From: Bacillota bacterium
GTDB lineage: Bacteria; Bacillota; Sulfobacillia; Sulfobacillales; Sulfobacillaceae
Direction of reading: 5' to 3'
Length of the DNA: 64,000 bases
NCBI GenBank assembly: GCA_021821465.1
Contig: JAKACM010000003.1
Location: 41,898-105,897 of the forward strand
Numbering within the stretch: the stretch's first letter is position 1; each line of letters opens with the position of its first letter. Below are positions 1-64,000 of this stretch, in pieces. The notes beneath the pieces are model-generated. The model was given only the letters and a program-made list of their open reading frames with translations, was not told where the DNA came from and ran no database searches. A program made the position numbers and the translations under genes.

Positions 1-310
1 ATAATTACCGGCCGGGTGGGACGGATTAGGACTGTCCACAACACTTGCCTGACGAGAGACCAGAGGCTTGGGCCAAATAACGCAATGAGTACAGGCGCAA
101 ACGCGGCGGTAAGAATGAATATCACAATGACCATCATGATCTCCCCCCATATCACGAATTCATGGACGTGACCCCAATCTTGCAGGGCATAGAACTGATG
201 ATCATTTTATAATATTCCCGCACTTTTTCCTAGTGCTTTGTAACCATTTCATATAATAATTTTTGTTCGTTACCCTCCGATCCAACAGATGAAATAACTA
301 GCTCGAACGA

Positions 311-838
311 TTAGTTTTCTGCATGAGTGTCTATCTCCAGCCATTTTTCGAGTTCGATTTCGTCGTGAATCGGAATACCTTGCTCTCCATACAAAGCTAT
401 GGCCGGTTTCTCAAGACGGGCTGTGTCGATAGCCCCCGGATACAATGCACACAGACGAAACCCGCGTTTTTGATAAAAGCGCAAAGCATTGAGATTATCG
501 TTGGAAGTGATCAGCCACAAACGCTGAATCCCTTGATACCGCGCCCAATTCTCCCAGGCGTTTACCAAGGCCGTGCCCACACCGCGTCCCAAAGTAAGGG
601 CGTTTAAGCTCACGCATTCCGAGTGCAGGGGGCTTATAGTGAAGCTCAAAGCTCCACAATTTTGTCCTTGCTCGGTGGCGACCAAGGCTTTAAGCTCCCC
701 CACTTCGAAACGCTGTCCATGCGAAACCATTGTTTTTGCACCCCATTTTGCTATCCACAAATTCTCGAGCCATATATAGTCCTCGGCTGAAGATGCCCAT
801 TTAACCGATATATTTGTCATGTAACACATGCCCTCCAC
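311..838 (-). CDS. GNAT-family N-acetyltransferase
   Basis: Translation has the GNAT acetyl-CoA signature region 'LTLGRGVGTALVNAWENWARYQGIQRLWLITSNDNLNALRFYQKRGF'. Start could be the internal Met at about 820. Confidence 0.85.
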   Translation of the reverse strand: MEGMCYMTNISVKWASSAEDYIWLENLWIAKWGAKTMVSHGQRFEVGELKALVATEQGQNCGALSFTISPLHSECVSLNALTLGRGVGTALVNAWENWARYQGIQRLWLITSNDNLNALRFYQKRGFRLCALYPGAIDTARLEKPAIALYGEQGIPIHDEIELEKWLEIDTHAEN

Positions 839-1321
839 TCACCAAGAGAGAACGACCCTCCGAGGAATTTATGCCGACTGTTTGACAGTCGTTAGCAATG
901 GTGGTGACAAAGCTGTCAAGGACGGCCTTATGCCGACACACCTCTTCCTTAAATATTTGTAGCATTCAAAATACGAAAAATCCGCGAAAGCATTAATATG
1001 TCGAATATGTCATAGTAACCATTTTATCCATAGGAGATGGTGCCTTTAGCCCGTCATCCCGCTATCGATCCTCTCTCCATCTTGATATTTTCGGAAGCGA
1101 GCAAGGAGGACACGTATCCGCTCATGCAAGGTAACTCCTGCCAGTGCGCACAATATCCGAAGAATGACGCGTCGATTGTCCGCTTGGGGGTTATTCTGTG
1201 GCGAAACCCGAGTACCGGGTAATTTCTGAACAGCCATCGCAGAAGACTCACACATGAACCCAACAAATCAAGCCCCCGGTCGCAGTGATCTCAGGGACTG
1301 GGATTCTAATTCTCTCTATGA

Positions 1322-1846
1322 TTACCGCTCTCCGATTCCCGTTGTCCACGCTAAACCCAAACCCGTGCCAAAAGCTCCCGCCATGCCTAAAAGACTTGCG
1401 GGCTGAAATCCCGACAACACAACATTGATCAGCAACAAAAACAGTGCCCATTGCACCGCCGCCCCATAATTATAACGCGACATGGCATAAACATAGCCTC
1501 CGGCCAGTCCAAACGCCGCCAAAGCCCCGCCTGCACCACCCATAATGATCATCACTGTGGATCCCACAATTCCGGATCCAAAGAACACCAGAAGGTATTG
1601 CCACCATTTCGCGACAATTTCCAGCTGTGAACCGACAATCCAAATGAAAAACCCCGCAAAAATTAATCCCAAGAGACCTCCAGGCATTATCGTGGTCAGC
1701 AAAATGGCTTCCACTCGCGTTAAATGTACCAAAAGTCCGGGAAAGTTTCCCAATAGCCACCCGATAATTTCCAGGGCAATTAAGGCAAGGGTAACACGGT
1801 TATTGCCGTTCCAGCCTCTCGATCCGCGCGACCGATTATTGGACAT
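1322..1846 (-). CDS. Rhomboid-fold membrane protein, probably catalytically inactive
   Basis: Multiple TM segments; 'MGGAGGALAAFGLAGG' resembles the rhomboid GxSGxxxxxxG region but has Gly at the Ser position. Start refined to the Met after a Shine-Dalgarno-like 'agaggcag'. Confidence 0.5.
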   Translation of the reverse strand: MSNNRSRGSRGWNGNNRVTLALIALEIIGWLLGNFPGLLVHLTRVEAILLTTIMPGGLLGLIFAGFFIWIVGSQLEIVAKWWQYLLVFFGSGIVGSTVMIIMGGAGGALAAFGLAGGYVYAMSRYNYGAAVQWALFLLLINVVLSGFQPASLLGMAGAFGTGLGLAWTTGIGER

Positions 1847-2413
1847 CATCTGCCTCTTTTTCCCCTGCCAAAAGTCGTTGGTATCCTGGTCCACAAAAAG
1901 TCCTCCTCTCCCGCCTATCACTTAAGCTGCCAATACAATTACCACCCTATCAGATTTTAATCTGACCTGCATTAATTATGTTCCCCGGTCAAAAGTCAAC
2001 TATCTTGGGAAAAATCCCAGAGATAGCGATTCTCATTTAACAAAAGTCCATTCGATCTCAAAATTGGCCTAGACTTTTACGACTCAATCAGTTCTATCAT
2101 CTCGCATAACCTTATGGTTGTCTTGTCTCTTCTACCCACACAAAAGGGACAATCGAGGCGTTGCCTTGGTGACGGATGAAGTAACCTTCCCCAAAGGCAA
2201 GTCTCGACACGCTTTGGTTCAGGCACACAAGTCTTAAGAGGCGAACCCCCCAATTTAAAGGGAGCACCTTCCACACTTTTTTATCGGATTTCAAGATACG
2301 CCATTCCCATGTGCCAGAGTTGAGTTATATTTGCTATAGATGGATACATCGCCACTTGCTTGAATCATCCCGGAAGATTATGGTACGATTGCAGCCACAA
2401 TAACTGATAAAAG

Positions 2414-2848
2414 GTGATGACCACGATGCGCTGGACGTTTCAATTTCTTTTATGGGGCAGCGTTACCGGGGCCTTCACCATAGCCACGGCGCTGGCACTG
2501 GGTGATACCGTGTGGCTTTGGGTTTCTCATATCAACAACTTGTTGCCGGCCTTGCACGACAGTATCGATCCCCTCATGCTTGCCTTCTTGTTCGGTGAAC
2601 TGGCTCACACCGCCCGGGTTATGCAATCCGCCCATGAGATTCGCCCGGAACTGATTGCAGCGATAGCGGCTTTGGCGTCAGTCCGACATCTTTTGGTCGT
2701 TCTGACGATAAATAAAACGCCGACTCTTGATCAGATTCTGGGAAGCGGATCACTAACGGTAGGATTTGTGGCCATCTGGATGGGTGTTGTTTATATCAGG
2801 AGGCATTTAAATTCTTCTTACCCCACCGATAAGCGCGACGAGGCATAA
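2414..2848 (+). CDS. PsiE-like small membrane protein
   Basis: Four predicted TM segments with PsiE-like 'DPLMLAFLFGELAHTARVM...HEIRPELIAAIAALASVRHLLV'; RBS-like aaaggtg upstream. Confidence 0.55.
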   Translation: MMTTMRWTFQFLLWGSVTGAFTIATALALGDTVWLWVSHINNLLPALHDSIDPLMLAFLFGELAHTARVMQSAHEIRPELIAAIAALASVRHLLVVLTINKTPTLDQILGSGSLTVGFVAIWMGVVYIRRHLNSSYPTDKRDEA

Positions 2849-3139
2849 GACACTTAAAATTCCCGGTGCCAAGTTGAGATGTTAAAGGACAACACAAGAT
2901 TTCCGGCAGAAAATACCCCGCCCCTCTCTCCGCTTTACCCGTCTCCCATGTGATCGCCTTCCCTTTTGTGCCGAGCGACACCCTCCCCTAACTGACGTTA
3001 CCCGGCAAAATCAGACGAAAAGACGTTTCACAAGTTCAGGGACTAAGAGTGAACTTCATGGGGAACCCTCAGCCGGAACATGACCGGTGATAGTGGGGAG
3101 AAAGGGCCACACCAATAACACAAAACACGGGAATGAAGA

Positions 3140-4033
3140 TCAATTCACTGCGTTTAGAGATTTCTTGCCATTTTCTTCTGGTTCCGTCACCCGAGACTCC
3201 GACCAAGAGCTCGCCTGGTTTTCGGCAAAAGTAGCCATGATCTGGAGTTGGTGCTGAATAACTTGAGCCTCAAAGGCCATTATCCGCCACAGAAAACCTC
3301 CGGGGAGAGAAGACAATCCTTGATAGTGACCCAATCTCGCATCCTCTTCCGAAGAATTGTCCTTTTCACCGCCAGAGGTGTAGGCACGAGAACGGAGAGT
3401 TGAAGCGTATTCCAGGGTCGGTGGGGACAATCCGGCACAACTCTTCTCATTACGAATAGCCACCAATGATCCCCAGGCCCGAAACCCACCCCAGATGTCG
3501 AGACCATCGGACTGACCGGAGGCGGGCCTCAGGCACAGGTTTTCATGATATAAAGGAGTGGAGGACTCCCATTCGATAACACTTATTCGGCTATGGTAAT
3601 GACGAAATTGAAACCATTCGCTGCGAGCCAGTCGGCCCGCCACCGCCACCTCTCCCCAGATAAAAGTGGCGGATGATTTCATCTCACAAACAACACTTTG
3701 GGTAAAATCACTTTGCGCAAACGGAATGACTTCATTAGGCAAAAATGTCAACTGAGAATTTGGTTGCAGCACAATGTGCCAGTCGTGCCGGGCATTTCCC
3801 GAGGGCATCGCCATGAGTTTGGCCGCTTCCTGCGTACTTAAGCTCAGAGATGCCCCAGACTCCACAACAATTTCGGTTTCAAAATGATCGCCTTCCAAAA
3901 TACCGGCGAATTCCGCACTCACCACGTGAAAAGGCGGTGTGTTTTTCAGCACAAAAAGATAAAGCGGCGGCTCGCAATAGGTTTCAATGCGGTTGGGATA
4001 GACATGTATATATTGTCGGCTTAAGGTATTCAT
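3140..4033 (-). CDS. ureD: Urease accessory protein UreD/UreH
   Basis: UreD-like sequence ('[48 protein letters not shown]'); overlaps ureG and is last in a ure operon. Confidence 0.85.
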
Positions 4034-4662
4034 TCCGTTTTTTCCCCTGAATCCCCCGAGCCTTCTTCAAACAAGGCATAGGAGCGCACCACGGCCAATA
4101 ATTCGGACATTCCCTCCCCCGTCTTTAGGTTCGTCAGCACATAGGGATTGGACCGCATTGCCCGGGTGTCGCGTTCCATTACCGCCAAATCCGCCCCCAC
4201 ATAGGGAGCCAAATCCACTTTATTTATGACTAAGACATCGGATTTGACAATACCTGGCCCGCCCTTTCGCGGCAATTTTTCCCCTCCTGCCACATCAATC
4301 ACATAAATGACAAAATCCGCTAAATCGGGGCTAAAGGTCGCGGCCAAATTGTCGCCGCCGCTTTCGATTAGTACCACATCCAGATCGGGAAAAACGCTCA
4401 ATAACTCATCCAACGCATCCAAATTCACCGAAGCATCTTCCCTAATCGCCGTATGGGGACATCCTCCGGTTTCAACTCCGCGTATTCGTTCCGCAGGCAA
4501 TACTCCACTATGCACCAAAATCCGTTCATCTTCCCGGGTATAAATGTCGTTGGTAATGACCGCTATGCTGTACTCTTCTTTTAAGGATTCGGCCAACCAC
4601 TGCACAACGGTCGTTTTCCCCGCACCGACAGGTCCTGCAACTCCGATTCTGACCGGTTTCAC
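4030..4662 (-). CDS. ureG: Urease accessory GTPase UreG
   Basis: P-loop '[17 protein letters not shown]', '[19 protein letters not shown]', '[15 protein letters not shown]'. Confidence 0.97.
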
Positions 4663-4709
4663 GGAAAAACCCCTCCTTTCGTATTCTTGTGGCCCTTCAT
4701 AACCACAGT

Positions 4710-5459
4710 TTACGAGCGAAACAATCGCGAATATAAATCGCGGTGGCGCATTTGGGCCACCTCATAAAGAGGCATACCAGAGCCGATATCCTCCACCTGC
4801 AAATCCTTGATTTCCGTCAATACTTCCATAGTCCAACCATGCAGATCAAACAGCATTTTTTGAGACGATCTCTGCCCTAAAGGGACTAAGCGCACCAGCA
4901 CCTGAACCATCGCAGAGAGGGCCATGTAGGCCTGAGCTTGCATGCCCAGACCTTCCCCCCATTTCCGAATCACACCGATTACAGCCAACACTACCGCCTG
5001 ATTTCCGAGATGGGGAGCATGGCGGACGGCCTCTTGATATTTAGGCAGATCCGAATCCTGGAATAGCTCCGAGGCCGTGAGCAAAATACGCCGACCGATA
5101 TTCAAAGAACCCTGGCGACTTTCTTCGGACGCACGGCTCGCCGTCAAGTACCCGTCAATTTTCCGGACCTGAGTCCAAAAACTGACATCATGGGAAGCTC
5201 TATAAACCAGTTGGGCGGCCAAAGCGTCGGATCTCACCCAACTATGACGAACAATCGCGCGAATCCACTCCCGTGACGACAATTCATCCGTAATCCACTG
5301 TTCTTGAACGAGAGTTTCCAACCCGAACGAGTGAGTAAAAGCCCCTGAAGGAAACAAGCCGTCCACAAACTGAAATACTTCACCGTCCTGGGAATTGGCC
5401 ACAATCAAGAAGCCCTGTGAGGACGGTTTCTGGTGGCAAACCCCTGAGGTAACACGCAA
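4710..5459 (-). CDS. ureF: Urease accessory protein UreF
   Basis: '[25 protein letters not shown]' UreF signature; position between ureE and ureG. Confidence 0.93.
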
Positions 5460-5863
5460 TATTCTTCAACAACCAAGATGCCCAAGGATTGGGCGAGGTC
5501 CTTGAGAAAGGTTTCATTGGGGGTGAACACCTGTCCTTCCTTAACCCAGCAAGGTTGGTGCAAATTCCCGATATGATAACATAAGGTTCCCATCTCTTCG
5601 GGCGTCTTGGGCTGCATCACCAAAACTTTCTGGGCCTTCATCCGAGCTACAATGAAAATCTCTTGATCGGCATAGAGGATGTCTTGGTCAGCAAGTCCCG
5701 TATGGCGGGGCAAGTCTATCAGCACGACACGACCTTTGTCACTGAGAGTTTTCCACCGAGATCTCTGGCATTGATCACTATCCATATCCACCCATTCGAC
5801 GGCTTTGCCAAGGCTATCGCTTCCGAACGATCCCAAGACTCGATTCACTCTCACTGTATCCAT
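5405..5863 (-). CDS. ureE: Urease accessory protein UreE
   Basis: UreE-like 'CYHIGNLHQPCWVKEGQVFTPNE'; ORF is open further 5' but the likely start is ATG at 5863 (MDTVRVNRV). Confidence 0.88.
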   Translation of the reverse strand: MDTVRVNRVLGSFGSDSLGKAVEWVDMDSDQCQRSRWKTLSDKGRVVLIDLPRHTGLADQDILYADQEIFIVARMKAQKVLVMQPKTPEEMGTLCYHIGNLHQPCWVKEGQVFTPNETFLKDLAQSLGILVVEEYCVLPQGFATRNRPHRAS

Positions 5864-5909
5864 TACTTTCTCTCTGACTCCCTTCCCTGTCCTTCCCCCT
5901 AGGTCCTCT

Positions 5910-7640
5910 TCAGAATAAGAAGTACCGTTGGGCCATAGGCAAAACATCGGCCGGAACTGAGGTAATCCACTCGTCATTGGCGTATACCCGGTAAGTTTCG
6001 GGATCCACAACAATCTTTGGGGTCTGATCATTCAACATCATCGATTGTTTATTCACATTTCTGCAATTCTTGACGGCATAAAATTGCCGGTCAAGGCGTG
6101 AATCTATTGTTCCGGCATGATAGGCTTTCTGGGACACAAATGTCCAGGACGAATTCCTGGGTCCATGTCCTTGGGATGCGAACATTTTTCGCATCAGACG
6201 GGGTTCTACGGTAGGAATCGAGGCATTTCCGTCACCCATCAAAGCCGCCGCGATCATCCCTCCTTTGATGACGACAGACGGTTTAACCCCGAAAAAGGCC
6301 GGCTTCCACAATACCAAATCGGCCCATTTTCCTTCCTCTACGGACCCAACCAATTCATTAATCCCATGCGTAATAGCGGGATTAATGGTATATTTCGCGA
6401 TATAGCGTTTGATCCGGAAATTGTCGCATGTAGAGTCGTCTTCTTTTAAAGCTCCCCGCTCCTTTTTCATTTTGTGTGCGGTCTGCCATGTTCTGGTAAT
6501 TACCTCGCCTATGCGGCCCATAGCCATGGAGTCCGAGGACATCATGGACAAGACTCCCATGTCATGGAGCACATCTTCGGCTCCGATAGTCTCACCCCGG
6601 ATTCGGGAATCGGCAAATGCAACATCTTCGGCCAGCTTAGGATCCAGGTGATGGCACACCATCAGCATATCCATGTGTTCCGCTAAGGTATTCACGGTAT
6701 AAGGTCTGGTCGGGTTGGTTGAAGACGGCAAAACATGATTAAAAGACGCGACACGCAAAATATCGGGAGCGTGTCCTCCCCCTGCGCCTTCCGTGTGATA
6801 AGTATGAATAATTCGCCCATCAATAGCCCGGATCGTTTCTTCCACAAATCCTGCCTCGTTGAGGGTATCCGTATGAATAGTAACCTGCACATCTTCTTCA
6901 TCGGCCACTTGAAGGCAGGTGTCAATGGCCCTAGGAGTGGTTCCCCAATCCTCGTGCAGTTTGAGTCCGATTGCCCCGGCTAAAATCTGCTCCCGCAATG
7001 GCTCTTTAAACGAAGCGTTGCCTTTTCCGGTCAAACCGACATTAACCGGCATTTCACTCATGGCGTCAAGCATTCGGGCAATATACCAAGGTCCCGGAGT
7101 CGCCGTCGTCGCATTCGTGCCGGTACTCGGTCCTGTGCCTCCCCCTATCAAAGTCGTCATACCGGCTGCGAGCGCATGAAACGCCAAATCGGGAGTAATC
7201 CAGTGGACGTGGGTGTCAATGCCTCCCGCTGTCAAGATCATCCCTTCTCCGGAAATCATCTCCGTTGTGGGAGCAATAACCAAACGGGGTTCCACCCCGT
7301 CCATAATGTCAGGATTTCCGGCCTTGCCGATAGCGGAAATGCGTCCGTTCCTGATACCGACATCGGCCTTGACAATTCCCCAGTAGTCAATAATGACAAC
7401 ATTGCTAATGACCAAATCCGGGGCACCTTGGGCCCTTGTGTGCCAACCGGCCTGACCCATGCCCTCACGAACAACTTTTCCTCCTCCAAATTTCGCGCAA
7501 TCTCTGTCAACAGTCCGATCTTCCTCCACCATGGCCCATAATTCCGTGTCGGCGAGCCGTATCCTGTCGCCGAGTCCGGGGCCAAAGAGTTGCTGACGTT
7601 GGAGGCGGCTTATCCCAGAACTCATAACTCGTCTCTCCAA
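5910..7640 (-). CDS. ureC: Urease subunit alpha
   Basis: Full-length UreC with metal/carbamyl-Lys region '[15 protein letters not shown]', '[15 protein letters not shown]', 'MVCHHLD'. Confidence 0.98.
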
Positions 7641-7993
7641 AATCCCCGTTCCCGCGCTTTTCTCAAGGCTTGCTCTTTAATCGCCTCATCGTCGAGTGCT
7701 CCCTCGGTTAAACCGTTCAATCCGTATATTCGCCTGCTTCCTTGTAGAGGAGTTAACCTCACCGTTTTGCTCACACCCGGCTCAAAACGCACGGCAGCGC
7801 CCGCCAAAATATCCAAACGCATTCCATAGGCCCGATCGCGGGTAAAGTAAAGAGCTTTATTGACCTCAAAAAAATGGAAATGTGAGCCTACCTGAATGGG
7901 ACGATCTCCCGTATTTTTCACTTCCAAAACAACACCGCAAACAGAATCCACAATAAGAGGTGCATCCTTGACCTTAATTTCTCCCGGTATCAT
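7622..7993 (-). CDS. ureB: Urease subunit beta
   Basis: '[10 protein letters not shown]...[22 protein letters not shown]' UreB signature. Confidence 0.97.
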
Positions 7994-8337
7994 CCTGAAC
8001 TCACCACAAAGGTACTCCTCTCGGCCTTGGGTCGAATGGGATTGTGCACTGTCACCAATTTAGTTCCGTCCGGAAAGGTCGCCTCGATTTGAACGACGTC
8101 AACCATTTCACTCACTCCTTCCATCACATCGTCCATGGTTAGGAGCGTGACCCCTTCCGTCATTAATAACGCCACAGTTTTCCCCTCACGGGCTCCTTCC
8201 ATGAGATGCGCCGCAATATAGGCCACTGACTCGGGATAATTGAGTTTAATCCCTCGTTCCAGCCGACTTCGCGCCAGATTGGCGGCCACTACTATCAATA
8301 ATTTTTCCTGTTCCCTGGGAGAAAGAAACATATTCAC
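7990..8337 (-). CDS. ureA: Urease subunit gamma
   Basis: '[39 protein letters not shown]' UreA signature; 4-nt overlap with ureB. Confidence 0.97.
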
Positions 8338-8495
8338 CCCTCCCTCTCATTTCCATGCTAACGACCAGGCAAAAACAATTCTTGTGCCGTCGACTGAAAA
8401 ATCGTTTGTTTTGTCCGATCACTGAACATGATCTGTCAGGCAAAACCCGAACCGATCCCAAAATGATCAAATCCTTGGGGACAGGTTATGTTTGA

Positions 8496-8798
8496 ATGAA
8501 GATTAGGCTATTGACGAACTTCACAGCAAAGAGCAATGTGGGAGTAAAGAGGTGGAAAGATTTCGTGTTAACGGCCTTCGGTGCAATCGTCGTGAGTCTT
8601 ATGATGATCTTTTACGCTTTGGAACAACATTCTTCTTGGTACACTTTCGCGTTTGCCGTTGCTTGCGGTGCTTCATCTGTCTACGGATGGCTGGCAGGCA
8701 CTTGGCCTTTTGGTGTTGTGGAGGGAGTATGGGCCATCATTGCCTTCCGCAAATGGTGGCGACTTCGCCGAGGAGCCATAACCCGTACCCCGGCCTAA
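8496..8798 (+). CDS. Small two/three-TM membrane protein, uncharacterised
   Basis: Hydrophobic segments 'FVLTAFGAIVVSLMMIFYAL' and 'WPFGVVEGVWAIIAFRKWWRLRR'. Confidence 0.55.
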   Translation: MKIRLLTNFTAKSNVGVKRWKDFVLTAFGAIVVSLMMIFYALEQHSSWYTFAFAVACGASSVYGWLAGTWPFGVVEGVWAIIAFRKWWRLRRGAITRTPA

Positions 8799-10037
8799 TG
8801 AGGATTTCCCTCAAACCCTTCTTGTTGATAAAGGTCTTCGATTACCGGTGGATTTAACATAAATCTCAGCCTGCCCGGTGTTATGCACCCTCGGGTTTCT
8901 CATCGGCCCATTTAAACCCAGATCCTCCAATGGCTGTTCAGGTTGTTGAAAGAATACGGCACTTATCTCCACACAATAGGAAATGCGTCGGATCTTTATG
9001 ATCGTAATTCATCATCAAAGTTCGGCGCATTCATAGACGCAAATATTCCTAGGGACGAAAAGAAATGTGCCGGGCGTACGGCGCCATTGGACAACTGCAG
9101 TTGTTTGGCACTTAAATCCTGTCTTGGTCCGTCATTTCTATCTCCCAGATATTAATGATCTTCCGGAAACAGCCCATAAGAGCGCGGTTCATCTCGGAAG
9201 ATGGGATAGCTATGGGTCGGCATGGTTCGGCCGCTAATTACGGAAAAAGGCCGAGAAGGAAAAATCAAGGAGAGATCCCTGATTCCCATTATCTCCGCCA
9301 ACGGAAATGACCATAAATCACGCTTGTTGGGATCAACAATTTTACTCAACTCACCCCAACCGAGCCATTGGCGAACGGGGTGTCGCACCTCCTTGATTTT
9401 CGTCTTAGGCATGAAGTTTGTTTAGAGTTTGACATTTTCCCAGTTTTGTTTACAGCGAATTTCGATTTGTCTCTTCATCGCGGAACATCTGCTTGATTGG
9501 ATCAGGGATTTCGTTAAAGTTCGCAGAACGACTCATGGCATTTGTGAAACTTTGAACAAACTTACCTGTAAGTTCGCTGTCGTTTTCACTACCTGTCAAG
9601 TTATAAATCCACCTATTTTGCTACTTCTTATCCTCTATAAATCAAGTCCAAACTTCTTCCCTTCTCCGTTGTAAGTGGCGGTGTATAATGGTTCTGCACG
9701 TTTTTTAGAAATTTCTTCAAAGTTTCGTCCTACGCAAATGATGTTTATCACAAGAGAAAATTCTAGTTAAGTAAGAATCATCTCGTAATCAATATCGATC
9801 ACTCCGAATCGAATTTTCGTGTCATTTGTTCTTAACTTATTGATCTTTTTATTAAACTGCAATATACTCAAAACGTCTTACCAACCAATTAAGTTAATTG
9901 CATTTACATAAGGGTTTCGCCGAAATTACCGTAACCCTTAGTGAGTTGTTTATTTTCTTATATTTCCAATTATCACAATTCGCTATTGATTTCTTGCTTT
10001 AGTGGAAAATCTTCGTTATTAAAGAGGTGATTCCTGC

Positions 10038-10940
10038 GTGACTCCCAAACGTCCAAAACACTCCTATCGTTACCGTCTTTTGATTCTTCTGGGCATCGGA
10101 CTTCTCGCAACAGGGTGTGGCAAACAATATGTTCTTCTGCATCCGGCGGGCCCCGTGGCCAAAAGCGAACTGGGGTTGATTTACCTCTCGGGTGGCGCGA
10201 TGATCTTCGTGATTTTATTGGTGCTGGTACTCTTCACCATTGTGTTGGTGCGCTTTCGCGACAAACCCGGAAACAAGGCACCCTACCACCCTTTATGGGA
10301 TCACAACCGTAAGTTGGAACTCTTTTGGGTCGGTCTGTCGCTGGTTATTGTGATTGTTATCAGCATTCCTACCGTACAAAAGACATACGCGCTCGATAAA
10401 CTGCCTCCCGCCAAAGATCCCGTAATCATCGACGTCACGGCCATTCAATATAAATGGCTCTTTGAATATCCTCAACAACATATCGCGACTGTCAACTATA
10501 TCAACATCCCGTCCGGTGTGCCCGTTTTGTTTAAACTTACCGCGGAGGCTCCCATGAATACCTTTTGGGTGCCTAGGTTGGGGGGTATGGAATACACCAT
10601 GCCGGGTGAGGTTCTGCCATTATGGCTTGAAGCTCGCAAACCCGGTATTTACCCGGGACGCAGCGGACAATTTTCGGGCCGGGGATTTGTCCATATGACG
10701 TTCAACGTTCGGGCTATTCCCATGAACCGATTCCACAGTTGGGCCAACCAAGTCCAAAAAGAGAATCACCCTCTCACCATCTCCGATTATAACCGCCTGG
10801 TTGATCGGCACATCTGGGTGAGTTCTGCCACTTATTCCGGTTTTCCTGTCTCAACTTTCCCCACGACCGATCACGGTTTTACGTTACACGGGAACATGTT
10901 CATTCAAATGAAACACATGTTCATGAACATGCCTTCCTAA
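10038..10940 (+). CDS. qoxA: Quinol oxidase (cytochrome aa3-type) subunit II, lipoprotein
   Basis: Lipobox 'LLATGCGK', two TMs, subunit II cupredoxin domain; the CuA motif is replaced by 'YPGRSGQFSGRGFVHMTFNVRA' (no Cys ligands), as in quinol oxidases. GTG start after agaggtg. Confidence 0.85.
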   Translation: MTPKRPKHSYRYRLLILLGIGLLATGCGKQYVLLHPAGPVAKSELGLIYLSGGAMIFVILLVLVLFTIVLVRFRDKPGNKAPYHPLWDHNRKLELFWVGLSLVIVIVISIPTVQKTYALDKLPPAKDPVIIDVTAIQYKWLFEYPQQHIATVNYINIPSGVPVLFKLTAEAPMNTFWVPRLGGMEYTMPGEVLPLWLEARKPGIYPGRSGQFSGRGFVHMTFNVRAIPMNRFHSWANQVQKENHPLTISDYNRLVDRHIWVSSATYSGFPVSTFPTTDHGFTLHGNMFIQMKHMFMNMPS

Positions 10941-11217
10941 ATTTAGACGAAAGGCGGAAAATTCCATGTCCCTGAAGTCGTCAATCCCTTCTTCTTTGGA
11001 TGATGCACAAGAGGAAACTTGCAATCTGCTTCTTTGTGTTCCGAGAGGATTCAAGATGTGGGAACAAGAATTTCGTAAACGGTGTCTCTATTTAGATCAG
11101 CGGAAAATGGGTAGGGTCAGAACTTCAAAAAATTCGTACCTGACCCTCTTCCCAAGACTCATATCGGAAGACAAAGCACATGGCGTAATGACAATGAAAT
11201 GAAAGGAGGCTTTCTTT

Positions 11218-13185
11218 GTGAGTAATATTATCGCTAAACTCTTTCCGCCGAAGACACGACGCCCGGACGAGATAGCCATTGAGATTGGCATTATTTTGGC
11301 CATGATCTTTTTAGTTTACATTCTCACCCGCCGCAAAAAGTGGGGATGGTTGTGGCAAGAGTGGTTGACATCCGTCGATCACAAGAGAATCGGGATTATG
11401 TATCTCATATCCGCCATTCTCATGTTGTTTCGCGGCGGGGTTGACGCGCTCATGATCCGATCCCAACTGATGGTGCCCAATAACCATGTTCTTCCGGTCG
11501 GACAATATGATGAGCTTTTCACCACGCATGGCACGATTATGATTTTTTTCATGGCCATGCCCCTCATTTTCGCCATGTTTAATTTGGCAATACCCTTCAT
11601 GATCGGTGCTCGCGATGTCGCCTTTCCGCGCTTAAACGCGATGAGTTTTTGGCTGTTTGCTTGTGGTGCCGCTCTGTTTAACATGTCGTTTTTGGTAGGG
11701 GGTTCGCCCAATGCCGGTTGGACCTCCTATCCACCTTTGACAGAACTGGCCTTTAACCCCGGAGTCGGCCAAAATTACTATCTGCTGGCGATTCAGATTG
11801 CCGGAATCGGAAGTATCGCCACCGGCGTCAATTTTCTCATCACGATCTTAAAAATGCGGGCACCTGGCATGACCCTTATGCGCATGCCCATGTTTGTTTG
11901 GACTTCGCTGGTCACCTCGGCCCTCATCCTCTTTGCCTTTCCTCCCTTGACGGTCGGTTTGGCGATGACAATGTTTGACCGGTTGTTCGGTTCCAACTTC
12001 TTTACCATCACTCACGGCGGCATGCCCATGATGTATGTGAATCTCTTTTGGCTTTTTGGGCATCCTGAAGTATATATCTTGGTTCTGCCCTCGTTTGGTA
12101 TTTTTTCCGAGGTCGTGGCCACATTTTCGCACAAGCGTTTGTTTGGGTACACTGCTATGGTCTGGTCAGTGCTTACCATCACTTTTCTCAGTTACGGCAC
12201 CTGGGTCCATCACTTCTTCACAATGGGCGCGGGACCGGGAGTCAACGCATTCTTCGGCGTCTCGACCATGCTGATTGCTATACCCACCGGAATTAAGATC
12301 TTCAACTGGATCTTCACCATGTGGTATGGACGGGTAAAAACACCTGTGGCCATGCTCTGGGCACTGGCCTTCATCCCCACTTTTGTCGTGGGTGGCGCAA
12401 GTGGTGTCATGTTAGGTGCCGTGGTCGGCGATTACCAGTTCCATAACAGCTACTTCCTCATCGCTCATTTCCACAACGTGATTATCGGCGGAACAGTGTT
12501 TGGGCTCTTAGCGGGGGTGTACTACTGGTGGCCCAAGACCTTTGGATACAAGCTGGACGAACATCAGGGTCGCTGGTTTTTTTGGCTCTTCTTCATCGGA
12601 TTTTGGATCACCTTTATGCCCCAATATGCCTTAGGCTTCATGGGCATGACTCGCCGGCTTTACACCTATCCGCCGGGGCTGGGATGGAGCGTTCCCAATC
12701 TCATCTCCACACTGGGTGCTTTCACTATGGGCGCAGGATTTCTCGTCTTCGTCTACAGTGTTATGTACAGCTACAAACACGGTGAAAGAGATCTCACCGG
12801 CGATCCATGGGATGGGCGAACCCTCGAATGGTCGCTTCCGTCCCCACCGCCCGAATATAACTTTGCCCGTATTCCCGTCGTGTCCGACCGTGATGCCTGG
12901 TGGGAAATGAAACAACAAGACCAAACCCACGTCATCAGGATCAATCCCCAAGACGTTCAAGACTTGGAGATGCCCAAATCGTCCAGCATCCCGTTTCTGA
13001 TGTTTGTCGCCTTCTTTGTCTTCGGCTTCGGAATGGTTTTTGAATGGTGGTGGATAGCCATCCTGGGAGCTTTAGGAGTTGTGGCGCTTTTGATTGCCGG
13101 CACCTTCGACTATGACGATCACCAACCCATTCACGCGGACACCATTCGCCATATTGAAGGATCCTTAGGGAGGTTAGAAGGATGA
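11218..13185 (+). CDS. qoxB: Heme-copper oxidase subunit I (aa3-type)
   Basis: 'GHPEVYILVLPSFG' (His-Tyr site), 'GTWVHHFFTMG', 'HFHNVIIGG' haem/CuB ligands; GTG start with aaaggagg RBS. Confidence 0.95.
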   Translation: MSNIIAKLFPPKTRRPDEIAIEIGIILAMIFLVYILTRRKKWGWLWQEWLTSVDHKRIGIMYLISAILMLFRGGVDALMIRSQLMVPNNHVLPVGQYDELFTTHGTIMIFFMAMPLIFAMFNLAIPFMIGARDVAFPRLNAMSFWLFACGAALFNMSFLVGGSPNAGWTSYPPLTELAFNPGVGQNYYLLAIQIAGIGSIATGVNFLITILKMRAPGMTLMRMPMFVWTSLVTSALILFAFPPLTVGLAMTMFDRLFGSNFFTITHGGMPMMYVNLFWLFGHPEVYILVLPSFGIFSEVVATFSHKRLFGYTAMVWSVLTITFLSYGTWVHHFFTMGAGPGVNAFFGVSTMLIAIPTGIKIFNWIFTMWYGRVKTPVAMLWALAFIPTFVVGGASGVMLGAVVGDYQFHNSYFLIAHFHNVIIGGTVFGLLAGVYYWWPKTFGYKLDEHQGRWFFWLFFIGFWITFMPQYALGFMGMTRRLYTYPPGLGWSVPNLISTLGAFTMGAGFLVFVYSVMYSYKHGERDLTGDPWDGRTLEWSLPSPPPEYNFARIPVVSDRDAWWEMKQQDQTHVIRINPQDVQDLEMPKSSSIPFLMFVAFFVFGFGMVFEWWWIAILGALGVVALLIAGTFDYDDHQPIHADTIRHIEGSLGRLEG

Positions 13186-13805
13186 ACGTACCCATAGAAC
13201 CGGAATCGGAAATGACCCAAAGGCCACTGGAATTTACCAGTGAACACGAAAGTCTCAAAATCCTAGGATTCTGGGCCTTCTTGGCCACAGATTTTCTCCT
13301 CTTTTCCTCGTTGTTCGCCGTTTATGCCGTATACCAATTCCGGGATGGGATGACAGGCCCCACCCCGGGCCAACTCTTTCATTTAGGTCCCGTCATCTTC
13401 GAAACGGTGGCCCTTTTGACCAGCAGTTTCACGTGCGGACTCGCTGTCTACGAAATGCGTCATCATCGTCTCAAAGGCACTATGATCTGGCTGGCTGTGA
13501 CGATTGTGCTGGGAGCCCTTTTCGTCGCCACGGAAATTAATGAATTTCTCGGCGATATCGCACTCCATGATACCTGGCATCGCAGTGCCTTTCTTTCGTC
13601 CTTTTTCACATTGGTAGGAACCCATGGTTCCCACGTCACCTTCGGCATTATCTGGGCCATAACTTTATTGATTCAGTTGGCCGGGAGGGGACTGACGGTC
13701 GTAACCAGTCGGAAATTGTATATGTTCGCCTTGTATTGGCACTTTCTGGACATTATCTGGGTTTTCATTTTCACCGTGGTGTATTTGAGCGGCAAAGTTT
13801 TTTAG
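13182..13805 (+). CDS. qoxC: Heme-copper oxidase subunit III
   Basis: Subunit III pattern 'LLTSSFTCGLAVYEMRHH' and 'FFTLVGTHGSHVTFGIIW...YWHFLDIIWVFIFTVVYL'; overlaps qoxB by 4 nt. Confidence 0.93.
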   Translation: MNVPIEPESEMTQRPLEFTSEHESLKILGFWAFLATDFLLFSSLFAVYAVYQFRDGMTGPTPGQLFHLGPVIFETVALLTSSFTCGLAVYEMRHHRLKGTMIWLAVTIVLGALFVATEINEFLGDIALHDTWHRSAFLSSFFTLVGTHGSHVTFGIIWAITLLIQLAGRGLTVVTSRKLYMFALYWHFLDIIWVFIFTVVYLSGKVF

Positions 13806-13847
13806 TTCCTCATCAACAACTTTATTCCCGCGAAAGGACTGATGATC

Positions 13848-14249
13848 ATGGCAACATCACGCCAACAAAAGCATTCCCATATCGTTGGGATTTCTCCCAA
13901 CGGCCCGACAGGATATGGTGATGAGGTGGAATCCGTCTATCTTTCCCCGCGTTTTGAGGAAGAAGTCTTTCCTTGGAAGCAAATCTTAGGATATATTGCG
14001 TCTTTGGTCCTCACTGCACTGGCCTTCGGTGCCGTCGTCAGGCATATTCTGCCCCCGGCCTTCTTGATAGGATTCATTCTTTTTTTGGCGGTTTTGCAGG
14101 CCGCTTTGCAACTGGGGGTCTTCATGCATCTGCGCGAGGGGCGCGGTTCTACCTGGCAGATTGTCACGTTGACATTAGCTATTCTGATGGGTATCGGTCT
14201 CGTCATTTGCACAATTTGGATTATGACATTTAAGTCCGGCGTATCTTAA
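13848..14249 (+). CDS. qoxD: Heme-copper quinol oxidase subunit IV
   Basis: Three TM segments with CoxD/QoxD-type 'FLIGFILFLAVLQAALQLGVFMHLREG'; last gene of the oxidase operon. Confidence 0.85.
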   Translation: MATSRQQKHSHIVGISPNGPTGYGDEVESVYLSPRFEEEVFPWKQILGYIASLVLTALAFGAVVRHILPPAFLIGFILFLAVLQAALQLGVFMHLREGRGSTWQIVTLTLAILMGIGLVICTIWIMTFKSGVS

Positions 14250-14310
14250 ACCGTAACTTAGCAACTAGGCCAAAAAGCTCCGGACAATTTGCCGGAAAGG
14301 ATGTCCTGCC

Positions 14311-14742
14311 ATGCTTCCCCATAACCGTCTCGACAATTTTGCCGAGCATCTGGCTGAGCACCGTCTGGTCGCCGCCGATTTGGATGCCGGAATGCGGCTA
14401 CTGCGCACCTCTCTTAAAAATGGCGACACACAAAGAGCCAATGAAGTGGCTTGGGCCCTTTTGGATATCTGGACCGAGCGGGAATTGGCGCACGCTCAAG
14501 CCGAACAACTATGGCTCTATGAAAGGCTGACGGTCCTTAAGACCTTGCAACGCGACCATGATTTGATGTTCCTCTGGGTCGATGAGGTGCGTCACACCCT
14601 CGACCAAGAAGGTGTCTCACCATCCGTGGTGATGCGATTAGAAGCTCTAATGACATTACTGGGGACCCATCACGATCACGAAATGCAATATCTCCAATAT
14701 TATCGCCAGTCGGATATTGCTATCCCCCGCTCCTCCCTGTGA
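14311..14742 (+). CDS. Hemerythrin-like HHE-domain protein
   Basis: All-helical with His/Glu spacing typical of HHE domains: 'AEHLAEHRL', 'ELAHAQAEQLWLYE', 'RDHDLMFLWVDE', 'THHDHEMQYLQ'. Confidence 0.55.
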   Translation: MLPHNRLDNFAEHLAEHRLVAADLDAGMRLLRTSLKNGDTQRANEVAWALLDIWTERELAHAQAEQLWLYERLTVLKTLQRDHDLMFLWVDEVRHTLDQEGVSPSVVMRLEALMTLLGTHHDHEMQYLQYYRQSDIAIPRSSL

Positions 14743-14779
14743 AGATCCCGTCATTTTACGTTAGGTCTCTCGAATCTAG

Positions 14780-14818
14780 GTCAAAAAGTCCACCCGATTT
14801 TTTTGTGGACTTTTTGAC
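14780..14818 (+). terminator. Strong stem-loop terminator after the qox/hemerythrin genes
   Basis: Perfect inverted repeat GTCAAAAAGTCCAC ... GTGGACTTTTTGAC. Confidence 0.7.
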
Positions 14819-14872
14819 ACCCGAATAGGAAAACAATCGGTACAAGAACATCTTTCTTTAAAGCGGAAAGAT

Positions 14873-15154
14873 TCAGGAAGCCTTTGGCCCTTGGGATAAA
14901 TGTCGGGATTTGGTCAAGGGAATGACGTTATTTCGTGTCTTAACCTGGTAAGGCTTCAATTCATAATTACTCCATGCCCAATAGAGACCGGTAATAATGA
15001 AGCTAGTCGTCCACACAATATAACCCATTGTTAAGACAATGCCTGCTCCCTGCCACAGGTTCCAATGCATCGGCGGGTCAAAGAGGATAATTAATCCCCA
15101 AACTCCCAAACTCGCCAGCAAAGATGCCGCCACACGCAATATCCAGCGCATCAT
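14873..15154 (-). CDS. Small membrane protein, uncharacterised
   Basis: ATG at 15154 directly after aaggagggg RBS on minus strand; two TM segments. Confidence 0.6.
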   Translation of the reverse strand: MMRWILRVAASLLASLGVWGLIILFDPPMHWNLWQGAGIVLTMGYIVWTTSFIITGLYWAWSNYELKPYQVKTRNNVIPLTKSRHLSQGPKAS

Positions 15155-15256
15155 TGACCCCTCCTTGATGCTTTCAGTGTAATATCGGCGTCTTAAATTT
15201 TCTGGGGTCAAATGGTCCACTTAGGCCGGTTCAAATGTTCTTCTTTCTCACCGTAC

Positions 15257-15285
15257 AAAAGGGCCCCACCTTTAGGGGCCCTTTT
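15257..15285 (-). terminator. Rho-independent-type hairpin downstream of the lipoate cluster
   Basis: AAAAGGGCCCC-acctttA-GGGGCCCTTTT perfect inverted repeat. Confidence 0.75.
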
Positions 15286-15298
15286 CGTGTCATCATCA

Positions 15299-16255
15299 TC
15301 ACGCCGGCAACGAACAGCATTTCTCATGGTAGCAGATGTCATAACCCTGTTCCTCGGCATAGCGTATCGTATCCGGCAGGGGATAAGCCATGTTCTGCAC
15401 CCCGACATCGATTGCATAGAATTCCATGCCCTTCTTCTCTTTGGAGGCAGGTTTGGCGCATCCCAAAGACATCGGAGTAAAGGGCATCATAATTCGGGCG
15501 CTGGCCAAGACTCTTCCCACGTCGTCCGCCGATGTGGCCGGAACCTTGGCCATCTTTGTTCCCGCAAGGGGCATCAATGCCACAATTACCAACTGTTGGC
15601 ACCCTTCATCGCGAATCATCTCCAAGGCATGAAATTCACCCCGCAATTGCCCAAAATGCAACCCGCAGATCACATGAGGCACAGATGGCAATCCCTCTTC
15701 GCGAAGAATAGCTAAGGATTCACGGTAGGATTCAGTAGTCTTATTTAAATGATAGACTTGGCGGATAGTTTCGTCGTCACCAATAATGTCAAGCAGGATT
15801 TGGTCTACACCCGCCTCCTTCAAGGCCCGGGCCACATGTCGTTTGACCAACCCGGTATGGACCAATACGGTGAGTCCCCGGGCCTTCATACCGGCAATAT
15901 CCGCCACAAAACGTTCAAGGGGGACCGAACCGTCATCAAGGCATCCTCCGCTGACCAGCACCCCTTCGGCTCCCGACTCCACCAAATTGTCGGCAACCGT
16001 ATGAAAGCGTGAAGAACTGTTCGCCACGGCCATGCCTTCCAAAACCTTTGTTCCGCAATGATCGCACATCAAAGCACAGTGAGATCCGGTAACGCTCATC
16101 GTCATAAAACTCTTGCGCCGGTTTTGATAAATCTGAGTATCGTAATGCTTCTGACTGGGAGCTGACACGGTCAGACGCATTGGAAAATTACTCCGCGATA
16201 AACTTTGAGCTTCTTCCACCAGCACCTTTAGCGGTTCATTTTCCCAGTTCAGCAA
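15299..16255 (-). CDS. Radical SAM protein, LipS2-like (split lipoyl synthase component)
   Basis: CxxxCxxC-type motif 'CALMCDHCGTKVLEG'; overlaps another radical SAM gene in a lipoate ligase/carrier operon. Confidence 0.7.
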   Translation of the reverse strand: MLNWENEPLKVLVEEAQSLSRSNFPMRLTVSAPSQKHYDTQIYQNRRKSFMTMSVTGSHCALMCDHCGTKVLEGMAVANSSSRFHTVADNLVESGAEGVLVSGGCLDDGSVPLERFVADIAGMKARGLTVLVHTGLVKRHVARALKEAGVDQILLDIIGDDETIRQVYHLNKTTESYRESLAILREEGLPSVPHVICGLHFGQLRGEFHALEMIRDEGCQQLVIVALMPLAGTKMAKVPATSADDVGRVLASARIMMPFTPMSLGCAKPASKEKKGMEFYAIDVGVQNMAYPLPDTIRYAEEQGYDICYHEKCCSLPA

Positions 16256-17417
16256 AATTCCCTCCTTTGCTCGCTATGAGTGTGTTTTCGTCCGGGCCAT
16301 CGAATCGTGTGTCCACATCTTGGGTCAAATCAGCAAAGAGTTGAGTGTGAATGTCTTCAACGTCCCTGACGGTGGGGGCGAAGGCAAAGTTTCGAATTTT
16401 CTCGCTGGGCCTCCCGTTCCCATACGGCCGGTTGCAAGCCGTTTCCCCTTGTTCGTCCGGGCAACCGGAGGTCATAAAGGGTCGGCCGGATTCCACGATC
16501 TTGTCAAATGTCTTGGGGTCCAAGCCAAAGTCCACCACCTGTCCGGCCGTATTAAAACGAAAATGGTGGAGGTGAATACCCAGTTCATTGATAAGGTAGC
16601 GTCCCAACTGGCAGCGACGATAGTGGCCCATGGAAGGTTGGGAATAATCCCCCAATAGAGTGGACGGTTCCGGATTAAAGGAAAATAAGTGGGTTACCAC
16701 ATTCATATCCTGAGCTTTCTGGCAAGCCGCCAGCAATTCCTCTTCACTTTCCCCTAATCCCGCCACCAAATGAATCCCGACAGTCCCCGGTTCAAAAACT
16801 TTGGTCGCCTCTTCTGTCACCCACCAGAAATGATCCCAACGGTGCGGACCTTTTACCGGACGTCCGCGGTGTTTGTCAAATAATTCGGGGGTGGCTGCAT
16901 CGATGGCAATGTCCACACGATCGGCGCCCGCATCCCTAATCATCTCCAGATCTTCGCGCTTTTTTATGAGAGATGCCGTAATGAGACCGGAAATCAGCAA
17001 GGGTGTCTTTTCATGAAATTGCTGAATGATTTGAAGCGAATGGTCAAATGATTGCCGGTTCGCCAACATTCCCACACATAACCGACGCATTTGATGGGAA
17101 ACTTGCACACTTTTTTCTATCAATTCGTCCACGGGTACAATCGGCCACTTGACACGGATAAACGTCGATTCTTCGCGAGGGACACGCCGTTCCCGAGACA
17201 TTCCGCAATATGAACAATTGGCCACGCAATTTTCGGGATATGTCGTTAAAATATTCAGACCGCGCAAGACCGTTTCTTCCCGGGCAAACTTTCCCTTTTC
17301 GAATCCTAAGGTGATGGCCCCCGCCAATGATGTCATCACATAATCCGGGCTCTGCCGAAAGTCGTCCTGGACGGGACGCAGTTCAATGGTATCGGACTGA
17401 GTGTTCTTTTGACTCAC
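16236..17417 (-). CDS. Radical SAM protein, LipS1-like (biotin-synthase-like)
   Basis: 'NCVANCSYCGMSRERR' CxxxCxxC motif; biotin-synthase-like architecture; gene context. Confidence 0.7.
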   Translation of the reverse strand: MSQKNTQSDTIELRPVQDDFRQSPDYVMTSLAGAITLGFEKGKFAREETVLRGLNILTTYPENCVANCSYCGMSRERRVPREESTFIRVKWPIVPVDELIEKSVQVSHQMRRLCVGMLANRQSFDHSLQIIQQFHEKTPLLISGLITASLIKKREDLEMIRDAGADRVDIAIDAATPELFDKHRGRPVKGPHRWDHFWWVTEEATKVFEPGTVGIHLVAGLGESEEELLAACQKAQDMNVVTHLFSFNPEPSTLLGDYSQPSMGHYRRCQLGRYLINELGIHLHHFRFNTAGQVVDFGLDPKTFDKIVESGRPFMTSGCPDEQGETACNRPYGNGRPSEKIRNFAFAPTVRDVEDIHTQLFADLTQDVDTRFDGPDENTLIASKGGNFAELGK

Positions 17418-18496
17418 AACGATCCCTCCTGATTTTGGTCACACACAGGGGCCATGGCCTGAAGCCAGTCCCCGATATCAACACCAATATAGTCATAACC
17501 TCGCCGGTAATGCGCTCTCAAAATGGTAGATAATTCTTCGAGTCTTAGGGGAGCATCTTTGAGAGCCGCCTCCAAATCGAGTACGGCTCTCTCGGGATAA
17601 ACAAAAAAGTCTCCGGTAATAAAGATCTTCTTGATATGTTTTTGATCCATATCGGTCTGAAGAATAATCCGCAACAACCCCCCCTTGGCCTTGTAGGTTA
17701 AGGAATGTGTGGGATAGTTCCGGTGCAGGGGAGGGAGTTTGCGCAAGTCAATCCACGGTGTCGCGCGGTAGGAGGGTAAAATGGTTTCCCATTCACGCTC
17801 TTCATGGGATGTTAACTCCGCCGGGGTCAAATTTACGGCGAAAACACGCGTAAGAGCCTGTGTAACGCTTCGTTTCACGTCTTGCATGGCGGGAACATAA
17901 CCCAAGATCTCTCGCATGGTAATCAAACGCTTTTGAAAAGAGTCAACCACCTTATCCGTAAGCTTTTCAATGGGCAGCTTGAGTACTTGCAGCATGATTT
18001 CGGCGTTAAAGTCCAATAAGAGCGTTCCTTGGTAAATTACCGCACCGTGATAATCCGATCCTCCGGTTCCCGAAATCTTTCGTCCCTCAATTTCCACATC
18101 ATTCACCGGACGAAATTGAGCCTTAATACCCCATGATCTTAAGGATTCAATGACGACTTGCGCCAATTTGGGATACAACTCCTCCGGCCGGATCCGCTTG
18201 TTGTCGTCAAACTTTACACACAATTCCCAGCCCAATTGCTGCTCATCCATGTAAATGGCGCCGCCTCCGGTAATCCGGCGGTTAATTTCCACCCCAAGAT
18301 CTTGAGCCTGGCTGCGGTCAATTTCCAGATCAACCGCCTGATGATAACCCACCAGCGCCGTGTGCGGTGAAAATTCCATGAATCGCAGCGTATTGGGCAC
18401 TTCATCAAGAGCTCGGGATTCGATTACCACTTTATCCAATGCCATCTGTTTCCAAGCCGGCAAGGGACCGGGGTCCAATAAACGCCACTCTTCCAT
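17414..18496 (-). CDS. Lipoate-protein ligase A-type (with C-terminal LplB-like domain)
   Basis: 'INRRITGGGAIYMDEQQLGWEL', 'NDVEIEGRKISGTGG' LplA motifs plus C-terminal accessory domain. Confidence 0.88.
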   Translation of the reverse strand: MEEWRLLDPGPLPAWKQMALDKVVIESRALDEVPNTLRFMEFSPHTALVGYHQAVDLEIDRSQAQDLGVEINRRITGGGAIYMDEQQLGWELCVKFDDNKRIRPEELYPKLAQVVIESLRSWGIKAQFRPVNDVEIEGRKISGTGGSDYHGAVIYQGTLLLDFNAEIMLQVLKLPIEKLTDKVVDSFQKRLITMREILGYVPAMQDVKRSVTQALTRVFAVNLTPAELTSHEEREWETILPSYRATPWIDLRKLPPLHRNYPTHSLTYKAKGGLLRIILQTDMDQKHIKKIFITGDFFVYPERAVLDLEAALKDAPLRLEELSTILRAHYRRGYDYIGVDIGDWLQAMAPVCDQNQEGSL

Positions 18497-18912
18497 CAGC
18501 GTTCGTCCAGGCTGTCCAGCAAACGAATGTATTCGGCATCGGTCAAAAGAGACTCTCGAAGATTATCGGTGGACGGCCGAACCTTAATAAGCCAGCCTCG
18601 TCCATAGGGATCCTGATTCAATAACTCGGGATTCTCCGAAACCTGTTCGTTGGCGGCAATCACCACTCCGTCAAACGGCGCATAAAGTTGGCCAACCCAC
18701 TTCCCCGACTCTATGCTGCCAAATGGTTGTCCCTTTTCCAATGCCGTGCCTGGAGCGGGTAAGGAAGCATATAAGATATCTCCGGCACTATCCTGGGTAT
18801 AGTCGGTAATTCCCAAGGTCAGCAACACACCATCCTCCAAAACCCATTGGTGCCGAGCGTCATAGAAACGATCTGCCAAAACCCGCCAACGGTGAATGGG
18901 TTCAGTAGCCAT
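18496..18912 (-). CDS. Lipoyl carrier protein, GcvH/LbpA-like
   Basis: 'FGSIESGKWVGQLYAPFDGVVIAANEQVSENPELLNQDPYGRGWLIKVRP' - H-protein fold with lipoyl-Lys in ESGKW. Confidence 0.88.
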   Translation of the reverse strand: MATEPIHRWRVLADRFYDARHQWVLEDGVLLTLGITDYTQDSAGDILYASLPAPGTALEKGQPFGSIESGKWVGQLYAPFDGVVIAANEQVSENPELLNQDPYGRGWLIKVRPSTDNLRESLLTDAEYIRLLDSLDER

Positions 18913-18989
18913 AAGTCCATATCCCCTTTCTTGTCGATCGAAAGATTCTTTTTTGAGTCTCGTAATAAAGCCGCCATCTCAAATTCGAT

Positions 18990-19973
18990 TCAAGACAGCG
19001 TAAGATCCTTGCTACGAACGTCCATCAATTCATAAAGAATCATGCGAAGAAAAGAATCCGAGACTTCTTCTCTAACACCTGCCGCGTCTATGGGCAGAGA
19101 AACGGAAATGGGACTGTTCCATAATGCCGTGATCGTACGACTCTCCGTATTTATCTCGGCAATGATCTCGGGAGATATCTCCCGCCGGGTTTGCCGCAGA
19201 TAAACGCCTTCTCGCACCTTAACCTGGTGATAAGGAGGACGATATCCCGCAACATGCAGCCAATCGGGATTCAAAAGCCTTTCGTTCACTTGATTCAGTG
19301 CGTCAAGCCACCGATCCCAAGGCACGGAGGACTGAATTTCCGCTCCCATTTCCTGATGAAAAAACCGGGCTAAAAGTTCCATGACTTCTTCACGGGTCCA
19401 TTTCCCTCGGCCCACAGTCAACGTATCGAGGGTTACCAAGTGCTGAGTCATGGCCTCGGCAAAGGCGCGTTTTAACATGTCGGATCCCGCACGCACTTGA
19501 GCCATATGTTCCGGAGAAAATTGAAGCAAAATATTCCCCACAATGACTGCACTGTCCTCGATCTGGCCACCCGCGTTCCCAGAAATCTTTCGGTCGTGAA
19601 TCAATATATCGGCAGGCTGTTTGAACCACGCCTCGAATCCGAGGTGATTTAATGCAGCAATTACCGGGTCCAGAGCGAAATGATACCAATGCGCCGGGGT
19701 TTTTAGTCTGGGATGATTTGACGGATTTGCAATGATCTGAAAGAAAACTTGCTGGTCATCCAAATACACCAGTGATCCGCCCACCTGTCGACGTACGACA
19801 GAAACTCCGGACGTTTCGTCAAATTCCTCCCAATCCTGATGACATCCCAAAGATACATAAGGCTCTTTAGGCCAGCATAAAATCACGCCTTCTTCCTGCA
19901 TTACCGGCAAGCCGTGATAGAGTGCCTGGCTAGTCAGCCAGTTGACTTCTCCCACCGTGTATAATGGCAGCAT
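18990..19973 (-). CDS. Second lipoate-protein ligase-family protein
   Basis: 'VVRRQVGGSLVYLDDQQVFFQII', 'PADILIHDRKISGNAGGQ' LplA-like motifs. Confidence 0.85.
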   Translation of the reverse strand: MLPLYTVGEVNWLTSQALYHGLPVMQEEGVILCWPKEPYVSLGCHQDWEEFDETSGVSVVRRQVGGSLVYLDDQQVFFQIIANPSNHPRLKTPAHWYHFALDPVIAALNHLGFEAWFKQPADILIHDRKISGNAGGQIEDSAVIVGNILLQFSPEHMAQVRAGSDMLKRAFAEAMTQHLVTLDTLTVGRGKWTREEVMELLARFFHQEMGAEIQSSVPWDRWLDALNQVNERLLNPDWLHVAGYRPPYHQVKVREGVYLRQTRREISPEIIAEINTESRTITALWNSPISVSLPIDAAGVREEVSDSFLRMILYELMDVRSKDLTLS

Positions 19974-20452
19974 TCGCTCACCCCGTTAATTGTCAATCAA
20001 TTTATTGTATTCAAGTTCAAATTATATCACGAACATTATAAAAATACTTTTTAGCCGGTGAATTTTTTTCATCATTGGGCCTAGTTCTATCGACTTCTCA
20101 TAATACGTTTGGCTAAGTTAAATTTTTCACTTAGCTATCCCTTAAGTGAATGATATTCAAGTCTGACAAAACCCTGGGGATTGCATTTACTCGGACCACG
20201 GCTTGTCCCCGGGGCAAGCTCTTGCCGGCATTGAACGAAAGGTAATCGGCACCCATGACTCCTCCTCTTGAAAAATACCCTTGACAGACCTTCAGAGGAT
20301 ATCGAAGGTTGTCGGCACAAAATATGCCGCGGATTCTTCTGGCAGGTTGCGTAAACCCATTTGTTCCAGAAAAACAGATTAGAATAGAGATTGTGCCGCC
20401 AGTGCTTGAAAAACTGCCTCCCATGAATTTCGTCCGGGATAGGAGTAGAAAC

Positions 20453-20914
20453 TTACGAATGCGATGATGGGGAGTCTCTTTTACAGGAAATCAAGTTCAC
20501 ACTCTGATAGATCATCACCGTCTCATCATTCTGATTGGTCAGAGTATGAGAGAATGTCACCCGACCATGGTCCGAAGCCGATGACAGCGACTTGTCGACA
20601 ACCTCGACCAGAAGAAAGAGGGTATCGCCGGGCCTTAGTGGACGCCGCCATCGTAAGACATTGAGGCCCACACCGACCCACATGGACTCTTGCACCAAAC
20701 CCAACCGCAAAAAGAGCCACCAAGCCAAACACAGCGTATGAAAACCTGACGCGATGAGCCCGTGAAACGGGCCCTCCTCGGCATGCACGCGATCCAGATG
20801 CATGCTTTGAGGATCGTACATGTGCGCAAATTGAATTATTTCGGCTTCCGGAATCGTTCTCCCTCCGCCAGCAAAAGTTTGACCGACTGTGAAATCTTCA
20901 TAGAACAAAGACAT
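20453..20914 (-). CDS. MaoC-like hot-dog fold dehydratase/hydratase
   Basis: 'FTVGQTFAGGGRTIPEAEIIQFAHMYDPQSMHLD...GLIASGFHTLCL...RWRRPLRPGDTL' MaoC signatures. Confidence 0.88.
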   Translation of the reverse strand: MSLFYEDFTVGQTFAGGGRTIPEAEIIQFAHMYDPQSMHLDRVHAEEGPFHGLIASGFHTLCLAWWLFLRLGLVQESMWVGVGLNVLRWRRPLRPGDTLFLLVEVVDKSLSSASDHGRVTFSHTLTNQNDETVMIYQSVNLISCKRDSPSSHS

Positions 20915-20983
20915 CTTTCTACTCCTTTCGTAAAGTGATGGCATGAGCCAACACAGGATAGAACATTGAAATTTCCCTCACAC

Positions 20984-21880
20984 TCAGAAACTTTCTGTTC
21001 GTCTAACCTCCGAAACAGCTTTCCGCTTGACGGTGCCCCAATTGACCAAAAAGATCCCGGCGAAAATACAAAGACCTCCCCACACCATTTGTAGGGTTAT
21101 GGGTTCTCGCAAGAGAAGCCACCCGAACAGCACGCCAAACAAAGGGGCTAAAAACAGAAAAGCGCTGATTTTTCCGGGATCGCCGTGTTGCAGAAGCCAA
21201 AACCATATCACAAACTGCACGATGGATCCCATGATGGCCAGCCAGGCGATGACGAAGATCACCGTCGCATTCAAGGTAAAGTGGGGACGTTCCCACAAGG
21301 CGCCGACACCCAAGAGCAGCACGCCCCCGAATAACATCTGATAGGCCGTCAGCACCCATAGATCAAAATGATCTCGCCACCGGTGAATCAACAAGGTCGC
21401 CACGGCCCAGGATGCGGCACCGGCCAGGGCAATGCCCATGCCTGTTTGGATCCGAAGGTCAAATCCCAAGCTCATCGCCACGCCAAGAAACCCGATCACA
21501 ACACCCAACCACTGCATTCTTCGATAGCGGGCTTTGAGAAATACCGTGGCGAAGATTACGACCAACAGAGGATTCACAAAAGTAAGAATTGAAGATTCCC
21601 CCGCGCTAATGGTGCCAAGACTCAAGAATATACACCCCATGACACCAGCCGTTTGAAAGACGCCGACGGCCATAAGACGCAGCCAATCGGCAATTTTGTG
21701 AGGATGCGGTCGCTTAGCCAGTATTATGACGCTAACCATTAAGATCCCAGCCAAAACAAAACGCACACCGACTAGCCACAACGGTGAAAGATCCGTCAAC
21801 CCGATTTTGCCGATGGCAAAAGATGACCCCATGAGTGCGGTGGTTGCGATCACCCCGGCAATAAACGTCCGACGCTTCAA
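20984..21880 (-). CDS. EamA/DMT-family transporter
   Basis: About 10 TM segments, duplicated EamA domain ('FVNPLLVVIFATVFLKARYRRMQWLGVVIGFLGV'). Confidence 0.88.
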   Translation of the reverse strand: MKRRTFIAGVIATTALMGSSFAIGKIGLTDLSPLWLVGVRFVLAGILMVSVIILAKRPHPHKIADWLRLMAVGVFQTAGVMGCIFLSLGTISAGESSILTFVNPLLVVIFATVFLKARYRRMQWLGVVIGFLGVAMSLGFDLRIQTGMGIALAGAASWAVATLLIHRWRDHFDLWVLTAYQMLFGGVLLLGVGALWERPHFTLNATVIFVIAWLAIMGSIVQFVIWFWLLQHGDPGKISAFLFLAPLFGVLFGWLLLREPITLQMVWGGLCIFAGIFLVNWGTVKRKAVSEVRRTESF

Positions 21881-22000
21881 CCCGAGCCGCCTCCTTCCTA
21901 CGATGAATTCGAAGGATTCTTCGCATGTGAATTTCCAAGGGGGTGAAAATGCTCCTTCCAGGGTATTGTACGATGGTAATGATTCACGTAGGATGGAACT

Positions 22001-22723
22001 ATGGATGCATACCCGGATATTCTCACGATAGGAAAATTGATTGGAGATCCCGCACGCGCGGCCATGTTAGTCGCCTTATTGGATGGGCGGATGCGGCCTG
22101 CCAGTGAACTGGCGTGGATCGCCCGCGTTTCGAGGCAAGCCGCGAGCGCTCACTTGTCGAAACTGGAAAAGGGAGGGCTGGTAGAAGTCACTTCAGAGGG
22201 CCGATACCGATACTACCGATTGAAAAATGCTGAGGTTGGACAGGCTTTGGAAACCTTAGCCCGCATTGCGCCGCCTGCCACAATCCGGTCCCTGCGAGCC
22301 TCCGAGGAACTGACAGCCCTAAGATTTGCCCGCATTTGCTATGACCACTTGGCGGGCTATGTGGGGGTTCACCTGACCCAAGCTTTTCTGGCGAATGGCT
22401 GGCTTGTGGATCAGGGTCAAAATTATGACATCACCGAAGCCGGCCACAAGGGATTCGAAGACCTGGGTATCCCCATGGAGAAGGCTCGCCGCACTCGCAG
22501 AGCATTCGCTTATCCCTGCCGTGATTGGAGTGAAAATCAGCCGCATCTGGCTGGGGCCATGGGGGCCGCGCTATTCAAACTACTGTTTGATCGCGGTTGG
22601 GTGGACCGCACTTATGCCCACAGGACCGTCCAACTCACGAACAAGGGTCGGTACGAACTTAGCCAACAGTTAGGGATTAATTTGGACTCACCGGATAGAG
22701 AAAGAGATCTCTTCAGTCCTTAG
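22001..22723 (+). CDS. ArsR-family winged-helix regulator
   Basis: 'IGDPARAAMLVALLDGRMRPASELAWIARVSRQAASAHLSKLEKGGLVEVTSEGRYRYYRL' HTH; divergent from the EamA gene. Confidence 0.9.
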   Translation: MDAYPDILTIGKLIGDPARAAMLVALLDGRMRPASELAWIARVSRQAASAHLSKLEKGGLVEVTSEGRYRYYRLKNAEVGQALETLARIAPPATIRSLRASEELTALRFARICYDHLAGYVGVHLTQAFLANGWLVDQGQNYDITEAGHKGFEDLGIPMEKARRTRRAFAYPCRDWSENQPHLAGAMGAALFKLLFDRGWVDRTYAHRTVQLTNKGRYELSQQLGINLDSPDRERDLFSP

Positions 22724-23524
22724 AACGCAAATTTCCGTGCCGGCGATCAACCATAAGTGGTCAATAACTCATATCAATCACTATCGAAACGAGATCGTAT
22801 CGTCACGATGGCAAAGACGGTTAGGGGCTTTTGTGCGGTTTTCTGAAATCCAAAGCTCGCAATATTTTGCACCGAAAGATTACGATCAATCGTCCTTTAG
22901 GATCCTATTGCGACTTCTGTGAAGGTCCGAGAAGGCAAGAAACGACAATGATTATGCATATATCAAATATTTGGACTCTGTGCCACAAATTGACGTCATC
23001 TTGCGGAATCGTGCCGAATGCCGACGGGGCGGAAAGTCAAAATCGAGATCGAGAAGGAAGGCCTCATCATGTGAGATATGGTGAACCGTAAACCTTATCA
23101 ACGTCGGTTCGATAACTTATGACTGCCCCTTGGTTTCAGCCAAATCGGAAATTTACCTGTCATGGCCGCCATCACAAAGGCTGTCGTTTGTCCGTCATTC
23201 TATTTTTTGATGTGGGAATCGATCTGCCCCCACCACTAAATCGCCTTGCTATTCATGAGATGAGCCCTATGTTTTTGCCGATGGACCCCTCTTTATTTGT
23301 CCGTTCTTCACACTCTGTCTACCTTAGGTCTTTTACCTAGACGTTCTCCTGCCACATCCGCACCTATGCTTCATACCTATCTTACCAAAAATTCCCTCAG
23401 AGTAGCGTTTGTTTGGAACTTTTTCCCATTATAGTGAATACCTGTAAGAGAGAACAAGCTCCTGACGATTAGCAAGTCGTCTGAGCTGGTGTCCAAAAGG
23501 CTGGAGAAAAGGGGGAGAGAATAA

Positions 23525-24379
23525 ATGCATCGTGATTTCAGACTTCTTCTGTCGTCCCTGTGCGATCTTTCACCACACAAGACGCCGAATCCCACGGTCG
23601 ATATTGTTGTCGTCAGCTATAATTGCCTGGAGTACCTCAAAAAGTGTATTAACAGCATTGAGCAACATACCGATTATCCCTTCACACTATCGATTGTCGA
23701 CAATGCTAGCACGGACGGCACCCAGGAATATCTCCAGACCCTGTCACAGGTCAAGGTGATCATCAATTCCTCAAACCGAGGCTACGGCCAAGCTTGCAAT
23801 CAAGGGGCGAAAGCCGGAGTCGGAGATTTTATTCTCTTTCTCAATGCCGATACCGAGGCAACCCCCGGATGGTTAAGCCCTCTTGTTCAGTGTTTTCAAA
23901 CAGATCCCCGAATTGCGGTCGTGGGCCCCAAGTTGGTGAATTACGACAATAAAATTGTTGGGGCGGGGGTAGTCGGTGCCAATGCCGCACCCAAGCTCCG
24001 GGGATGGCTGACACCCGATGGTCCCCAGCAGTTTACTGTGCAAATGGACTGTCTCAGCGTTTGCGGCGCGGCCTACATGATACGCCGTGATCTCATAAAT
24101 GACTTGGGATTATTCGATGAACACTATTTCTTTTATTTCGAAGAAACCGATTACAGCTATAACGCTCGGTATAAAGGGTATCGGGTCGTCTATTGCCCGG
24201 CCAGTCGGATGTACCATGCTCTGGCGGCATCAAGTCAGGGCAAGGCTCCGGAAGAGTTGCGCGAGCTGTTTACGCAAAGCGAACGCTATTTTAACGAGAA
24301 ATGGAGCGAATTCTTAAAGGAGGAGAGGACGTATGGAGAAGACGAAACCACGGCTGGCGGCGGGAATGATCGTCCATAA
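23525..24379 (+). CDS. GT2-family glycosyltransferase
   Basis: 'VDIVVVSYNCLEYLKKCINSI...SIVDNASTDGTQEYL...FLNADTEATPGWL' GT-A fold. Confidence 0.93.
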   Translation: MHRDFRLLLSSLCDLSPHKTPNPTVDIVVVSYNCLEYLKKCINSIEQHTDYPFTLSIVDNASTDGTQEYLQTLSQVKVIINSSNRGYGQACNQGAKAGVGDFILFLNADTEATPGWLSPLVQCFQTDPRIAVVGPKLVNYDNKIVGAGVVGANAAPKLRGWLTPDGPQQFTVQMDCLSVCGAAYMIRRDLINDLGLFDEHYFFYFEETDYSYNARYKGYRVVYCPASRMYHALAASSQGKAPEELRELFTQSERYFNEKWSEFLKEERTYGEDETTAGGGNDRP

Positions 24380-25031
24380 CGAAGCCGACCGCTATCTTCC
24401 TATGGTACTTGGTGATCTGGCGACATACTGCGATAGCATTGTGGTGCTGGATGACGGATCGACGGATGGCACACCGCAAATTTGCCAGGCATTTCCCCAA
24501 GTCATTTTGCATCGACACCAAGAAAACTTGTTTTGGTCCAATGAATCGGCTTTGCGGGTCACATTATGGAATCTCGTTTTGGCTCAAAGACCAGACTGGA
24601 TTCTGGCCATTGATGCCGACGAAATGTTGGAACCGCGGTTTAAGCAAGAAAAGATCCAGTGGCTGACGCAACAACAATATCCCGTGATTTCGTTTCGAAT
24701 TTATGAGTTCTGGAATTCGTTAACCCACTACCGTGTCGACAAATTGTGGAATCCCCAGATGAAGATCACCCCCATGCTCGTGCGTGCCCAACCGAACATG
24801 GTGTATCACTGGATGCCACAACCTCTGCACTGCGGCCGTATCCCCATGGATGTGGGCCCCGCATATTTTAGTGGATTGCGCTGTAAACATTTGGGTTACG
24901 CGAATCCCGAGGATCATCGGCGCAAATATGAGATGTATACACGTTATGATCCCGAGGGCCAATTCAGCCCCCGCGCCCATTATGAAAGTATCCTTGACGA
25001 AAATCCTGTGTTGGAACCTTGGGAGGATTAA
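24333..25031 (+). CDS. GT2-family glycosyltransferase
   Basis: 'MIVHNEADRYLPMVLGDLATYCDSIVVLDDGSTDGTPQIC...ILAIDADEML'; aaggaggag RBS, overlaps previous gene. Confidence 0.9.
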   Translation: MEKTKPRLAAGMIVHNEADRYLPMVLGDLATYCDSIVVLDDGSTDGTPQICQAFPQVILHRHQENLFWSNESALRVTLWNLVLAQRPDWILAIDADEMLEPRFKQEKIQWLTQQQYPVISFRIYEFWNSLTHYRVDKLWNPQMKITPMLVRAQPNMVYHWMPQPLHCGRIPMDVGPAYFSGLRCKHLGYANPEDHRRKYEMYTRYDPEGQFSPRAHYESILDENPVLEPWED

Positions 25032-25100
25032 AAGTCAAGAAAGAGGATGGTATGTTCGGCCTCTTTGATGCCACAATCTACCGAGAAAGGGGAACCACCC

Positions 25101-26432
25101 ATGACATCCCCGGTTTTAACCGTCGTCTTGCTCTCCTATAATACGTGCGGGGTTACCCGAGTGGCAGTGGATCACCTCCTCCGATTCACGGATGTCCCCT
25201 TTCGACTTGTTGTGTTGGATAACGGTTCGCGAGACGGCAATAGCCAAGAGCTTGGAATTTGGGAAGCAGAGCATTGTGAACATGTGCTTATCATCAGTCC
25301 GGATGAGTTGAGATTTACCCAAGGGGTTCAACAAACCCTCGAGGATGGCATGCCCGGGAGTTTTATTGCTCTGGTTCACAGCGATGTCCTTGTGGGTCCA
25401 CATTGGGCGTCCCGTATATTGGCTCATTTTACCGATACCGCACACGTAGGGGCAGTCGGTCCACTTGGGCGGGCCATCTTGGGGCGTCAAGACTATGTGC
25501 ACTTTCATGGTCCGCCTTCATATCGGGACGATGTTTGGCCGCTCCAAGACGACTACCGGCGATTTGTCGAAGCTCTCTATTGGAGTCGCCGCGGTTGTTT
25601 CCAAACCGTAAAAAGTCTGTCCGCTTCTTGTCTTATCATCTCCCCGGACGCCTATCATCACGTAGGAGGATTGGATCCTCACATGACCAATGGGGCGGAA
25701 GATCTGGATTGGTCGATACGGGCACGCATAGCCGGCTATGATCTTATATTGGCACAGGACATCTATGTTTGGCATCAAGCCAGCGCACCGTGGGATTTCC
25801 CCAGTCCCGGTCAAAACGATGAGGGGTGGTCCTGGTTCAATGCCAAATGGGCAAACCAATTCCCTCGAGACTGGGACTCATTAGCCTTTAATCAAAAAGA
25901 AACCGTGCATCCGCCTTTCATTTTTCAAGAAGGCTGCCCCGGTTTCTTGCCTGAGATACAACCATTAAGGCTCAATCTGGGTTCCGGTTCAGTTCCCTTG
26001 TCAGGCTATGTCAATTGCGACATCCGGGACATAGCGGGAGTGGATTGCTTGACGGATGTGCGAGAATTGCCGTTCCCGGATTCTTGTGCCAATGAGATTC
26101 GAGCTTCCTACTTGCTGGAGCATCTCCCGGCCAAAGACACCGAACCTGCTCTCAGAGAATGGGTTCGGGTACTGGCTCCAGGGGGAAAATTGGTCATCAT
26201 CGTGCCGGATCTGGCATACTGTGCCCAACAGTATGTCGACAAGTCATGGTCGGCATCGCTATTTTCACGCGTCATTTTTGGTGACCAAGGATTTGTACAA
26301 AACCTCCATCGCACGGCATTCGACTCGGAAATATTAACCGACTTTCTCTGTCACGTCGGTTTATCCGAGATCCGCCTGGAGCATCTCGTGCCCGAGTGGC
26401 AACTCATGCTGACTGCCATTAAACCCGAGTAA
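25101..26432 (+). CDS. GT2 glycosyltransferase fused to SAM-dependent methyltransferase
   Basis: N-terminal GT2 ('VLLSYNTCGVTRVAVDHLL...VLDNGSRDGNSQ'), C-terminal class I methyltransferase ('LRLNLGSGSVPLSGYVNCDIRD...LPFPDSCANEIRASYLLEHL...LAPGGKLVIIVPDL'). Confidence 0.9.
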   Translation: MTSPVLTVVLLSYNTCGVTRVAVDHLLRFTDVPFRLVVLDNGSRDGNSQELGIWEAEHCEHVLIISPDELRFTQGVQQTLEDGMPGSFIALVHSDVLVGPHWASRILAHFTDTAHVGAVGPLGRAILGRQDYVHFHGPPSYRDDVWPLQDDYRRFVEALYWSRRGCFQTVKSLSASCLIISPDAYHHVGGLDPHMTNGAEDLDWSIRARIAGYDLILAQDIYVWHQASAPWDFPSPGQNDEGWSWFNAKWANQFPRDWDSLAFNQKETVHPPFIFQEGCPGFLPEIQPLRLNLGSGSVPLSGYVNCDIRDIAGVDCLTDVRELPFPDSCANEIRASYLLEHLPAKDTEPALREWVRVLAPGGKLVIIVPDLAYCAQQYVDKSWSASLFSRVIFGDQGFVQNLHRTAFDSEILTDFLCHVGLSEIRLEHLVPEWQLMLTAIKPE

Positions 26433-26861
26433 CCAAAAGCCCCACCCAAGGAGGAAGATCCTGTCCTACAGAACAAGGCGACTTTCACCCGCGGATCGCG
26501 GTCATGCTATTGTCAACCAGAAAAATCTGCATGAGACGACGCCAAATCATACCTGCCCCCGGTGCACCGAACCGAGGTCTATTGCGTAGATCAAATATCG
26601 ACAGCACGCCCAAAACATCCGTTGAAGACTCGATCTCTGTACTCAAGGGTGTTGATACAAAGACAACAAGGAAAATTTTCTCAGCATGTGCTTTGGCCAC
26701 TCAGCAGATAGCTTTGAGCATCAAAGAAACCGCGCCCGATATGAGCTAAATCCTCGCGCTCCAGAAGGCTAGGCGGTTCACATTAGCAAAAGACCCTTAT
26801 GACGGATTTGAGCTGTCGCACAATAGACACATTAACACATGTTAGGAGGGTTATTATCTTG

Positions 26862-28307
26862 GTGAATTTCGCACCACTCTCCCCTATTCGCAAACATTTG
26901 GAAGCGGGCCGATTTCAGGAAGCTTTATCTCTCGTACGAAAGGCCTTAAAGACCAATCGAGAAGACCCCACGGCATGGGTCTACCTGGCTCAATCGTTGG
27001 AGCAAATCCCTCGCTTCAAAGCCTATGCTCCTTTGGCTTATGAACGAGCATGGATTTTGGATCCGCGAGCAAACTGGATTGCAGAGAACTGTTCCCATCT
27101 CCCTCCTCTTGCCTTAACGAAAGCTCCGCCCTGGTTAGCCGACTTATTCGGAGTACCCCGGGTTTCCGTAACTTGCGCCATGATCGCCCGTAATGAGGAA
27201 CAATCCATTCGACAAACTTTGGAAGCGGCAAAACCGGCTGTCGACGAAATGATCGTCGTCGATACAGGCAGCAATGACAAGACCCCTTCCATTGCCAAAG
27301 ACATGGGAGCTTGCGTCTATTCCTATCCATGGAAAGACAATTTTAGCGCTGCGCGAAACTTTGCCATGGAAAAGGTTCGGACCGATTGGGTTTTTTGGAT
27401 TGATGCGGATGAAATTCTTGATCCGAAGGATATCGTGGTTCCCCGCCTTGTCGCAGGAATATTCGATTACAAGAACCCTCCCGTGCTCTTGCGTGTAGTC
27501 CTGAGCAATAATCTGGGAGCCGATACAAGTGACAATTATGATGTGTCCCGCCTGTTCCCCACCCGATTTGGATTGAAATTCTGGGGCCGAATTCACGAGC
27601 AGATTGGTCCCCCGGACGGTGATTTCTATGCGACGGCCTATGATCATCCCTTAGTTCGTATTCGGTTACACCATAACGGTTATCATCCGGCTCTGATCGC
27701 CAAGAAACTTGAACGCAATATTCGGGTTCTGCGTTTAGCTATTCAAGACGATCCCAATGACGTGGTATCATGGGGATTTTTGGGGCGAGAATTGTATCTG
27801 CAAGGAGAATTGTCCCAAGCCGTGGATGCCTTATATCAAGCAGAGCATTTGGCCCAAAACGTGGCAACTTACGGTCGATTGCCGGAAATTCAGTCATATT
27901 TGGTAGACGCCCTGACACGCCTTGGTCGCTTGGATGAGGCCATGACTGTTTCTCATAGAGCCGTCGAATCCAGTTCCCTATTCCCTCCTGGTTGGTATAA
28001 CTATGGAAAAGTACGATTGATGATGGCATGGCAGTTATCGGAATCCGCCCGTCGAGCTTTCCTGACCGCCAGAGAAAAAGCCCCCCTTTATGACGGAATT
28101 ATCACCTACGATCCTCAAATTCCCCGCTGGATGTCCCTGGTGGCTTTAGCAGATACTGCCAAACTGCAAGGTGATTGGACCGCTGCGGTACGCTTATATG
28201 AACAAGCCCGACGTGAACAGGCTCCCGATCAAGCGGTTGACGTTCCCTTAGAGCATATTAAGAATCAACTCTCTGAATTGCAGCATCTATTTACTGAAGG
28301 AGAGTAG
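26862..28307 (+). CDS. GT2 glycosyltransferase with TPR-like flanks
   Basis: N-terminal TPR-like helix pair, central 'TCAMIARNEEQSIRQTLEAAKPAVDEMIVVDTGSNDKTPSIAKDMGA...WVFWIDADEIL', C-terminal TPRs; GTG/TTG start after aggaggg. Confidence 0.88.
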   Translation: MNFAPLSPIRKHLEAGRFQEALSLVRKALKTNREDPTAWVYLAQSLEQIPRFKAYAPLAYERAWILDPRANWIAENCSHLPPLALTKAPPWLADLFGVPRVSVTCAMIARNEEQSIRQTLEAAKPAVDEMIVVDTGSNDKTPSIAKDMGACVYSYPWKDNFSAARNFAMEKVRTDWVFWIDADEILDPKDIVVPRLVAGIFDYKNPPVLLRVVLSNNLGADTSDNYDVSRLFPTRFGLKFWGRIHEQIGPPDGDFYATAYDHPLVRIRLHHNGYHPALIAKKLERNIRVLRLAIQDDPNDVVSWGFLGRELYLQGELSQAVDALYQAEHLAQNVATYGRLPEIQSYLVDALTRLGRLDEAMTVSHRAVESSSLFPPGWYNYGKVRLMMAWQLSESARRAFLTAREKAPLYDGIITYDPQIPRWMSLVALADTAKLQGDWTAAVRLYEQARREQAPDQAVDVPLEHIKNQLSELQHLFTEGE

Positions 28308-28321
28308 TTGAAGCTCGATGC

Positions 28322-28361
28322 CCGTTTGACTCCCCATGGTTAACCATGGGGAGTCAAACGG
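28322..28361. repeat. Perfect 40-bp palindrome without spacer (possible terminator or protein-binding site)
   Basis: CCGTTTGACTCCCCATGGTT|AACCATGGGGAGTCAAACGG; the two 20-bp arms are exact reverse complements. Confidence 0.85.
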
Positions 28362-28720
28362 ATGGCTTATTGTCCTGTCCTTCCCAAAGACTTTATCTCG
28401 GGATCGGGCAAAAACTCAAAAGAGCGAAGAGAGAAGTCACGGGGTTCGTATGGAGAATTGAAGAGCATCATGCCCTTCCCGCAAAAAGGACCCACTCGTG
28501 CAATCCCCTTCAAGATTTCAGCCATCGGCCGTGTGTCCCAGACAAGGCTTTGCTCTTTGGGTCGTGTCGGAATCGTGATATTGTTGTCGTGTATTATGTG
28601 AGTCTTTCAAATTTGAGATCGTCTTTTGAACCGTAGCGTTTGCTCGACCACTTTGCCGCGAACCTTTCCAACACAGTACTTGAACAGATTATGAGATCCG
28701 ACGGATCCCTACTTTTTCCC

Positions 28721-29434
28721 TCACGGTTTGTAAGTGGTCTTGGTGGGTTTCGTAGGCTGAACCGGAACCGTGTCCTCCGATTGATGGTCTGATCCTTCTG
28801 CATCCTCTTGAGTTGGAACAGTAATATTTTGAGCGGACGGCGATGACGGCGCCATGTTATTCATAACGGGTCTGAAATATTTTGGACCCTCCATAACGGG
28901 GTGTATCTTGGTTGACGAGGGAACGGGTTCCGTCTTCACTTTGTCTTGGGGTTTGGGATTGCGGACGGAAATAACGTCATCTTCGTCCTCGGAAGTTTGC
29001 GAAGCCGGTAATTTATGCACTGGCTGATCCCACGATGCATTGAACAATTCGTGAAGTCTATATCCGTCATAACTTGCCAGCCATAGAAAGAGTCCTCGGA
29101 TAATTCCTCCCATTGCCTCGTTTTGTAGGTTGTAGAGATGCGCCGAAATTTTGGTCTTGTCTCGCCGCCAATTATATCCATGATCCAATCCCGCTTCAGC
29201 CGCGAGAATATGCGCCAGGCGATCGCTCAAGGTCCAAGGATACGCGGACGTTACCCGTGGAGGTGAATTCGTAACGTGGCAATATAACGAAATCGACGTA
29301 GGCAAAGGGTGGTTGATAATCTCGGCTCCCCACTGAATAAGTCGAGTTTTTAAGAGGGCTATTGTCTCGGGGTCATCACCTCCCATAAAAACGCTCAGTC
29401 CGGACAGTAAATTGGGTGTGCGAATTTGTGACAT
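28721..29434 (-). CDS. Uncharacterised protein with low-complexity Pro/Thr/Ser tail
   Basis: Good RBS (aggggggat) before ATG at 29434; globular N-terminal half, disordered C-terminal half. Confidence 0.55.
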   Translation of the reverse strand: MSQIRTPNLLSGLSVFMGGDDPETIALLKTRLIQWGAEIINHPLPTSISLYCHVTNSPPRVTSAYPWTLSDRLAHILAAEAGLDHGYNWRRDKTKISAHLYNLQNEAMGGIIRGLFLWLASYDGYRLHELFNASWDQPVHKLPASQTSEDEDDVISVRNPKPQDKVKTEPVPSSTKIHPVMEGPKYFRPVMNNMAPSSPSAQNITVPTQEDAEGSDHQSEDTVPVQPTKPTKTTYKP

Positions 29435-29916
29435 TGCAAATCCCCCCTGGGATAGAAAACATTTCCTTGCCAGCATATGCAAAATCCCAGGTGTGGTGCG
29501 TGATTCCCACAGCCCCTGGGGGAGAGCCTATTCGCGACAAAAGGGCCGGCTTATCGAGGAGCATTAAGGAACCTCGCTTAATTTCTGCAACCAAATCAAA
29601 TAGCCTCACACGAAAATGATGAGGGGATCAGCCCTTGTTATAGCACTGGAACAAAAGGCCCATACGGTTATCGTCCAGCCGCTGAACGCGAAACCACTTA
29701 CCAGATGACAGTTCCTCTCCGATTCAAACCGAGCCGTGCCAACACCCCCGCATTGTTTAATTCGGGCGATTGTTTCGAACGGCCTTTTTCCCGCCGAGTT
29801 ATCGGCCAGTGATCCGGCAGAGGGGGGACAGTCCGAAGTATTGTTGTCAACCAATTTCTCGGAACTGTTCCATTCACCGTCATTGTTTCCCGCTAGTTGG
29901 TAGACTTGTGCAAGCG

Positions 29917-31278
29917 TCACTGCCGATGCGAGGAGGTGTGGACAGAAAATATCCACGGTCCGCGAATGTAAACATGAGGGTTCGACAACTGCAGTGTGAC
30001 GGAATGTTGAGCCGGCCGGATACGCACTTGCATCCACTGCACCACGCCCGTCTTGGAATTCGACTGAGACGCCCACGATTGGTTTAATTGCAAGGCGTAT
30101 ACTTGCCCTGCTGCGGTGTCCGGGAGTTTCCAATACATGCGCAGGTTTCCACCTTGGCTACCGACTCGCCTCACTGTGGTAATTTCAATGGGTAGCCCTC
30201 CAAGCGTCACAGTTTTGTTTACGCGTTCACTGCCATGGTCCGGCACAGGAAGTGTGACATTGGCCTTTCCCGTGTACATTGCCTCCACCTCAGGGACGAC
30301 CACTCGATAGCTGGCCACTCCCAAAACGGGTGTGAATGCCAACTGGCTGTTCGGAGCAAAGCGAAAAAGGCGTGTTGGGGTCAAGAAACGTCCGGTGGCA
30401 TCCGAAATTTGCACATCGGGTTGCATGCTCATTGGCAACCGGGGCACGGTATTCACCACGACAAATGGACCATGATACTGGGCAACAAACGTCAGATCTG
30501 CCTCGGTTCCGCTTTGTGTGGCAATAGCGGTTAACGACACCCCGTGGTGTACCTGGGTGGGACCGAGGTTGGACATTTGCATGGCGCTGGTGGCGGGATT
30601 GAGCTGAACAGCTATGCGATCTCCCTGCCTTTCTCCCATGATCACCGTTCCGGACGGATTTTTCAACAATGCGCCAAAACGGCCCGTGGCGTTGTAGTTC
30701 CCTGTCCACCGAGTCATCTGCGATCCTTGGGCAGTCAGCGCGTTGCCCATCTTCAAAGAAATCGTTCGTCCGCCTGCTGTTCGAAACCACACTCGACCGG
30801 GAACATGAGGCCCGTTGCCACTCAGTTCCACCACGAGCTCCGTCGGTGTCATCATCATTCCCGTTACCTGAATCGGCGACCCCTTCCAAGTTCCGTTGAT
30901 AACATGCGGCAACACGGCTACCGGTGCACCTTTCGGGGTTTGCCGGACCTGGCCGATGCCGGGGATGAAGTGTAACACCTGACTGAGTGCAGCTGACACT
31001 GGGTTTGGCGTCCCGACGATGGCCACAATGGCCATGGCGGCAGTCCCCACAATCCACAACCAGCTGCACCGTCTAGGCCCATGCTTTTTAAGGCGTTCGC
31101 CTGCCATTGGAATCCCTAGCATGCCTAGGACGCGGGAGTGGATTTGTTTCTTGTCTAGGGGTTCTTGAAGAGACGACGGCATTTGGCTTAGCCAATCGTC
31201 CAGCAAACGTCCTTGGAGATCGGCGTCGAGGCCGGCTAAGAGGTTGACGAAGATATCATCGTGATCGGATGTCTCCAC
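29917..31278 (-). CDS. Anti-sigma-factor-like membrane protein (DUF4179-type)
   Basis: Single TM 'CSWLWIVGTAAMAIVAIVGTPNPVSAAL' with large extracytoplasmic domain; overlaps upstream ECF sigma gene. Confidence 0.65.
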   Translation of the reverse strand: METSDHDDIFVNLLAGLDADLQGRLLDDWLSQMPSSLQEPLDKKQIHSRVLGMLGIPMAGERLKKHGPRRCSWLWIVGTAAMAIVAIVGTPNPVSAALSQVLHFIPGIGQVRQTPKGAPVAVLPHVINGTWKGSPIQVTGMMMTPTELVVELSGNGPHVPGRVWFRTAGGRTISLKMGNALTAQGSQMTRWTGNYNATGRFGALLKNPSGTVIMGERQGDRIAVQLNPATSAMQMSNLGPTQVHHGVSLTAIATQSGTEADLTFVAQYHGPFVVVNTVPRLPMSMQPDVQISDATGRFLTPTRLFRFAPNSQLAFTPVLGVASYRVVVPEVEAMYTGKANVTLPVPDHGSERVNKTVTLGGLPIEITTVRRVGSQGGNLRMYWKLPDTAAGQVYALQLNQSWASQSNSKTGVVQWMQVRIRPAQHSVTLQLSNPHVYIRGPWIFSVHTSSHRQ

Positions 31279-31873
31279 TGAAGGTTCCCCCTTCCTCCAT
31301 GTTTATGGCGTCCCACTGTTGCCGCAGTCGCTCGCGACCACGTGACAGCCGGTTGTACACTTGACTTCGCGTCAGGTGGAGCTTTGCAGCGATCCCCGGG
31401 ACCGACATATCTAAGAAGTACCGGCAAATAATCACATCACGAACACCCGGTTCGAGCCGTTGGATACATGCGACCAAAGATTCCTGGCTCTCGCGGGACA
31501 GCACTTGCGACAGCACAGGATCCGATGGGCAAACAATGCTTTCGGACTCAAGGGTCTGATGTTGCATCAATCGGCGGCGAATATTTAATGCCTGGTATTT
31601 GGTGAGGATGAGAAGCCAGGTACGCACGGTGCCGCGCGCCTCGTCATATTCATGAGCTCGGTGCCAAGCCTGAATGAACACCTCGCTTACGCACTCTTCA
31701 ATGTCCTCGGGTGTTCCGACACCCGCAAGGATGTGAGACGCCAACGACAGGGTAGCGTCGGCATGCTCGTGGATAAGAAAAGAGAGAGCTTCGGCGGAAC
31801 GTTCCCGTAATTGGGATACCAGGTTTTCCGAGGTCATGAATACCGGCTCGCCTCCACTCACAAGCAATCTCAT
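31256..31873 (-). CDS. ECF-type RNA polymerase sigma factor
   Basis: Region 2 'DIEECVSEVFIQAWHRAHEYDEARGTVRTWLLILTKYQALNIRRR' and region 4 'VRDVIICRYFLDMSVPGIAAKLHLTRSQVYNRLSRGRERLRQ'. Confidence 0.93.
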   Translation of the reverse strand: MRLLVSGGEPVFMTSENLVSQLRERSAEALSFLIHEHADATLSLASHILAGVGTPEDIEECVSEVFIQAWHRAHEYDEARGTVRTWLLILTKYQALNIRRRLMQHQTLESESIVCPSDPVLSQVLSRESQESLVACIQRLEPGVRDVIICRYFLDMSVPGIAAKLHLTRSQVYNRLSRGRERLRQQWDAINMEEGGTFSGDIRSR

Positions 31874-32130
31874 TGCTTACTATATACTACGTTACAAGCG
31901 ATGGATTTCTCTGAAAGACATCCGAAAAAAGTTGAAGGAACCACCAATATGTCCACGAAACATTCTCCATAAGATCGCTCGTACCGAAAGTGGGACCGGA
32001 AGACGAATTATCAAATCGAACAGTACAGTACATTGCATGTTATAGGCCGTCAAAGTTCCCAAGCCATTCGTTTTAAACCGACAAAAATCACTCCTAAAGC
32101 TCTCTGGGGATTATGCATAGAGGTAGAGTT

Positions 32131-32904
32131 TCACATGGAACCAATTTTCGTGATGGCCTGCACACAATTGTGGAAATCTGTTCCATCCGTTTGCCCGTTG
32201 CGTATCAGATACTCAGCAAAGCTGAACGCGAAGAGACCTGTGTACGCCGTCAGCACCTCGTTATCTGGAATACCATACCCCGACACAAAATCGCTCAGGG
32301 ATTGGCAACTCAATAGATACCGCCCCACATCCCATAGGGGGTCTCCCCAAATAGCCAGCTCGAAGTCGAACAAGATGAGCGAATTTTCCCGAGCGCCGAT
32401 GTTTTCTTGGCGAATATCTCGGTGAATTAAGCATAATTGCGCAGTGTTGTGCAATTCAAGCAGCTGTAAATAGCGTTCGAGAAAGCCTGTCACTTTGCGG
32501 TCCAGATAGCCTTCGACAATATCTACCCACCGGCCGGAATGCCTGCGAATATATTCCAACCAAGTGTCGGCAGTAAGTCCCGTACCAGGATCCCTAACAC
32601 ACGGGGACATCCCGAGTGTCGAGCGATGAAATCGACTCATGAGTCTCCCTATTTCAAAATCGCTTATTGCATTACTCGGGGGAAGTGGGTCATAGGAGAT
32701 TTCAACCGTGAGTAATGAAGGTTCATCCTTTATTAAATTTGGGCGAAGATCTTCCGCCACAACCTGGTATGCTTGGATTTCCCGAAGGTAATCGGTTTTT
32801 CTTTTGAATACCTTTCGAACAAATAACGAGTTGTCGCGAGTAACCAGCATCACCTTGTTCCCTGTCCAAGGACTAGACAGATTAGAGAGCACACTTTCAT
32901 GCAT
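32131..32904 (-). CDS. APH-family phosphotransferase (aminoglycoside phosphotransferase / CotS-like kinase)
   Basis: 'LCLIHRDIRQENIGARENSLILFDFELAIWGDPLWDVGRYL' Brenner and metal-binding motifs. Confidence 0.8.
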   Translation of the reverse strand: MHESVLSNLSSPWTGNKVMLVTRDNSLFVRKVFKRKTDYLREIQAYQVVAEDLRPNLIKDEPSLLTVEISYDPLPPSNAISDFEIGRLMSRFHRSTLGMSPCVRDPGTGLTADTWLEYIRRHSGRWVDIVEGYLDRKVTGFLERYLQLLELHNTAQLCLIHRDIRQENIGARENSLILFDFELAIWGDPLWDVGRYLLSCQSLSDFVSGYGIPDNEVLTAYTGLFAFSFAEYLIRNGQTDGTDFHNCVQAITKIGSM

Positions 32905-33029
32905 CGGGCCATCAATCCTTCCGAAGATTTTTATTGATCAGTGATAATACAACCGCAAGTTCTCGCCCCATCGCGGATGGTTAGTGCCTTGCCACTCGCG
33001 CCGAACCTGGGATCAAATTTATTCAGCGC

Positions 33030-33322
33030 TCCGTAAAACCCCGCTGTTTAGAGGGGATATAAGGCGCTCGCCGTCAGGCGATAGTCTTGTGGCATAACGC
33101 CCCATTTATGTTACGATTTAAATGTGTTTGCTCTTTGACAATAGGATATATTGTCGGTTGTTTCCCGCCGTCGTGGAAGGCGTAAAATATATCGCATCGT
33201 CAAGACCAGACGTTAACCGGATTTCGCGAACGATAAGTCTAAGTAACCGGAGACCTTTAGGCGACGACGTCAGCCGGTTCCTCGCGAGAATCTTCTCCCT
33301 TCAGGGAGGGGAGTGTCCATGA
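33030..33322. mobile_element. tnpB-less IS200/IS605-like remnant (MITE-like; both end structures, no transposase)
   Basis: Left-end-like 'aaCCCCgctgtttagaGGGGat', 'TCGCCgtcaGGCGA', '...cgccccatttatgttacgattta'; right-end-like 'acctttaggcgacgacgt ... gagaatcttctcccttcagggaggggagtgtc', typical of sequence 3' of IS605-type tnpB; no tnpB between. Confidence 0.5.
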
Positions 33323-33722
33323 GATATTTCGTATACGACGTCAATTTAGACATCATACCTTAAAACCATTTTTTGGCGGACAATTTCGAAAGATTCGCCC
33401 AGAGCTATCCTTTGATTTCACTCAATCAACCGGTCATGAACTTCCTCAATTTGGAGCAATAGACTTAACGTATGAGCTTTCGCTCAGAATATCGATACCT
33501 AAGATGCACAACAATTAGTGTTGTCGCCCTTCAGAACGGCCCCCATTCATTGGATCCGCCTGTCGCAGACGAAATCGCCAAGCAATGATGAACCCCGCAA
33601 GACAAACCTCCTCCTAGCCTTCAAGAAATATCTGGTTATTACTGGCACCATTGGCTAAATTGTGCATATTGTGCGGGTAAAGGTAGCTTCCAAAAGCTAC
33701 CGGTCAAAGGAGGAGATAATAT

Positions 33723-34334
33723 ATGGCTGATCAGCCACCAGTTCCATCCCCGGGATATTACCCTACCGGTGCCCCAACACCTTCGTGGGTGGATTGTATT
33801 TGGGTCGATAAGGTTTTTGGGTCCTGCCAAAAAGTCGTAACGGCCAATGGGACGGGAACTGCTCCCATCTCATGCACAACTCTTACTACCGTTACCTGCG
33901 GCACTCCCGCTTGTACATTCCTAAACAGCGTGCCCAGTACCGATGATTATGCAACGCTGTCTTGGCTGGTTACGGTCCCTGTAAACTACACCTGTGATGT
34001 AGGAAGCGGGGCGGTTACAGTAACCACGCAAGTGGTCGCAACGCTTTATAGTCCTCCCGGTACCTCGCCGGCATGTATCCCTTATTCTGTAAGTTGTGGC
34101 GCCAATATTCTCAACGGAATCGTGTATGCTACCGTGACCCTCTGTCTCGAACTAAAAACAAACGCGACGGTCCAACTCTTGGTTCCTGCCTACGGGTATT
34201 GCGTAGAGCCGCCATGTGAGGTTGAAAATCCGTGTCCACCCCCCTTTCCTCCTCAGATCATGACACCGGTTCCTCCACCGTCACCGCCATCCCCACCTGC
34301 CCCACCGCCTCCTCCGCCTATCGTCGATCCCTAA
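33723..34334 (+). CDS. Cys-containing structural protein with polyproline C-terminus (spore-surface-like)
   Basis: aggaggaga RBS; 'WVDCIWVDKVFGSCQKVV' resembles Firmicute coat/exosporium-type proteins; repeated Cys; C-terminal 'PPPSPPSPPAPPPPPPIVDP'; no signal peptide. Confidence 0.6.
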   Translation: MADQPPVPSPGYYPTGAPTPSWVDCIWVDKVFGSCQKVVTANGTGTAPISCTTLTTVTCGTPACTFLNSVPSTDDYATLSWLVTVPVNYTCDVGSGAVTVTTQVVATLYSPPGTSPACIPYSVSCGANILNGIVYATVTLCLELKTNATVQLLVPAYGYCVEPPCEVENPCPPPFPPQIMTPVPPPSPPSPPAPPPPPPIVDP

Positions 34335-34694
34335 TTCACGGAATTTGACGATTACCCACAACGGCAAGTGGTCATTGGTTCCCATGGATGAGGAACATTT
34401 AGGGCAATAAGTAACGATGACGATTCGAGATCACACCATATTCTTTCCGGAAAGCGATAGAAATGATTTGTCTTCCTGATCCTGGTCGGACTTGGCCGAA
34501 TTTGGGTCGAGTATTTCCCTGTGAAGAATAGCGAGCGAGGTTTAGCGACTTCCCAAGGCAAGTCGCTTTGGACACATATCACTCGGCAGATCATTTCCCG
34601 GACTTCTCGTTGCGCCGTGTTATGGAAGAGTCGCAAAATGCTCCATCACTCCAAAAGGAACCCACAAGCCTAGGAACACAACCAAAGTATCACG

Positions 34695-34702
34695 CATACA
34701 GT
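34695..34702 (+). promoter_or_regulatory. Candidate sporulation-sigma (SigE/SigK-like) -10 element upstream of gvpA
   Basis: CATACAGT at 34695 with aACa at 34675-34678 (16-nt spacing), comparable with mACm-N16-CATAnnnTA (SigK) and CATACAnT (SigE). Pattern match by eye only. Confidence 0.3.
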
Positions 34703-34760
34703 TATCGTGGAGCATAGCGTCTCCACATCACAATAGTTGACTTGAAAGGACGGATCCATG

Positions 34761-34991
34761 ATGGCTATCAAAACTAGTACCGGAGGATCGAGCCTCGTAG
34801 AAGTTCTGGATCGAGTTCTCGACAAAGGCGCTGTCATTGACCTCTGGGTCAAAGTCAATCTGGTCGGCATCGAACTCTTGTCGATCGAAGCTCGTATTGT
34901 CATTGCCTCAGTGGAAACGTGGCTCGTGTATGCCCGTGCCGTGGGTCTCTTGGAACCTCACCCTGTCATGGAAGAAGAAGTCGTTGCCTAA
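34761..34991 (+). CDS. gvpA: Gas vesicle structural protein GvpA
   Basis: '[54 protein letters not shown]' GvpA core; first gene of gvp operon. Confidence 0.95.
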
Positions 34992-35054
34992 AGTTGTCCT
35001 CCGGCGAGAGCAGTACCGGCTCTCGCCGGCTCTTGCATCCATAGATCGAGGAGA

Positions 35055-35969
35055 GTGATTGTATTGGCGTCAGCGTTGGATACCATCTCGCATCAGACTT
35101 CATTTGTTCGATCACCCTATTTCCTGGAACTTATGGAACGTGGGGCCCGTTACTTGGAAAACGGATGGGCCCTCAATCTTATGGGACCTTCCGGCGTCGG
35201 TAAGACCTCTCTCGCCCGGATCCTGGCACAAGATCTCAAGATACCGACACAATTTGTGCAAGGGCATAGCGAAATGTCCATTACCGATCTTGTCGGCGGT
35301 TATCAAGGTTACCGTTACCATAAAGTTGTGGACAATTTTATTCGGGACGTCCTCAAAGTTGACCAGCGTGTCCAGAGTCACTGGACGGAAGGGTGGTTGT
35401 CTCAGGCCGTGAAATATGGCCACGCAGTGGTATTCGATGAGTTCAACCGAGCTCCCTTTGAAATTCAATCCGTGTTTCTGGCAATCCTCCAAGAACATGT
35501 TCTTCCCATATCTAAAGTAGGACATAATCAGATAATACCGGTGCACCCCAACTTTCGTCTGATCCTGACTTGTGGCCTGCCCGACCAAGTGGGCACCTAT
35601 CCCATATTGGAAGGTTTGTGGGACAGAATTATTACCGTGAGCATGGATACCTTGGATGAAGAATCGGAAATTCTCATCGTAGCCACGCATTCCCAATTGC
35701 CCCAAGAAGAATCCGTAGGTATTGTTCATCTTATTCGCCATATTCGCCAACAGAACTCCTCTTCAAGACGTCAAAAGTCATCACCGCCCTTGACATCGCC
35801 GTCCATTCGTATAGGAGTCATACTGGCTTTATTGCTCAAGGCCGAAGGATGGTCATTGGTACACAAGAAATATCCGGTCTCATTTCCCCAAATCATTAAA
35901 GATATTCTAGGGCCTTTCAACCGAGTCACCTTAAAAGAAATCGAAGATTTTCTGAACAAAAAAGACTGA
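35055..35969 (+). CDS. gvpN: Gas vesicle AAA+ ATPase GvpN
   Basis: MoxR-like AAA+: 'NLMGPSGVGKTSLARILA', 'AVVFDEFNRAPFEIQSVFLAILQEHVLP'; operon context. Confidence 0.93.
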   Translation: MIVLASALDTISHQTSFVRSPYFLELMERGARYLENGWALNLMGPSGVGKTSLARILAQDLKIPTQFVQGHSEMSITDLVGGYQGYRYHKVVDNFIRDVLKVDQRVQSHWTEGWLSQAVKYGHAVVFDEFNRAPFEIQSVFLAILQEHVLPISKVGHNQIIPVHPNFRLILTCGLPDQVGTYPILEGLWDRIITVSMDTLDEESEILIVATHSQLPQEESVGIVHLIRHIRQQNSSSRRQKSSPPLTSPSIRIGVILALLLKAEGWSLVHKKYPVSFPQIIKDILGPFNRVTLKEIEDFLNKKD

Positions 35970-36034
35970 TCCGCATTTTGTTGGCACATAGTCCGCGAAA
36001 CGCATAGGGTAATGTATGGCAGGAGGAATCGCCA

Positions 36035-36766
36035 ATGTTTTATGTTTATGGAATTGTTCGCAAGAACACCATCCGTTCTCTTGAAGATTATCCGGGAATT
36101 GGCAAACCTTCATCGCGAGTCAAATCCATTACCGTCGATGCATACGACCTGATTGTGTCCGAAGTGGACCATTTGGAAAAACTGGATCCGGAAGATGTTG
36201 TTGCCCACTCGAATGTTCTTGATCAATTGTTCGCAGAATCCGAAGTGATCCCTGTTAAATTTGGTACCCTCTCCAAGGACCCCTCTGATTTGTCCTTGAT
36301 GATCCGCAACAATCGCGACAAACTTCGAGACACGTTCAAAAAGATTCAAGGGCGGATGGAAGTGGGTTTGAAAATCTATTGGCAGCAAGGCGCAGTACAG
36401 ACGAAAATACAGGAACGACTTGACGTGGCACGAGCCCGAAAAGAGTCTGGGCAAACAGGGGAAGGGTTTTACGCCTTGGAAATAAAAATCGGCCAAATTG
36501 CCCAAGAGATCGTGGAAGAATGGCGCGACGTGCTCATTCGTACGATCGATGGGATGATAACACCCTTGGCCGATGACGTGACAACGGGGAAACTGATTTC
36601 CGTTTATATGCTCTGCAACTTATCATTTCTGATAAAGCGAACCAAACGTGAGATTTTTCGCGATCAGATCTTCAAACTGGAAACCAAATTCGGACGGGAT
36701 TGTCAAATCAATTATGTCGACAATTTACCGCCGTTTAATTTCATCGATCTTAAGTTAGGGAGTTAA
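36035..36766 (+). CDS. Gas vesicle protein GvpF/GvpL (copy 1)
   Basis: 'FYVYGIVRKN...VIPVKFGTLSKDPSDL...EVGLKIYW...SFLIKRTKREIFRDQIFKLETKF' GvpL/F family. Confidence 0.9.
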   Translation: MFYVYGIVRKNTIRSLEDYPGIGKPSSRVKSITVDAYDLIVSEVDHLEKLDPEDVVAHSNVLDQLFAESEVIPVKFGTLSKDPSDLSLMIRNNRDKLRDTFKKIQGRMEVGLKIYWQQGAVQTKIQERLDVARARKESGQTGEGFYALEIKIGQIAQEIVEEWRDVLIRTIDGMITPLADDVTTGKLISVYMLCNLSFLIKRTKREIFRDQIFKLETKFGRDCQINYVDNLPPFNFIDLKLGS

Positions 36767-36770
36767 GAAC

Positions 36771-37040
36771 ATGGAAAATGTTAACTTGAGCTTTTGGGAT
36801 ATCCTCTTTCTCCCTATTTCCTTACCGATTAAATCAATAGGATGGACCATTGCCTACCTGCAAGATGAAGTGGAGAAAGAGAACCGCGGGTCAGAAGACA
36901 TGTGGTCGTCGTTGCTGGAGTTGGAAGTTCTACGAGACATTGGTAAAGTTTCCGACACAGAATATCAGATGCGTCGCAACCGATTACTCGTGCAAGCGGA
37001 AAATTTACCTGTGGCACAATTGACGGAGGATGAGGAATGA
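36771..37040 (+). CDS. gvpG: Gas vesicle protein GvpG
   Basis: 'LFLPISLPIKSIGWTIAYLQDEVEKE...LLELEVLRDIGKVSDTEYQMRRNRLL' GvpG pattern. Confidence 0.88.
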   Translation: MENVNLSFWDILFLPISLPIKSIGWTIAYLQDEVEKENRGSEDMWSSLLELEVLRDIGKVSDTEYQMRRNRLLVQAENLPVAQLTEDEE

Positions 37041-37297
37041 TGGACATCCGAACGGTTATTGAGACGGCAAGTCAACAAATTGGCACCATGGCCGGGCTTA
37101 AAATTGACCGGGTAGTGGGTTGTTCCCGGAGCGATCAAGGTTGGGTTCTGGAATGCGAGATCTTGGAGCGCCCGGCTATTCCCAACGCCATGGATGTGCT
37201 TGGATTGTACGAATTCGAGATTGATGTCAAAGGAAGCTTGCTACAATTTCACCGGAAAAGTTCCCGGCACCGGGGAGATGTGATTCCGGATATCTAA
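37037..37297 (+). CDS. gvpO: Gas vesicle protein GvpO
   Basis: 'GLKIDRVVGCSRSDQGWVLECEILERPAIPNAMDVLGLYEFEIDVKGSLLQFHR' GvpO pattern; ATGATGG overlap with gvpG. Confidence 0.88.
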   Translation: MMDIRTVIETASQQIGTMAGLKIDRVVGCSRSDQGWVLECEILERPAIPNAMDVLGLYEFEIDVKGSLLQFHRKSSRHRGDVIPDI

Positions 37298-37418
37298 TGA
37301 CAAGAAGATTGATGATCGGGGGTAAGGTTTACGACCCATAAACCAAGGAGACGGGTAAACTCGGCCGTCTTTTGAGTCGTAGGACCTGCTACCCAGTCCA
37401 AAACCCTTGGAGGGCAGA

Positions 37419-38192
37419 ATGAACCGACCGTTCTATTATTGGTACGCTGTAATTCCCAAGGACTCCCTCAATCCGGAACAATTCGCTCGGTCCTGCCAAT
37501 CCCGGTCCATCACCCCCGAAATATGGACATTTCGCAAATTATCAGCGGTGGTAACCCGGACAAAGATTTCCCGGGTTGTTTTAAATCGTGAGACAGCTTG
37601 GCAGCATGAACGAATCATCGAAATGATCTCAGATATCACTCATTATCAAACACTGCCTTTTCGGTTTGGTTCAGTGCATCCGGCAGAACAAGTCATGAAC
37701 ATATTGACCGAACGCCACGACGAGTGGCTAGATACCCTCGACGCGATAAAGGGACGGGTCGAAATGAGCCTTAAAGTTCTCTCTTCCCGATCTTCAGACA
37801 CTGCCTTAGGTATCCGGATTCCGTCTTCCTCATATCTGGATCGACTCATGCGGGAAAGATTACAGCAAAAAGCGAGGTTGAAGGAAGCTCAATCTATAGC
37901 GTTAGTCATTGACAAGCATCTGAAATCATCGTATGTTCGAAAATTTGAGGATGCCGAAGCCTTGCCAGGGATTTTAATCAATCAGACCTATCTTGTGGAG
38001 AAGGACCAAGTGCCAATGTTCCAAGACTCGGTCCGCACACTAATCCACGAATTCGGAACACGGAAATGGCTTTGTACCGGGCCATGGCCTCCGTATCATT
38101 TTGTCACGGACAGACCTAACCAAGAAGAGACAGACGGAAAGAAGGAGGAACCCAATGAGTTGGAAAAACGACCGCCCGGTCATTTCCAGTGA
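37419..38192 (+). CDS. Gas vesicle protein GvpF/GvpL (copy 2)
   Basis: 'FYYWYAVIPKD...LPFRFGSVHPAEQVM...RVEMSLKVLS...NQTYLVEKDQVPMFQDSVRTL'; RBS ggaggg. Confidence 0.88.
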   Translation: MNRPFYYWYAVIPKDSLNPEQFARSCQSRSITPEIWTFRKLSAVVTRTKISRVVLNRETAWQHERIIEMISDITHYQTLPFRFGSVHPAEQVMNILTERHDEWLDTLDAIKGRVEMSLKVLSSRSSDTALGIRIPSSSYLDRLMRERLQQKARLKEAQSIALVIDKHLKSSYVRKFEDAEALPGILINQTYLVEKDQVPMFQDSVRTLIHEFGTRKWLCTGPWPPYHFVTDRPNQEETDGKKEEPNELEKRPPGHFQ

Positions 38193-38505
38193 CGGGGAAG
38201 AGGCCATTCGCGATGTGCTTGCCGACATGATCGAACAAAAACCCATGGCAATGAATCTAGAGACAGGCAGGCCCGAACAAGGACTGGCCAAGCTGGTTCT
38301 AACCATCATCGAACTCCTTCGCCGCCTGTTGGAACAAGAGGCCTTGCGGCAGATTGAGTATGAACAATTGAGCGAGGAGCAAATCGAACGAGTGGGAAAT
38401 ACCTTCGCAAAACTCGACGCGCAGATGCATCAACTTCTGGAAGTGTTTGGACTGACAGAGCAAGATTTGAATCTCGATCTCGGCCCGTTAGGGACTCTAA
38501 TGTGA
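38155..38505 (+). CDS. gvpK: Gas vesicle protein GvpK
   Basis: 'ETGRPEQGLAKLVLTIIELLRRLLEQEALRQIEYEQLSEEQIERVGNTFAKLDAQMHQLLEVFGL' GvpK; ATG at 38155 after aaggagga. Confidence 0.95.
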   Translation: MSWKNDRPVISSDGEEAIRDVLADMIEQKPMAMNLETGRPEQGLAKLVLTIIELLRRLLEQEALRQIEYEQLSEEQIERVGNTFAKLDAQMHQLLEVFGLTEQDLNLDLGPLGTLM

Positions 38506-38506
38506 G

Positions 38507-38893
38507 GTGGACAAATTGGAGAACAAACCGCTCACCATGTCTCAAAGCACCAGTCTCGCCGATTTATTGGAACGGGTCCTGGACAAGGGGGTTGTCATTG
38601 CCGGAGACATCACCGTCTTGGTGGCCGATGTCGAGTTGCTGACCATCAAAATCCGTTTGCTGGTAGCTTCGGTTGACAAGGCCATGGAAATTGGCGTCAA
38701 TTGGTGGCAAAATGACCCATATTTAAATACGCGAGTCAAACAATTAGTCGAACATAATCGCGAGTTGGAACAAGAAGTGGCGGCATTGAGAAATGCTACT
38801 CTGCCAACCGTTGAGACAAGACTGGATGCCCTCGAAACCCAGTTGGAGAAAGCAAAGGCCAAAACCCCCAGAAAAAAGAGTGAGAAACCGTGA
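38507..38893 (+). CDS. GvpA-family minor protein (GvpJ/GvpS-like) with coiled-coil C-terminal extension
   Basis: 'SLADLLERVLDKGVVIAGDITVLVADVELLTIKIRLLVASVDKAMEIG' plus heptad-like Lys/Glu-rich tail. Confidence 0.9.
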   Translation: MDKLENKPLTMSQSTSLADLLERVLDKGVVIAGDITVLVADVELLTIKIRLLVASVDKAMEIGVNWWQNDPYLNTRVKQLVEHNRELEQEVAALRNATLPTVETRLDALETQLEKAKAKTPRKKSEKP

Positions 38894-39672
38894 AACCAAG
38901 AAGTTTATGGGCTTATGGCGTCGTGGCTAGGGGCGACGAACTCAAGCCCGAAAAGCCAGACATCAGCGGCGGAAAAGACTTTTTGTGGGTGCGAACGGCG
39001 ACTTTGTCCGCCTTAGCAAGTTACGTGCCTGATACCGAATATAATGAAGATACTTTAGCCAAACAACAGAATAATCCCCAATGGATTATAGACAAAGTTC
39101 AAGCTTGTGTCTCTGTTGTGGCCTTTATTTCTTCCCGCCGGGTGATCATTCCCTTTCGCTTTGGCTCGGTGTTTTCGACGGAACAGAGCCTGAAAGAGAA
39201 GTTGGATAGGCACAGCCATGTGTTCCATGAGTTGTTGCAACGCCTGGCAGGCACAGAAGAATGGGGCGTCAAAGTATTTGCTTCCGTCGCTTCCCAGGCA
39301 CAACAAATGGTCGAAGGAACCTTGGATCAAGCCGCGAAAAGCGGCATGAGTCCGGGCAGACGGTATATGCTGAAGAAACAGTTGCTGGTATCGGCTCTTT
39401 CAGATGCACAACGTGACTTAAAAGAAAAGGCCGACCTTATACATCGGTCGCTTGTGACGATGACCAGCGCCCATCAACCGGGCCGACCGGCAATTGAACC
39501 GCCCAACGCAGACAAATCCATCTGTTTGATGAAATCGTCGTACCTGGTGCCCAATTCCAACCTGAGTCAGTTTCTCGCTCAAATCGAGGATTTAACCGGC
39601 CGTTACGAAAACTTGCATATCCAAGTTTCCGGACCATGGGCACCATACAGTTTTTGTCACATGGATGTCTAA
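38890..39672 (+). CDS. Gas vesicle protein GvpF/GvpL (copy 3)
   Basis: 'LWAYGVVARGD...IPFRFGSVFSTEQSL...EWGVKVFAS...MKSSYLVPNSNLSQFLAQIEDL...GPWAPYSF'. Confidence 0.9.
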   Translation: MKPRSLWAYGVVARGDELKPEKPDISGGKDFLWVRTATLSALASYVPDTEYNEDTLAKQQNNPQWIIDKVQACVSVVAFISSRRVIIPFRFGSVFSTEQSLKEKLDRHSHVFHELLQRLAGTEEWGVKVFASVASQAQQMVEGTLDQAAKSGMSPGRRYMLKKQLLVSALSDAQRDLKEKADLIHRSLVTMTSAHQPGRPAIEPPNADKSICLMKSSYLVPNSNLSQFLAQIEDLTGRYENLHIQVSGPWAPYSFCHMDV

Positions 39673-39955
39673 ATCCTGGGGAGATGTCCCTTTGGGGATC
39701 ACAACATCATTTACAAATCGGAGGCGAGTCGGCAAAATGGATGAATCTCAGTCTGAACAACATATTACCTTATTGGACCTACTGGACCGGATCATTGATC
39801 ATGGGGTTGTGATCCAAGGAGATCTGCGTATTTCCGTCGCCGATGTCGATCTTATTTACGTTAATTTGAGATTATTGATATCTTCGATATCGCAACTGCA
39901 ACGGAACCAAAACGACCCACAGCCCATAACAAATGATACCTTCGCCCATTTTTAA
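39665..39955 (+). CDS. Third GvpA-family protein (GvpJ/M-like)
   Basis: 'ITLLDLLDRIIDHGVVIQGDLRISVADVDLIYVNLRLLISSISQL'. True start may be the ATG near 39737. Confidence 0.88.
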   Translation: MSKSWGDVPLGITTSFTNRRRVGKMDESQSEQHITLLDLLDRIIDHGVVIQGDLRISVADVDLIYVNLRLLISSISQLQRNQNDPQPITNDTFAHF

Positions 39956-40061
39956 AAATTGGCAGTCGTCTAGAGACCTACAGCCGCAAATCCCTACAAT
40001 CCCTCACATTGTCCCCTTCTCGTTTTTTTCGGTCGACAACCTGACATTATAGGCATTTCGT

Positions 40062-40107
40062 TACATAATCGGGGCTTAGGGTCAGACGCCTAAGCCCCGA
40101 TTATGTA
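40062..40107 (+). terminator. Long hairpin closing the gvp operon
   Basis: TACATAATCGGGGCTTAGG-gtcagacg-CCTAAGCCCCGATTATGTA, 19-bp perfect stem. Confidence 0.8.
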
Positions 40108-40148
40108 TAATGATCACCCAATGGGCACCAATTTCTACGAACAAAGAC

Positions 40149-40703
40149 TTAATTTAACAAAACAGCGTGAGAAAACCATCCCATTTGTTGTGAAATAGGG
40201 TTAACGGCCACCACTTGATTGGTGGCAAGGAAAAAGCGGAACCCAAACAAGTTTCCCGCCGCAGTCGGGTCAACCACACACGGAATATTAGGGTAATTCA
40301 CCAACACACCATCCGTCCCGGGAGCCGACACTCCCACAAAACTGCGGTAGGCCTGGACACTGCCTGTCACTCCTGCAATCTCGATAGGCCCTTCATTGGG
40401 CAAATTGAGTTGATCGGCCACATCTTTCATCAAAAGCATTTCAAAAGCCCCGGTGTCAAGAATGAACGGAACCTTCGTTTTTCCGCCCACCCCTTCTAAT
40501 TGTGTGAAGAAATGAAATGCATCATTAACAACGGCACCTGTGATTAAGACCTCCGGGTTCAAGTGGGAAGATGAGGACGAAGAGGGTGCCGTGTCATTAT
40601 CAGGGCATCCGCCTACGATGGCCGCCAAATGACAGAGCAATTGATCCAACGAAAACTCAGGTACCACGTCAATAAGCTTGTGCAACGAATCCTTCTTATC
40701 CAT
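40149..40703 (-). CDS. Retropepsin-like aspartic protease-fold protein
   Basis: ATG at 40703 after aaggagga; 'VPFILDTGAFEMLLMKDVADQLNL ... EIAGVTGSVQAYRSFVGV' DTGA active-site motif and flap-like region. Confidence 0.7.
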   Translation of the reverse strand: MDKKDSLHKLIDVVPEFSLDQLLCHLAAIVGGCPDNDTAPSSSSSSHLNPEVLITGAVVNDAFHFFTQLEGVGGKTKVPFILDTGAFEMLLMKDVADQLNLPNEGPIEIAGVTGSVQAYRSFVGVSAPGTDGVLVNYPNIPCVVDPTAAGNLFGFRFFLATNQVVAVNPISQQMGWFSHAVLLN

Positions 40704-41167
40704 CCCACGTTCCTCCTTACTCGCTAATCGCCATCCCATAGGTATCATGCAATCTTCATGTGTTAGCCGCGAAATCGCCGTCAAACTACCGCCGCCTTCA
40801 TGTCCCATGGATGTTGTCGATGACTTGAGTTTTGATTGCAAATGAGAGCGGATTGATATCAAATCCCGGCGCTCCCGGAAGAAAGGCAGAGAGGGCGAGG
40901 AAAAAGAGAAGGTTTGAGACGACCGTTTAAGCTTTCAATCCCCAACCACAATATCTGCTCTTCGGTTGCTTAGCACTTGATGGGATCTGTACCATGTTAT
41001 TCCATTAAATCCAAAGTGTTCCACCATACTGTCGGAAACCCCAACTCTACAATGCCCATAGTAATTGGATATTTATGGTAACACTGATTCGGGTGTTCAC
41101 ATATTATGCACCGTAAGAGAGAGAGAGAATTGGACATAACTTTGATCTCGGAAAGGAAGGTATCATT

Positions 41168-42262
41168 ATGGCGTTAAGTCCATCCGAAGTTTATCTATAC
41201 GCGGCGGATTCGTTCGATTTTCAAATTGCCTTAGGCGCGGCCGCAACAACTCAGATACCTTGGCAAAATGTCATAGGAAACTTCTACGATGCATGGAATA
41301 TCGTAGCAAGCGGCAAATACCTGGTCATTGCCGTAGGCGCTCCGGCAAATAACGCCTTGTATTACAATCCTTGTGGCTGGCCCAATCCGGTCAATGAAGG
41401 AGCAGGTGCTACCCCTTTTGATCTGGCTCCCTCTCCCAAAGACACAATCCCAGGTCCAAACTGGTATGAAAATGCAGCGGGAGACTTGGCCTATCAGACC
41501 TATCTCATTGCCGGTGCCTTGGTTTATTATGCTACTCACGGATCTTTTGCCAGCGGTTTAAGCCCCTACCCATCTCCTATTAGCCCCTTTAATGTGTGTG
41601 CCGGGAGTCTTGCAGTTGATTCTCCTTCCGTATCCTGTGTGAACGGAGCCGATTCGGCTGCCGACTTGGGATCCGTAGCCACATGTCTTAAGAGTCATGG
41701 GTATGATTTTGTGGCGAGATATCTGGGAGGGCCCTGCTTTGCGGGAACCCCTTTAACCAAAACAGAAATTCAACAGCTGAGTGCAGCGGGGTTACTCATC
41801 GCCAGTATTTATTCCGGAGCAAATGCGACGACTTTGGTAAACTGTGGAGTCCAGGATCTCACTCAGGGACAATCGGACGGCGATTCAGCGGTTGCCTTAG
41901 CTAAAGCCGTGGATCAACCCGCGGGAACGTCAATTTATCTGAACCTGGAAGCAAATCAAATTCACCCTTCCTGGCTCGCCTATGTTCAGGGCTGGATACA
42001 GGCCGTTGTGGCAAAAGGGTATACTCCCGGAGTCTATTCGTCAGTGGAGCAATTGAATACGATTCATGATCAATCATGGGCTCCTAAAAATCTGCTCTAC
42101 TGGCTAGCGAAGTGGACACAGTCATCGCTACTCACACCGGCTCCATGCTCTGCGGCCGTATTAAGTTACGCCCAGATGTGGCAATATGTCGGAAACACGA
42201 GCATCTGCGGAACCGGCATAGACATAGACAGCGCCCAAGGAACAACGGGAATGTGGTCCTAA
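41168..42262 (+). CDS. DUF1906-type glycoside-hydrolase-like protein with extra N-terminal domain
   Basis: C-terminal 'LKSHGYDFVARYLGGPC...LTKTEIQQLSAAGLLIASIYSG...GQSDGDSAVALAKAVDQPAGTSIYLNLE' typical of Rv2525c/DUF1906; gaaaggaagg RBS; no signal peptide. Confidence 0.8.
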   Translation: MALSPSEVYLYAADSFDFQIALGAAATTQIPWQNVIGNFYDAWNIVASGKYLVIAVGAPANNALYYNPCGWPNPVNEGAGATPFDLAPSPKDTIPGPNWYENAAGDLAYQTYLIAGALVYYATHGSFASGLSPYPSPISPFNVCAGSLAVDSPSVSCVNGADSAADLGSVATCLKSHGYDFVARYLGGPCFAGTPLTKTEIQQLSAAGLLIASIYSGANATTLVNCGVQDLTQGQSDGDSAVALAKAVDQPAGTSIYLNLEANQIHPSWLAYVQGWIQAVVAKGYTPGVYSSVEQLNTIHDQSWAPKNLLYWLAKWTQSSLLTPAPCSAAVLSYAQMWQYVGNTSICGTGIDIDSAQGTTGMWS

Positions 42263-42615
42263 TTTCGATGTGAGTAACAAAGCCGGATCTCCTTTGATCA
42301 ATATGCATGAGAAGATTTGCGCAGATCCCCATCATCGGTGCCTCCGGTTCAGAAGGCCGAAAATCGCTTTTCGGTGTCAACTGTCCCTGAATCGTCAGAT
42401 CGCGTGGTTAAAATGTCTGGGGATACACTGTGCACGAATGAGGAATTTAGAAAGGAACATCATGCAAAATGGCCGATTTGGCATGATGTTCCCATCATAT
42501 GCAAGAAGAACCGTTCGACAGGCCAAGCGCCTCCCGAAAGTCCAGAACATAGTCATGAATCTCGGCGCATAAGGAAAGGGAGAAAAAGCTCAAACATCCA
42601 CATTAGAAATCGGCG

Positions 42616-42659
42616 GGATCTTGACTGAAGGTCTTACGATATGTCTTCAGTCAAGATCC
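42616..42659 (-). terminator. Hairpin terminator downstream of panD-like gene
   Basis: GGATCTTGACTGAAG-N14-CTTCAGTCAAGATCC, 15-bp perfect stem. Confidence 0.7.
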
Positions 42660-42671
42660 GGCTCAACTCGT

Positions 42672-43061
42672 TCAGTCCGGCACACTGTGAAAAGCGGCTT
42701 CCTCCCGTACGACTTCGGTAATGTGGTTATCTTCATTGACAAAAACCACCGTGGGACGATGAGATGCCAATTCTTTTTGATCGTAGAGCCGAAATCCAAT
42801 GATGATAACCAGGTCGCCCGGATGAAACAGTCTGGCGGGCGGACCGTTGAGACAGATATCTCCTCCATGGGCTGGACCCGGAATGATATAGGTATGCCAT
42901 AATTCGCCATTGGATAAATTAGTTATTTGAACCATTTCATAAGGCAAGAGGCCGGTGGCATCCAGTAACTCTTGATCAATCGTAATCGAACCTACGTAAT
43001 TCAAATTGGCTTCCGTAACTCGAGCTCGATGAATCTTTGCAGCCATCATACGATATTGCAT
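42672..43061 (-). CDS. PanD-family pyruvoyl-dependent decarboxylase, divergent
   Basis: Retains 'AKIHRA', self-cleavage site 'NYVGSITID', 'HTYIIPG', 'ICLNG'; lacks the Arg aligned with E. coli PanD Arg54 (NGELWHTY versus NGxRxxTY). Confidence 0.85.
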   Translation of the reverse strand: MQYRMMAAKIHRARVTEANLNYVGSITIDQELLDATGLLPYEMVQITNLSNGELWHTYIIPGPAHGGDICLNGPPARLFHPGDLVIIIGFRLYDQKELASHRPTVVFVNEDNHITEVVREEAAFHSVPD

Positions 43062-43118
43062 CCGTATCTGCCCCTTTCTTCGCCCTCTATGGTAGCGTGA
43101 AACCTTCGCTCAGAAAAG

Positions 43119-44021
43119 TCATGAGTTCATCTCCACAACTTTCTTAATACCTTCTGCCACGTAGCGTGCAATAGCTAATTGACTGTCCTCAGTCAATCCG
43201 GCAATATGGGGCGTGCTGAAAACATTAGGCAAGGCTGACAGGAGGTCGCCCGTTTGGGGGGGTTCCGTCTCCCGCACATCCAAAATCGCCCCGCCCAACT
43301 TCTTCGTCTCCAGTGCTCGCAATAAATCCGGCTCATTAATTAATTCTCCCCGGGCAGTATTAATGATCAGGGAATGAGAATGCAGCAATCTTAGTGTGCT
43401 CTGATTTATGAGATGGTGCGTTTCATGGGATAAAGGCACGTGAAGACTAACGATATCCGCTCCCTTTAATGCCTCCTCTAAAGTACGAGTATTTCCGGGT
43501 GTGGCCGTCTTGGCATACGGATCGAAAATTTTCAGGACCATACCAAAGGCTTGAGCACGAAGAGCCACTGCTTGACCCGTGGCTCCATATCCAATCACTG
43601 CCAATGTTTTCCCTGCCAGTTCACCGCCCGACATGTCCCGGATCCACTGTCCTTGACGAACTTGCGATGTCATCCGGAGAAACCGGCGTTGAAAGGCAAT
43701 AGTCATACCGAGAACGTATTCTGCAACCGAAATAGCATTGGCCCCCTGCGGTACGATTAATTGCACCCCACTTTGTTGAAGCACCTCTTGATCAATGTTG
43801 TCGAGACCGACTCCGAGCCGTCCCACCGCTTGCACATAGGGTGCCCCGGCCATCAATTCAGCATTCACCTGAGTCTTATTGCGCACAATCAAACCCCGGG
43901 CCAATGCCACATGCGCAAACAAGGCGTCCGGGTTCCGGTACAGTTCGGGATCGTAATAAACTTCATGGGAAGACAGAATATCCAGAGCAATAGGGTGGAT
44001 CATTTCCGAAATCACTATCAT
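43119..44021 (-). CDS. D-isomer-specific 2-hydroxyacid dehydrogenase (candidate sulfolactate dehydrogenase)
   Basis: 'VIGYGATGQAVALRAQAFGMVLKIFDPYA', 'HETHHLINQSTLRLLHSHSLIINTARGELINEPDLLRAL'; 4-nt overlap with comA-like gene. Confidence 0.88.
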   Translation of the reverse strand: MIVISEMIHPIALDILSSHEVYYDPELYRNPDALFAHVALARGLIVRNKTQVNAELMAGAPYVQAVGRLGVGLDNIDQEVLQQSGVQLIVPQGANAISVAEYVLGMTIAFQRRFLRMTSQVRQGQWIRDMSGGELAGKTLAVIGYGATGQAVALRAQAFGMVLKIFDPYAKTATPGNTRTLEEALKGADIVSLHVPLSHETHHLINQSTLRLLHSHSLIINTARGELINEPDLLRALETKKLGGAILDVRETEPPQTGDLLSALPNVFSTPHIAGLTEDSQLAIARYVAEGIKKVVEMNS

Positions 44022-44815
44022 TTATCATTCCGTCCGAATCCAACATTCTCTTGATATGACAAACCGAGAGCATCCATGGTATCGTAGCGTAATCCCACCC
44101 GTAAGGCCTCCAGACTTAAGATATCCCCGTGATCAATATTGCCGAGATTGACATTGCTGCCGAATTCCCGGATAAAAAGAATTTGCTGAGATTCCAAAGG
44201 CGCCTCGAAGATCACTTCCTCGATAGGCAACACTTGCAGAACCGCGTTCATAATATGTACGTCTAAACTGCCATCCTGGCCATAAATCCCGCCTCGTCCG
44301 CTTCCTCTTCCTTCCAATATCACCTTATCTGCTCCGGCTTCCCGCAGTTTCAAGGCTTCATCAGCATAATTCTCGGCCGTCATTGACGACATATCGGATT
44401 TTTGCCCCACTTCTGCCATAACATGAAAATGGCGGTGCCGGGTAAAATCTTCGACCAGTGCGACTTTCTCATCTAAGGGAATAGGATAGCTTCCGGAGGA
44501 AATTTCTGCCCAGTTTAAGGCACTATGTTCGAGCAGCGCTCGGTATTCGTCAAGCTGCCCTTGGGCCCAATATGTTTCAAACAGCGTCCCGCCCAAAATC
44601 ACTTCAATGTCATGCGTTTTAAGCCAAGAAATTTTTTCATCCAGATTTTCAATAAGATACGCCGTTCCAATGCCCAGTTTGGCAAAATCCACATAACTCC
44701 CTGACATTTTGGCGATATCCATCCACACGTTGAGCCCTATACCTCGATCATTAACAACGGTCCACCCATATTCCCTGGGTTTGGAGGGGCGATATGGAAT
44801 GTGTAACACTCCCAT
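44018..44815 (-). CDS. comA: Phosphosulfolactate synthase (ComA family)
   Basis: 'SKPREYGWTVVNDRGIGLNVWMDIAKMSGSYVDFAKLGIGTAYL...VILGGTLFETYWAQGQLDEYRALLEHSALNWAEISSGSYPIPLDEKVALVEDF...VILEGRGSGRGGIYGQDG'. Start refined to MGVLHIP. Confidence 0.88.
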   Translation of the reverse strand: MGVLHIPYRPSKPREYGWTVVNDRGIGLNVWMDIAKMSGSYVDFAKLGIGTAYLIENLDEKISWLKTHDIEVILGGTLFETYWAQGQLDEYRALLEHSALNWAEISSGSYPIPLDEKVALVEDFTRHRHFHVMAEVGQKSDMSSMTAENYADEALKLREAGADKVILEGRGSGRGGIYGQDGSLDVHIMNAVLQVLPIEEVIFEAPLESQQILFIREFGSNVNLGNIDHGDILSLEALRVGLRYDTMDALGLSYQENVGFGRNDK

Positions 44816-45614
44816 GACTAAACACCTGCCATTTCCTCTAAAGTGTAGAGATTTCTTTGCCATCATGCCTTTTGCCATGGCTCTTCTAAGTATGATGGCG
44901 GCGTATATCGTGTTTTTCAACGGGATACTTTTGACCCCCATTCCACACAATTATGAAATGAGCCAGTCAAATCGGGAGAGGTGTTTCTTATTCAAGTTGT
45001 TGTCCGTAAATTCTGGTTAACCATATCACCCCGTTTTGCCCCCGTCAAAACCCCTAAGAAATCCGCACAGACCCAGAGGTGCATTGTCGTCCTCACATCT
45101 CAGATAAAAACTATTTTCCTCCCATTTTCTCCGTTCTCTTCACTTTTCATATCAAATGTCAATGGCCCAATATAATCTGTCGGATAGACACATATGAAGA
45201 ATTATTCGGGAATCGAAGCACTGTGACAGAAATGTTGATGAATGGTCTTCAGGTGTACAGCAAATGGTCCAATGACCATAAAATGCTCTGATCGTTTTGA
45301 CTCATCAACCTTTGAAAGAGTTTCCTCGCGTCAAATCTTTGCGTTATGGGACACAGGACTACCTCAATTAAGTTCTTAGCCAAGAGTGGCAGTCGGTGTC
45401 AAGGTCTTAATAATTCCCTGTGTTGCTCCACATTGTGTCGCTTTGATGTGACACGAACCGTTCTGATGGACTTATCCCAGTCTGATCATCGCTATGCCCA
45501 TGATCATCCTGTCGCCACCTTCCTGGTTCATCGCGCCACGACTTCTTAGGGTCTCAAGGACCGGTCGTCCACCGGAGGACGCTCCCCTAGGCGAGTCACC
45601 GAGCAGTCCTACCG

Positions 45615-46805
45615 TCAGGCAGGAACGGATGGGCAGCTAAAACCCATCGAACTCTCGGCCACTTTTCGCAAATTGATCGCCGCATTGATGTCGCGGTCAT
45701 GATGCGTGTGACATTCTGGGCACGTCCACTCCCGTACCGACAGCGACATTTTCGGGACACGATGCCCACAGGCGGAACACGTTTTGCTGCTGGGATACCA
45801 GCGGCTTACGACGATGACCGTCTTTCCCCGCTGAGCCGCCTTGTATTCCAACTGACGGCGAAATTCGCCAAAGCCCATGTCGGCAATCGCCCGGGCCAGC
45901 TTGTGGTTTTTAAGCATGCCCGCAACGTTCAGATCCTCGATGGCAATGACAGCGAAACGATCGACGAGATAGGTGGTCAGTTGGTGCAAAGCATCGGCCC
46001 GAATATTCGCAATCCGCGCATGAAGCCGAGCCATGCGCCGTTGAGTTTTCTGCATATTCTCCGACCAAGGGATGTGCATGCCTTTCGGAATGGGTTCGCC
46101 GGGCTTCAGCCCGGCACGCACTGTGGCAGCCTCCATCTGCCGACTGAAGTGTTGTGATAACTGGCGGAGTTTCTTCAACGCCGCGGCATAGGCTTTCGGC
46201 CCCACAAATTTCTCACCGGTGGAGATCGTCGCCCACGCCGAAATCCCTAAGTCCACACCACCCACCGTTTGGTTTTCACGGAGGATATGGGGAGGATCGG
46301 GAATCTCAACGGTGACACTCAAAAACCAGCGGTCAGCGGTTCGGGAGATCGTGCCATCCAGCACTTTCCCGACAAAGCGTAACGCTTCGTGCATTCGAAC
46401 CCAGCCGAGCTTAGGGATGTGGATTTTCTTGCCTTTGAGCGTAAATTGGTCGTTGGTCAGCGTAAAGCTGTCGTGTTGGCCCTTTTTCTTAAACTTAGGG
46501 TACTCCGAGATACCGGCAAAGAAATTCTTAAACGCTTGGCCCAAGTTCTTGATGGCCATCTGCGGAGCGTTCTTGGTAACCGCTAGCATCCACGGGAACT
46601 CTTGGCGCTTGATCGCATTCAGTTGACGCCGCAAGGCGGCGTCGGAAGGCGTGTGCCCAGCGGGATCGGCTTTCCACGCATCATATTGCCGCTGCCACTC
46701 GGACAAGGCCCAGTTATAGGCAAAACGGGCCGTTCCCGCTGCCTTGCGAAAGTACGTCTCCTGCACATCATTGGGATCGAGTGCAATCTTGTGGGCGAGA
46801 ATCAT
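45615..46805 (-). CDS. tnpB: TnpB RNA-guided endonuclease-family protein
   Basis: RuvC residues 'GGVDLGISAWATIS', 'AIEDLNVAGM', 'HDRDINAAINL' and zinc ribbon 'CSACGHRVPKMSLSVREWTCPECHTH'; uninterrupted 396 aa. Confidence 0.95.
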   Translation of the reverse strand: MILAHKIALDPNDVQETYFRKAAGTARFAYNWALSEWQRQYDAWKADPAGHTPSDAALRRQLNAIKRQEFPWMLAVTKNAPQMAIKNLGQAFKNFFAGISEYPKFKKKGQHDSFTLTNDQFTLKGKKIHIPKLGWVRMHEALRFVGKVLDGTISRTADRWFLSVTVEIPDPPHILRENQTVGGVDLGISAWATISTGEKFVGPKAYAAALKKLRQLSQHFSRQMEAATVRAGLKPGEPIPKGMHIPWSENMQKTQRRMARLHARIANIRADALHQLTTYLVDRFAVIAIEDLNVAGMLKNHKLARAIADMGFGEFRRQLEYKAAQRGKTVIVVSRWYPSSKTCSACGHRVPKMSLSVREWTCPECHTHHDRDINAAINLRKVAESSMGFSCPSVPA

Positions 46806-47042
46806 GACGACGCCTCCTCCACGGCGTGTTTCACGCCGTCTAACAATTTTTGGTTCTGGCGAGAACGGCTGCCATAGAGCCGAGCTGAAAACACGGTGAT
46901 GATTTCGAGGACGTCTTGCGCGAACTCTTCCTCAAATGTCGTGTCTATTCCTGGGTTGAGAATCACGACTGCCACATTTTTGGCCTCGCCAATCGCGAAC
47001 ACCCGGTCCGCGCCAAAGCGCAATAAACGGTCCTGGTGCGTG

Positions 47043-47075
47043 ATGACGAGCCGACCGATCCGGTCGGCTCGTCAT
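47043..47075. repeat. Perfect hairpin, 15-bp arms and 3-nt loop
   Basis: ATGACGAGCCGACCG-atc-CGGTCGGCTCGTCAT, inside tnpA at the frameshift. Confidence 0.95.
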
Positions 47076-47249
47076 GGAGGAGTTTTTTGAGTCCCTTTTT
47101 GTGATAGTGCATCCCGGACCCGAGATCGGCCACACTCTCGAAGGTCCATCCTTGACGGGCACAATACAGCTCCCACACCTGCTTTTGTCGGTCTCGATCG
47201 TCTTTTGGGTCGTGACGCGACACACGGGCGTATGCCACGGTTTTGCGAG

Positions 47250-47281
47250 GCGACCTGAGCCGGTGAAACGGCTCAGGTCGC
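47250..47281. repeat. Perfect hairpin, 13-bp arms and 6-nt loop
   Basis: GCGACCTGAGCCG-gtgaaa-CGGCTCAGGTCGC, inside tnpA. Confidence 0.95.
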
Positions 47282-48368
47282 AACCGGGCCCAGTCGTAAC
47301 GCCGATACCCACCCGCCGTGCGGTCATCCGGTACCAGCTTGCCTCCATGCTCCCATCGGCGTCATGTCGATGGGGTGACTCCCAAAAATTCTGCAGCTTC
47401 TCGAATACCAACAAGTTTTCGATTCATCGCTAAATTATACAATAATGGGTAACCATAGGTAAACTTTTAGCAAACTGTTAAAACCCCTTTTACCAAAAAC
47501 ATTGTCGGAAAAATGATGGCAGTGCTTGGACTCGGATTAAACGGGTGATAAATCAACGGCTCATCTTTGGCCACCGAGTAGAGAAAGGATGAGAGTTCTT
47601 CTTCAAAATAAAGAGATTTCCGCCGATATTTCAATACACTTGCCGTGTCATTAACGTAGTAATGCAAGACGGCCGGGAATCCAATGAAGACCTAGCTCAA
47701 AGGAAGTCTCTTCCTTCATCTCGTGCTATCAATTCTATACTTATTTAGGCAGGAGTCTTTAGGGGCGATTCGCGAATCGTTGGGGAACTGCTCGGGTTTC
47801 CACAGGCAGGCGGTTTTCCCGGCGATTCTTCTCATCGGATTTTCAAGGCGATGGCACGGAATAAACACCGACTTATACGTCTGGATCACCGGGTCGGCGA
47901 TTCTCCATTCCTTGGGAACACCCTGCCCGTCGTGTGTCTCGTGATTGCGTTTAAGGGGAGCACTGTAGGCTTCCTTCGATATAGAAGATATTCGGATTCG
48001 ACGTAACTTGAAATAACCTACATGATAATCAAGAAATGGCCCCTTAGAACAGCCTATGTCTAGCGAAGTGGGCGGCCTTAGGCCATGCTTCCATTGCGCC
48101 TTCCATTCATTACAGCCATTTTCTCCTAAAACTGTATAGGAAAAGCATGACGCTGTCACACTGATGAAAACCCTGAATATGATGTGGATGAAGTTAGTCA
48201 ACAGGAGGTGTTCACGTAGAAGGCAACTTCCCGACATGACTGTCATCTGCCGTCGTTCATTTGATTGACTGTTACGGGTTCCATTTTGCTCAAACCGAGG
48301 CGATGAAGAAGCCCCAGGCACAGATCACAGTGACCCTACCATAGCCGTAAAACAAGGAGGAATCCCCA

Positions 48369-48515
48369 ATGACCCCGCGAAGCAGCTCGTCATCTCACTG
48401 CCATCACCACCATCACCACCATCACCACCGTTCTTTCCCGTTGGATCCTATATTTCTGATATTGTTACTCGGCAGATGCTCAAAAAGCCGGAGTTCCCAT
48501 TCCTGCTCCTCATAA
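48369..48515 (+). CDS. 48-aa Ser/Cys/His-rich microprotein with natural His9 tract
   Basis: aaggaggaatccccaATG; translation MTPRSSSSSHCHHHHHHHHHRSFPLDPIFLILLLGRCSKSRSSHSCSS*. Below the ORF-track cutoff. Confidence 0.6.
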   Translation: MTPRSSSSSHCHHHHHHHHHRSFPLDPIFLILLLGRCSKSRSSHSCSS

Positions 48516-48681
48516 CTCGGTGAGATTTTGTCCAGCGACTGATACTGGGTCAGTGGTTCCGGACCTGAACATGATAACCGTCTTCGGGTCCGGAACCCTG
48601 ATATCTCCGGAATTCGGCGAAAGTAAGCCATAATCCCGGTTCTTGGCATCATTTAAGCGCCTATTTAAGGAGGAATTGTCT

Positions 48682-49098
48682 GTGAATTCATCATGGGATG
48701 AGCTGTTGCCGCTATTGCTTTTAAACCAACGGCGTGACTTATTGCCACTCTTGCTTCTCATGGGTGACGGAAAGTCGTGTAGTTCCAGTGACTCTTCGTC
48801 TTCCCCAGAAGACTCTCACATACCCGCCAGTTTTGACGCCTATCTGTCTTCACTGTTAGGAGATTATGTGCGGGTAAGCCTATCGTCCGCGGTGGATAAT
48901 GCCATAACCCATGTCGGCACTCTCAGCCGGGTCGGCAGCGATTTTATTGTTCTGCGAGATGATATTGCCGGCAGTGTCGCCTTAGGGTTTCGAGATGAAG
49001 TGATTATTCCGATTTCAAATCTGGTGGGAATCGATCGTCTCTCACATCTCGACAGGATCCTCCCGCTCATTGGGCGACTTTCATCATCTTCATCTTAA
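48682..49098 (+). CDS. Uncharacterised Ser-rich protein with Sm-like/CotB-like C-terminal domain
   Basis: aaggaggaattgtct then GTG start; duplicated 'DELLPLLLL ... RDLLPLLLL'; 'VGTLSRVGSDFIVLRDDIAGSVALGFRDEVIIPISNLVGI'. Confidence 0.55.
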   Translation: MNSSWDELLPLLLLNQRRDLLPLLLLMGDGKSCSSSDSSSSPEDSHIPASFDAYLSSLLGDYVRVSLSSAVDNAITHVGTLSRVGSDFIVLRDDIAGSVALGFRDEVIIPISNLVGIDRLSHLDRILPLIGRLSSSSS

Positions 49099-49186
49099 AT
49101 GGCGTTACGATCCCTGGGAGTCGGCAAAATCCTGTGATCGCAGGTAGCCTATTCCCGGGATCTCCCTTTGAGACCTGGCACAGAAA

Positions 49187-49690
49187 CTAGGATTTGAAAA
49201 GATACTGGCGCAAGATTTCCTGTAAATCGGGACGATCTTTAACCAACTGTGACAAACTCGACGTGGTTGATGGTTTAGCCGATAGAGATGTGGAACGATG
49301 ATGCAAAACCGCCTCAAATTGCTCGAGGCTGTGCGCCAATTGCACCAAGGACGAGGCAAGGGAATACAACTCGTTGATCAGTTCAGTAGATTTTAATGCG
49401 GGAGCGAGCGCTGAATCCCCGGGATTCGTCTCGAATTTGGAATCGGAATCTGAACTTGACGGATTTTTTGGTGGCGGCAAGACCGATTCTTGACGTTCGG
49501 AATCTGAAGAAGTCTCCCCTCCCGGCACAGACTCACCAAAGCGGGTCGGTTCTTCGTTTTTTCTCCTACTGGCATCCGAATCCATACGAGCCTTCCATTT
49601 GTCCTGCAACAAATTGTTTTTGACGGTTTTATTGACATCGTTTCCGCTGTGAGTCTGAGATTCCGCCGCATCCGGGGTACGTTTGTCCAT
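49187..49690 (-). CDS. Uncharacterised acidic/Ser-rich protein
   Basis: ORF with RBS-like aggaatgatg before ATG; disordered N-terminus and helical C-terminus. Confidence 0.45.
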   Translation of the reverse strand: MDKRTPDAAESQTHSGNDVNKTVKNNLLQDKWKARMDSDASRRKNEEPTRFGESVPGGETSSDSERQESVLPPPKNPSSSDSDSKFETNPGDSALAPALKSTELINELYSLASSLVQLAHSLEQFEAVLHHRSTSLSAKPSTTSSLSQLVKDRPDLQEILRQYLFKS

Positions 49691-49767
49691 TACGCCATCA
49701 TTCCTTTCCTATTCTCTGATTTATGTTCGTATCCATGATTTTATGACTCCTGAATGGAGGAGAAACC

Positions 49768-50778
49768 ATGACCACACCCATACAAACAATCCCCATTATT
49801 AAAGCCACCGATTTTGTGGGGAAACAGGGTTCAGGAGGATCCCATCCCCTTTTGTTGAGACTGGAGGATGGTCGCGTTGCTCATGTGAAGTTTCAACAAA
49901 ATCCACAAACTACTCGCAGTTTAATCAATGATCTCATCGGCACCATCCTCGGCCGTTACTTAGACGCTCCGGTAGCCGAAGCCGTATTAGTCGAGGTAAA
50001 TACCCAACTGAGAGCTCGCATTCCTTATCTCACTAAATACCGGTGGCTCCCGGGATTACAATTTGGGACCATATTTCTCGACAATGCCATTCCCATCAGA
50101 AAATTGAAAGAGTACCGGGACATTGCCAACTGGTCCGAGCTTCCTTTGTGCATGCTGTTGGAAACATGGCTTTATAATCAAGATGTTAAACTCTCCCATG
50201 TTCTGTGCATCCCCGAACACAATCAGGTTCGGATGATAATGGTTGATCATGGATTCATTTTTCCGTCGGGTCCCTCATGGTCCGTTCATGATTTGAAAAA
50301 GCATCGGCGAGATTTTCCCTCGCCTGCTCCCTTAACCTGGTTGGCGAGTAAATCTCCTTCCCGTTTTTATTTTGAGGATGCCGTAAACCGTATCAACTCT
50401 TTGTCTCAGAATGACTTGAGCGAACTGATTAACCTTGTCCCTGCCGATTGGGGACTCTCTTCCCGCCGAATGCGAGCCATTGTAGACTTTTTGATGTTCC
50501 GGCAGAATAAACTCACAAAAGTGGCACAAAATCTGGAGATCTTGTGGAATCGCAACAAGAAACGTGAGGATGACGTCTCGTTATTCGATTCGGCACACAG
50601 TATAAAGACTTCGGATCCGTCACCCTCTATTGAGCCCACACCTTTGGCAAACTCCCCTGTCATCGAAGAATTTCCCAATTTAGAAGGAGCCCCGAAACCG
50701 GAAAACCTGTCCCTCAGGTTCAAAACCGAAGGCCGCAAATCTCCGGGATCCGGCCCCAGTTCAGGAGATCGTCCATGA
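49768..50778 (+). CDS. HipA-like kinase-fold protein with disordered C-terminus
   Basis: 'SHPLLLRLEDGRVAHVKFQQNPQTTRSLINDLIGTILGRYLDAPVAEAVLVEV...MVDHGFIF' HipA-like kinase pattern; tggaggag RBS. Confidence 0.65.
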   Translation: MTTPIQTIPIIKATDFVGKQGSGGSHPLLLRLEDGRVAHVKFQQNPQTTRSLINDLIGTILGRYLDAPVAEAVLVEVNTQLRARIPYLTKYRWLPGLQFGTIFLDNAIPIRKLKEYRDIANWSELPLCMLLETWLYNQDVKLSHVLCIPEHNQVRMIMVDHGFIFPSGPSWSVHDLKKHRRDFPSPAPLTWLASKSPSRFYFEDAVNRINSLSQNDLSELINLVPADWGLSSRRMRAIVDFLMFRQNKLTKVAQNLEILWNRNKKREDDVSLFDSAHSIKTSDPSPSIEPTPLANSPVIEEFPNLEGAPKPENLSLRFKTEGRKSPGSGPSSGDRP

Positions 50779-51203
50779 CTTCTGTCAATCCCATCCAAAT
50801 CGCATCATCCAGTTCCGAGCATTATGTACTCACGATTCAGTCTTTGCCTATTGACGCCGCCATTGCTCACCAATTTACACGTTTTTCACAAGAGCAGTGG
50901 CCTCATATCATGCCCTTGATCTTATCCATGGGACTGGAATTTGTAGGGCAACTGGATCCCGATCATATTGCGAAAATAGCGCAAGTCCGTCAGTTGGAAG
51001 AACTCCAACGGACATTGACTTTGGAGCATAAAACCCGCGGTTTTGGTCAAGAGCAAGATGCCATTCTACGTCAGATTCTCAAACATCACGTGGAATCTTT
51101 GTTTGATGATTGGCAGCACCGTGTAACCAAAAACCTGGAGAATCGCATCACGCCCAAGGCGCGGGAAAATCCGGAAAACGACCATAAAAACCCTGATGCA
51201 TAG
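50775..51203 (+). CDS. Uncharacterised helical protein, translationally coupled to the HipA-like gene
   Basis: ATG overlaps the upstream stop; no family recognised. Confidence 0.5.
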   Translation: MTSVNPIQIASSSSEHYVLTIQSLPIDAAIAHQFTRFSQEQWPHIMPLILSMGLEFVGQLDPDHIAKIAQVRQLEELQRTLTLEHKTRGFGQEQDAILRQILKHHVESLFDDWQHRVTKNLENRITPKARENPENDHKNPDA

Positions 51204-51736
51204 GGTTCAGAGAAGTCTTGGCCCAAAGAAATGTTCTGGGAGAGGAAAGGGTCATGAATTTCAGGATTCTAGGATCTGTGCCTATCCCTCGTCTTCTTCC
51301 ATAGGTAATGTCAACAATGAGAACGGATTGCATCACGGGATTTCTCCCCGGATGCAATCCGCCAGCTTTCCGGCCACCTTGATGCGAAAATTCTTGATCG
51401 ATCTTGGCAGAACCCTAATCCTCGACAGACAGCCCTTTAACCCGGCCCAACTCCCGTGTATATCTGCCGAGAGGAAAAAGTATTAGCGAGCCATATCCTG
51501 CCCATGAAATCCGTGACACCAAATATGTGTGCACCGTGAGAAGCTTCCTCGTAAGCCTGCTCGAGGCAAGTATCGATGGGTATCCAAAGGGCACGGACCA
51601 CGTGCCTCTCCATCCGCGATGCACCGCACCGACGACCAATAATTGTTCCCTCTCTCTGATTCCCTTGGTACTTGTCAATCTGCAGCTCTTGCACCAAAAG
51701 CCAGATCAGCCCGATAACAAAGCGAGAAGACCGCCG

Positions 51737-53488
51737 TTAATAAGTCAAGACAACCGGCACCCATCCATAAAGACTGTTGATAAACCATATCTTTTTGCAA
51801 TCTTCCACCGTCTGGCGCTCGATTCTTTCCTCTCGAATAATCTTGTGATCTAGCAATATCGCTCGGAAGGTTCCCGCCAAAAGTCCGGACTCCCGTGCAG
51901 GTGTGAGTAATTCGCCTCGGTGAAGAATGACGACGTTACCGCGAGTAAACTCCGTCACTTCTTCCTTTTCATTCCACAGCAGGTGATCAAAGCTCTGGGA
52001 TTCTTGGGTATGAATCCGGTTAAAAAAATCACGGTTGGTCGTTTTGTGAAAAAACAAAGGGTCGGAGGAACTGCCGGGCTCATTGGCCCAGCTGACCTTA
52101 TGAACACCGGAGGAAAGAGAATTCCATGAGAGCGTCTCGGATTCGATCTGCCCTGATTCGTTCACTGTAATCCGAACACGCCATAGACCCTTAGAGTATT
52201 GCTCTTCAATTTGCCGCAGATATTCTTGCAATATCCCAAGGCTCACAGGAACGCGGTAATAGGCCGCGGCCTCTAGTATTCTACTCAGGTGATAGGATTT
52301 CAGCCAAATCCGTCCTGATTCCAGTTTCATTGTCTCCAAAAGAGACCAGTTGGACTGTCTTTGTGTTAAGAATCGGGACTTCGTCAAAATCTCCTCGTAT
52401 TCTTCCCCAGGTTGCGAATCCCACGTAATTCCACCTCCTGTTCCAAAACGAGCCTGGTGTCTTCCCTGGTCAATCCATACTGTTCGAATCGCCACATTAA
52501 ATTCCGCTTGTCCATAGGGCGCAGCGTATCCGATGGTTCCGCAATAAATTTCCCGAGGAGAGGATTCCAACTCTTGGATGATTTTCATGCTGCTAAGCTT
52601 CGGCGCTCCAGTGATCGAACCCGAAGGATACAACTTTTGTAAGACCTCCGACCATGGTACCGTTCTCATTGTCTTAGAACGTATTTCGCTTGTCAGTTGC
52701 CATAGTGTGGGATAGGCTTCGGCCCGACATAAAGAGCAAACTTCCACAATCCCTCCCGGATCGATTCGTGCCAGATCGTTGCGAAACAAATCGGCTATCA
52801 TAATATTTTCCGCACGATTTTTTTCCGACTTTTCCAATTCCTCTCGGTATCTCATGTCTTCTGTGTAAAAACGTCCTCGTCCGGCTGTCCCTTTCATGGG
52901 TCTCGTCAGCACCGACTGTCCATTTTGAGCAAAAAACAACTCCGGGGACATAGACAAAATCGCATAGTCATCCCACTTTACATAAGCTGTATAAGACGCC
53001 TTCTGCGTTTGTCGCAGATGCATATAAAAGAGCCAAGGATCCCCCTCAAACGAAGAAGACAGCCTTAGAGTAAAGTTGATTTGATAACTCAGTCCCTGAC
53101 GAATTAATTGCCGAATGTCAGCGATCTTCTGATCGTAGTCTTTTCGTGTCATGGGAGGATCAAGAACCCACCCACCTATGCGGTAAGATGTCGCGAGTCC
53201 AACATCCCACATTTTGGCCGGTGCGTTAAATACTCCAAATCCAAGAAGCGGAAAGGTCGGTCGAGGTGCATGTGAAATGAAATCGGAGGCATACTTTTGC
53301 GGCTCCACCAGCGCATAAGCTGCTTCATAACTTACAAATCCTGCCACCCAATACCCTCTGTGGGTCCATTCCTGCAATTCCTTAAGAGCTAAACTCACCC
53401 CATCGTAATCCATTACCCGAATCACCTTTACGGGATCCCTAAACACATAGGGCGTACCGCCATGCGGAAAATCCAATCGAATTCGCAT
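51737..53488 (-). CDS. Aminodeoxychorismate synthase component I fused to 4-amino-4-deoxychorismate lyase (PabB-PabC)
   Basis: 'FFAQNGQSVLTRPMKGTAGRGR', 'MIADLFRNDLARI', 'GSITGAPKLSSMKIIQELE' (PabB) and C-terminal class IV aminotransferase-fold region. Confidence 0.9.
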   Translation of the reverse strand: MRIRLDFPHGGTPYVFRDPVKVIRVMDYDGVSLALKELQEWTHRGYWVAGFVSYEAAYALVEPQKYASDFISHAPRPTFPLLGFGVFNAPAKMWDVGLATSYRIGGWVLDPPMTRKDYDQKIADIRQLIRQGLSYQINFTLRLSSSFEGDPWLFYMHLRQTQKASYTAYVKWDDYAILSMSPELFFAQNGQSVLTRPMKGTAGRGRFYTEDMRYREELEKSEKNRAENIMIADLFRNDLARIDPGGIVEVCSLCRAEAYPTLWQLTSEIRSKTMRTVPWSEVLQKLYPSGSITGAPKLSSMKIIQELESSPREIYCGTIGYAAPYGQAEFNVAIRTVWIDQGRHQARFGTGGGITWDSQPGEEYEEILTKSRFLTQRQSNWSLLETMKLESGRIWLKSYHLSRILEAAAYYRVPVSLGILQEYLRQIEEQYSKGLWRVRITVNESGQIESETLSWNSLSSGVHKVSWANEPGSSSDPLFFHKTTNRDFFNRIHTQESQSFDHLLWNEKEEVTEFTRGNVVILHRGELLTPARESGLLAGTFRAILLDHKIIREERIERQTVEDCKKIWFINSLYGWVPVVLTY

Positions 53489-53568
53489 TTTCTCCCCCTA
53501 TTACCGAGGATTCACTCTTGGCTGACAAATTCTTCCGGTCTTATTGACCAGGAACCTGGACGTTCAGT

Positions 53569-54510
53569 TTAACCCACCGCCACCATGCGTTCCAGAGGGA
53601 TAAGAGCTTTCGTTCTGAGTGCAGATGCTACCTTTACCGGATGTCGGCCATAACGCAAGGAGTCGCGAATTTTTTCCAGCGATATCATATTCATAAAAGG
53701 GCATAATGCATCATCATGGGCCGCAAGAAAGGTCTTATCCGGATTCTCTTTGCGCAAGCGATGAAGCAATCCGACTTCCGTCGCCACGACAAAAGTGTCG
53801 GCGGGGGATGTTCGTGCATAAAAGAGCATCCCGTCCGTGGACAACACTCGCGATGTGGCCTCTTTAGGTGGGATGGCTAAAGCTCTCGTGGTGCATCCGC
53901 ATTCCGGATGCACCAACAGTTCGGCACCGGGGTGGCGGCGAACCTTATTAACCATGTCCTCATTCTCGATGGCCGCATGAACGTGGCATTCTCCGTTCCA
54001 AACATGGATATTCTTGCGTCCGGTCATACGCACGACATGTGAACCTAAAAAGAAATCGGGTAAAAACAGGATATCTCGGTCTGGATCGATCGATTCAACA
54101 ACCTTGACGGCATTCGAAGATGTGCAACAATAATCCGACAACGCTTTGATTGCGGCCGAAGTATTGACATAAGAGACGACCGTGGCATCGGGGTATTGTT
54201 TTTTCCACGAAATCAGTTGTTCGGGAGTAATCGTATCCGCCAAAGAACATCCGGCCCCCGAATCGGGAATGAGAACGGTCTTATCGGGACATAAGATGGA
54301 TGCGGTCTCGGCCATAAAATACACACCAGCCAGCACCAAAACCTCGGCCGTACTCTTTTGGGCCCAGCGCGCCAAAGCCAAGGAATCTCCCAAAAAGTCG
54401 GCAAGGTCCTGAATGGGTCCCGGTTCATAATTGTGGGCTAAAACAACCGCGTTGTGCTTCACCTTTAAAGCCTCAATTTCCTTTACCAGAGTTTGCTCCA
54501 TGACAACCAT
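53569..54510 (-). CDS. nadA: Quinolinate synthase
   Basis: 'VVLAHNYEPGPIQDLADFLGDSLALAR', 'HPECGCTTRAL', 'CPFMNM' NadA signatures. Confidence 0.97.
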   Translation of the reverse strand: MVVMEQTLVKEIEALKVKHNAVVLAHNYEPGPIQDLADFLGDSLALARWAQKSTAEVLVLAGVYFMAETASILCPDKTVLIPDSGAGCSLADTITPEQLISWKKQYPDATVVSYVNTSAAIKALSDYCCTSSNAVKVVESIDPDRDILFLPDFFLGSHVVRMTGRKNIHVWNGECHVHAAIENEDMVNKVRRHPGAELLVHPECGCTTRALAIPPKEATSRVLSTDGMLFYARTSPADTFVVATEVGLLHRLRKENPDKTFLAAHDDALCPFMNMISLEKIRDSLRYGRHPVKVASALRTKALIPLERMVAVG

Positions 54511-54589
54511 CCCTTCCAAGTGTATTGTCGGTAATCGATAAGTCGTGATCTCGTCTTGCCTCACCAAATGCGATCTTTTTGGATGATTC

Positions 54590-56095
54590 TCACGCCGGCC
54601 TGAATTGACTGCCCATACTCAAGGAATGAACCAGGTGGCCCGCCCATTTGACATCACTTGCGGGAAAATCGAGGCGAAAATGCGCCCCCCGGCTTTCCTC
54701 GCGCAATAAAGCGGACTGAGCGATTAACCGGCACAAGCGCAAAATTCGGTGATTATACCGATACTGCAGGGCTTCAATATGCCGAAGACCTTGATTCATG
54801 AGATGAGGATCGCGAATCACCCCAAAATCCTTGTCCATAATATTTCCCAGACGCTGCAAGATTTCTGCATCGGACGCTGTCTCGTGCAGCAAGGGCGGAT
54901 CGGTTGTTGGAAAATCTCCCGGCAGATGAAGATTTTTCTGGATATGCTCCGCGATCCGTTTTGAAAAAACCAGAGCCTCCAACAGTGAATTGGATGCCAG
55001 TCTATTGGCTCCGTGCACACCTGTATTAGCCACTTCTCCTGCAGCATAGAGACCTGGTACCCGAGTTTGTCCGAAAGAATCCGTACAAACCCCTCCCATT
55101 GCAAAATGGGCTCCGGGAGCAACAGGCAACAAATCTCGGGCCAAATCGAAATGTCTTGCCGACAGTAGTTCGGCCAGTTGCCCGAAGTGGGCATAAATCC
55201 GTTCGGGGGTAAGGTGCCGCAGTGTGAGGTACGCTTCTGATTCTTCATAGACAGCCCGAGCCACTTCGTCGCGTCCCGCCAACTCCTTTAAAGGATGGTC
55301 TTTCATAATTCGTTCACCGTGGGGATTGACGAGATGGGCACCAAATCCGCGCAGCGCTTCTGTAAGTAACAAAGCTTCACCCCGAGGTTCATCTTGGGAT
55401 AAAATTGTCGGATGAAACTGGACAAATTCCAAATCGGACAATTCGGCTCCCGCATCATATGCCAGCATTAAACCGTGACCGACTGAAAAGGGGTGATTAC
55501 TGGTCATCTGCCACAAGGCAGCATAGCCTCCGCTGGCTAGGACTGTTGCAGATGCAGTGATGGCCATAACGTCGGAAGATGACGTGCGAATCCAACTTCC
55601 ATGGCAGCGCCCTTGATCATCGATTATCAATTTTTCAGAGAACCCTTCCACAAAGTGTATGCGCGGATGAGACACGGCCATTTGATAAAAATGACGTGCC
55701 AGTGCCCGTCCCGTTAACCCCCCCGGTGCATGAAGAATTCGCGATCGACTATGTCCTGCCTCACGACCTAAAGTCGGATGACTAGGGTTTGTCATCTCAA
55801 AAATGCCGGCCTCTAACATTGGGGCCACGGCTTTATGAGACTCTTCCATCAAAATTTGCACGGCTTCACGATTAGCCAATCCCCGTGCCATCAATATGGT
55901 GTCCTTCAGGTGGCGGCTTTCGTCGTCATCTTCTCCCAAAGCCGCAGCAATTCCCCCCTGGGCACGGTAGGTACTGCCCCTTCGCCATCCGTTAGAAGGT
56001 GCACAAATTGATACACAACCTTCTCGAGCGATGGCCAAGGCGGCAGCCAATCCAGCAATTCCCTCACCAATCACCAAAGCGCGATAGCTCACCAC
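54590..56095 (-). CDS. nadB: L-aspartate oxidase
   Basis: FAD-binding 'VIGEGIAGLAAALAIA', 'TYRAQGGIAAAL', 'GVHGANRLASNSLLEALVF'. Confidence 0.95.
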   Translation of the reverse strand: MVSYRALVIGEGIAGLAAALAIAREGCVSICAPSNGWRRGSTYRAQGGIAAALGEDDDESRHLKDTILMARGLANREAVQILMEESHKAVAPMLEAGIFEMTNPSHPTLGREAGHSRSRILHAPGGLTGRALARHFYQMAVSHPRIHFVEGFSEKLIIDDQGRCHGSWIRTSSSDVMAITASATVLASGGYAALWQMTSNHPFSVGHGLMLAYDAGAELSDLEFVQFHPTILSQDEPRGEALLLTEALRGFGAHLVNPHGERIMKDHPLKELAGRDEVARAVYEESEAYLTLRHLTPERIYAHFGQLAELLSARHFDLARDLLPVAPGAHFAMGGVCTDSFGQTRVPGLYAAGEVANTGVHGANRLASNSLLEALVFSKRIAEHIQKNLHLPGDFPTTDPPLLHETASDAEILQRLGNIMDKDFGVIRDPHLMNQGLRHIEALQYRYNHRILRLCRLIAQSALLREESRGAHFRLDFPASDVKWAGHLVHSLSMGSQFRPA

Positions 56096-56928
56096 TCGCT
56101 TTCCCAGTCGGCCCCAATGTCCACATGGGGAGCGGAGTGGGTCAGATATCCCAGTGAAATGCCGTCCACCCCGGTCTCGGCCATCTCACGCAAATTCAGA
56201 GGAGTAATCCCGCCGGATGCCTCCACCACCACACGGTGGTTAATATAAGCGACAGCCCGGCCAACTTCATGCAAAGACATGTTATCCAACAATATTCCAT
56301 CTACTCCTTCTTGCAAAGCCTCGTTGATTTGTTCAAAGCCGTCTACTTCCACTTCTATAAAAGTGCCAAAAGGAGCGTTTTGCCGTACGTTTTTAAGCAC
56401 CGATTTCATACCGCCTCTGGCGGCTATATGGTTGTCCTTAATCAAGACGGCGTCGAATAAGCCGAATCGGTGATTATATCCACCACCGGTTCTGACGGCA
56501 TACTTTTCGTAAACCCTTTGTCCCGGACGAGTTTTTCTGGTATCAAGAATCTTGACACCCAAATCGGATACCAAATCCACGCTTTCGCGCGTTATGGTTG
56601 CAATGCCACTTAGCCAACTCAAGACGTTTAATACGACCCGCTCTCCCGTTAAAAGAGCATCAACCGGCCCTTCTACGGCCGCAAGGCTCTCAGAGACCCC
56701 CGAATGTTGCCCCTCGTCCTTAAATAACTCCACTTTGACCAAAGGACTCAGAATCGAATAAACCGCCATAATGATCGGCAGACCCGATACCGCAATATTC
56801 TGCCTCGCTCTCAAAACCATACGGCCGTACAAATTGCGCGGAATGGTGAGCAGGGTTGTGATGTCTCCATGGCCTATGTCTTCCCTTAATCCCGCTTCGG
56901 CCAATTGGTTCCATAAATATGTTTGCAT
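56089..56928 (-). CDS. nadC: Nicotinate-nucleotide pyrophosphorylase (carboxylating)
   Basis: 'EDIGHGDITT', 'ILDTRKTRPGQRVYEKYAVRTGGGYNHRFGLFDAVLIKDNHI', 'EASGGITPLNL'. Confidence 0.97.
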   Translation of the reverse strand: MQTYLWNQLAEAGLREDIGHGDITTLLTIPRNLYGRMVLRARQNIAVSGLPIIMAVYSILSPLVKVELFKDEGQHSGVSESLAAVEGPVDALLTGERVVLNVLSWLSGIATITRESVDLVSDLGVKILDTRKTRPGQRVYEKYAVRTGGGYNHRFGLFDAVLIKDNHIAARGGMKSVLKNVRQNAPFGTFIEVEVDGFEQINEALQEGVDGILLDNMSLHEVGRAVAYINHRVVVEASGGITPLNLREMAETGVDGISLGYLTHSAPHVDIGADWESEW

Positions 56929-56950
56929 GGACGTCTCCTATGTACTCATA

Positions 56951-57005
56951 TGTCAAGACAGGTGTATTGTAAAGAACAATGAGACATATGACAAGACACC
57001 TGACA
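56951..57005 (-). promoter_or_regulatory. Candidate operator pair upstream of nadCBA (NiaR-type?)
   Basis: Related sites TGTCAAGACAGGTGT (56951-56965) and TGACAAGACACCTGACA (56989-57005), containing inverted CAGGTGT/ACACCTG. Confidence 0.4.
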
Positions 57006-57497
57006 AATATTTGCGACAAGTTTACGTATATAGGTAACAACACTCTTCACAATTTCATCTGGTGACGAGCCCTCCCAGTCGTCCTGTTTGTCCTTTCTCC
57101 AAGCCCAGAATCGACCACGTCCTCCGGTATTCCCCTTGTCCGTGTGGGTGCGGCAACGGCAGTCATTTTGTGGTATATTGTATTAGTGCTTTTCTTATTG
57201 AACAGACAATATCTGTAGTCGCTCAGCCACTCTTATGACTCACCTGGCTCCGGCAAGATAGTGGGCTATGCCATAGAGTTTATGTGTCGCTAGATTGGGG
57301 CCGTGGATAGGGCAATGGCTGATTGTCTAAGACATTTCGTCCGTCAGGCTCCCGTGAAAGTTTTTCAAGGATTCCAACACGAGCGAAGAGTGGCGACTTC
57401 AACGTCAATCTCACGCCTTTGTGGATGGTCAATCCCAATAATTAGGGAACACCGGCATTCTTCCGTTGCCCAAGAGGCGAGGGAAGGTTGCCAAGGT

Positions 57498-59051
57498 ATG
57501 GTTCAATCCATACATCAGACACGAAAACACAGAGAACAGAAAGAAGGTTGGGGATTGCCTACCACGGGCTCACGCGGCAAGATATGGATTGTTATTGCCA
57601 TCTTGCTGGCAATGTTTCTCTCGGCTTTGGACATGACTATTGTCGGCACGGCGATGCCCAGCATTATCAACGCGTTGCACGGAGTTGCCATATATGGCTG
57701 GGTGTTTTCCGCATATCTATTGACCTCGACCACCCCAGTGCCAATCTACAGCAAGTTAGCAGACATGTATGGGCGGAAGTCCGTATTCTTGGCAGGAACC
57801 TTTATTTTTACACTGGGTTCCGTACTCTCCGGATTATCCCAAAACATGCCTGAATTGATCGCATTTCGTGCTCTACAGGGCCTAGGTGCAGCGGGTGTGT
57901 TGCCTGTGGCGTTAACCATAATCGGTGATCTCTTTTCTTTGGAACAACGAGCCAAGGTTCAAGGACTCTTCTCTGCCGTATGGGGACTCTCTGCCATTGT
58001 TGGGCCTTTGGTCGGCGCTTGGATCGTCGAAAACATGAGCTGGCAATGGGTTTTTGAAATTAATTTGCCTGTGGGCCTTCTGGCCATGGTGATTCTACTC
58101 ACCACCTTCCGTGAAAATGTGGAGAAGAAGAAGCACCGACTGGATGCATTAGGCACTCTTCTCCTTACGATCGGCGTCAGCGGATTTTTGGTTGGCCTTA
58201 TGCAAGCCTCGTGGACTTTGCCGACGCGTTTTACGTTTATGGGTTTGAGTCTCGGCATTCTGGCGATTTTTTTGAGGGTAGAATCCACGGCCAAAGAACC
58301 TATTTTACCTTTGCCGTTATTTCGTAAACGATTCATTTTTTTCAGTACCGTGGTCAGCCTTTTTGCCGGAATGTTATTGTTTGGCTTAATTTCCTATATT
58401 CCTTTGTTCGTGCAAAGCGTACAATTCGGCACACCGACTTTGGCGGGACGGGCGATTACCCCCATGCTGATCGGATGGCCTGTTGCAGCCATGGTCTCGA
58501 GTAAACTCATTGTCCGTTCCGGTTATCGCCCCATCGCCCTCGTTGGAGGAATTTCGCTGGTGGGAGGTGCCATCTTTCTGGCCGTTCCTCAAATTCCCCA
58601 AGAGGTCGCGATTCTTATCGGCACGTTTCTCATTGGATCGGGACTGGGGTTATCCCTGACCAGTTTGTTGATCGGTTTACAAAGTCAGGTCCCATGGGAA
58701 CTCCGCGGCGTAGTGACCGGAAGTACCCAATTTTTCCGGACAATAGGAGGATCCGTGGGGGTAGCTCTCATGGGTACCCTGATTAACCTCCCCCGTTTCG
58801 GAAATTTAACCGCCAATCATGCTACCCAGCTTCTCTTAAACACAGCCTACCGCCGAACCTTATCACCGTCCTTACTAGCCTTGGCCCGGCGTCTAGCCGC
58901 AGTAGGCTTGCACCATGCCTTTGAGATGGCTCTTGGCTTTGCCTTAATCACTATGATCAGCACATGGCTTCTGCCTAGGCAATCTAAAAAGCCTTCCACC
59001 CCCATGGCACAGACCGACTCTATGGGCCAGAACGTGGAACAAGATGCCTGA
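57498..59051 (+). CDS. DHA2-type MFS drug/proton antiporter (EmrB/QacA family)
   Basis: 14-TM-like pattern; 'LSALDMTIVGTAMPSIINAL', 'LADMYGRKSVFLAGTFIFTLGSVLSGLSQNM'; start at ATG 57498 after gggaagg. Confidence 0.92.
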   Translation: MVQSIHQTRKHREQKEGWGLPTTGSRGKIWIVIAILLAMFLSALDMTIVGTAMPSIINALHGVAIYGWVFSAYLLTSTTPVPIYSKLADMYGRKSVFLAGTFIFTLGSVLSGLSQNMPELIAFRALQGLGAAGVLPVALTIIGDLFSLEQRAKVQGLFSAVWGLSAIVGPLVGAWIVENMSWQWVFEINLPVGLLAMVILLTTFRENVEKKKHRLDALGTLLLTIGVSGFLVGLMQASWTLPTRFTFMGLSLGILAIFLRVESTAKEPILPLPLFRKRFIFFSTVVSLFAGMLLFGLISYIPLFVQSVQFGTPTLAGRAITPMLIGWPVAAMVSSKLIVRSGYRPIALVGGISLVGGAIFLAVPQIPQEVAILIGTFLIGSGLGLSLTSLLIGLQSQVPWELRGVVTGSTQFFRTIGGSVGVALMGTLINLPRFGNLTANHATQLLLNTAYRRTLSPSLLALARRLAAVGLHHAFEMALGFALITMISTWLLPRQSKKPSTPMAQTDSMGQNVEQDA

Positions 59052-59085
59052 AGAGACAGTTCTAGAGTTACACATAGGCCGGCCA

Positions 59086-59127
59086 AGTAAAAATATCCCA
59101 CATCCCGGGCAATTTCCCGGTGTGGGA
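59086..59127. terminator. Bidirectional terminator between convergent genes
   Basis: AAATATCCCACA-tcCCGGG-caattt-CCCGG-TGTGGGATATTT. Confidence 0.7.
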
Positions 59128-59326
59128 TATTTTCCCTCTATCCTGGGTTTATCAGGTCCTTAACCCAGGGGATATTGGGTAATTAAGTGACGGAAGGAAT
59201 AAGGAGAGGTCCGAAAGGAATAGCAAAAAATAAATTCCAAATCAGTCGATCAATTCCTAAACTTGCCCTCTAAGCCCGTACACTCCCTATTCTCCGTGCT
59301 GCCACATTTCCTCGTTGTGATCTTTG

Positions 59327-60121
59327 CTAACTGACGCGAACACTTTGGGCAATACGCGATAACCAGCTTTCATGTTTGGCGGGTACCTGAATATTCACAG
59401 CCACCCACCGGTTTACCGTCCACTGGACATAAATCGATTGAGACACCACTTTGCCTTGCTGCACAATAGCGGTGCCGAATGTCTGAGGCCCTAACGGCTG
59501 GGTAATGTTGGCCGGTTTTTGCCCTGTCACTGCCATACTGATCTGCCCCTTTTTGTTTCCCCATTGCCATGATCCCGGATTTGACGCCTCGAGATGATTG
59601 AGGGATCGAGGAATACTCATGCCCAGTGTCGCTCCCTGGTACGAGGTTGTTATGCCGACAAAATTCCCTACCTGAGAAGGTCCTATAGAAGGACTGGGAT
59701 TGGAACTCGGTGAGGAACTGGGTGAAGCACTCGAACTGGGACTGGAACTGGAACTGGGACTCGGTGACACACTGGGAGACGGCGAAGGTGTGGTTTTCGT
59801 AACTCCGGAAGAGTTTTTTCTCGAATGTGAAGACTCCTTTAATGCCCCGGTTGTGTCTGCTTTCTGCGTGTGACTCCCCAGGACCAACGCTAACACCACT
59901 CCTGCAGCGATACCGGATACGACAAACGGCCACCGAGGCACGCGCTTCTTGGCCCCTAGTCTCGTCTTGTTGCGGGAGGCTGCCACAACCGTGTCCGCAC
60001 TGCCTTTCATGTCATATCCGCAGTGTCGACAGAAACGGTCCCCACTACGGACCGCTCGATGGCACCGGGGACAAAAAGGCATCTGTGAATCTGTGTGTTG
60101 ACCCAAATCTCCTACCTCCAC
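59327..60121 (-). CDS. Zinc-ribbon membrane protein with Ser/Pro-rich linker
   Basis: 'CPRCHRAVRSGDRFCRHCGYD', one TM segment, 'SPSPSVSPSPSSSSSPSSSASPSSSPSSNPSPS' linker, C-terminal globular domain. Confidence 0.75.
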   Translation of the reverse strand: MEVGDLGQHTDSQMPFCPRCHRAVRSGDRFCRHCGYDMKGSADTVVAASRNKTRLGAKKRVPRWPFVVSGIAAGVVLALVLGSHTQKADTTGALKESSHSRKNSSGVTKTTPSPSPSVSPSPSSSSSPSSSASPSSSPSSNPSPSIGPSQVGNFVGITTSYQGATLGMSIPRSLNHLEASNPGSWQWGNKKGQISMAVTGQKPANITQPLGPQTFGTAIVQQGKVVSQSIYVQWTVNRWVAVNIQVPAKHESWLSRIAQSVRVS

Positions 60122-60665
60122 ATCTAAATTATCGGCACGTTTTGGATCCCATTACATGTTCCCTTGTCTTCATTTTAACAACTACCTGTCGTCACCAAAG
60201 GAACAATTTTATCCAGGATCATACCATTTATTCATACTTCCCAGAAATTGGTGGGGAAAGAAAGCTGAATGATTCCATTGACGTTCATTTTTGCGCGCCC
60301 GAGTCTTCACTAAATTTGCTCTTTATGAAAGCCATATCACAATTCAATCGTCACACAAGAAAGCCCGAGTCCTTCTGGTTCTTTGATCGCTTGTAGGAAA
60401 TTCGCAACCTTGGGATCGTGATCTAAGCATCACAAGAAGTTTGGTTTTTGCATGACCTTTGGCGAGTAGTCCACATAGGTCTACTCCCGCGTATGAAATA
60501 ATTGTCCCCTGCTTCGTGACGATTGCCTAACGCCTTGAAATGGGACATAATCCACATAAAGTAGTGTTATCTTGTGTGCTATCGGCAAGGGATAAGAATT
60601 TCGGGAGTTATCCGTCGACACGTTTATTCCGTGACTTTTTAAGGCACAAGGAGGATTGACAATTT

Positions 60666-61361
60666 TTGTCGGTACCTGAGATGCTTGCATATTCAGCCGG
60701 GTTGGTTACCGCGTTTAATCCCTGCGGGGTGGCTATGCTGCCGTCGTATTTGCTTTACCTGCTCTCAGGCCGAGTCTATCCCCGACAGTGGCAGTGGGTA
60801 CAGGGCGTCAAGGCCGGGCTTTTGACTTCTCTCGGGGTTTCGGTAATTTTTGGTGTTGCCAGTATTCTTTTGTCTGTCATTGGTCAAATTCTCTTTCGCA
60901 TCGTGCCGGTGTTTTCGTTAATCATGGCATTGCTTCTTGCTGTTCTTGCTGTCTTTACTTGGCGTGGTTCGCTGAGTTTTGCCAGTATTCCCGGAACCAG
61001 GGCCTTGGCCCGACTGCAGCATTTTTTCGAGCGAGGCAGCGCTCTCGCCTTTATTGCCTATGGCCTCAGCTACGGTATGGTCTCTTTGACCTGCAGCCTT
61101 CCGGTTTTCATGGTGGTAGTGACGGGAAATCTCCCAACCCGAGCTACCGGTTCGTGGTTAGTGTATGGCGCGTTTGCACTGGGAGTGGCCACAGTGATTA
61201 CCGGGTTGTCTGCTATTACAGCCTTGGCCCGCACCTTGGTTGAACGCCTTATTGCCCAAATTGTTCCCATGGTCCAGAAGCTCAGTGCCCTTATTATCAT
61301 GGGTGCCGCTTGTTATTTAGCATGGTATTGGCTTTTAGGTCCGGGTCTTGGTGTTTCCTAG
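60666..61361 (+). CDS. CcdA/DsbD-type thiol-disulfide transmembrane protein
   Basis: 'FNPCGVAMLPSYLLYL' and 'VSLTCSLPVFMVVV' conserved Cys motifs, about 6 TM. Confidence 0.88.
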   Translation: MSVPEMLAYSAGLVTAFNPCGVAMLPSYLLYLLSGRVYPRQWQWVQGVKAGLLTSLGVSVIFGVASILLSVIGQILFRIVPVFSLIMALLLAVLAVFTWRGSLSFASIPGTRALARLQHFFERGSALAFIAYGLSYGMVSLTCSLPVFMVVVTGNLPTRATGSWLVYGAFALGVATVITGLSAITALARTLVERLIAQIVPMVQKLSALIIMGAACYLAWYWLLGPGLGVS

Positions 61362-61364
61362 GTT

Positions 61365-62573
61365 TTGTCTGGAGGTTTTGAAGAGATGCGCAAAACTACT
61401 TTATGGTCCATTACTGTCGTCATTTTTGCCGCCCTGGCTGCTATCGCCTTTGGGGTCTTCAAAACAGTGTCGCAAGTCCACGTAGCGGCGTCTAGGCCGT
61501 CCACCCAGCCTTCTTCATCTCAACAGCCGTCTTCAGTTGATCCAGGTGCGCCGCTCAACAACAAACCGGCTCCGAATTTTCATCTCACCAACCAATTTTC
61601 GCAGCCCGTATCCATGAAATCGTTGCGCGGCAAGGTTGTCGTGATGGGATTTGTCAATAGTGCGGGGAATGTCGTCAGTCCCTTGATTTCCACAATTATG
61701 CATAACGTACTCTATGATCTGGGATCTCACCACAAGTCTGTGGCTTTTGTAGCTATCAATGCCAATCCTGTGACGACCTCCACCGGCGATGTGGCTGCCT
61801 GGTCTAATAAATATCATATACTTCACCACTGGCAATTTTTAACGGGTGCAAAATCCCAACTCCAAATGGTCTGGCGGGATTATTTTATGCAAACCCAAGT
61901 TGTTCACGGATCACTGATTAACCATACTCCGGGGGTTTTCGTTATCGGTCCTCACGGTCATGAACACTGGGTCTATCTCAACTCCCCCAGTGCATCCACC
62001 CAGGCTATCGGAGCCCAAGTGGAGAATATCCTAAAACATGTCGTCCCCTTGTTGCCGGGACATCCTTCTGTGAAGATCCCTCCGGCCAGACAACTGGCGT
62101 ACTACCCGCCATCTATTGGACCGTCTCAAAGCGTAAACCGCTCCTTTGATCTCCATGCCATCATGCCCGGAGGCAAAATGGGATCTGTCCAAGTAGGTTC
62201 AGGGAGTCCCGTCAGATTAGTCGATTTCTTTGCCACGTGGTGTCCCGACTGCCAGGAAGAGATGCCCATTTTGGCCCACTTGCAACAGTGGGACTTGCAT
62301 CATCCCTCTTACCCCCATGTCGTAGCCGTTGATTTGCGGCAAAGTGAGTCTTCTACCGCACATGTGAAGAATTATGCCAGCCATCTTCATCTACCTTTCC
62401 CCATTGCTTTGGACAACAAAGCGCAAATTGCCGATTCTTATGGTGTTTCCGGCATCCCGACTCAAGCTCTCGTATCTCCGTCAGGAAAAATTCTCTGGTA
62501 TCACGAAGGTCTCATTTCCTGGACATCTTTAATTCACGATATTCGACTGCATCTCCCCAAACCAGCTTCCTAA
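61365..62573 (+). CDS. Membrane-anchored tandem thioredoxin-fold protein (SCO-like domain + TlpA/ResA-like domain)
   Basis: N-terminal TM; 'APNFHLTNQFSQPVSMKSLRGKVVVMGFVNSAGNVVSP' (no CxxC) then 'LVDFFATWCPDCQEEMPILAHL...YGVSGIPTQALVSPSGKIL'. Confidence 0.85.
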   Translation: MSGGFEEMRKTTLWSITVVIFAALAAIAFGVFKTVSQVHVAASRPSTQPSSSQQPSSVDPGAPLNNKPAPNFHLTNQFSQPVSMKSLRGKVVVMGFVNSAGNVVSPLISTIMHNVLYDLGSHHKSVAFVAINANPVTTSTGDVAAWSNKYHILHHWQFLTGAKSQLQMVWRDYFMQTQVVHGSLINHTPGVFVIGPHGHEHWVYLNSPSASTQAIGAQVENILKHVVPLLPGHPSVKIPPARQLAYYPPSIGPSQSVNRSFDLHAIMPGGKMGSVQVGSGSPVRLVDFFATWCPDCQEEMPILAHLQQWDLHHPSYPHVVAVDLRQSESSTAHVKNYASHLHLPFPIALDNKAQIADSYGVSGIPTQALVSPSGKILWYHEGLISWTSLIHDIRLHLPKPAS

Positions 62574-62847
62574 GGATCTGAAAGCGTTTTGTGGGTTGTA
62601 TTTCCAAATATCGGAGATTTTTTCATCAAGGTATGGCATTTCCTCGGGGTCGACTTCTCAGTGCCTAAAACGGCCAGAATTAGACTTCTCTCCACCCGGC
62701 TCCGATTTTTGCTATCATGATATCGGTTCAATGGCATGGGTGAAAGTCGGCATCGGAGCAAAATATCCGACTCGCCCTAATCCCACCGAAGCAAGGCACA
62801 ATGTAACAATCGACACCATAATACCTGATAACAAGGGGGAGTTTTTC

Positions 62848-63414
62848 ATGCCTCGCGTATTGATTTTGACCGGTGATGCCGCAGAATCCCTAGAAGTCAT
62901 GTATCCCTACCAACGCCTACGAGAAGAAGGCTATGACGTGGATATTGCCGCCCCTAACAAGAAAGTACTGCAGACCGTGGTGCACGACTTTGAACCGGGA
63001 TTTGAGACCTACACCGAAAAACTCGGATACCGCGTACAAGCCGATGTGGCTTTTAAAGACGTGAATCCCGCTGACTACGTCGCTGTTATCATACCGGGAG
63101 GACGGGCTCCCGAATACATCCGCAATGACCCCGATTTTTCCCGTATTGTCCGGTACTTTTTTGAAAAGAAGGTACCTGTGGCCCAGCTTTGTCATGCCCC
63201 CATTGCCCTGGCCGCTGCAGGAGTCATGACCGGCCGAACTTCGGCGGCATATCCGGCCTTAAAACCCGACTTGGAAGCAGCAGGAGCCACATTCGTTGAC
63301 GCCGCCGCTGTTGTGGACGGAAACATGATTTCCGCTAGAGCTTGGCCGGATCATCCGGAGTGGATGCGCGCTTTTATTAAGCTCTTGAAGGAACAAGCAC
63401 CCGTCACATCTTAG
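62848..63414 (+). CDS. DJ-1/PfpI-family protein
   Basis: 'MPRVLILTGDAAESLEVMYPYQRLREEGYDVDIAAP...VIIPGGRAPEYIRND...VAQLCHAPIALAAAGVMTGRTSAAYPALKPDLEAAGA'. Confidence 0.93.
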   Translation: MPRVLILTGDAAESLEVMYPYQRLREEGYDVDIAAPNKKVLQTVVHDFEPGFETYTEKLGYRVQADVAFKDVNPADYVAVIIPGGRAPEYIRNDPDFSRIVRYFFEKKVPVAQLCHAPIALAAAGVMTGRTSAAYPALKPDLEAAGATFVDAAAVVDGNMISARAWPDHPEWMRAFIKLLKEQAPVTS

Positions 63415-63436
63415 CTGGAATTTATCTACCGAAACT

Positions 63437-63669
63437 TTCGCAGTTATGACGCTGACACTTATTACTATTTGGTTGCGTCGAAACGGATTGACGGCAAGTC
63501 CCATTTAGTGTTGTAAAAATATTTGGGACGAGCGGAAGATGTGGTCGCGCAGTTAGGGCAAACCACCCGTCCCGCAAAAGGTCGCCGCCGGCAGATCGAT
63601 CAGGTGGTACCCCGAGGTTTGATTCCACTCTGTCAGGATGGTGGCGAAACTGGATTCAGCGTTGCCTGA
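63437..63669 (+). pseudogene. N-terminal relic of an IS4/IS1634-like transposase
   Basis: Reading RSYDADTYYYLVASKRIDGKSHLVL*KYLGRAEDVVAQL with an in-frame TAA; matches the common 'YYYLVESKR..GK....KYLGKAEDV' start of such transposases. Confidence 0.5.
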
Positions 63670-63770
63670 GCGAAAAAACATCGGGGTAAGATATTCACAA
63701 TACAGAACGAAGCGCGAAAATGCCTGCGTCCCTACTTACTATCTATACGCGATTCCGAACATGGATTCTC

Positions 63771-63818
63771 ACACCGCGGACAGATCGCCCCTATACCGCG
63801 GCAATCTGTCCGTGGTGT
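63771..63818. repeat. Long near-perfect hairpin near window end
   Basis: ACACCGCGGACAGATCGCC ... GGCAATCTGTCCGTGGTGT (19-nt arms, two non-Watson-Crick positions). Confidence 0.75.
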
Positions 63819-64000
63819 ATTGTTGACACTTTCTGCGCACCTTTCCTCTTTTCTACCCGTTCGGATCTCTAATCCCTGAATCCGTGACGAGGTCATCGCA
63901 AATGGGGACGGATCCGTGGTCCCAGGCCGATTTCGGCGATAATGAGACGGCACCCATTGGGTGAAAAGGGAGGCGGGAAAAAATTGTTCCCAATGGTGCG

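What the first reader, a model, noticed from the sequence alone, without database searches (positions are those of the whole stretch)
42672..44815. ComA + 2-hydroxyacid dehydrogenase + divergent PanD operon: possible new sulfonate (sulfolactate/cysteate/taurine or CoM-like) pathway
Seen: minus-strand order comA, dehydrogenase (4-nt overlap), panD-like (57-nt gap), then a strong terminator. Established: ComA makes (R)-phosphosulfolactate from PEP and sulfite; D-2-hydroxyacid dehydrogenases include (S)-sulfolactate dehydrogenase (SlcC); PanD decarboxylates aspartate. Inference: the pyruvoyl enzyme may act on a sulfonated analogue such as L-cysteate. No ComB phosphatase or aminotransferase is visible nearby.
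Basis: partly seen in the sequence, partly recalled or inferred. Interest (0 to 1): 0.8.

Follow-up and report, generated by a model that had tools for sequence, protein, structure and literature searches.

The report
Possible sulfonate operon joined to panD
In acid-mine Sulfobacillus bacteria, two genes that resemble enzymes for making and oxidising the sulfur compound sulfolactate share an operon with the gene that makes the vitamin precursor beta-alanine; the sulfonate link gains indirect support, but the vitamin gene most likely keeps its ordinary job.

Summary
In detail: comA-like, D-2-hydroxyacid dehydrogenase (DH) and panD genes lie head to tail on the minus strand of a Sulfobacillus-family genome. 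The trio recurs in 7 of 34 family genomes from four genera (one with an interrupted comA); close relatives of this comA were found only in this family. For: the DH's closest family paralogues lie inside suyA-suyB-slcC-comC sulfolactate clusters. In relatives, a histidine phosphatase precedes comA2/DH, a candidate for the missing phosphatase; here it is gone, and an IS607-like element lies in that interval. In one relative an aminotransferase precedes phosphatase-DH. Against: this ComA is a second, divergent copy, with five charged or polar positions on its catalytic face changed; every family genome also has a canonical ComA. ComA's known product is (R)-sulfolactate, but SlcC-type DHs take (S). 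PanD is the only PanD in a genome with PanB, PanC and PanE, so it most likely makes beta-alanine. Its loss of substrate Arg54 is shared by all 41 family PanDs, with or without the cluster. Best reading: a family-specific C3-sulfonate side module (phosphatase-ComA2-SlcC-like DH) riding with housekeeping panD. Taurine synthesis is possible but unproven.

The parts
44018..44815 (-). comA2: second, divergent ComA-family (phosphosulfolactate synthase-like) TIM-barrel protein, 265 aa from ATG 44815 (ORF opens at TTG 44950)
   Evidence: PF02679 237 bits; TIGR03849 218.9, below its cut-off of 280; own clade with 100/100 support; AlphaFold model closest to 1qwg and 1u83
43119..44021 (-). D-2-hydroxyacid dehydrogenase, 300 aa, SERA/SlcC-like, overlaps comA2 by 4 nt
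   Evidence: PF02826 + PF00389; keeps IVRN and GRLGVGLDN arginines and the catalytic R/E/H; closest family paralogues lie in suyAB-slcC-comC clusters
42672..43061 (-). panD: pyruvoyl aspartate 1-decarboxylase family, 129 aa; Gly24-Ser25 cleavage site, Lys9, Thr57 and Tyr58 kept, Arg54 replaced by Leu, Ala74-Ala75 replaced by Pro-Pro
   Evidence: TIGR00223 138 bits above cut-off 106; only PanD in the genome; alignments
42615..42662 (-). hairpin after panD, perfect 15-bp stem, no T run
   Evidence: RNA fold -31.6 kcal/mol for 42600-42675; not found by the terminator pattern
45206..48153 (.). interval that replaces the histidine-phosphatase gene of relatives; holds an IS607-like element (TnpB 45615-46805 minus; resolvase-like frames 46802-47414)
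   Evidence: DNA similarity to L031 stops at 45205 and resumes at 48154; in L031 the matching interval (4989-5838) holds most of the phosphatase gene at 4946-5527; no phosphatase remnant in the window

Best explanation
The locus carries a family-specific module for three-carbon sulfonates in the same operon as the housekeeping panD. In its fuller form (relatives) the module is histidine phosphatase + ComA2 + SlcC-like dehydrogenase. Inferred flow: ComA2 adds sulfite, or a related nucleophile, to phosphoenolpyruvate; the phosphatase removes the phosphate; the dehydrogenase interconverts sulfolactate and sulfopyruvate. PanD forms its pyruvoyl group by normal Gly-Ser cleavage and most likely still decarboxylates aspartate to beta-alanine for pantothenate. 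Shown by sequence: gene families, order, conservation, losses, co-occurrence, residue changes. Inferred: every substrate and the direction of flow. In the window's own strain the linked phosphatase is gone, so that step, if it still runs, is done by another enzyme.
For: Trio conserved across four genera. A histidine phosphatase precedes comA2 or DH in 8 loci. Phosphatase and DH orthologues co-occur: both in 10 genomes, DH alone in 1 (own), phosphatase alone in 0, neither in 23 (genomes are not independent). DH's closest family paralogues sit in suyA-suyB-slcC-comC-gntR clusters, as do Methylobacterium and Paracoccus homologues next to UxaA-family, Ldh-family and sulfate/sulfite-exporter genes. 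Sulfolactate metabolism is widespread here: canonical ComA in 34/34 genomes, beside ComB in most of those inspected, and a suyAB cluster in the own genome. PanD is the sole PanD with PanB, PanC and PanE present.
Against: ComA2 has changed positions that are the same or conservative in M. jannaschii ComA, B. subtilis YitD and the other family ComAs, including Glu171 to Ala/Gly and Lys209 to Glu, so it may not make phosphosulfolactate. ComA's known product is (R), SlcC takes (S). Four genus members (G016-G019) have phosphatase and DH without an intact ComA2. The DH is not placed inside any SlcC clade; deeper forks are unresolved. No substrate is shown for any of the enzymes.
Confidence: 0.45

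Rival explanations
1. One reading: ComA2, phosphatase, DH and an aminotransferase make L-cysteate, and the PanD-like enzyme decarboxylates it to taurine.
For: All steps have a candidate gene; in G019 an aminotransferase (class I, aspartate-aminotransferase-like profiles) directly precedes phosphatase and DH. G026, G030 and G031 carry a cluster-linked PanD besides other PanDs. Cysteate binds PanD, as an inhibitor of the M. tuberculosis enzyme (PMC3461031).
Against: Sole PanD in the own genome with PanB/C/E present. Arg54, which binds the beta-carboxylate, is lost, which disfavours a sulfonate as much as aspartate. PanDs without the cluster have the same pocket. In G016 and G019 DH and PanD are apart. 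Stereochemistry mismatch.
Confidence: 0.15
2. ComA2 and DH act on a substrate that is not a sulfonate; ComA2 is a repurposed barrel and the DH a SERA-type enzyme for 3-phosphoglycerate or another anionic 2-hydroxyacid, with the phosphatase as partner (for example serine metabolism).
For: Catalytic-face changes in ComA2; best PDB match of the DH is phosphoglycerate dehydrogenase 1wwk; the phosphatase has sub-threshold matches to phosphoserine phosphatase and alpha-ribazole phosphatase models; phosphatase-DH persists without ComA2.
Against: The genome has a separate ~525-aa SerA-like gene that falls in another clade; the DH is closer to the SlcC-type paralogues than to SerA.
Confidence: 0.25
3. 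Mere neighbours: panD acquired upstream genes by rearrangement, and the operon has no joint function.
For: Standalone PanD loci have many different neighbours; comA2 or DH is lost or broken in several genomes.
Against: DH-panD adjacency kept in 9 of 11 DH genomes across four genera with DH down to 46% identity; 4-nt overlap of comA and DH.
Confidence: 0.12

Closest known systems
ComA / YitD phosphosulfolactate synthase (archaeal coenzyme M pathway; Bacillus spore sulfolactate)
   Same: Family, TIM barrel fold, most strand-end residues including Lys43, Glu103, Glu133, Lys137, Glu168, Arg170, Glu205 and Asn224
   Different: Own deep clade; Lys21 to Arg, Asp/Asn106 to Ser/Ala, position 136 variable, Glu171 to Ala/Gly, Lys209 to Glu; below the TIGR03849 cut-off; next to a dehydrogenase and panD, not ComB
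SlcC, (S)-sulfolactate dehydrogenase (SERA-like 2-hydroxyacid dehydrogenase)
   Same: Family, length, catalytic R/E/H, anion-binding arginines; closest family paralogues sit beside suyAB and comC
   Different: Separate 11-member clade linked to phosphatase, ComA2 and PanD rather than to sulfolactate lyase; deeper placement unresolved
PanD, pyruvoyl-dependent L-aspartate 1-decarboxylase
   Same: TIGR00223 above cut-off, Gly24-Ser25 cleavage site, Lys9, Thr57, Tyr58, Asn72
   Different: Arg54 to Leu and Ala74-Ala75 to Pro-Pro; Arg54 is absent from all 41 PanDs of the family and present in all 38 outside it
ComB phosphosulfolactate phosphatase
   Same: The proposed phosphatase step
   Different: The linked gene in relatives is a histidine phosphatase (PF00300), not PF04029; a ComA-ComB pair exists elsewhere in the own genome
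Bacterial coenzyme M synthesis (Xanthobacter XcbB1-E1; recalled, not tested here)
   Same: Starts with a ComA homologue
   Different: No later Xcb-type gene was noticed beside this comA2; not searched for by sequence

Membership tests
ComA (phosphosulfolactate synthase) | ComA family profile and TIM-barrel fold | tested here: met
   PF02679 237 bits; closest folds 1qwg TM 0.74 and 1u83 TM 0.70
ComA (phosphosulfolactate synthase) | NCBIfam equivalog TIGR03849 cut-off (an archaeal model) | tested here: not met
   218.9 bits against 280
ComA (phosphosulfolactate synthase) | Strand-end residues kept in archaeal, YitD-type and canonical family ComAs | tested here: not met
   Glu171, Lys209 and Asp/Asn106 changed in the full-length ComA2 proteins
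ComA (phosphosulfolactate synthase) | PEP + sulfite to (R)-phosphosulfolactate | not testable with these tools
   needs enzyme assay
PanD aspartate 1-decarboxylase | TIGR00223 equivalog score | tested here: met
   138.4 bits against 106
PanD aspartate 1-decarboxylase | Gly-Ser self-cleavage site and Lys9, Thr57, Tyr58 | tested here: met
   alignment
PanD aspartate 1-decarboxylase | Arg54, salt bridge to the substrate beta-carboxylate (PMC3461031) | tested here: not met
   Leu in the window; 0 of 41 in the family, 38 of 38 outside
PanD aspartate 1-decarboxylase | Pantothenate partners PanB, PanC and PanE in the genome | tested here: met
   G000 C179 (PanB, PanE) and C103 (PanC)
PanD aspartate 1-decarboxylase | Decarboxylation of L-aspartate | not testable with these tools
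   needs enzyme assay
SlcC (S)-sulfolactate dehydrogenase | 2HADH family with catalytic R/E/H and SERA anion-binding Arg | tested here: met
   motif role from PMC6303947
SlcC (S)-sulfolactate dehydrogenase | Clustered with suyAB and comC | tested here: not met
   not at this locus; true for its family paralogues
SlcC (S)-sulfolactate dehydrogenase | Placed inside the SlcC clade | tested here: inconclusive
   own 100/100 clade among SlcC-type groups, deeper forks weak
Phosphosulfolactate phosphatase beside comA | Linked phosphatase gene | tested here: not met
   absent in the window; histidine phosphatase PF00300 in relatives

The most novel reading that the evidence does not exclude
The cluster (histidine phosphatase, ComA2, SlcC-like dehydrogenase, an aminotransferase and a pyruvoyl decarboxylase that lacks the aspartate-binding arginine) makes taurine or a related sulfonated amine from PEP and sulfite, a bacterial route that uses a pyruvoyl-dependent cysteate decarboxylase.
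Probability: 0.15. Interest if true: 0.75.

Novelty: new variant of a known kind. Interest (0 to 1): 0.45.

Why it matters
Sulfolactate is a major spore component in Bacillus subtilis (PMC517825), and taurine is reported as an abundant solute in acid mine drainage, put down there to eukaryotes (PMC4378227). A second ComA system tied to an SlcC-like dehydrogenase would add a new bacterial branch of C3-sulfonate metabolism and could make Sulfobacillus a candidate source of such compounds. Separately, a whole bacterial family whose PanDs lack the arginine held to fix substrate specificity, while at least one member has no other PanD, makes it directly testable whether Arg54 is really required.

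Tried and rejected
DH as ketopantoate reductase for the panD operon: rejected as unnecessary, PanE lies next to PanB in the own genome. DH as the serine-pathway SerA: unlikely, a separate ~525-aa SerA-like gene exists. A PanP-type PLP aspartate decarboxylase as the beta-alanine source: the one PF00282 match in the own genome was not itself scanned; its counterparts in G017 and G025 score as glutamate decarboxylase, far below the PanP cut-off. Other beta-alanine routes (such as pyrimidine breakdown) were not searched. Loss of Arg54 as a sign of a cluster-specific sulfonate substrate: rejected, it is family-wide. Glycerol-operon neighbours of some PanDs: not linked to the trio. A ComA2 fold from 7 sequences (pLDDT 76) gave fold and strand ends only, no substrate information. 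Rfam search: nothing. Literature searches found no description of this operon. The genome-contig scan used two tight peptide patterns, so more distant ComA2 relatives could be missed.

Full report
Observation. The window lies in a 4.96-Mb genome of 199 contigs; its relatives include Sulfobacillus benefaciens. On the minus strand are a ComA-family gene (44018-44815/44950), a D-2-hydroxyacid dehydrogenase (43119-44021) and a PanD (42672-43061), with a 4-nt overlap and a 57-nt gap. Downstream is a perfect 15-bp hairpin without a T run.

Conservation. The trio recurs in L031 and L032 (same genus) and in L036, L039, L044 and L048 (other genera of the family); in L039 comA is split over two frames. 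L041 keeps comA-panD without DH; L033 and L034 keep phosphatase-DH-panD without comA. Broken comA2 remnants occur in G008 and, beside a transposase upstream of the DH, in G016. A scan of 85,462 genomes found this ComA type in 7 loci, titled Sulfobacillus or Bacillota MAGs and matching contigs of the family genomes by length; the own genome's records may have been left out.

A missing piece. In eight related loci a histidine-phosphatase gene (PF00300) lies directly upstream of comA2 or DH. In the window it is absent: similarity to L031 breaks at 45205 and resumes at 48154, and an IS607-like element occupies the interval. In the family the phosphatase and this DH type co-occur in 10 genomes, DH alone occurs in the own genome, phosphatase alone in none (Fisher p about 8e-8, without correction for relatedness). 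In G019 phosphatase-DH sits behind an aminotransferase and away from panD. The core pair is therefore phosphatase + DH, with ComA2 and PanD as frequent partners.

ComA2. All 34 family genomes carry a canonical ComA, next to a ComB (PF04029) in most of those inspected, the own genome included. The window ComA is a second copy that forms its own 100/100 clade (the truncated L039 row has a very long branch). It keeps Lys43, Glu103, Glu133, Lys137, Glu168, Arg170, Glu205 and Asn224 (M. jannaschii numbering) but has lost Glu171 (Ala/Gly), Lys209 (Glu) and Asp/Asn106 (Ser/Ala), with Lys21 to Arg and position 136 variable (the broken row L039 is set aside). In an AlphaFold model (pLDDT 76) these positions lie at the C-terminal ends of barrel strands, the usual catalytic face of such barrels (the catalytic role is general knowledge). 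Activity as phosphosulfolactate synthase is therefore plausible but not certain. The archaeal reference sequence was entered from memory and agrees, but for one residue, with the chain printed over the aligned part.

Dehydrogenase. It keeps the arginines that bind the anionic group in SERA enzymes and the catalytic triad (PMC6303947). Its closest family paralogues (about 41-47% identical) lie in clusters of suyA-like, suyB-like, dehydrogenase, comC-like (best model L-sulfolactate dehydrogenase, 246.6 bits, below its cut-off of 500) and gntR genes in several family genomes, the own genome included, where that slcC copy is truncated. Proteobacterial homologues share such neighbourhoods, and Paracoccus SlcC/ComC/SuyAB clusters are described in PMC12421959. 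In a tree the window-type DH is one 100/100 clade among SlcC-type groups and apart from SerA; deeper forks are weak. But ComA makes the (R) form (PMC5695019), whereas SlcC acts on (S) (PMC6303947 and PMC12421959), so the simple chain does not close unless ComA2 differs or a second dehydrogenase helps.

PanD. The family has two PanD clades. All 41 family PanDs lack Arg54; all 38 PanDs compared from outside have it (the E. coli and B. subtilis references were entered from memory). Arg54 is described as the salt bridge to the beta-carboxylate of aspartate, and L-cysteate as an inhibitor of the M. tuberculosis enzyme (PMC3461031). Since PanDs without ComA2 or DH share the change, it is no sign of a cluster-specific substrate. 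The own genome has only this PanD, with PanB and PanE adjacent on C179 and PanC on C103. The sole PF00282 decarboxylase match of the own genome was not scanned itself; counterparts in G017 and G025 are glutamate decarboxylases by profile. The simplest reading is that PanD makes beta-alanine in spite of the missing arginine. In G026, G030 and G031 the cluster-linked PanD comes on top of other PanDs, which leaves room for a cluster role. In the PanD tree cluster-linked and standalone copies are intermixed, with weak support.

Verdict. A real, conserved, family-restricted operon; a C3-sulfonate role for phosphatase-ComA2-DH is the best single reading (0.45), a non-sulfonate role is a serious rival (0.25), and the full taurine pathway is possible (0.15) but lacks direct support.

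Noticed in passing
G000:C68:46001-62000 (locus L252): The window's own genome has a sulfolactate catabolic cluster (SSS transporter, suyA, suyB, slcC, comC, gntR) in which slcC lacks its N-terminal third and has only a short open frame; the window DH could stand in for it.
   Followed up: partly
All 41 family PanD sequences (window and loci L031-L070): Family-wide loss of PanD Arg54, with Leu/Met/Phe/Trp in one clade and His in the other; Ala74-Ala75 become Pro-Pro in the first clade.
   Followed up: yes
L110-L118 (G005, G026, G023, G021, G025, G012, G011, G027, G028): A third ComA group, grouped with B. subtilis YitD (93/90), in several family genomes; a SurE-like phosphatase gene lies near it in several of these loci.
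   Followed up: partly
Loci L054-L070 (second PanD clade): The second PanD clade has its own conserved neighbours, including an MFS-transporter-like protein of about 397 aa in 15 loci.
   Followed up: no
window 45615-47414: IS607-like element with TnpB in the interval where relatives keep the histidine phosphatase.
   Followed up: partly
window 36035-39672: Gas vesicle genes (a GvpL/GvpF-family match at 38890-39672 and similar frames before it) in a Sulfobacillus-family genome, before the trio.
   Followed up: no
G008:C35:46935-47150: Decayed comA2 remnant with an internal stop next to panD, a sign of repeated loss of comA2.
   Followed up: partly
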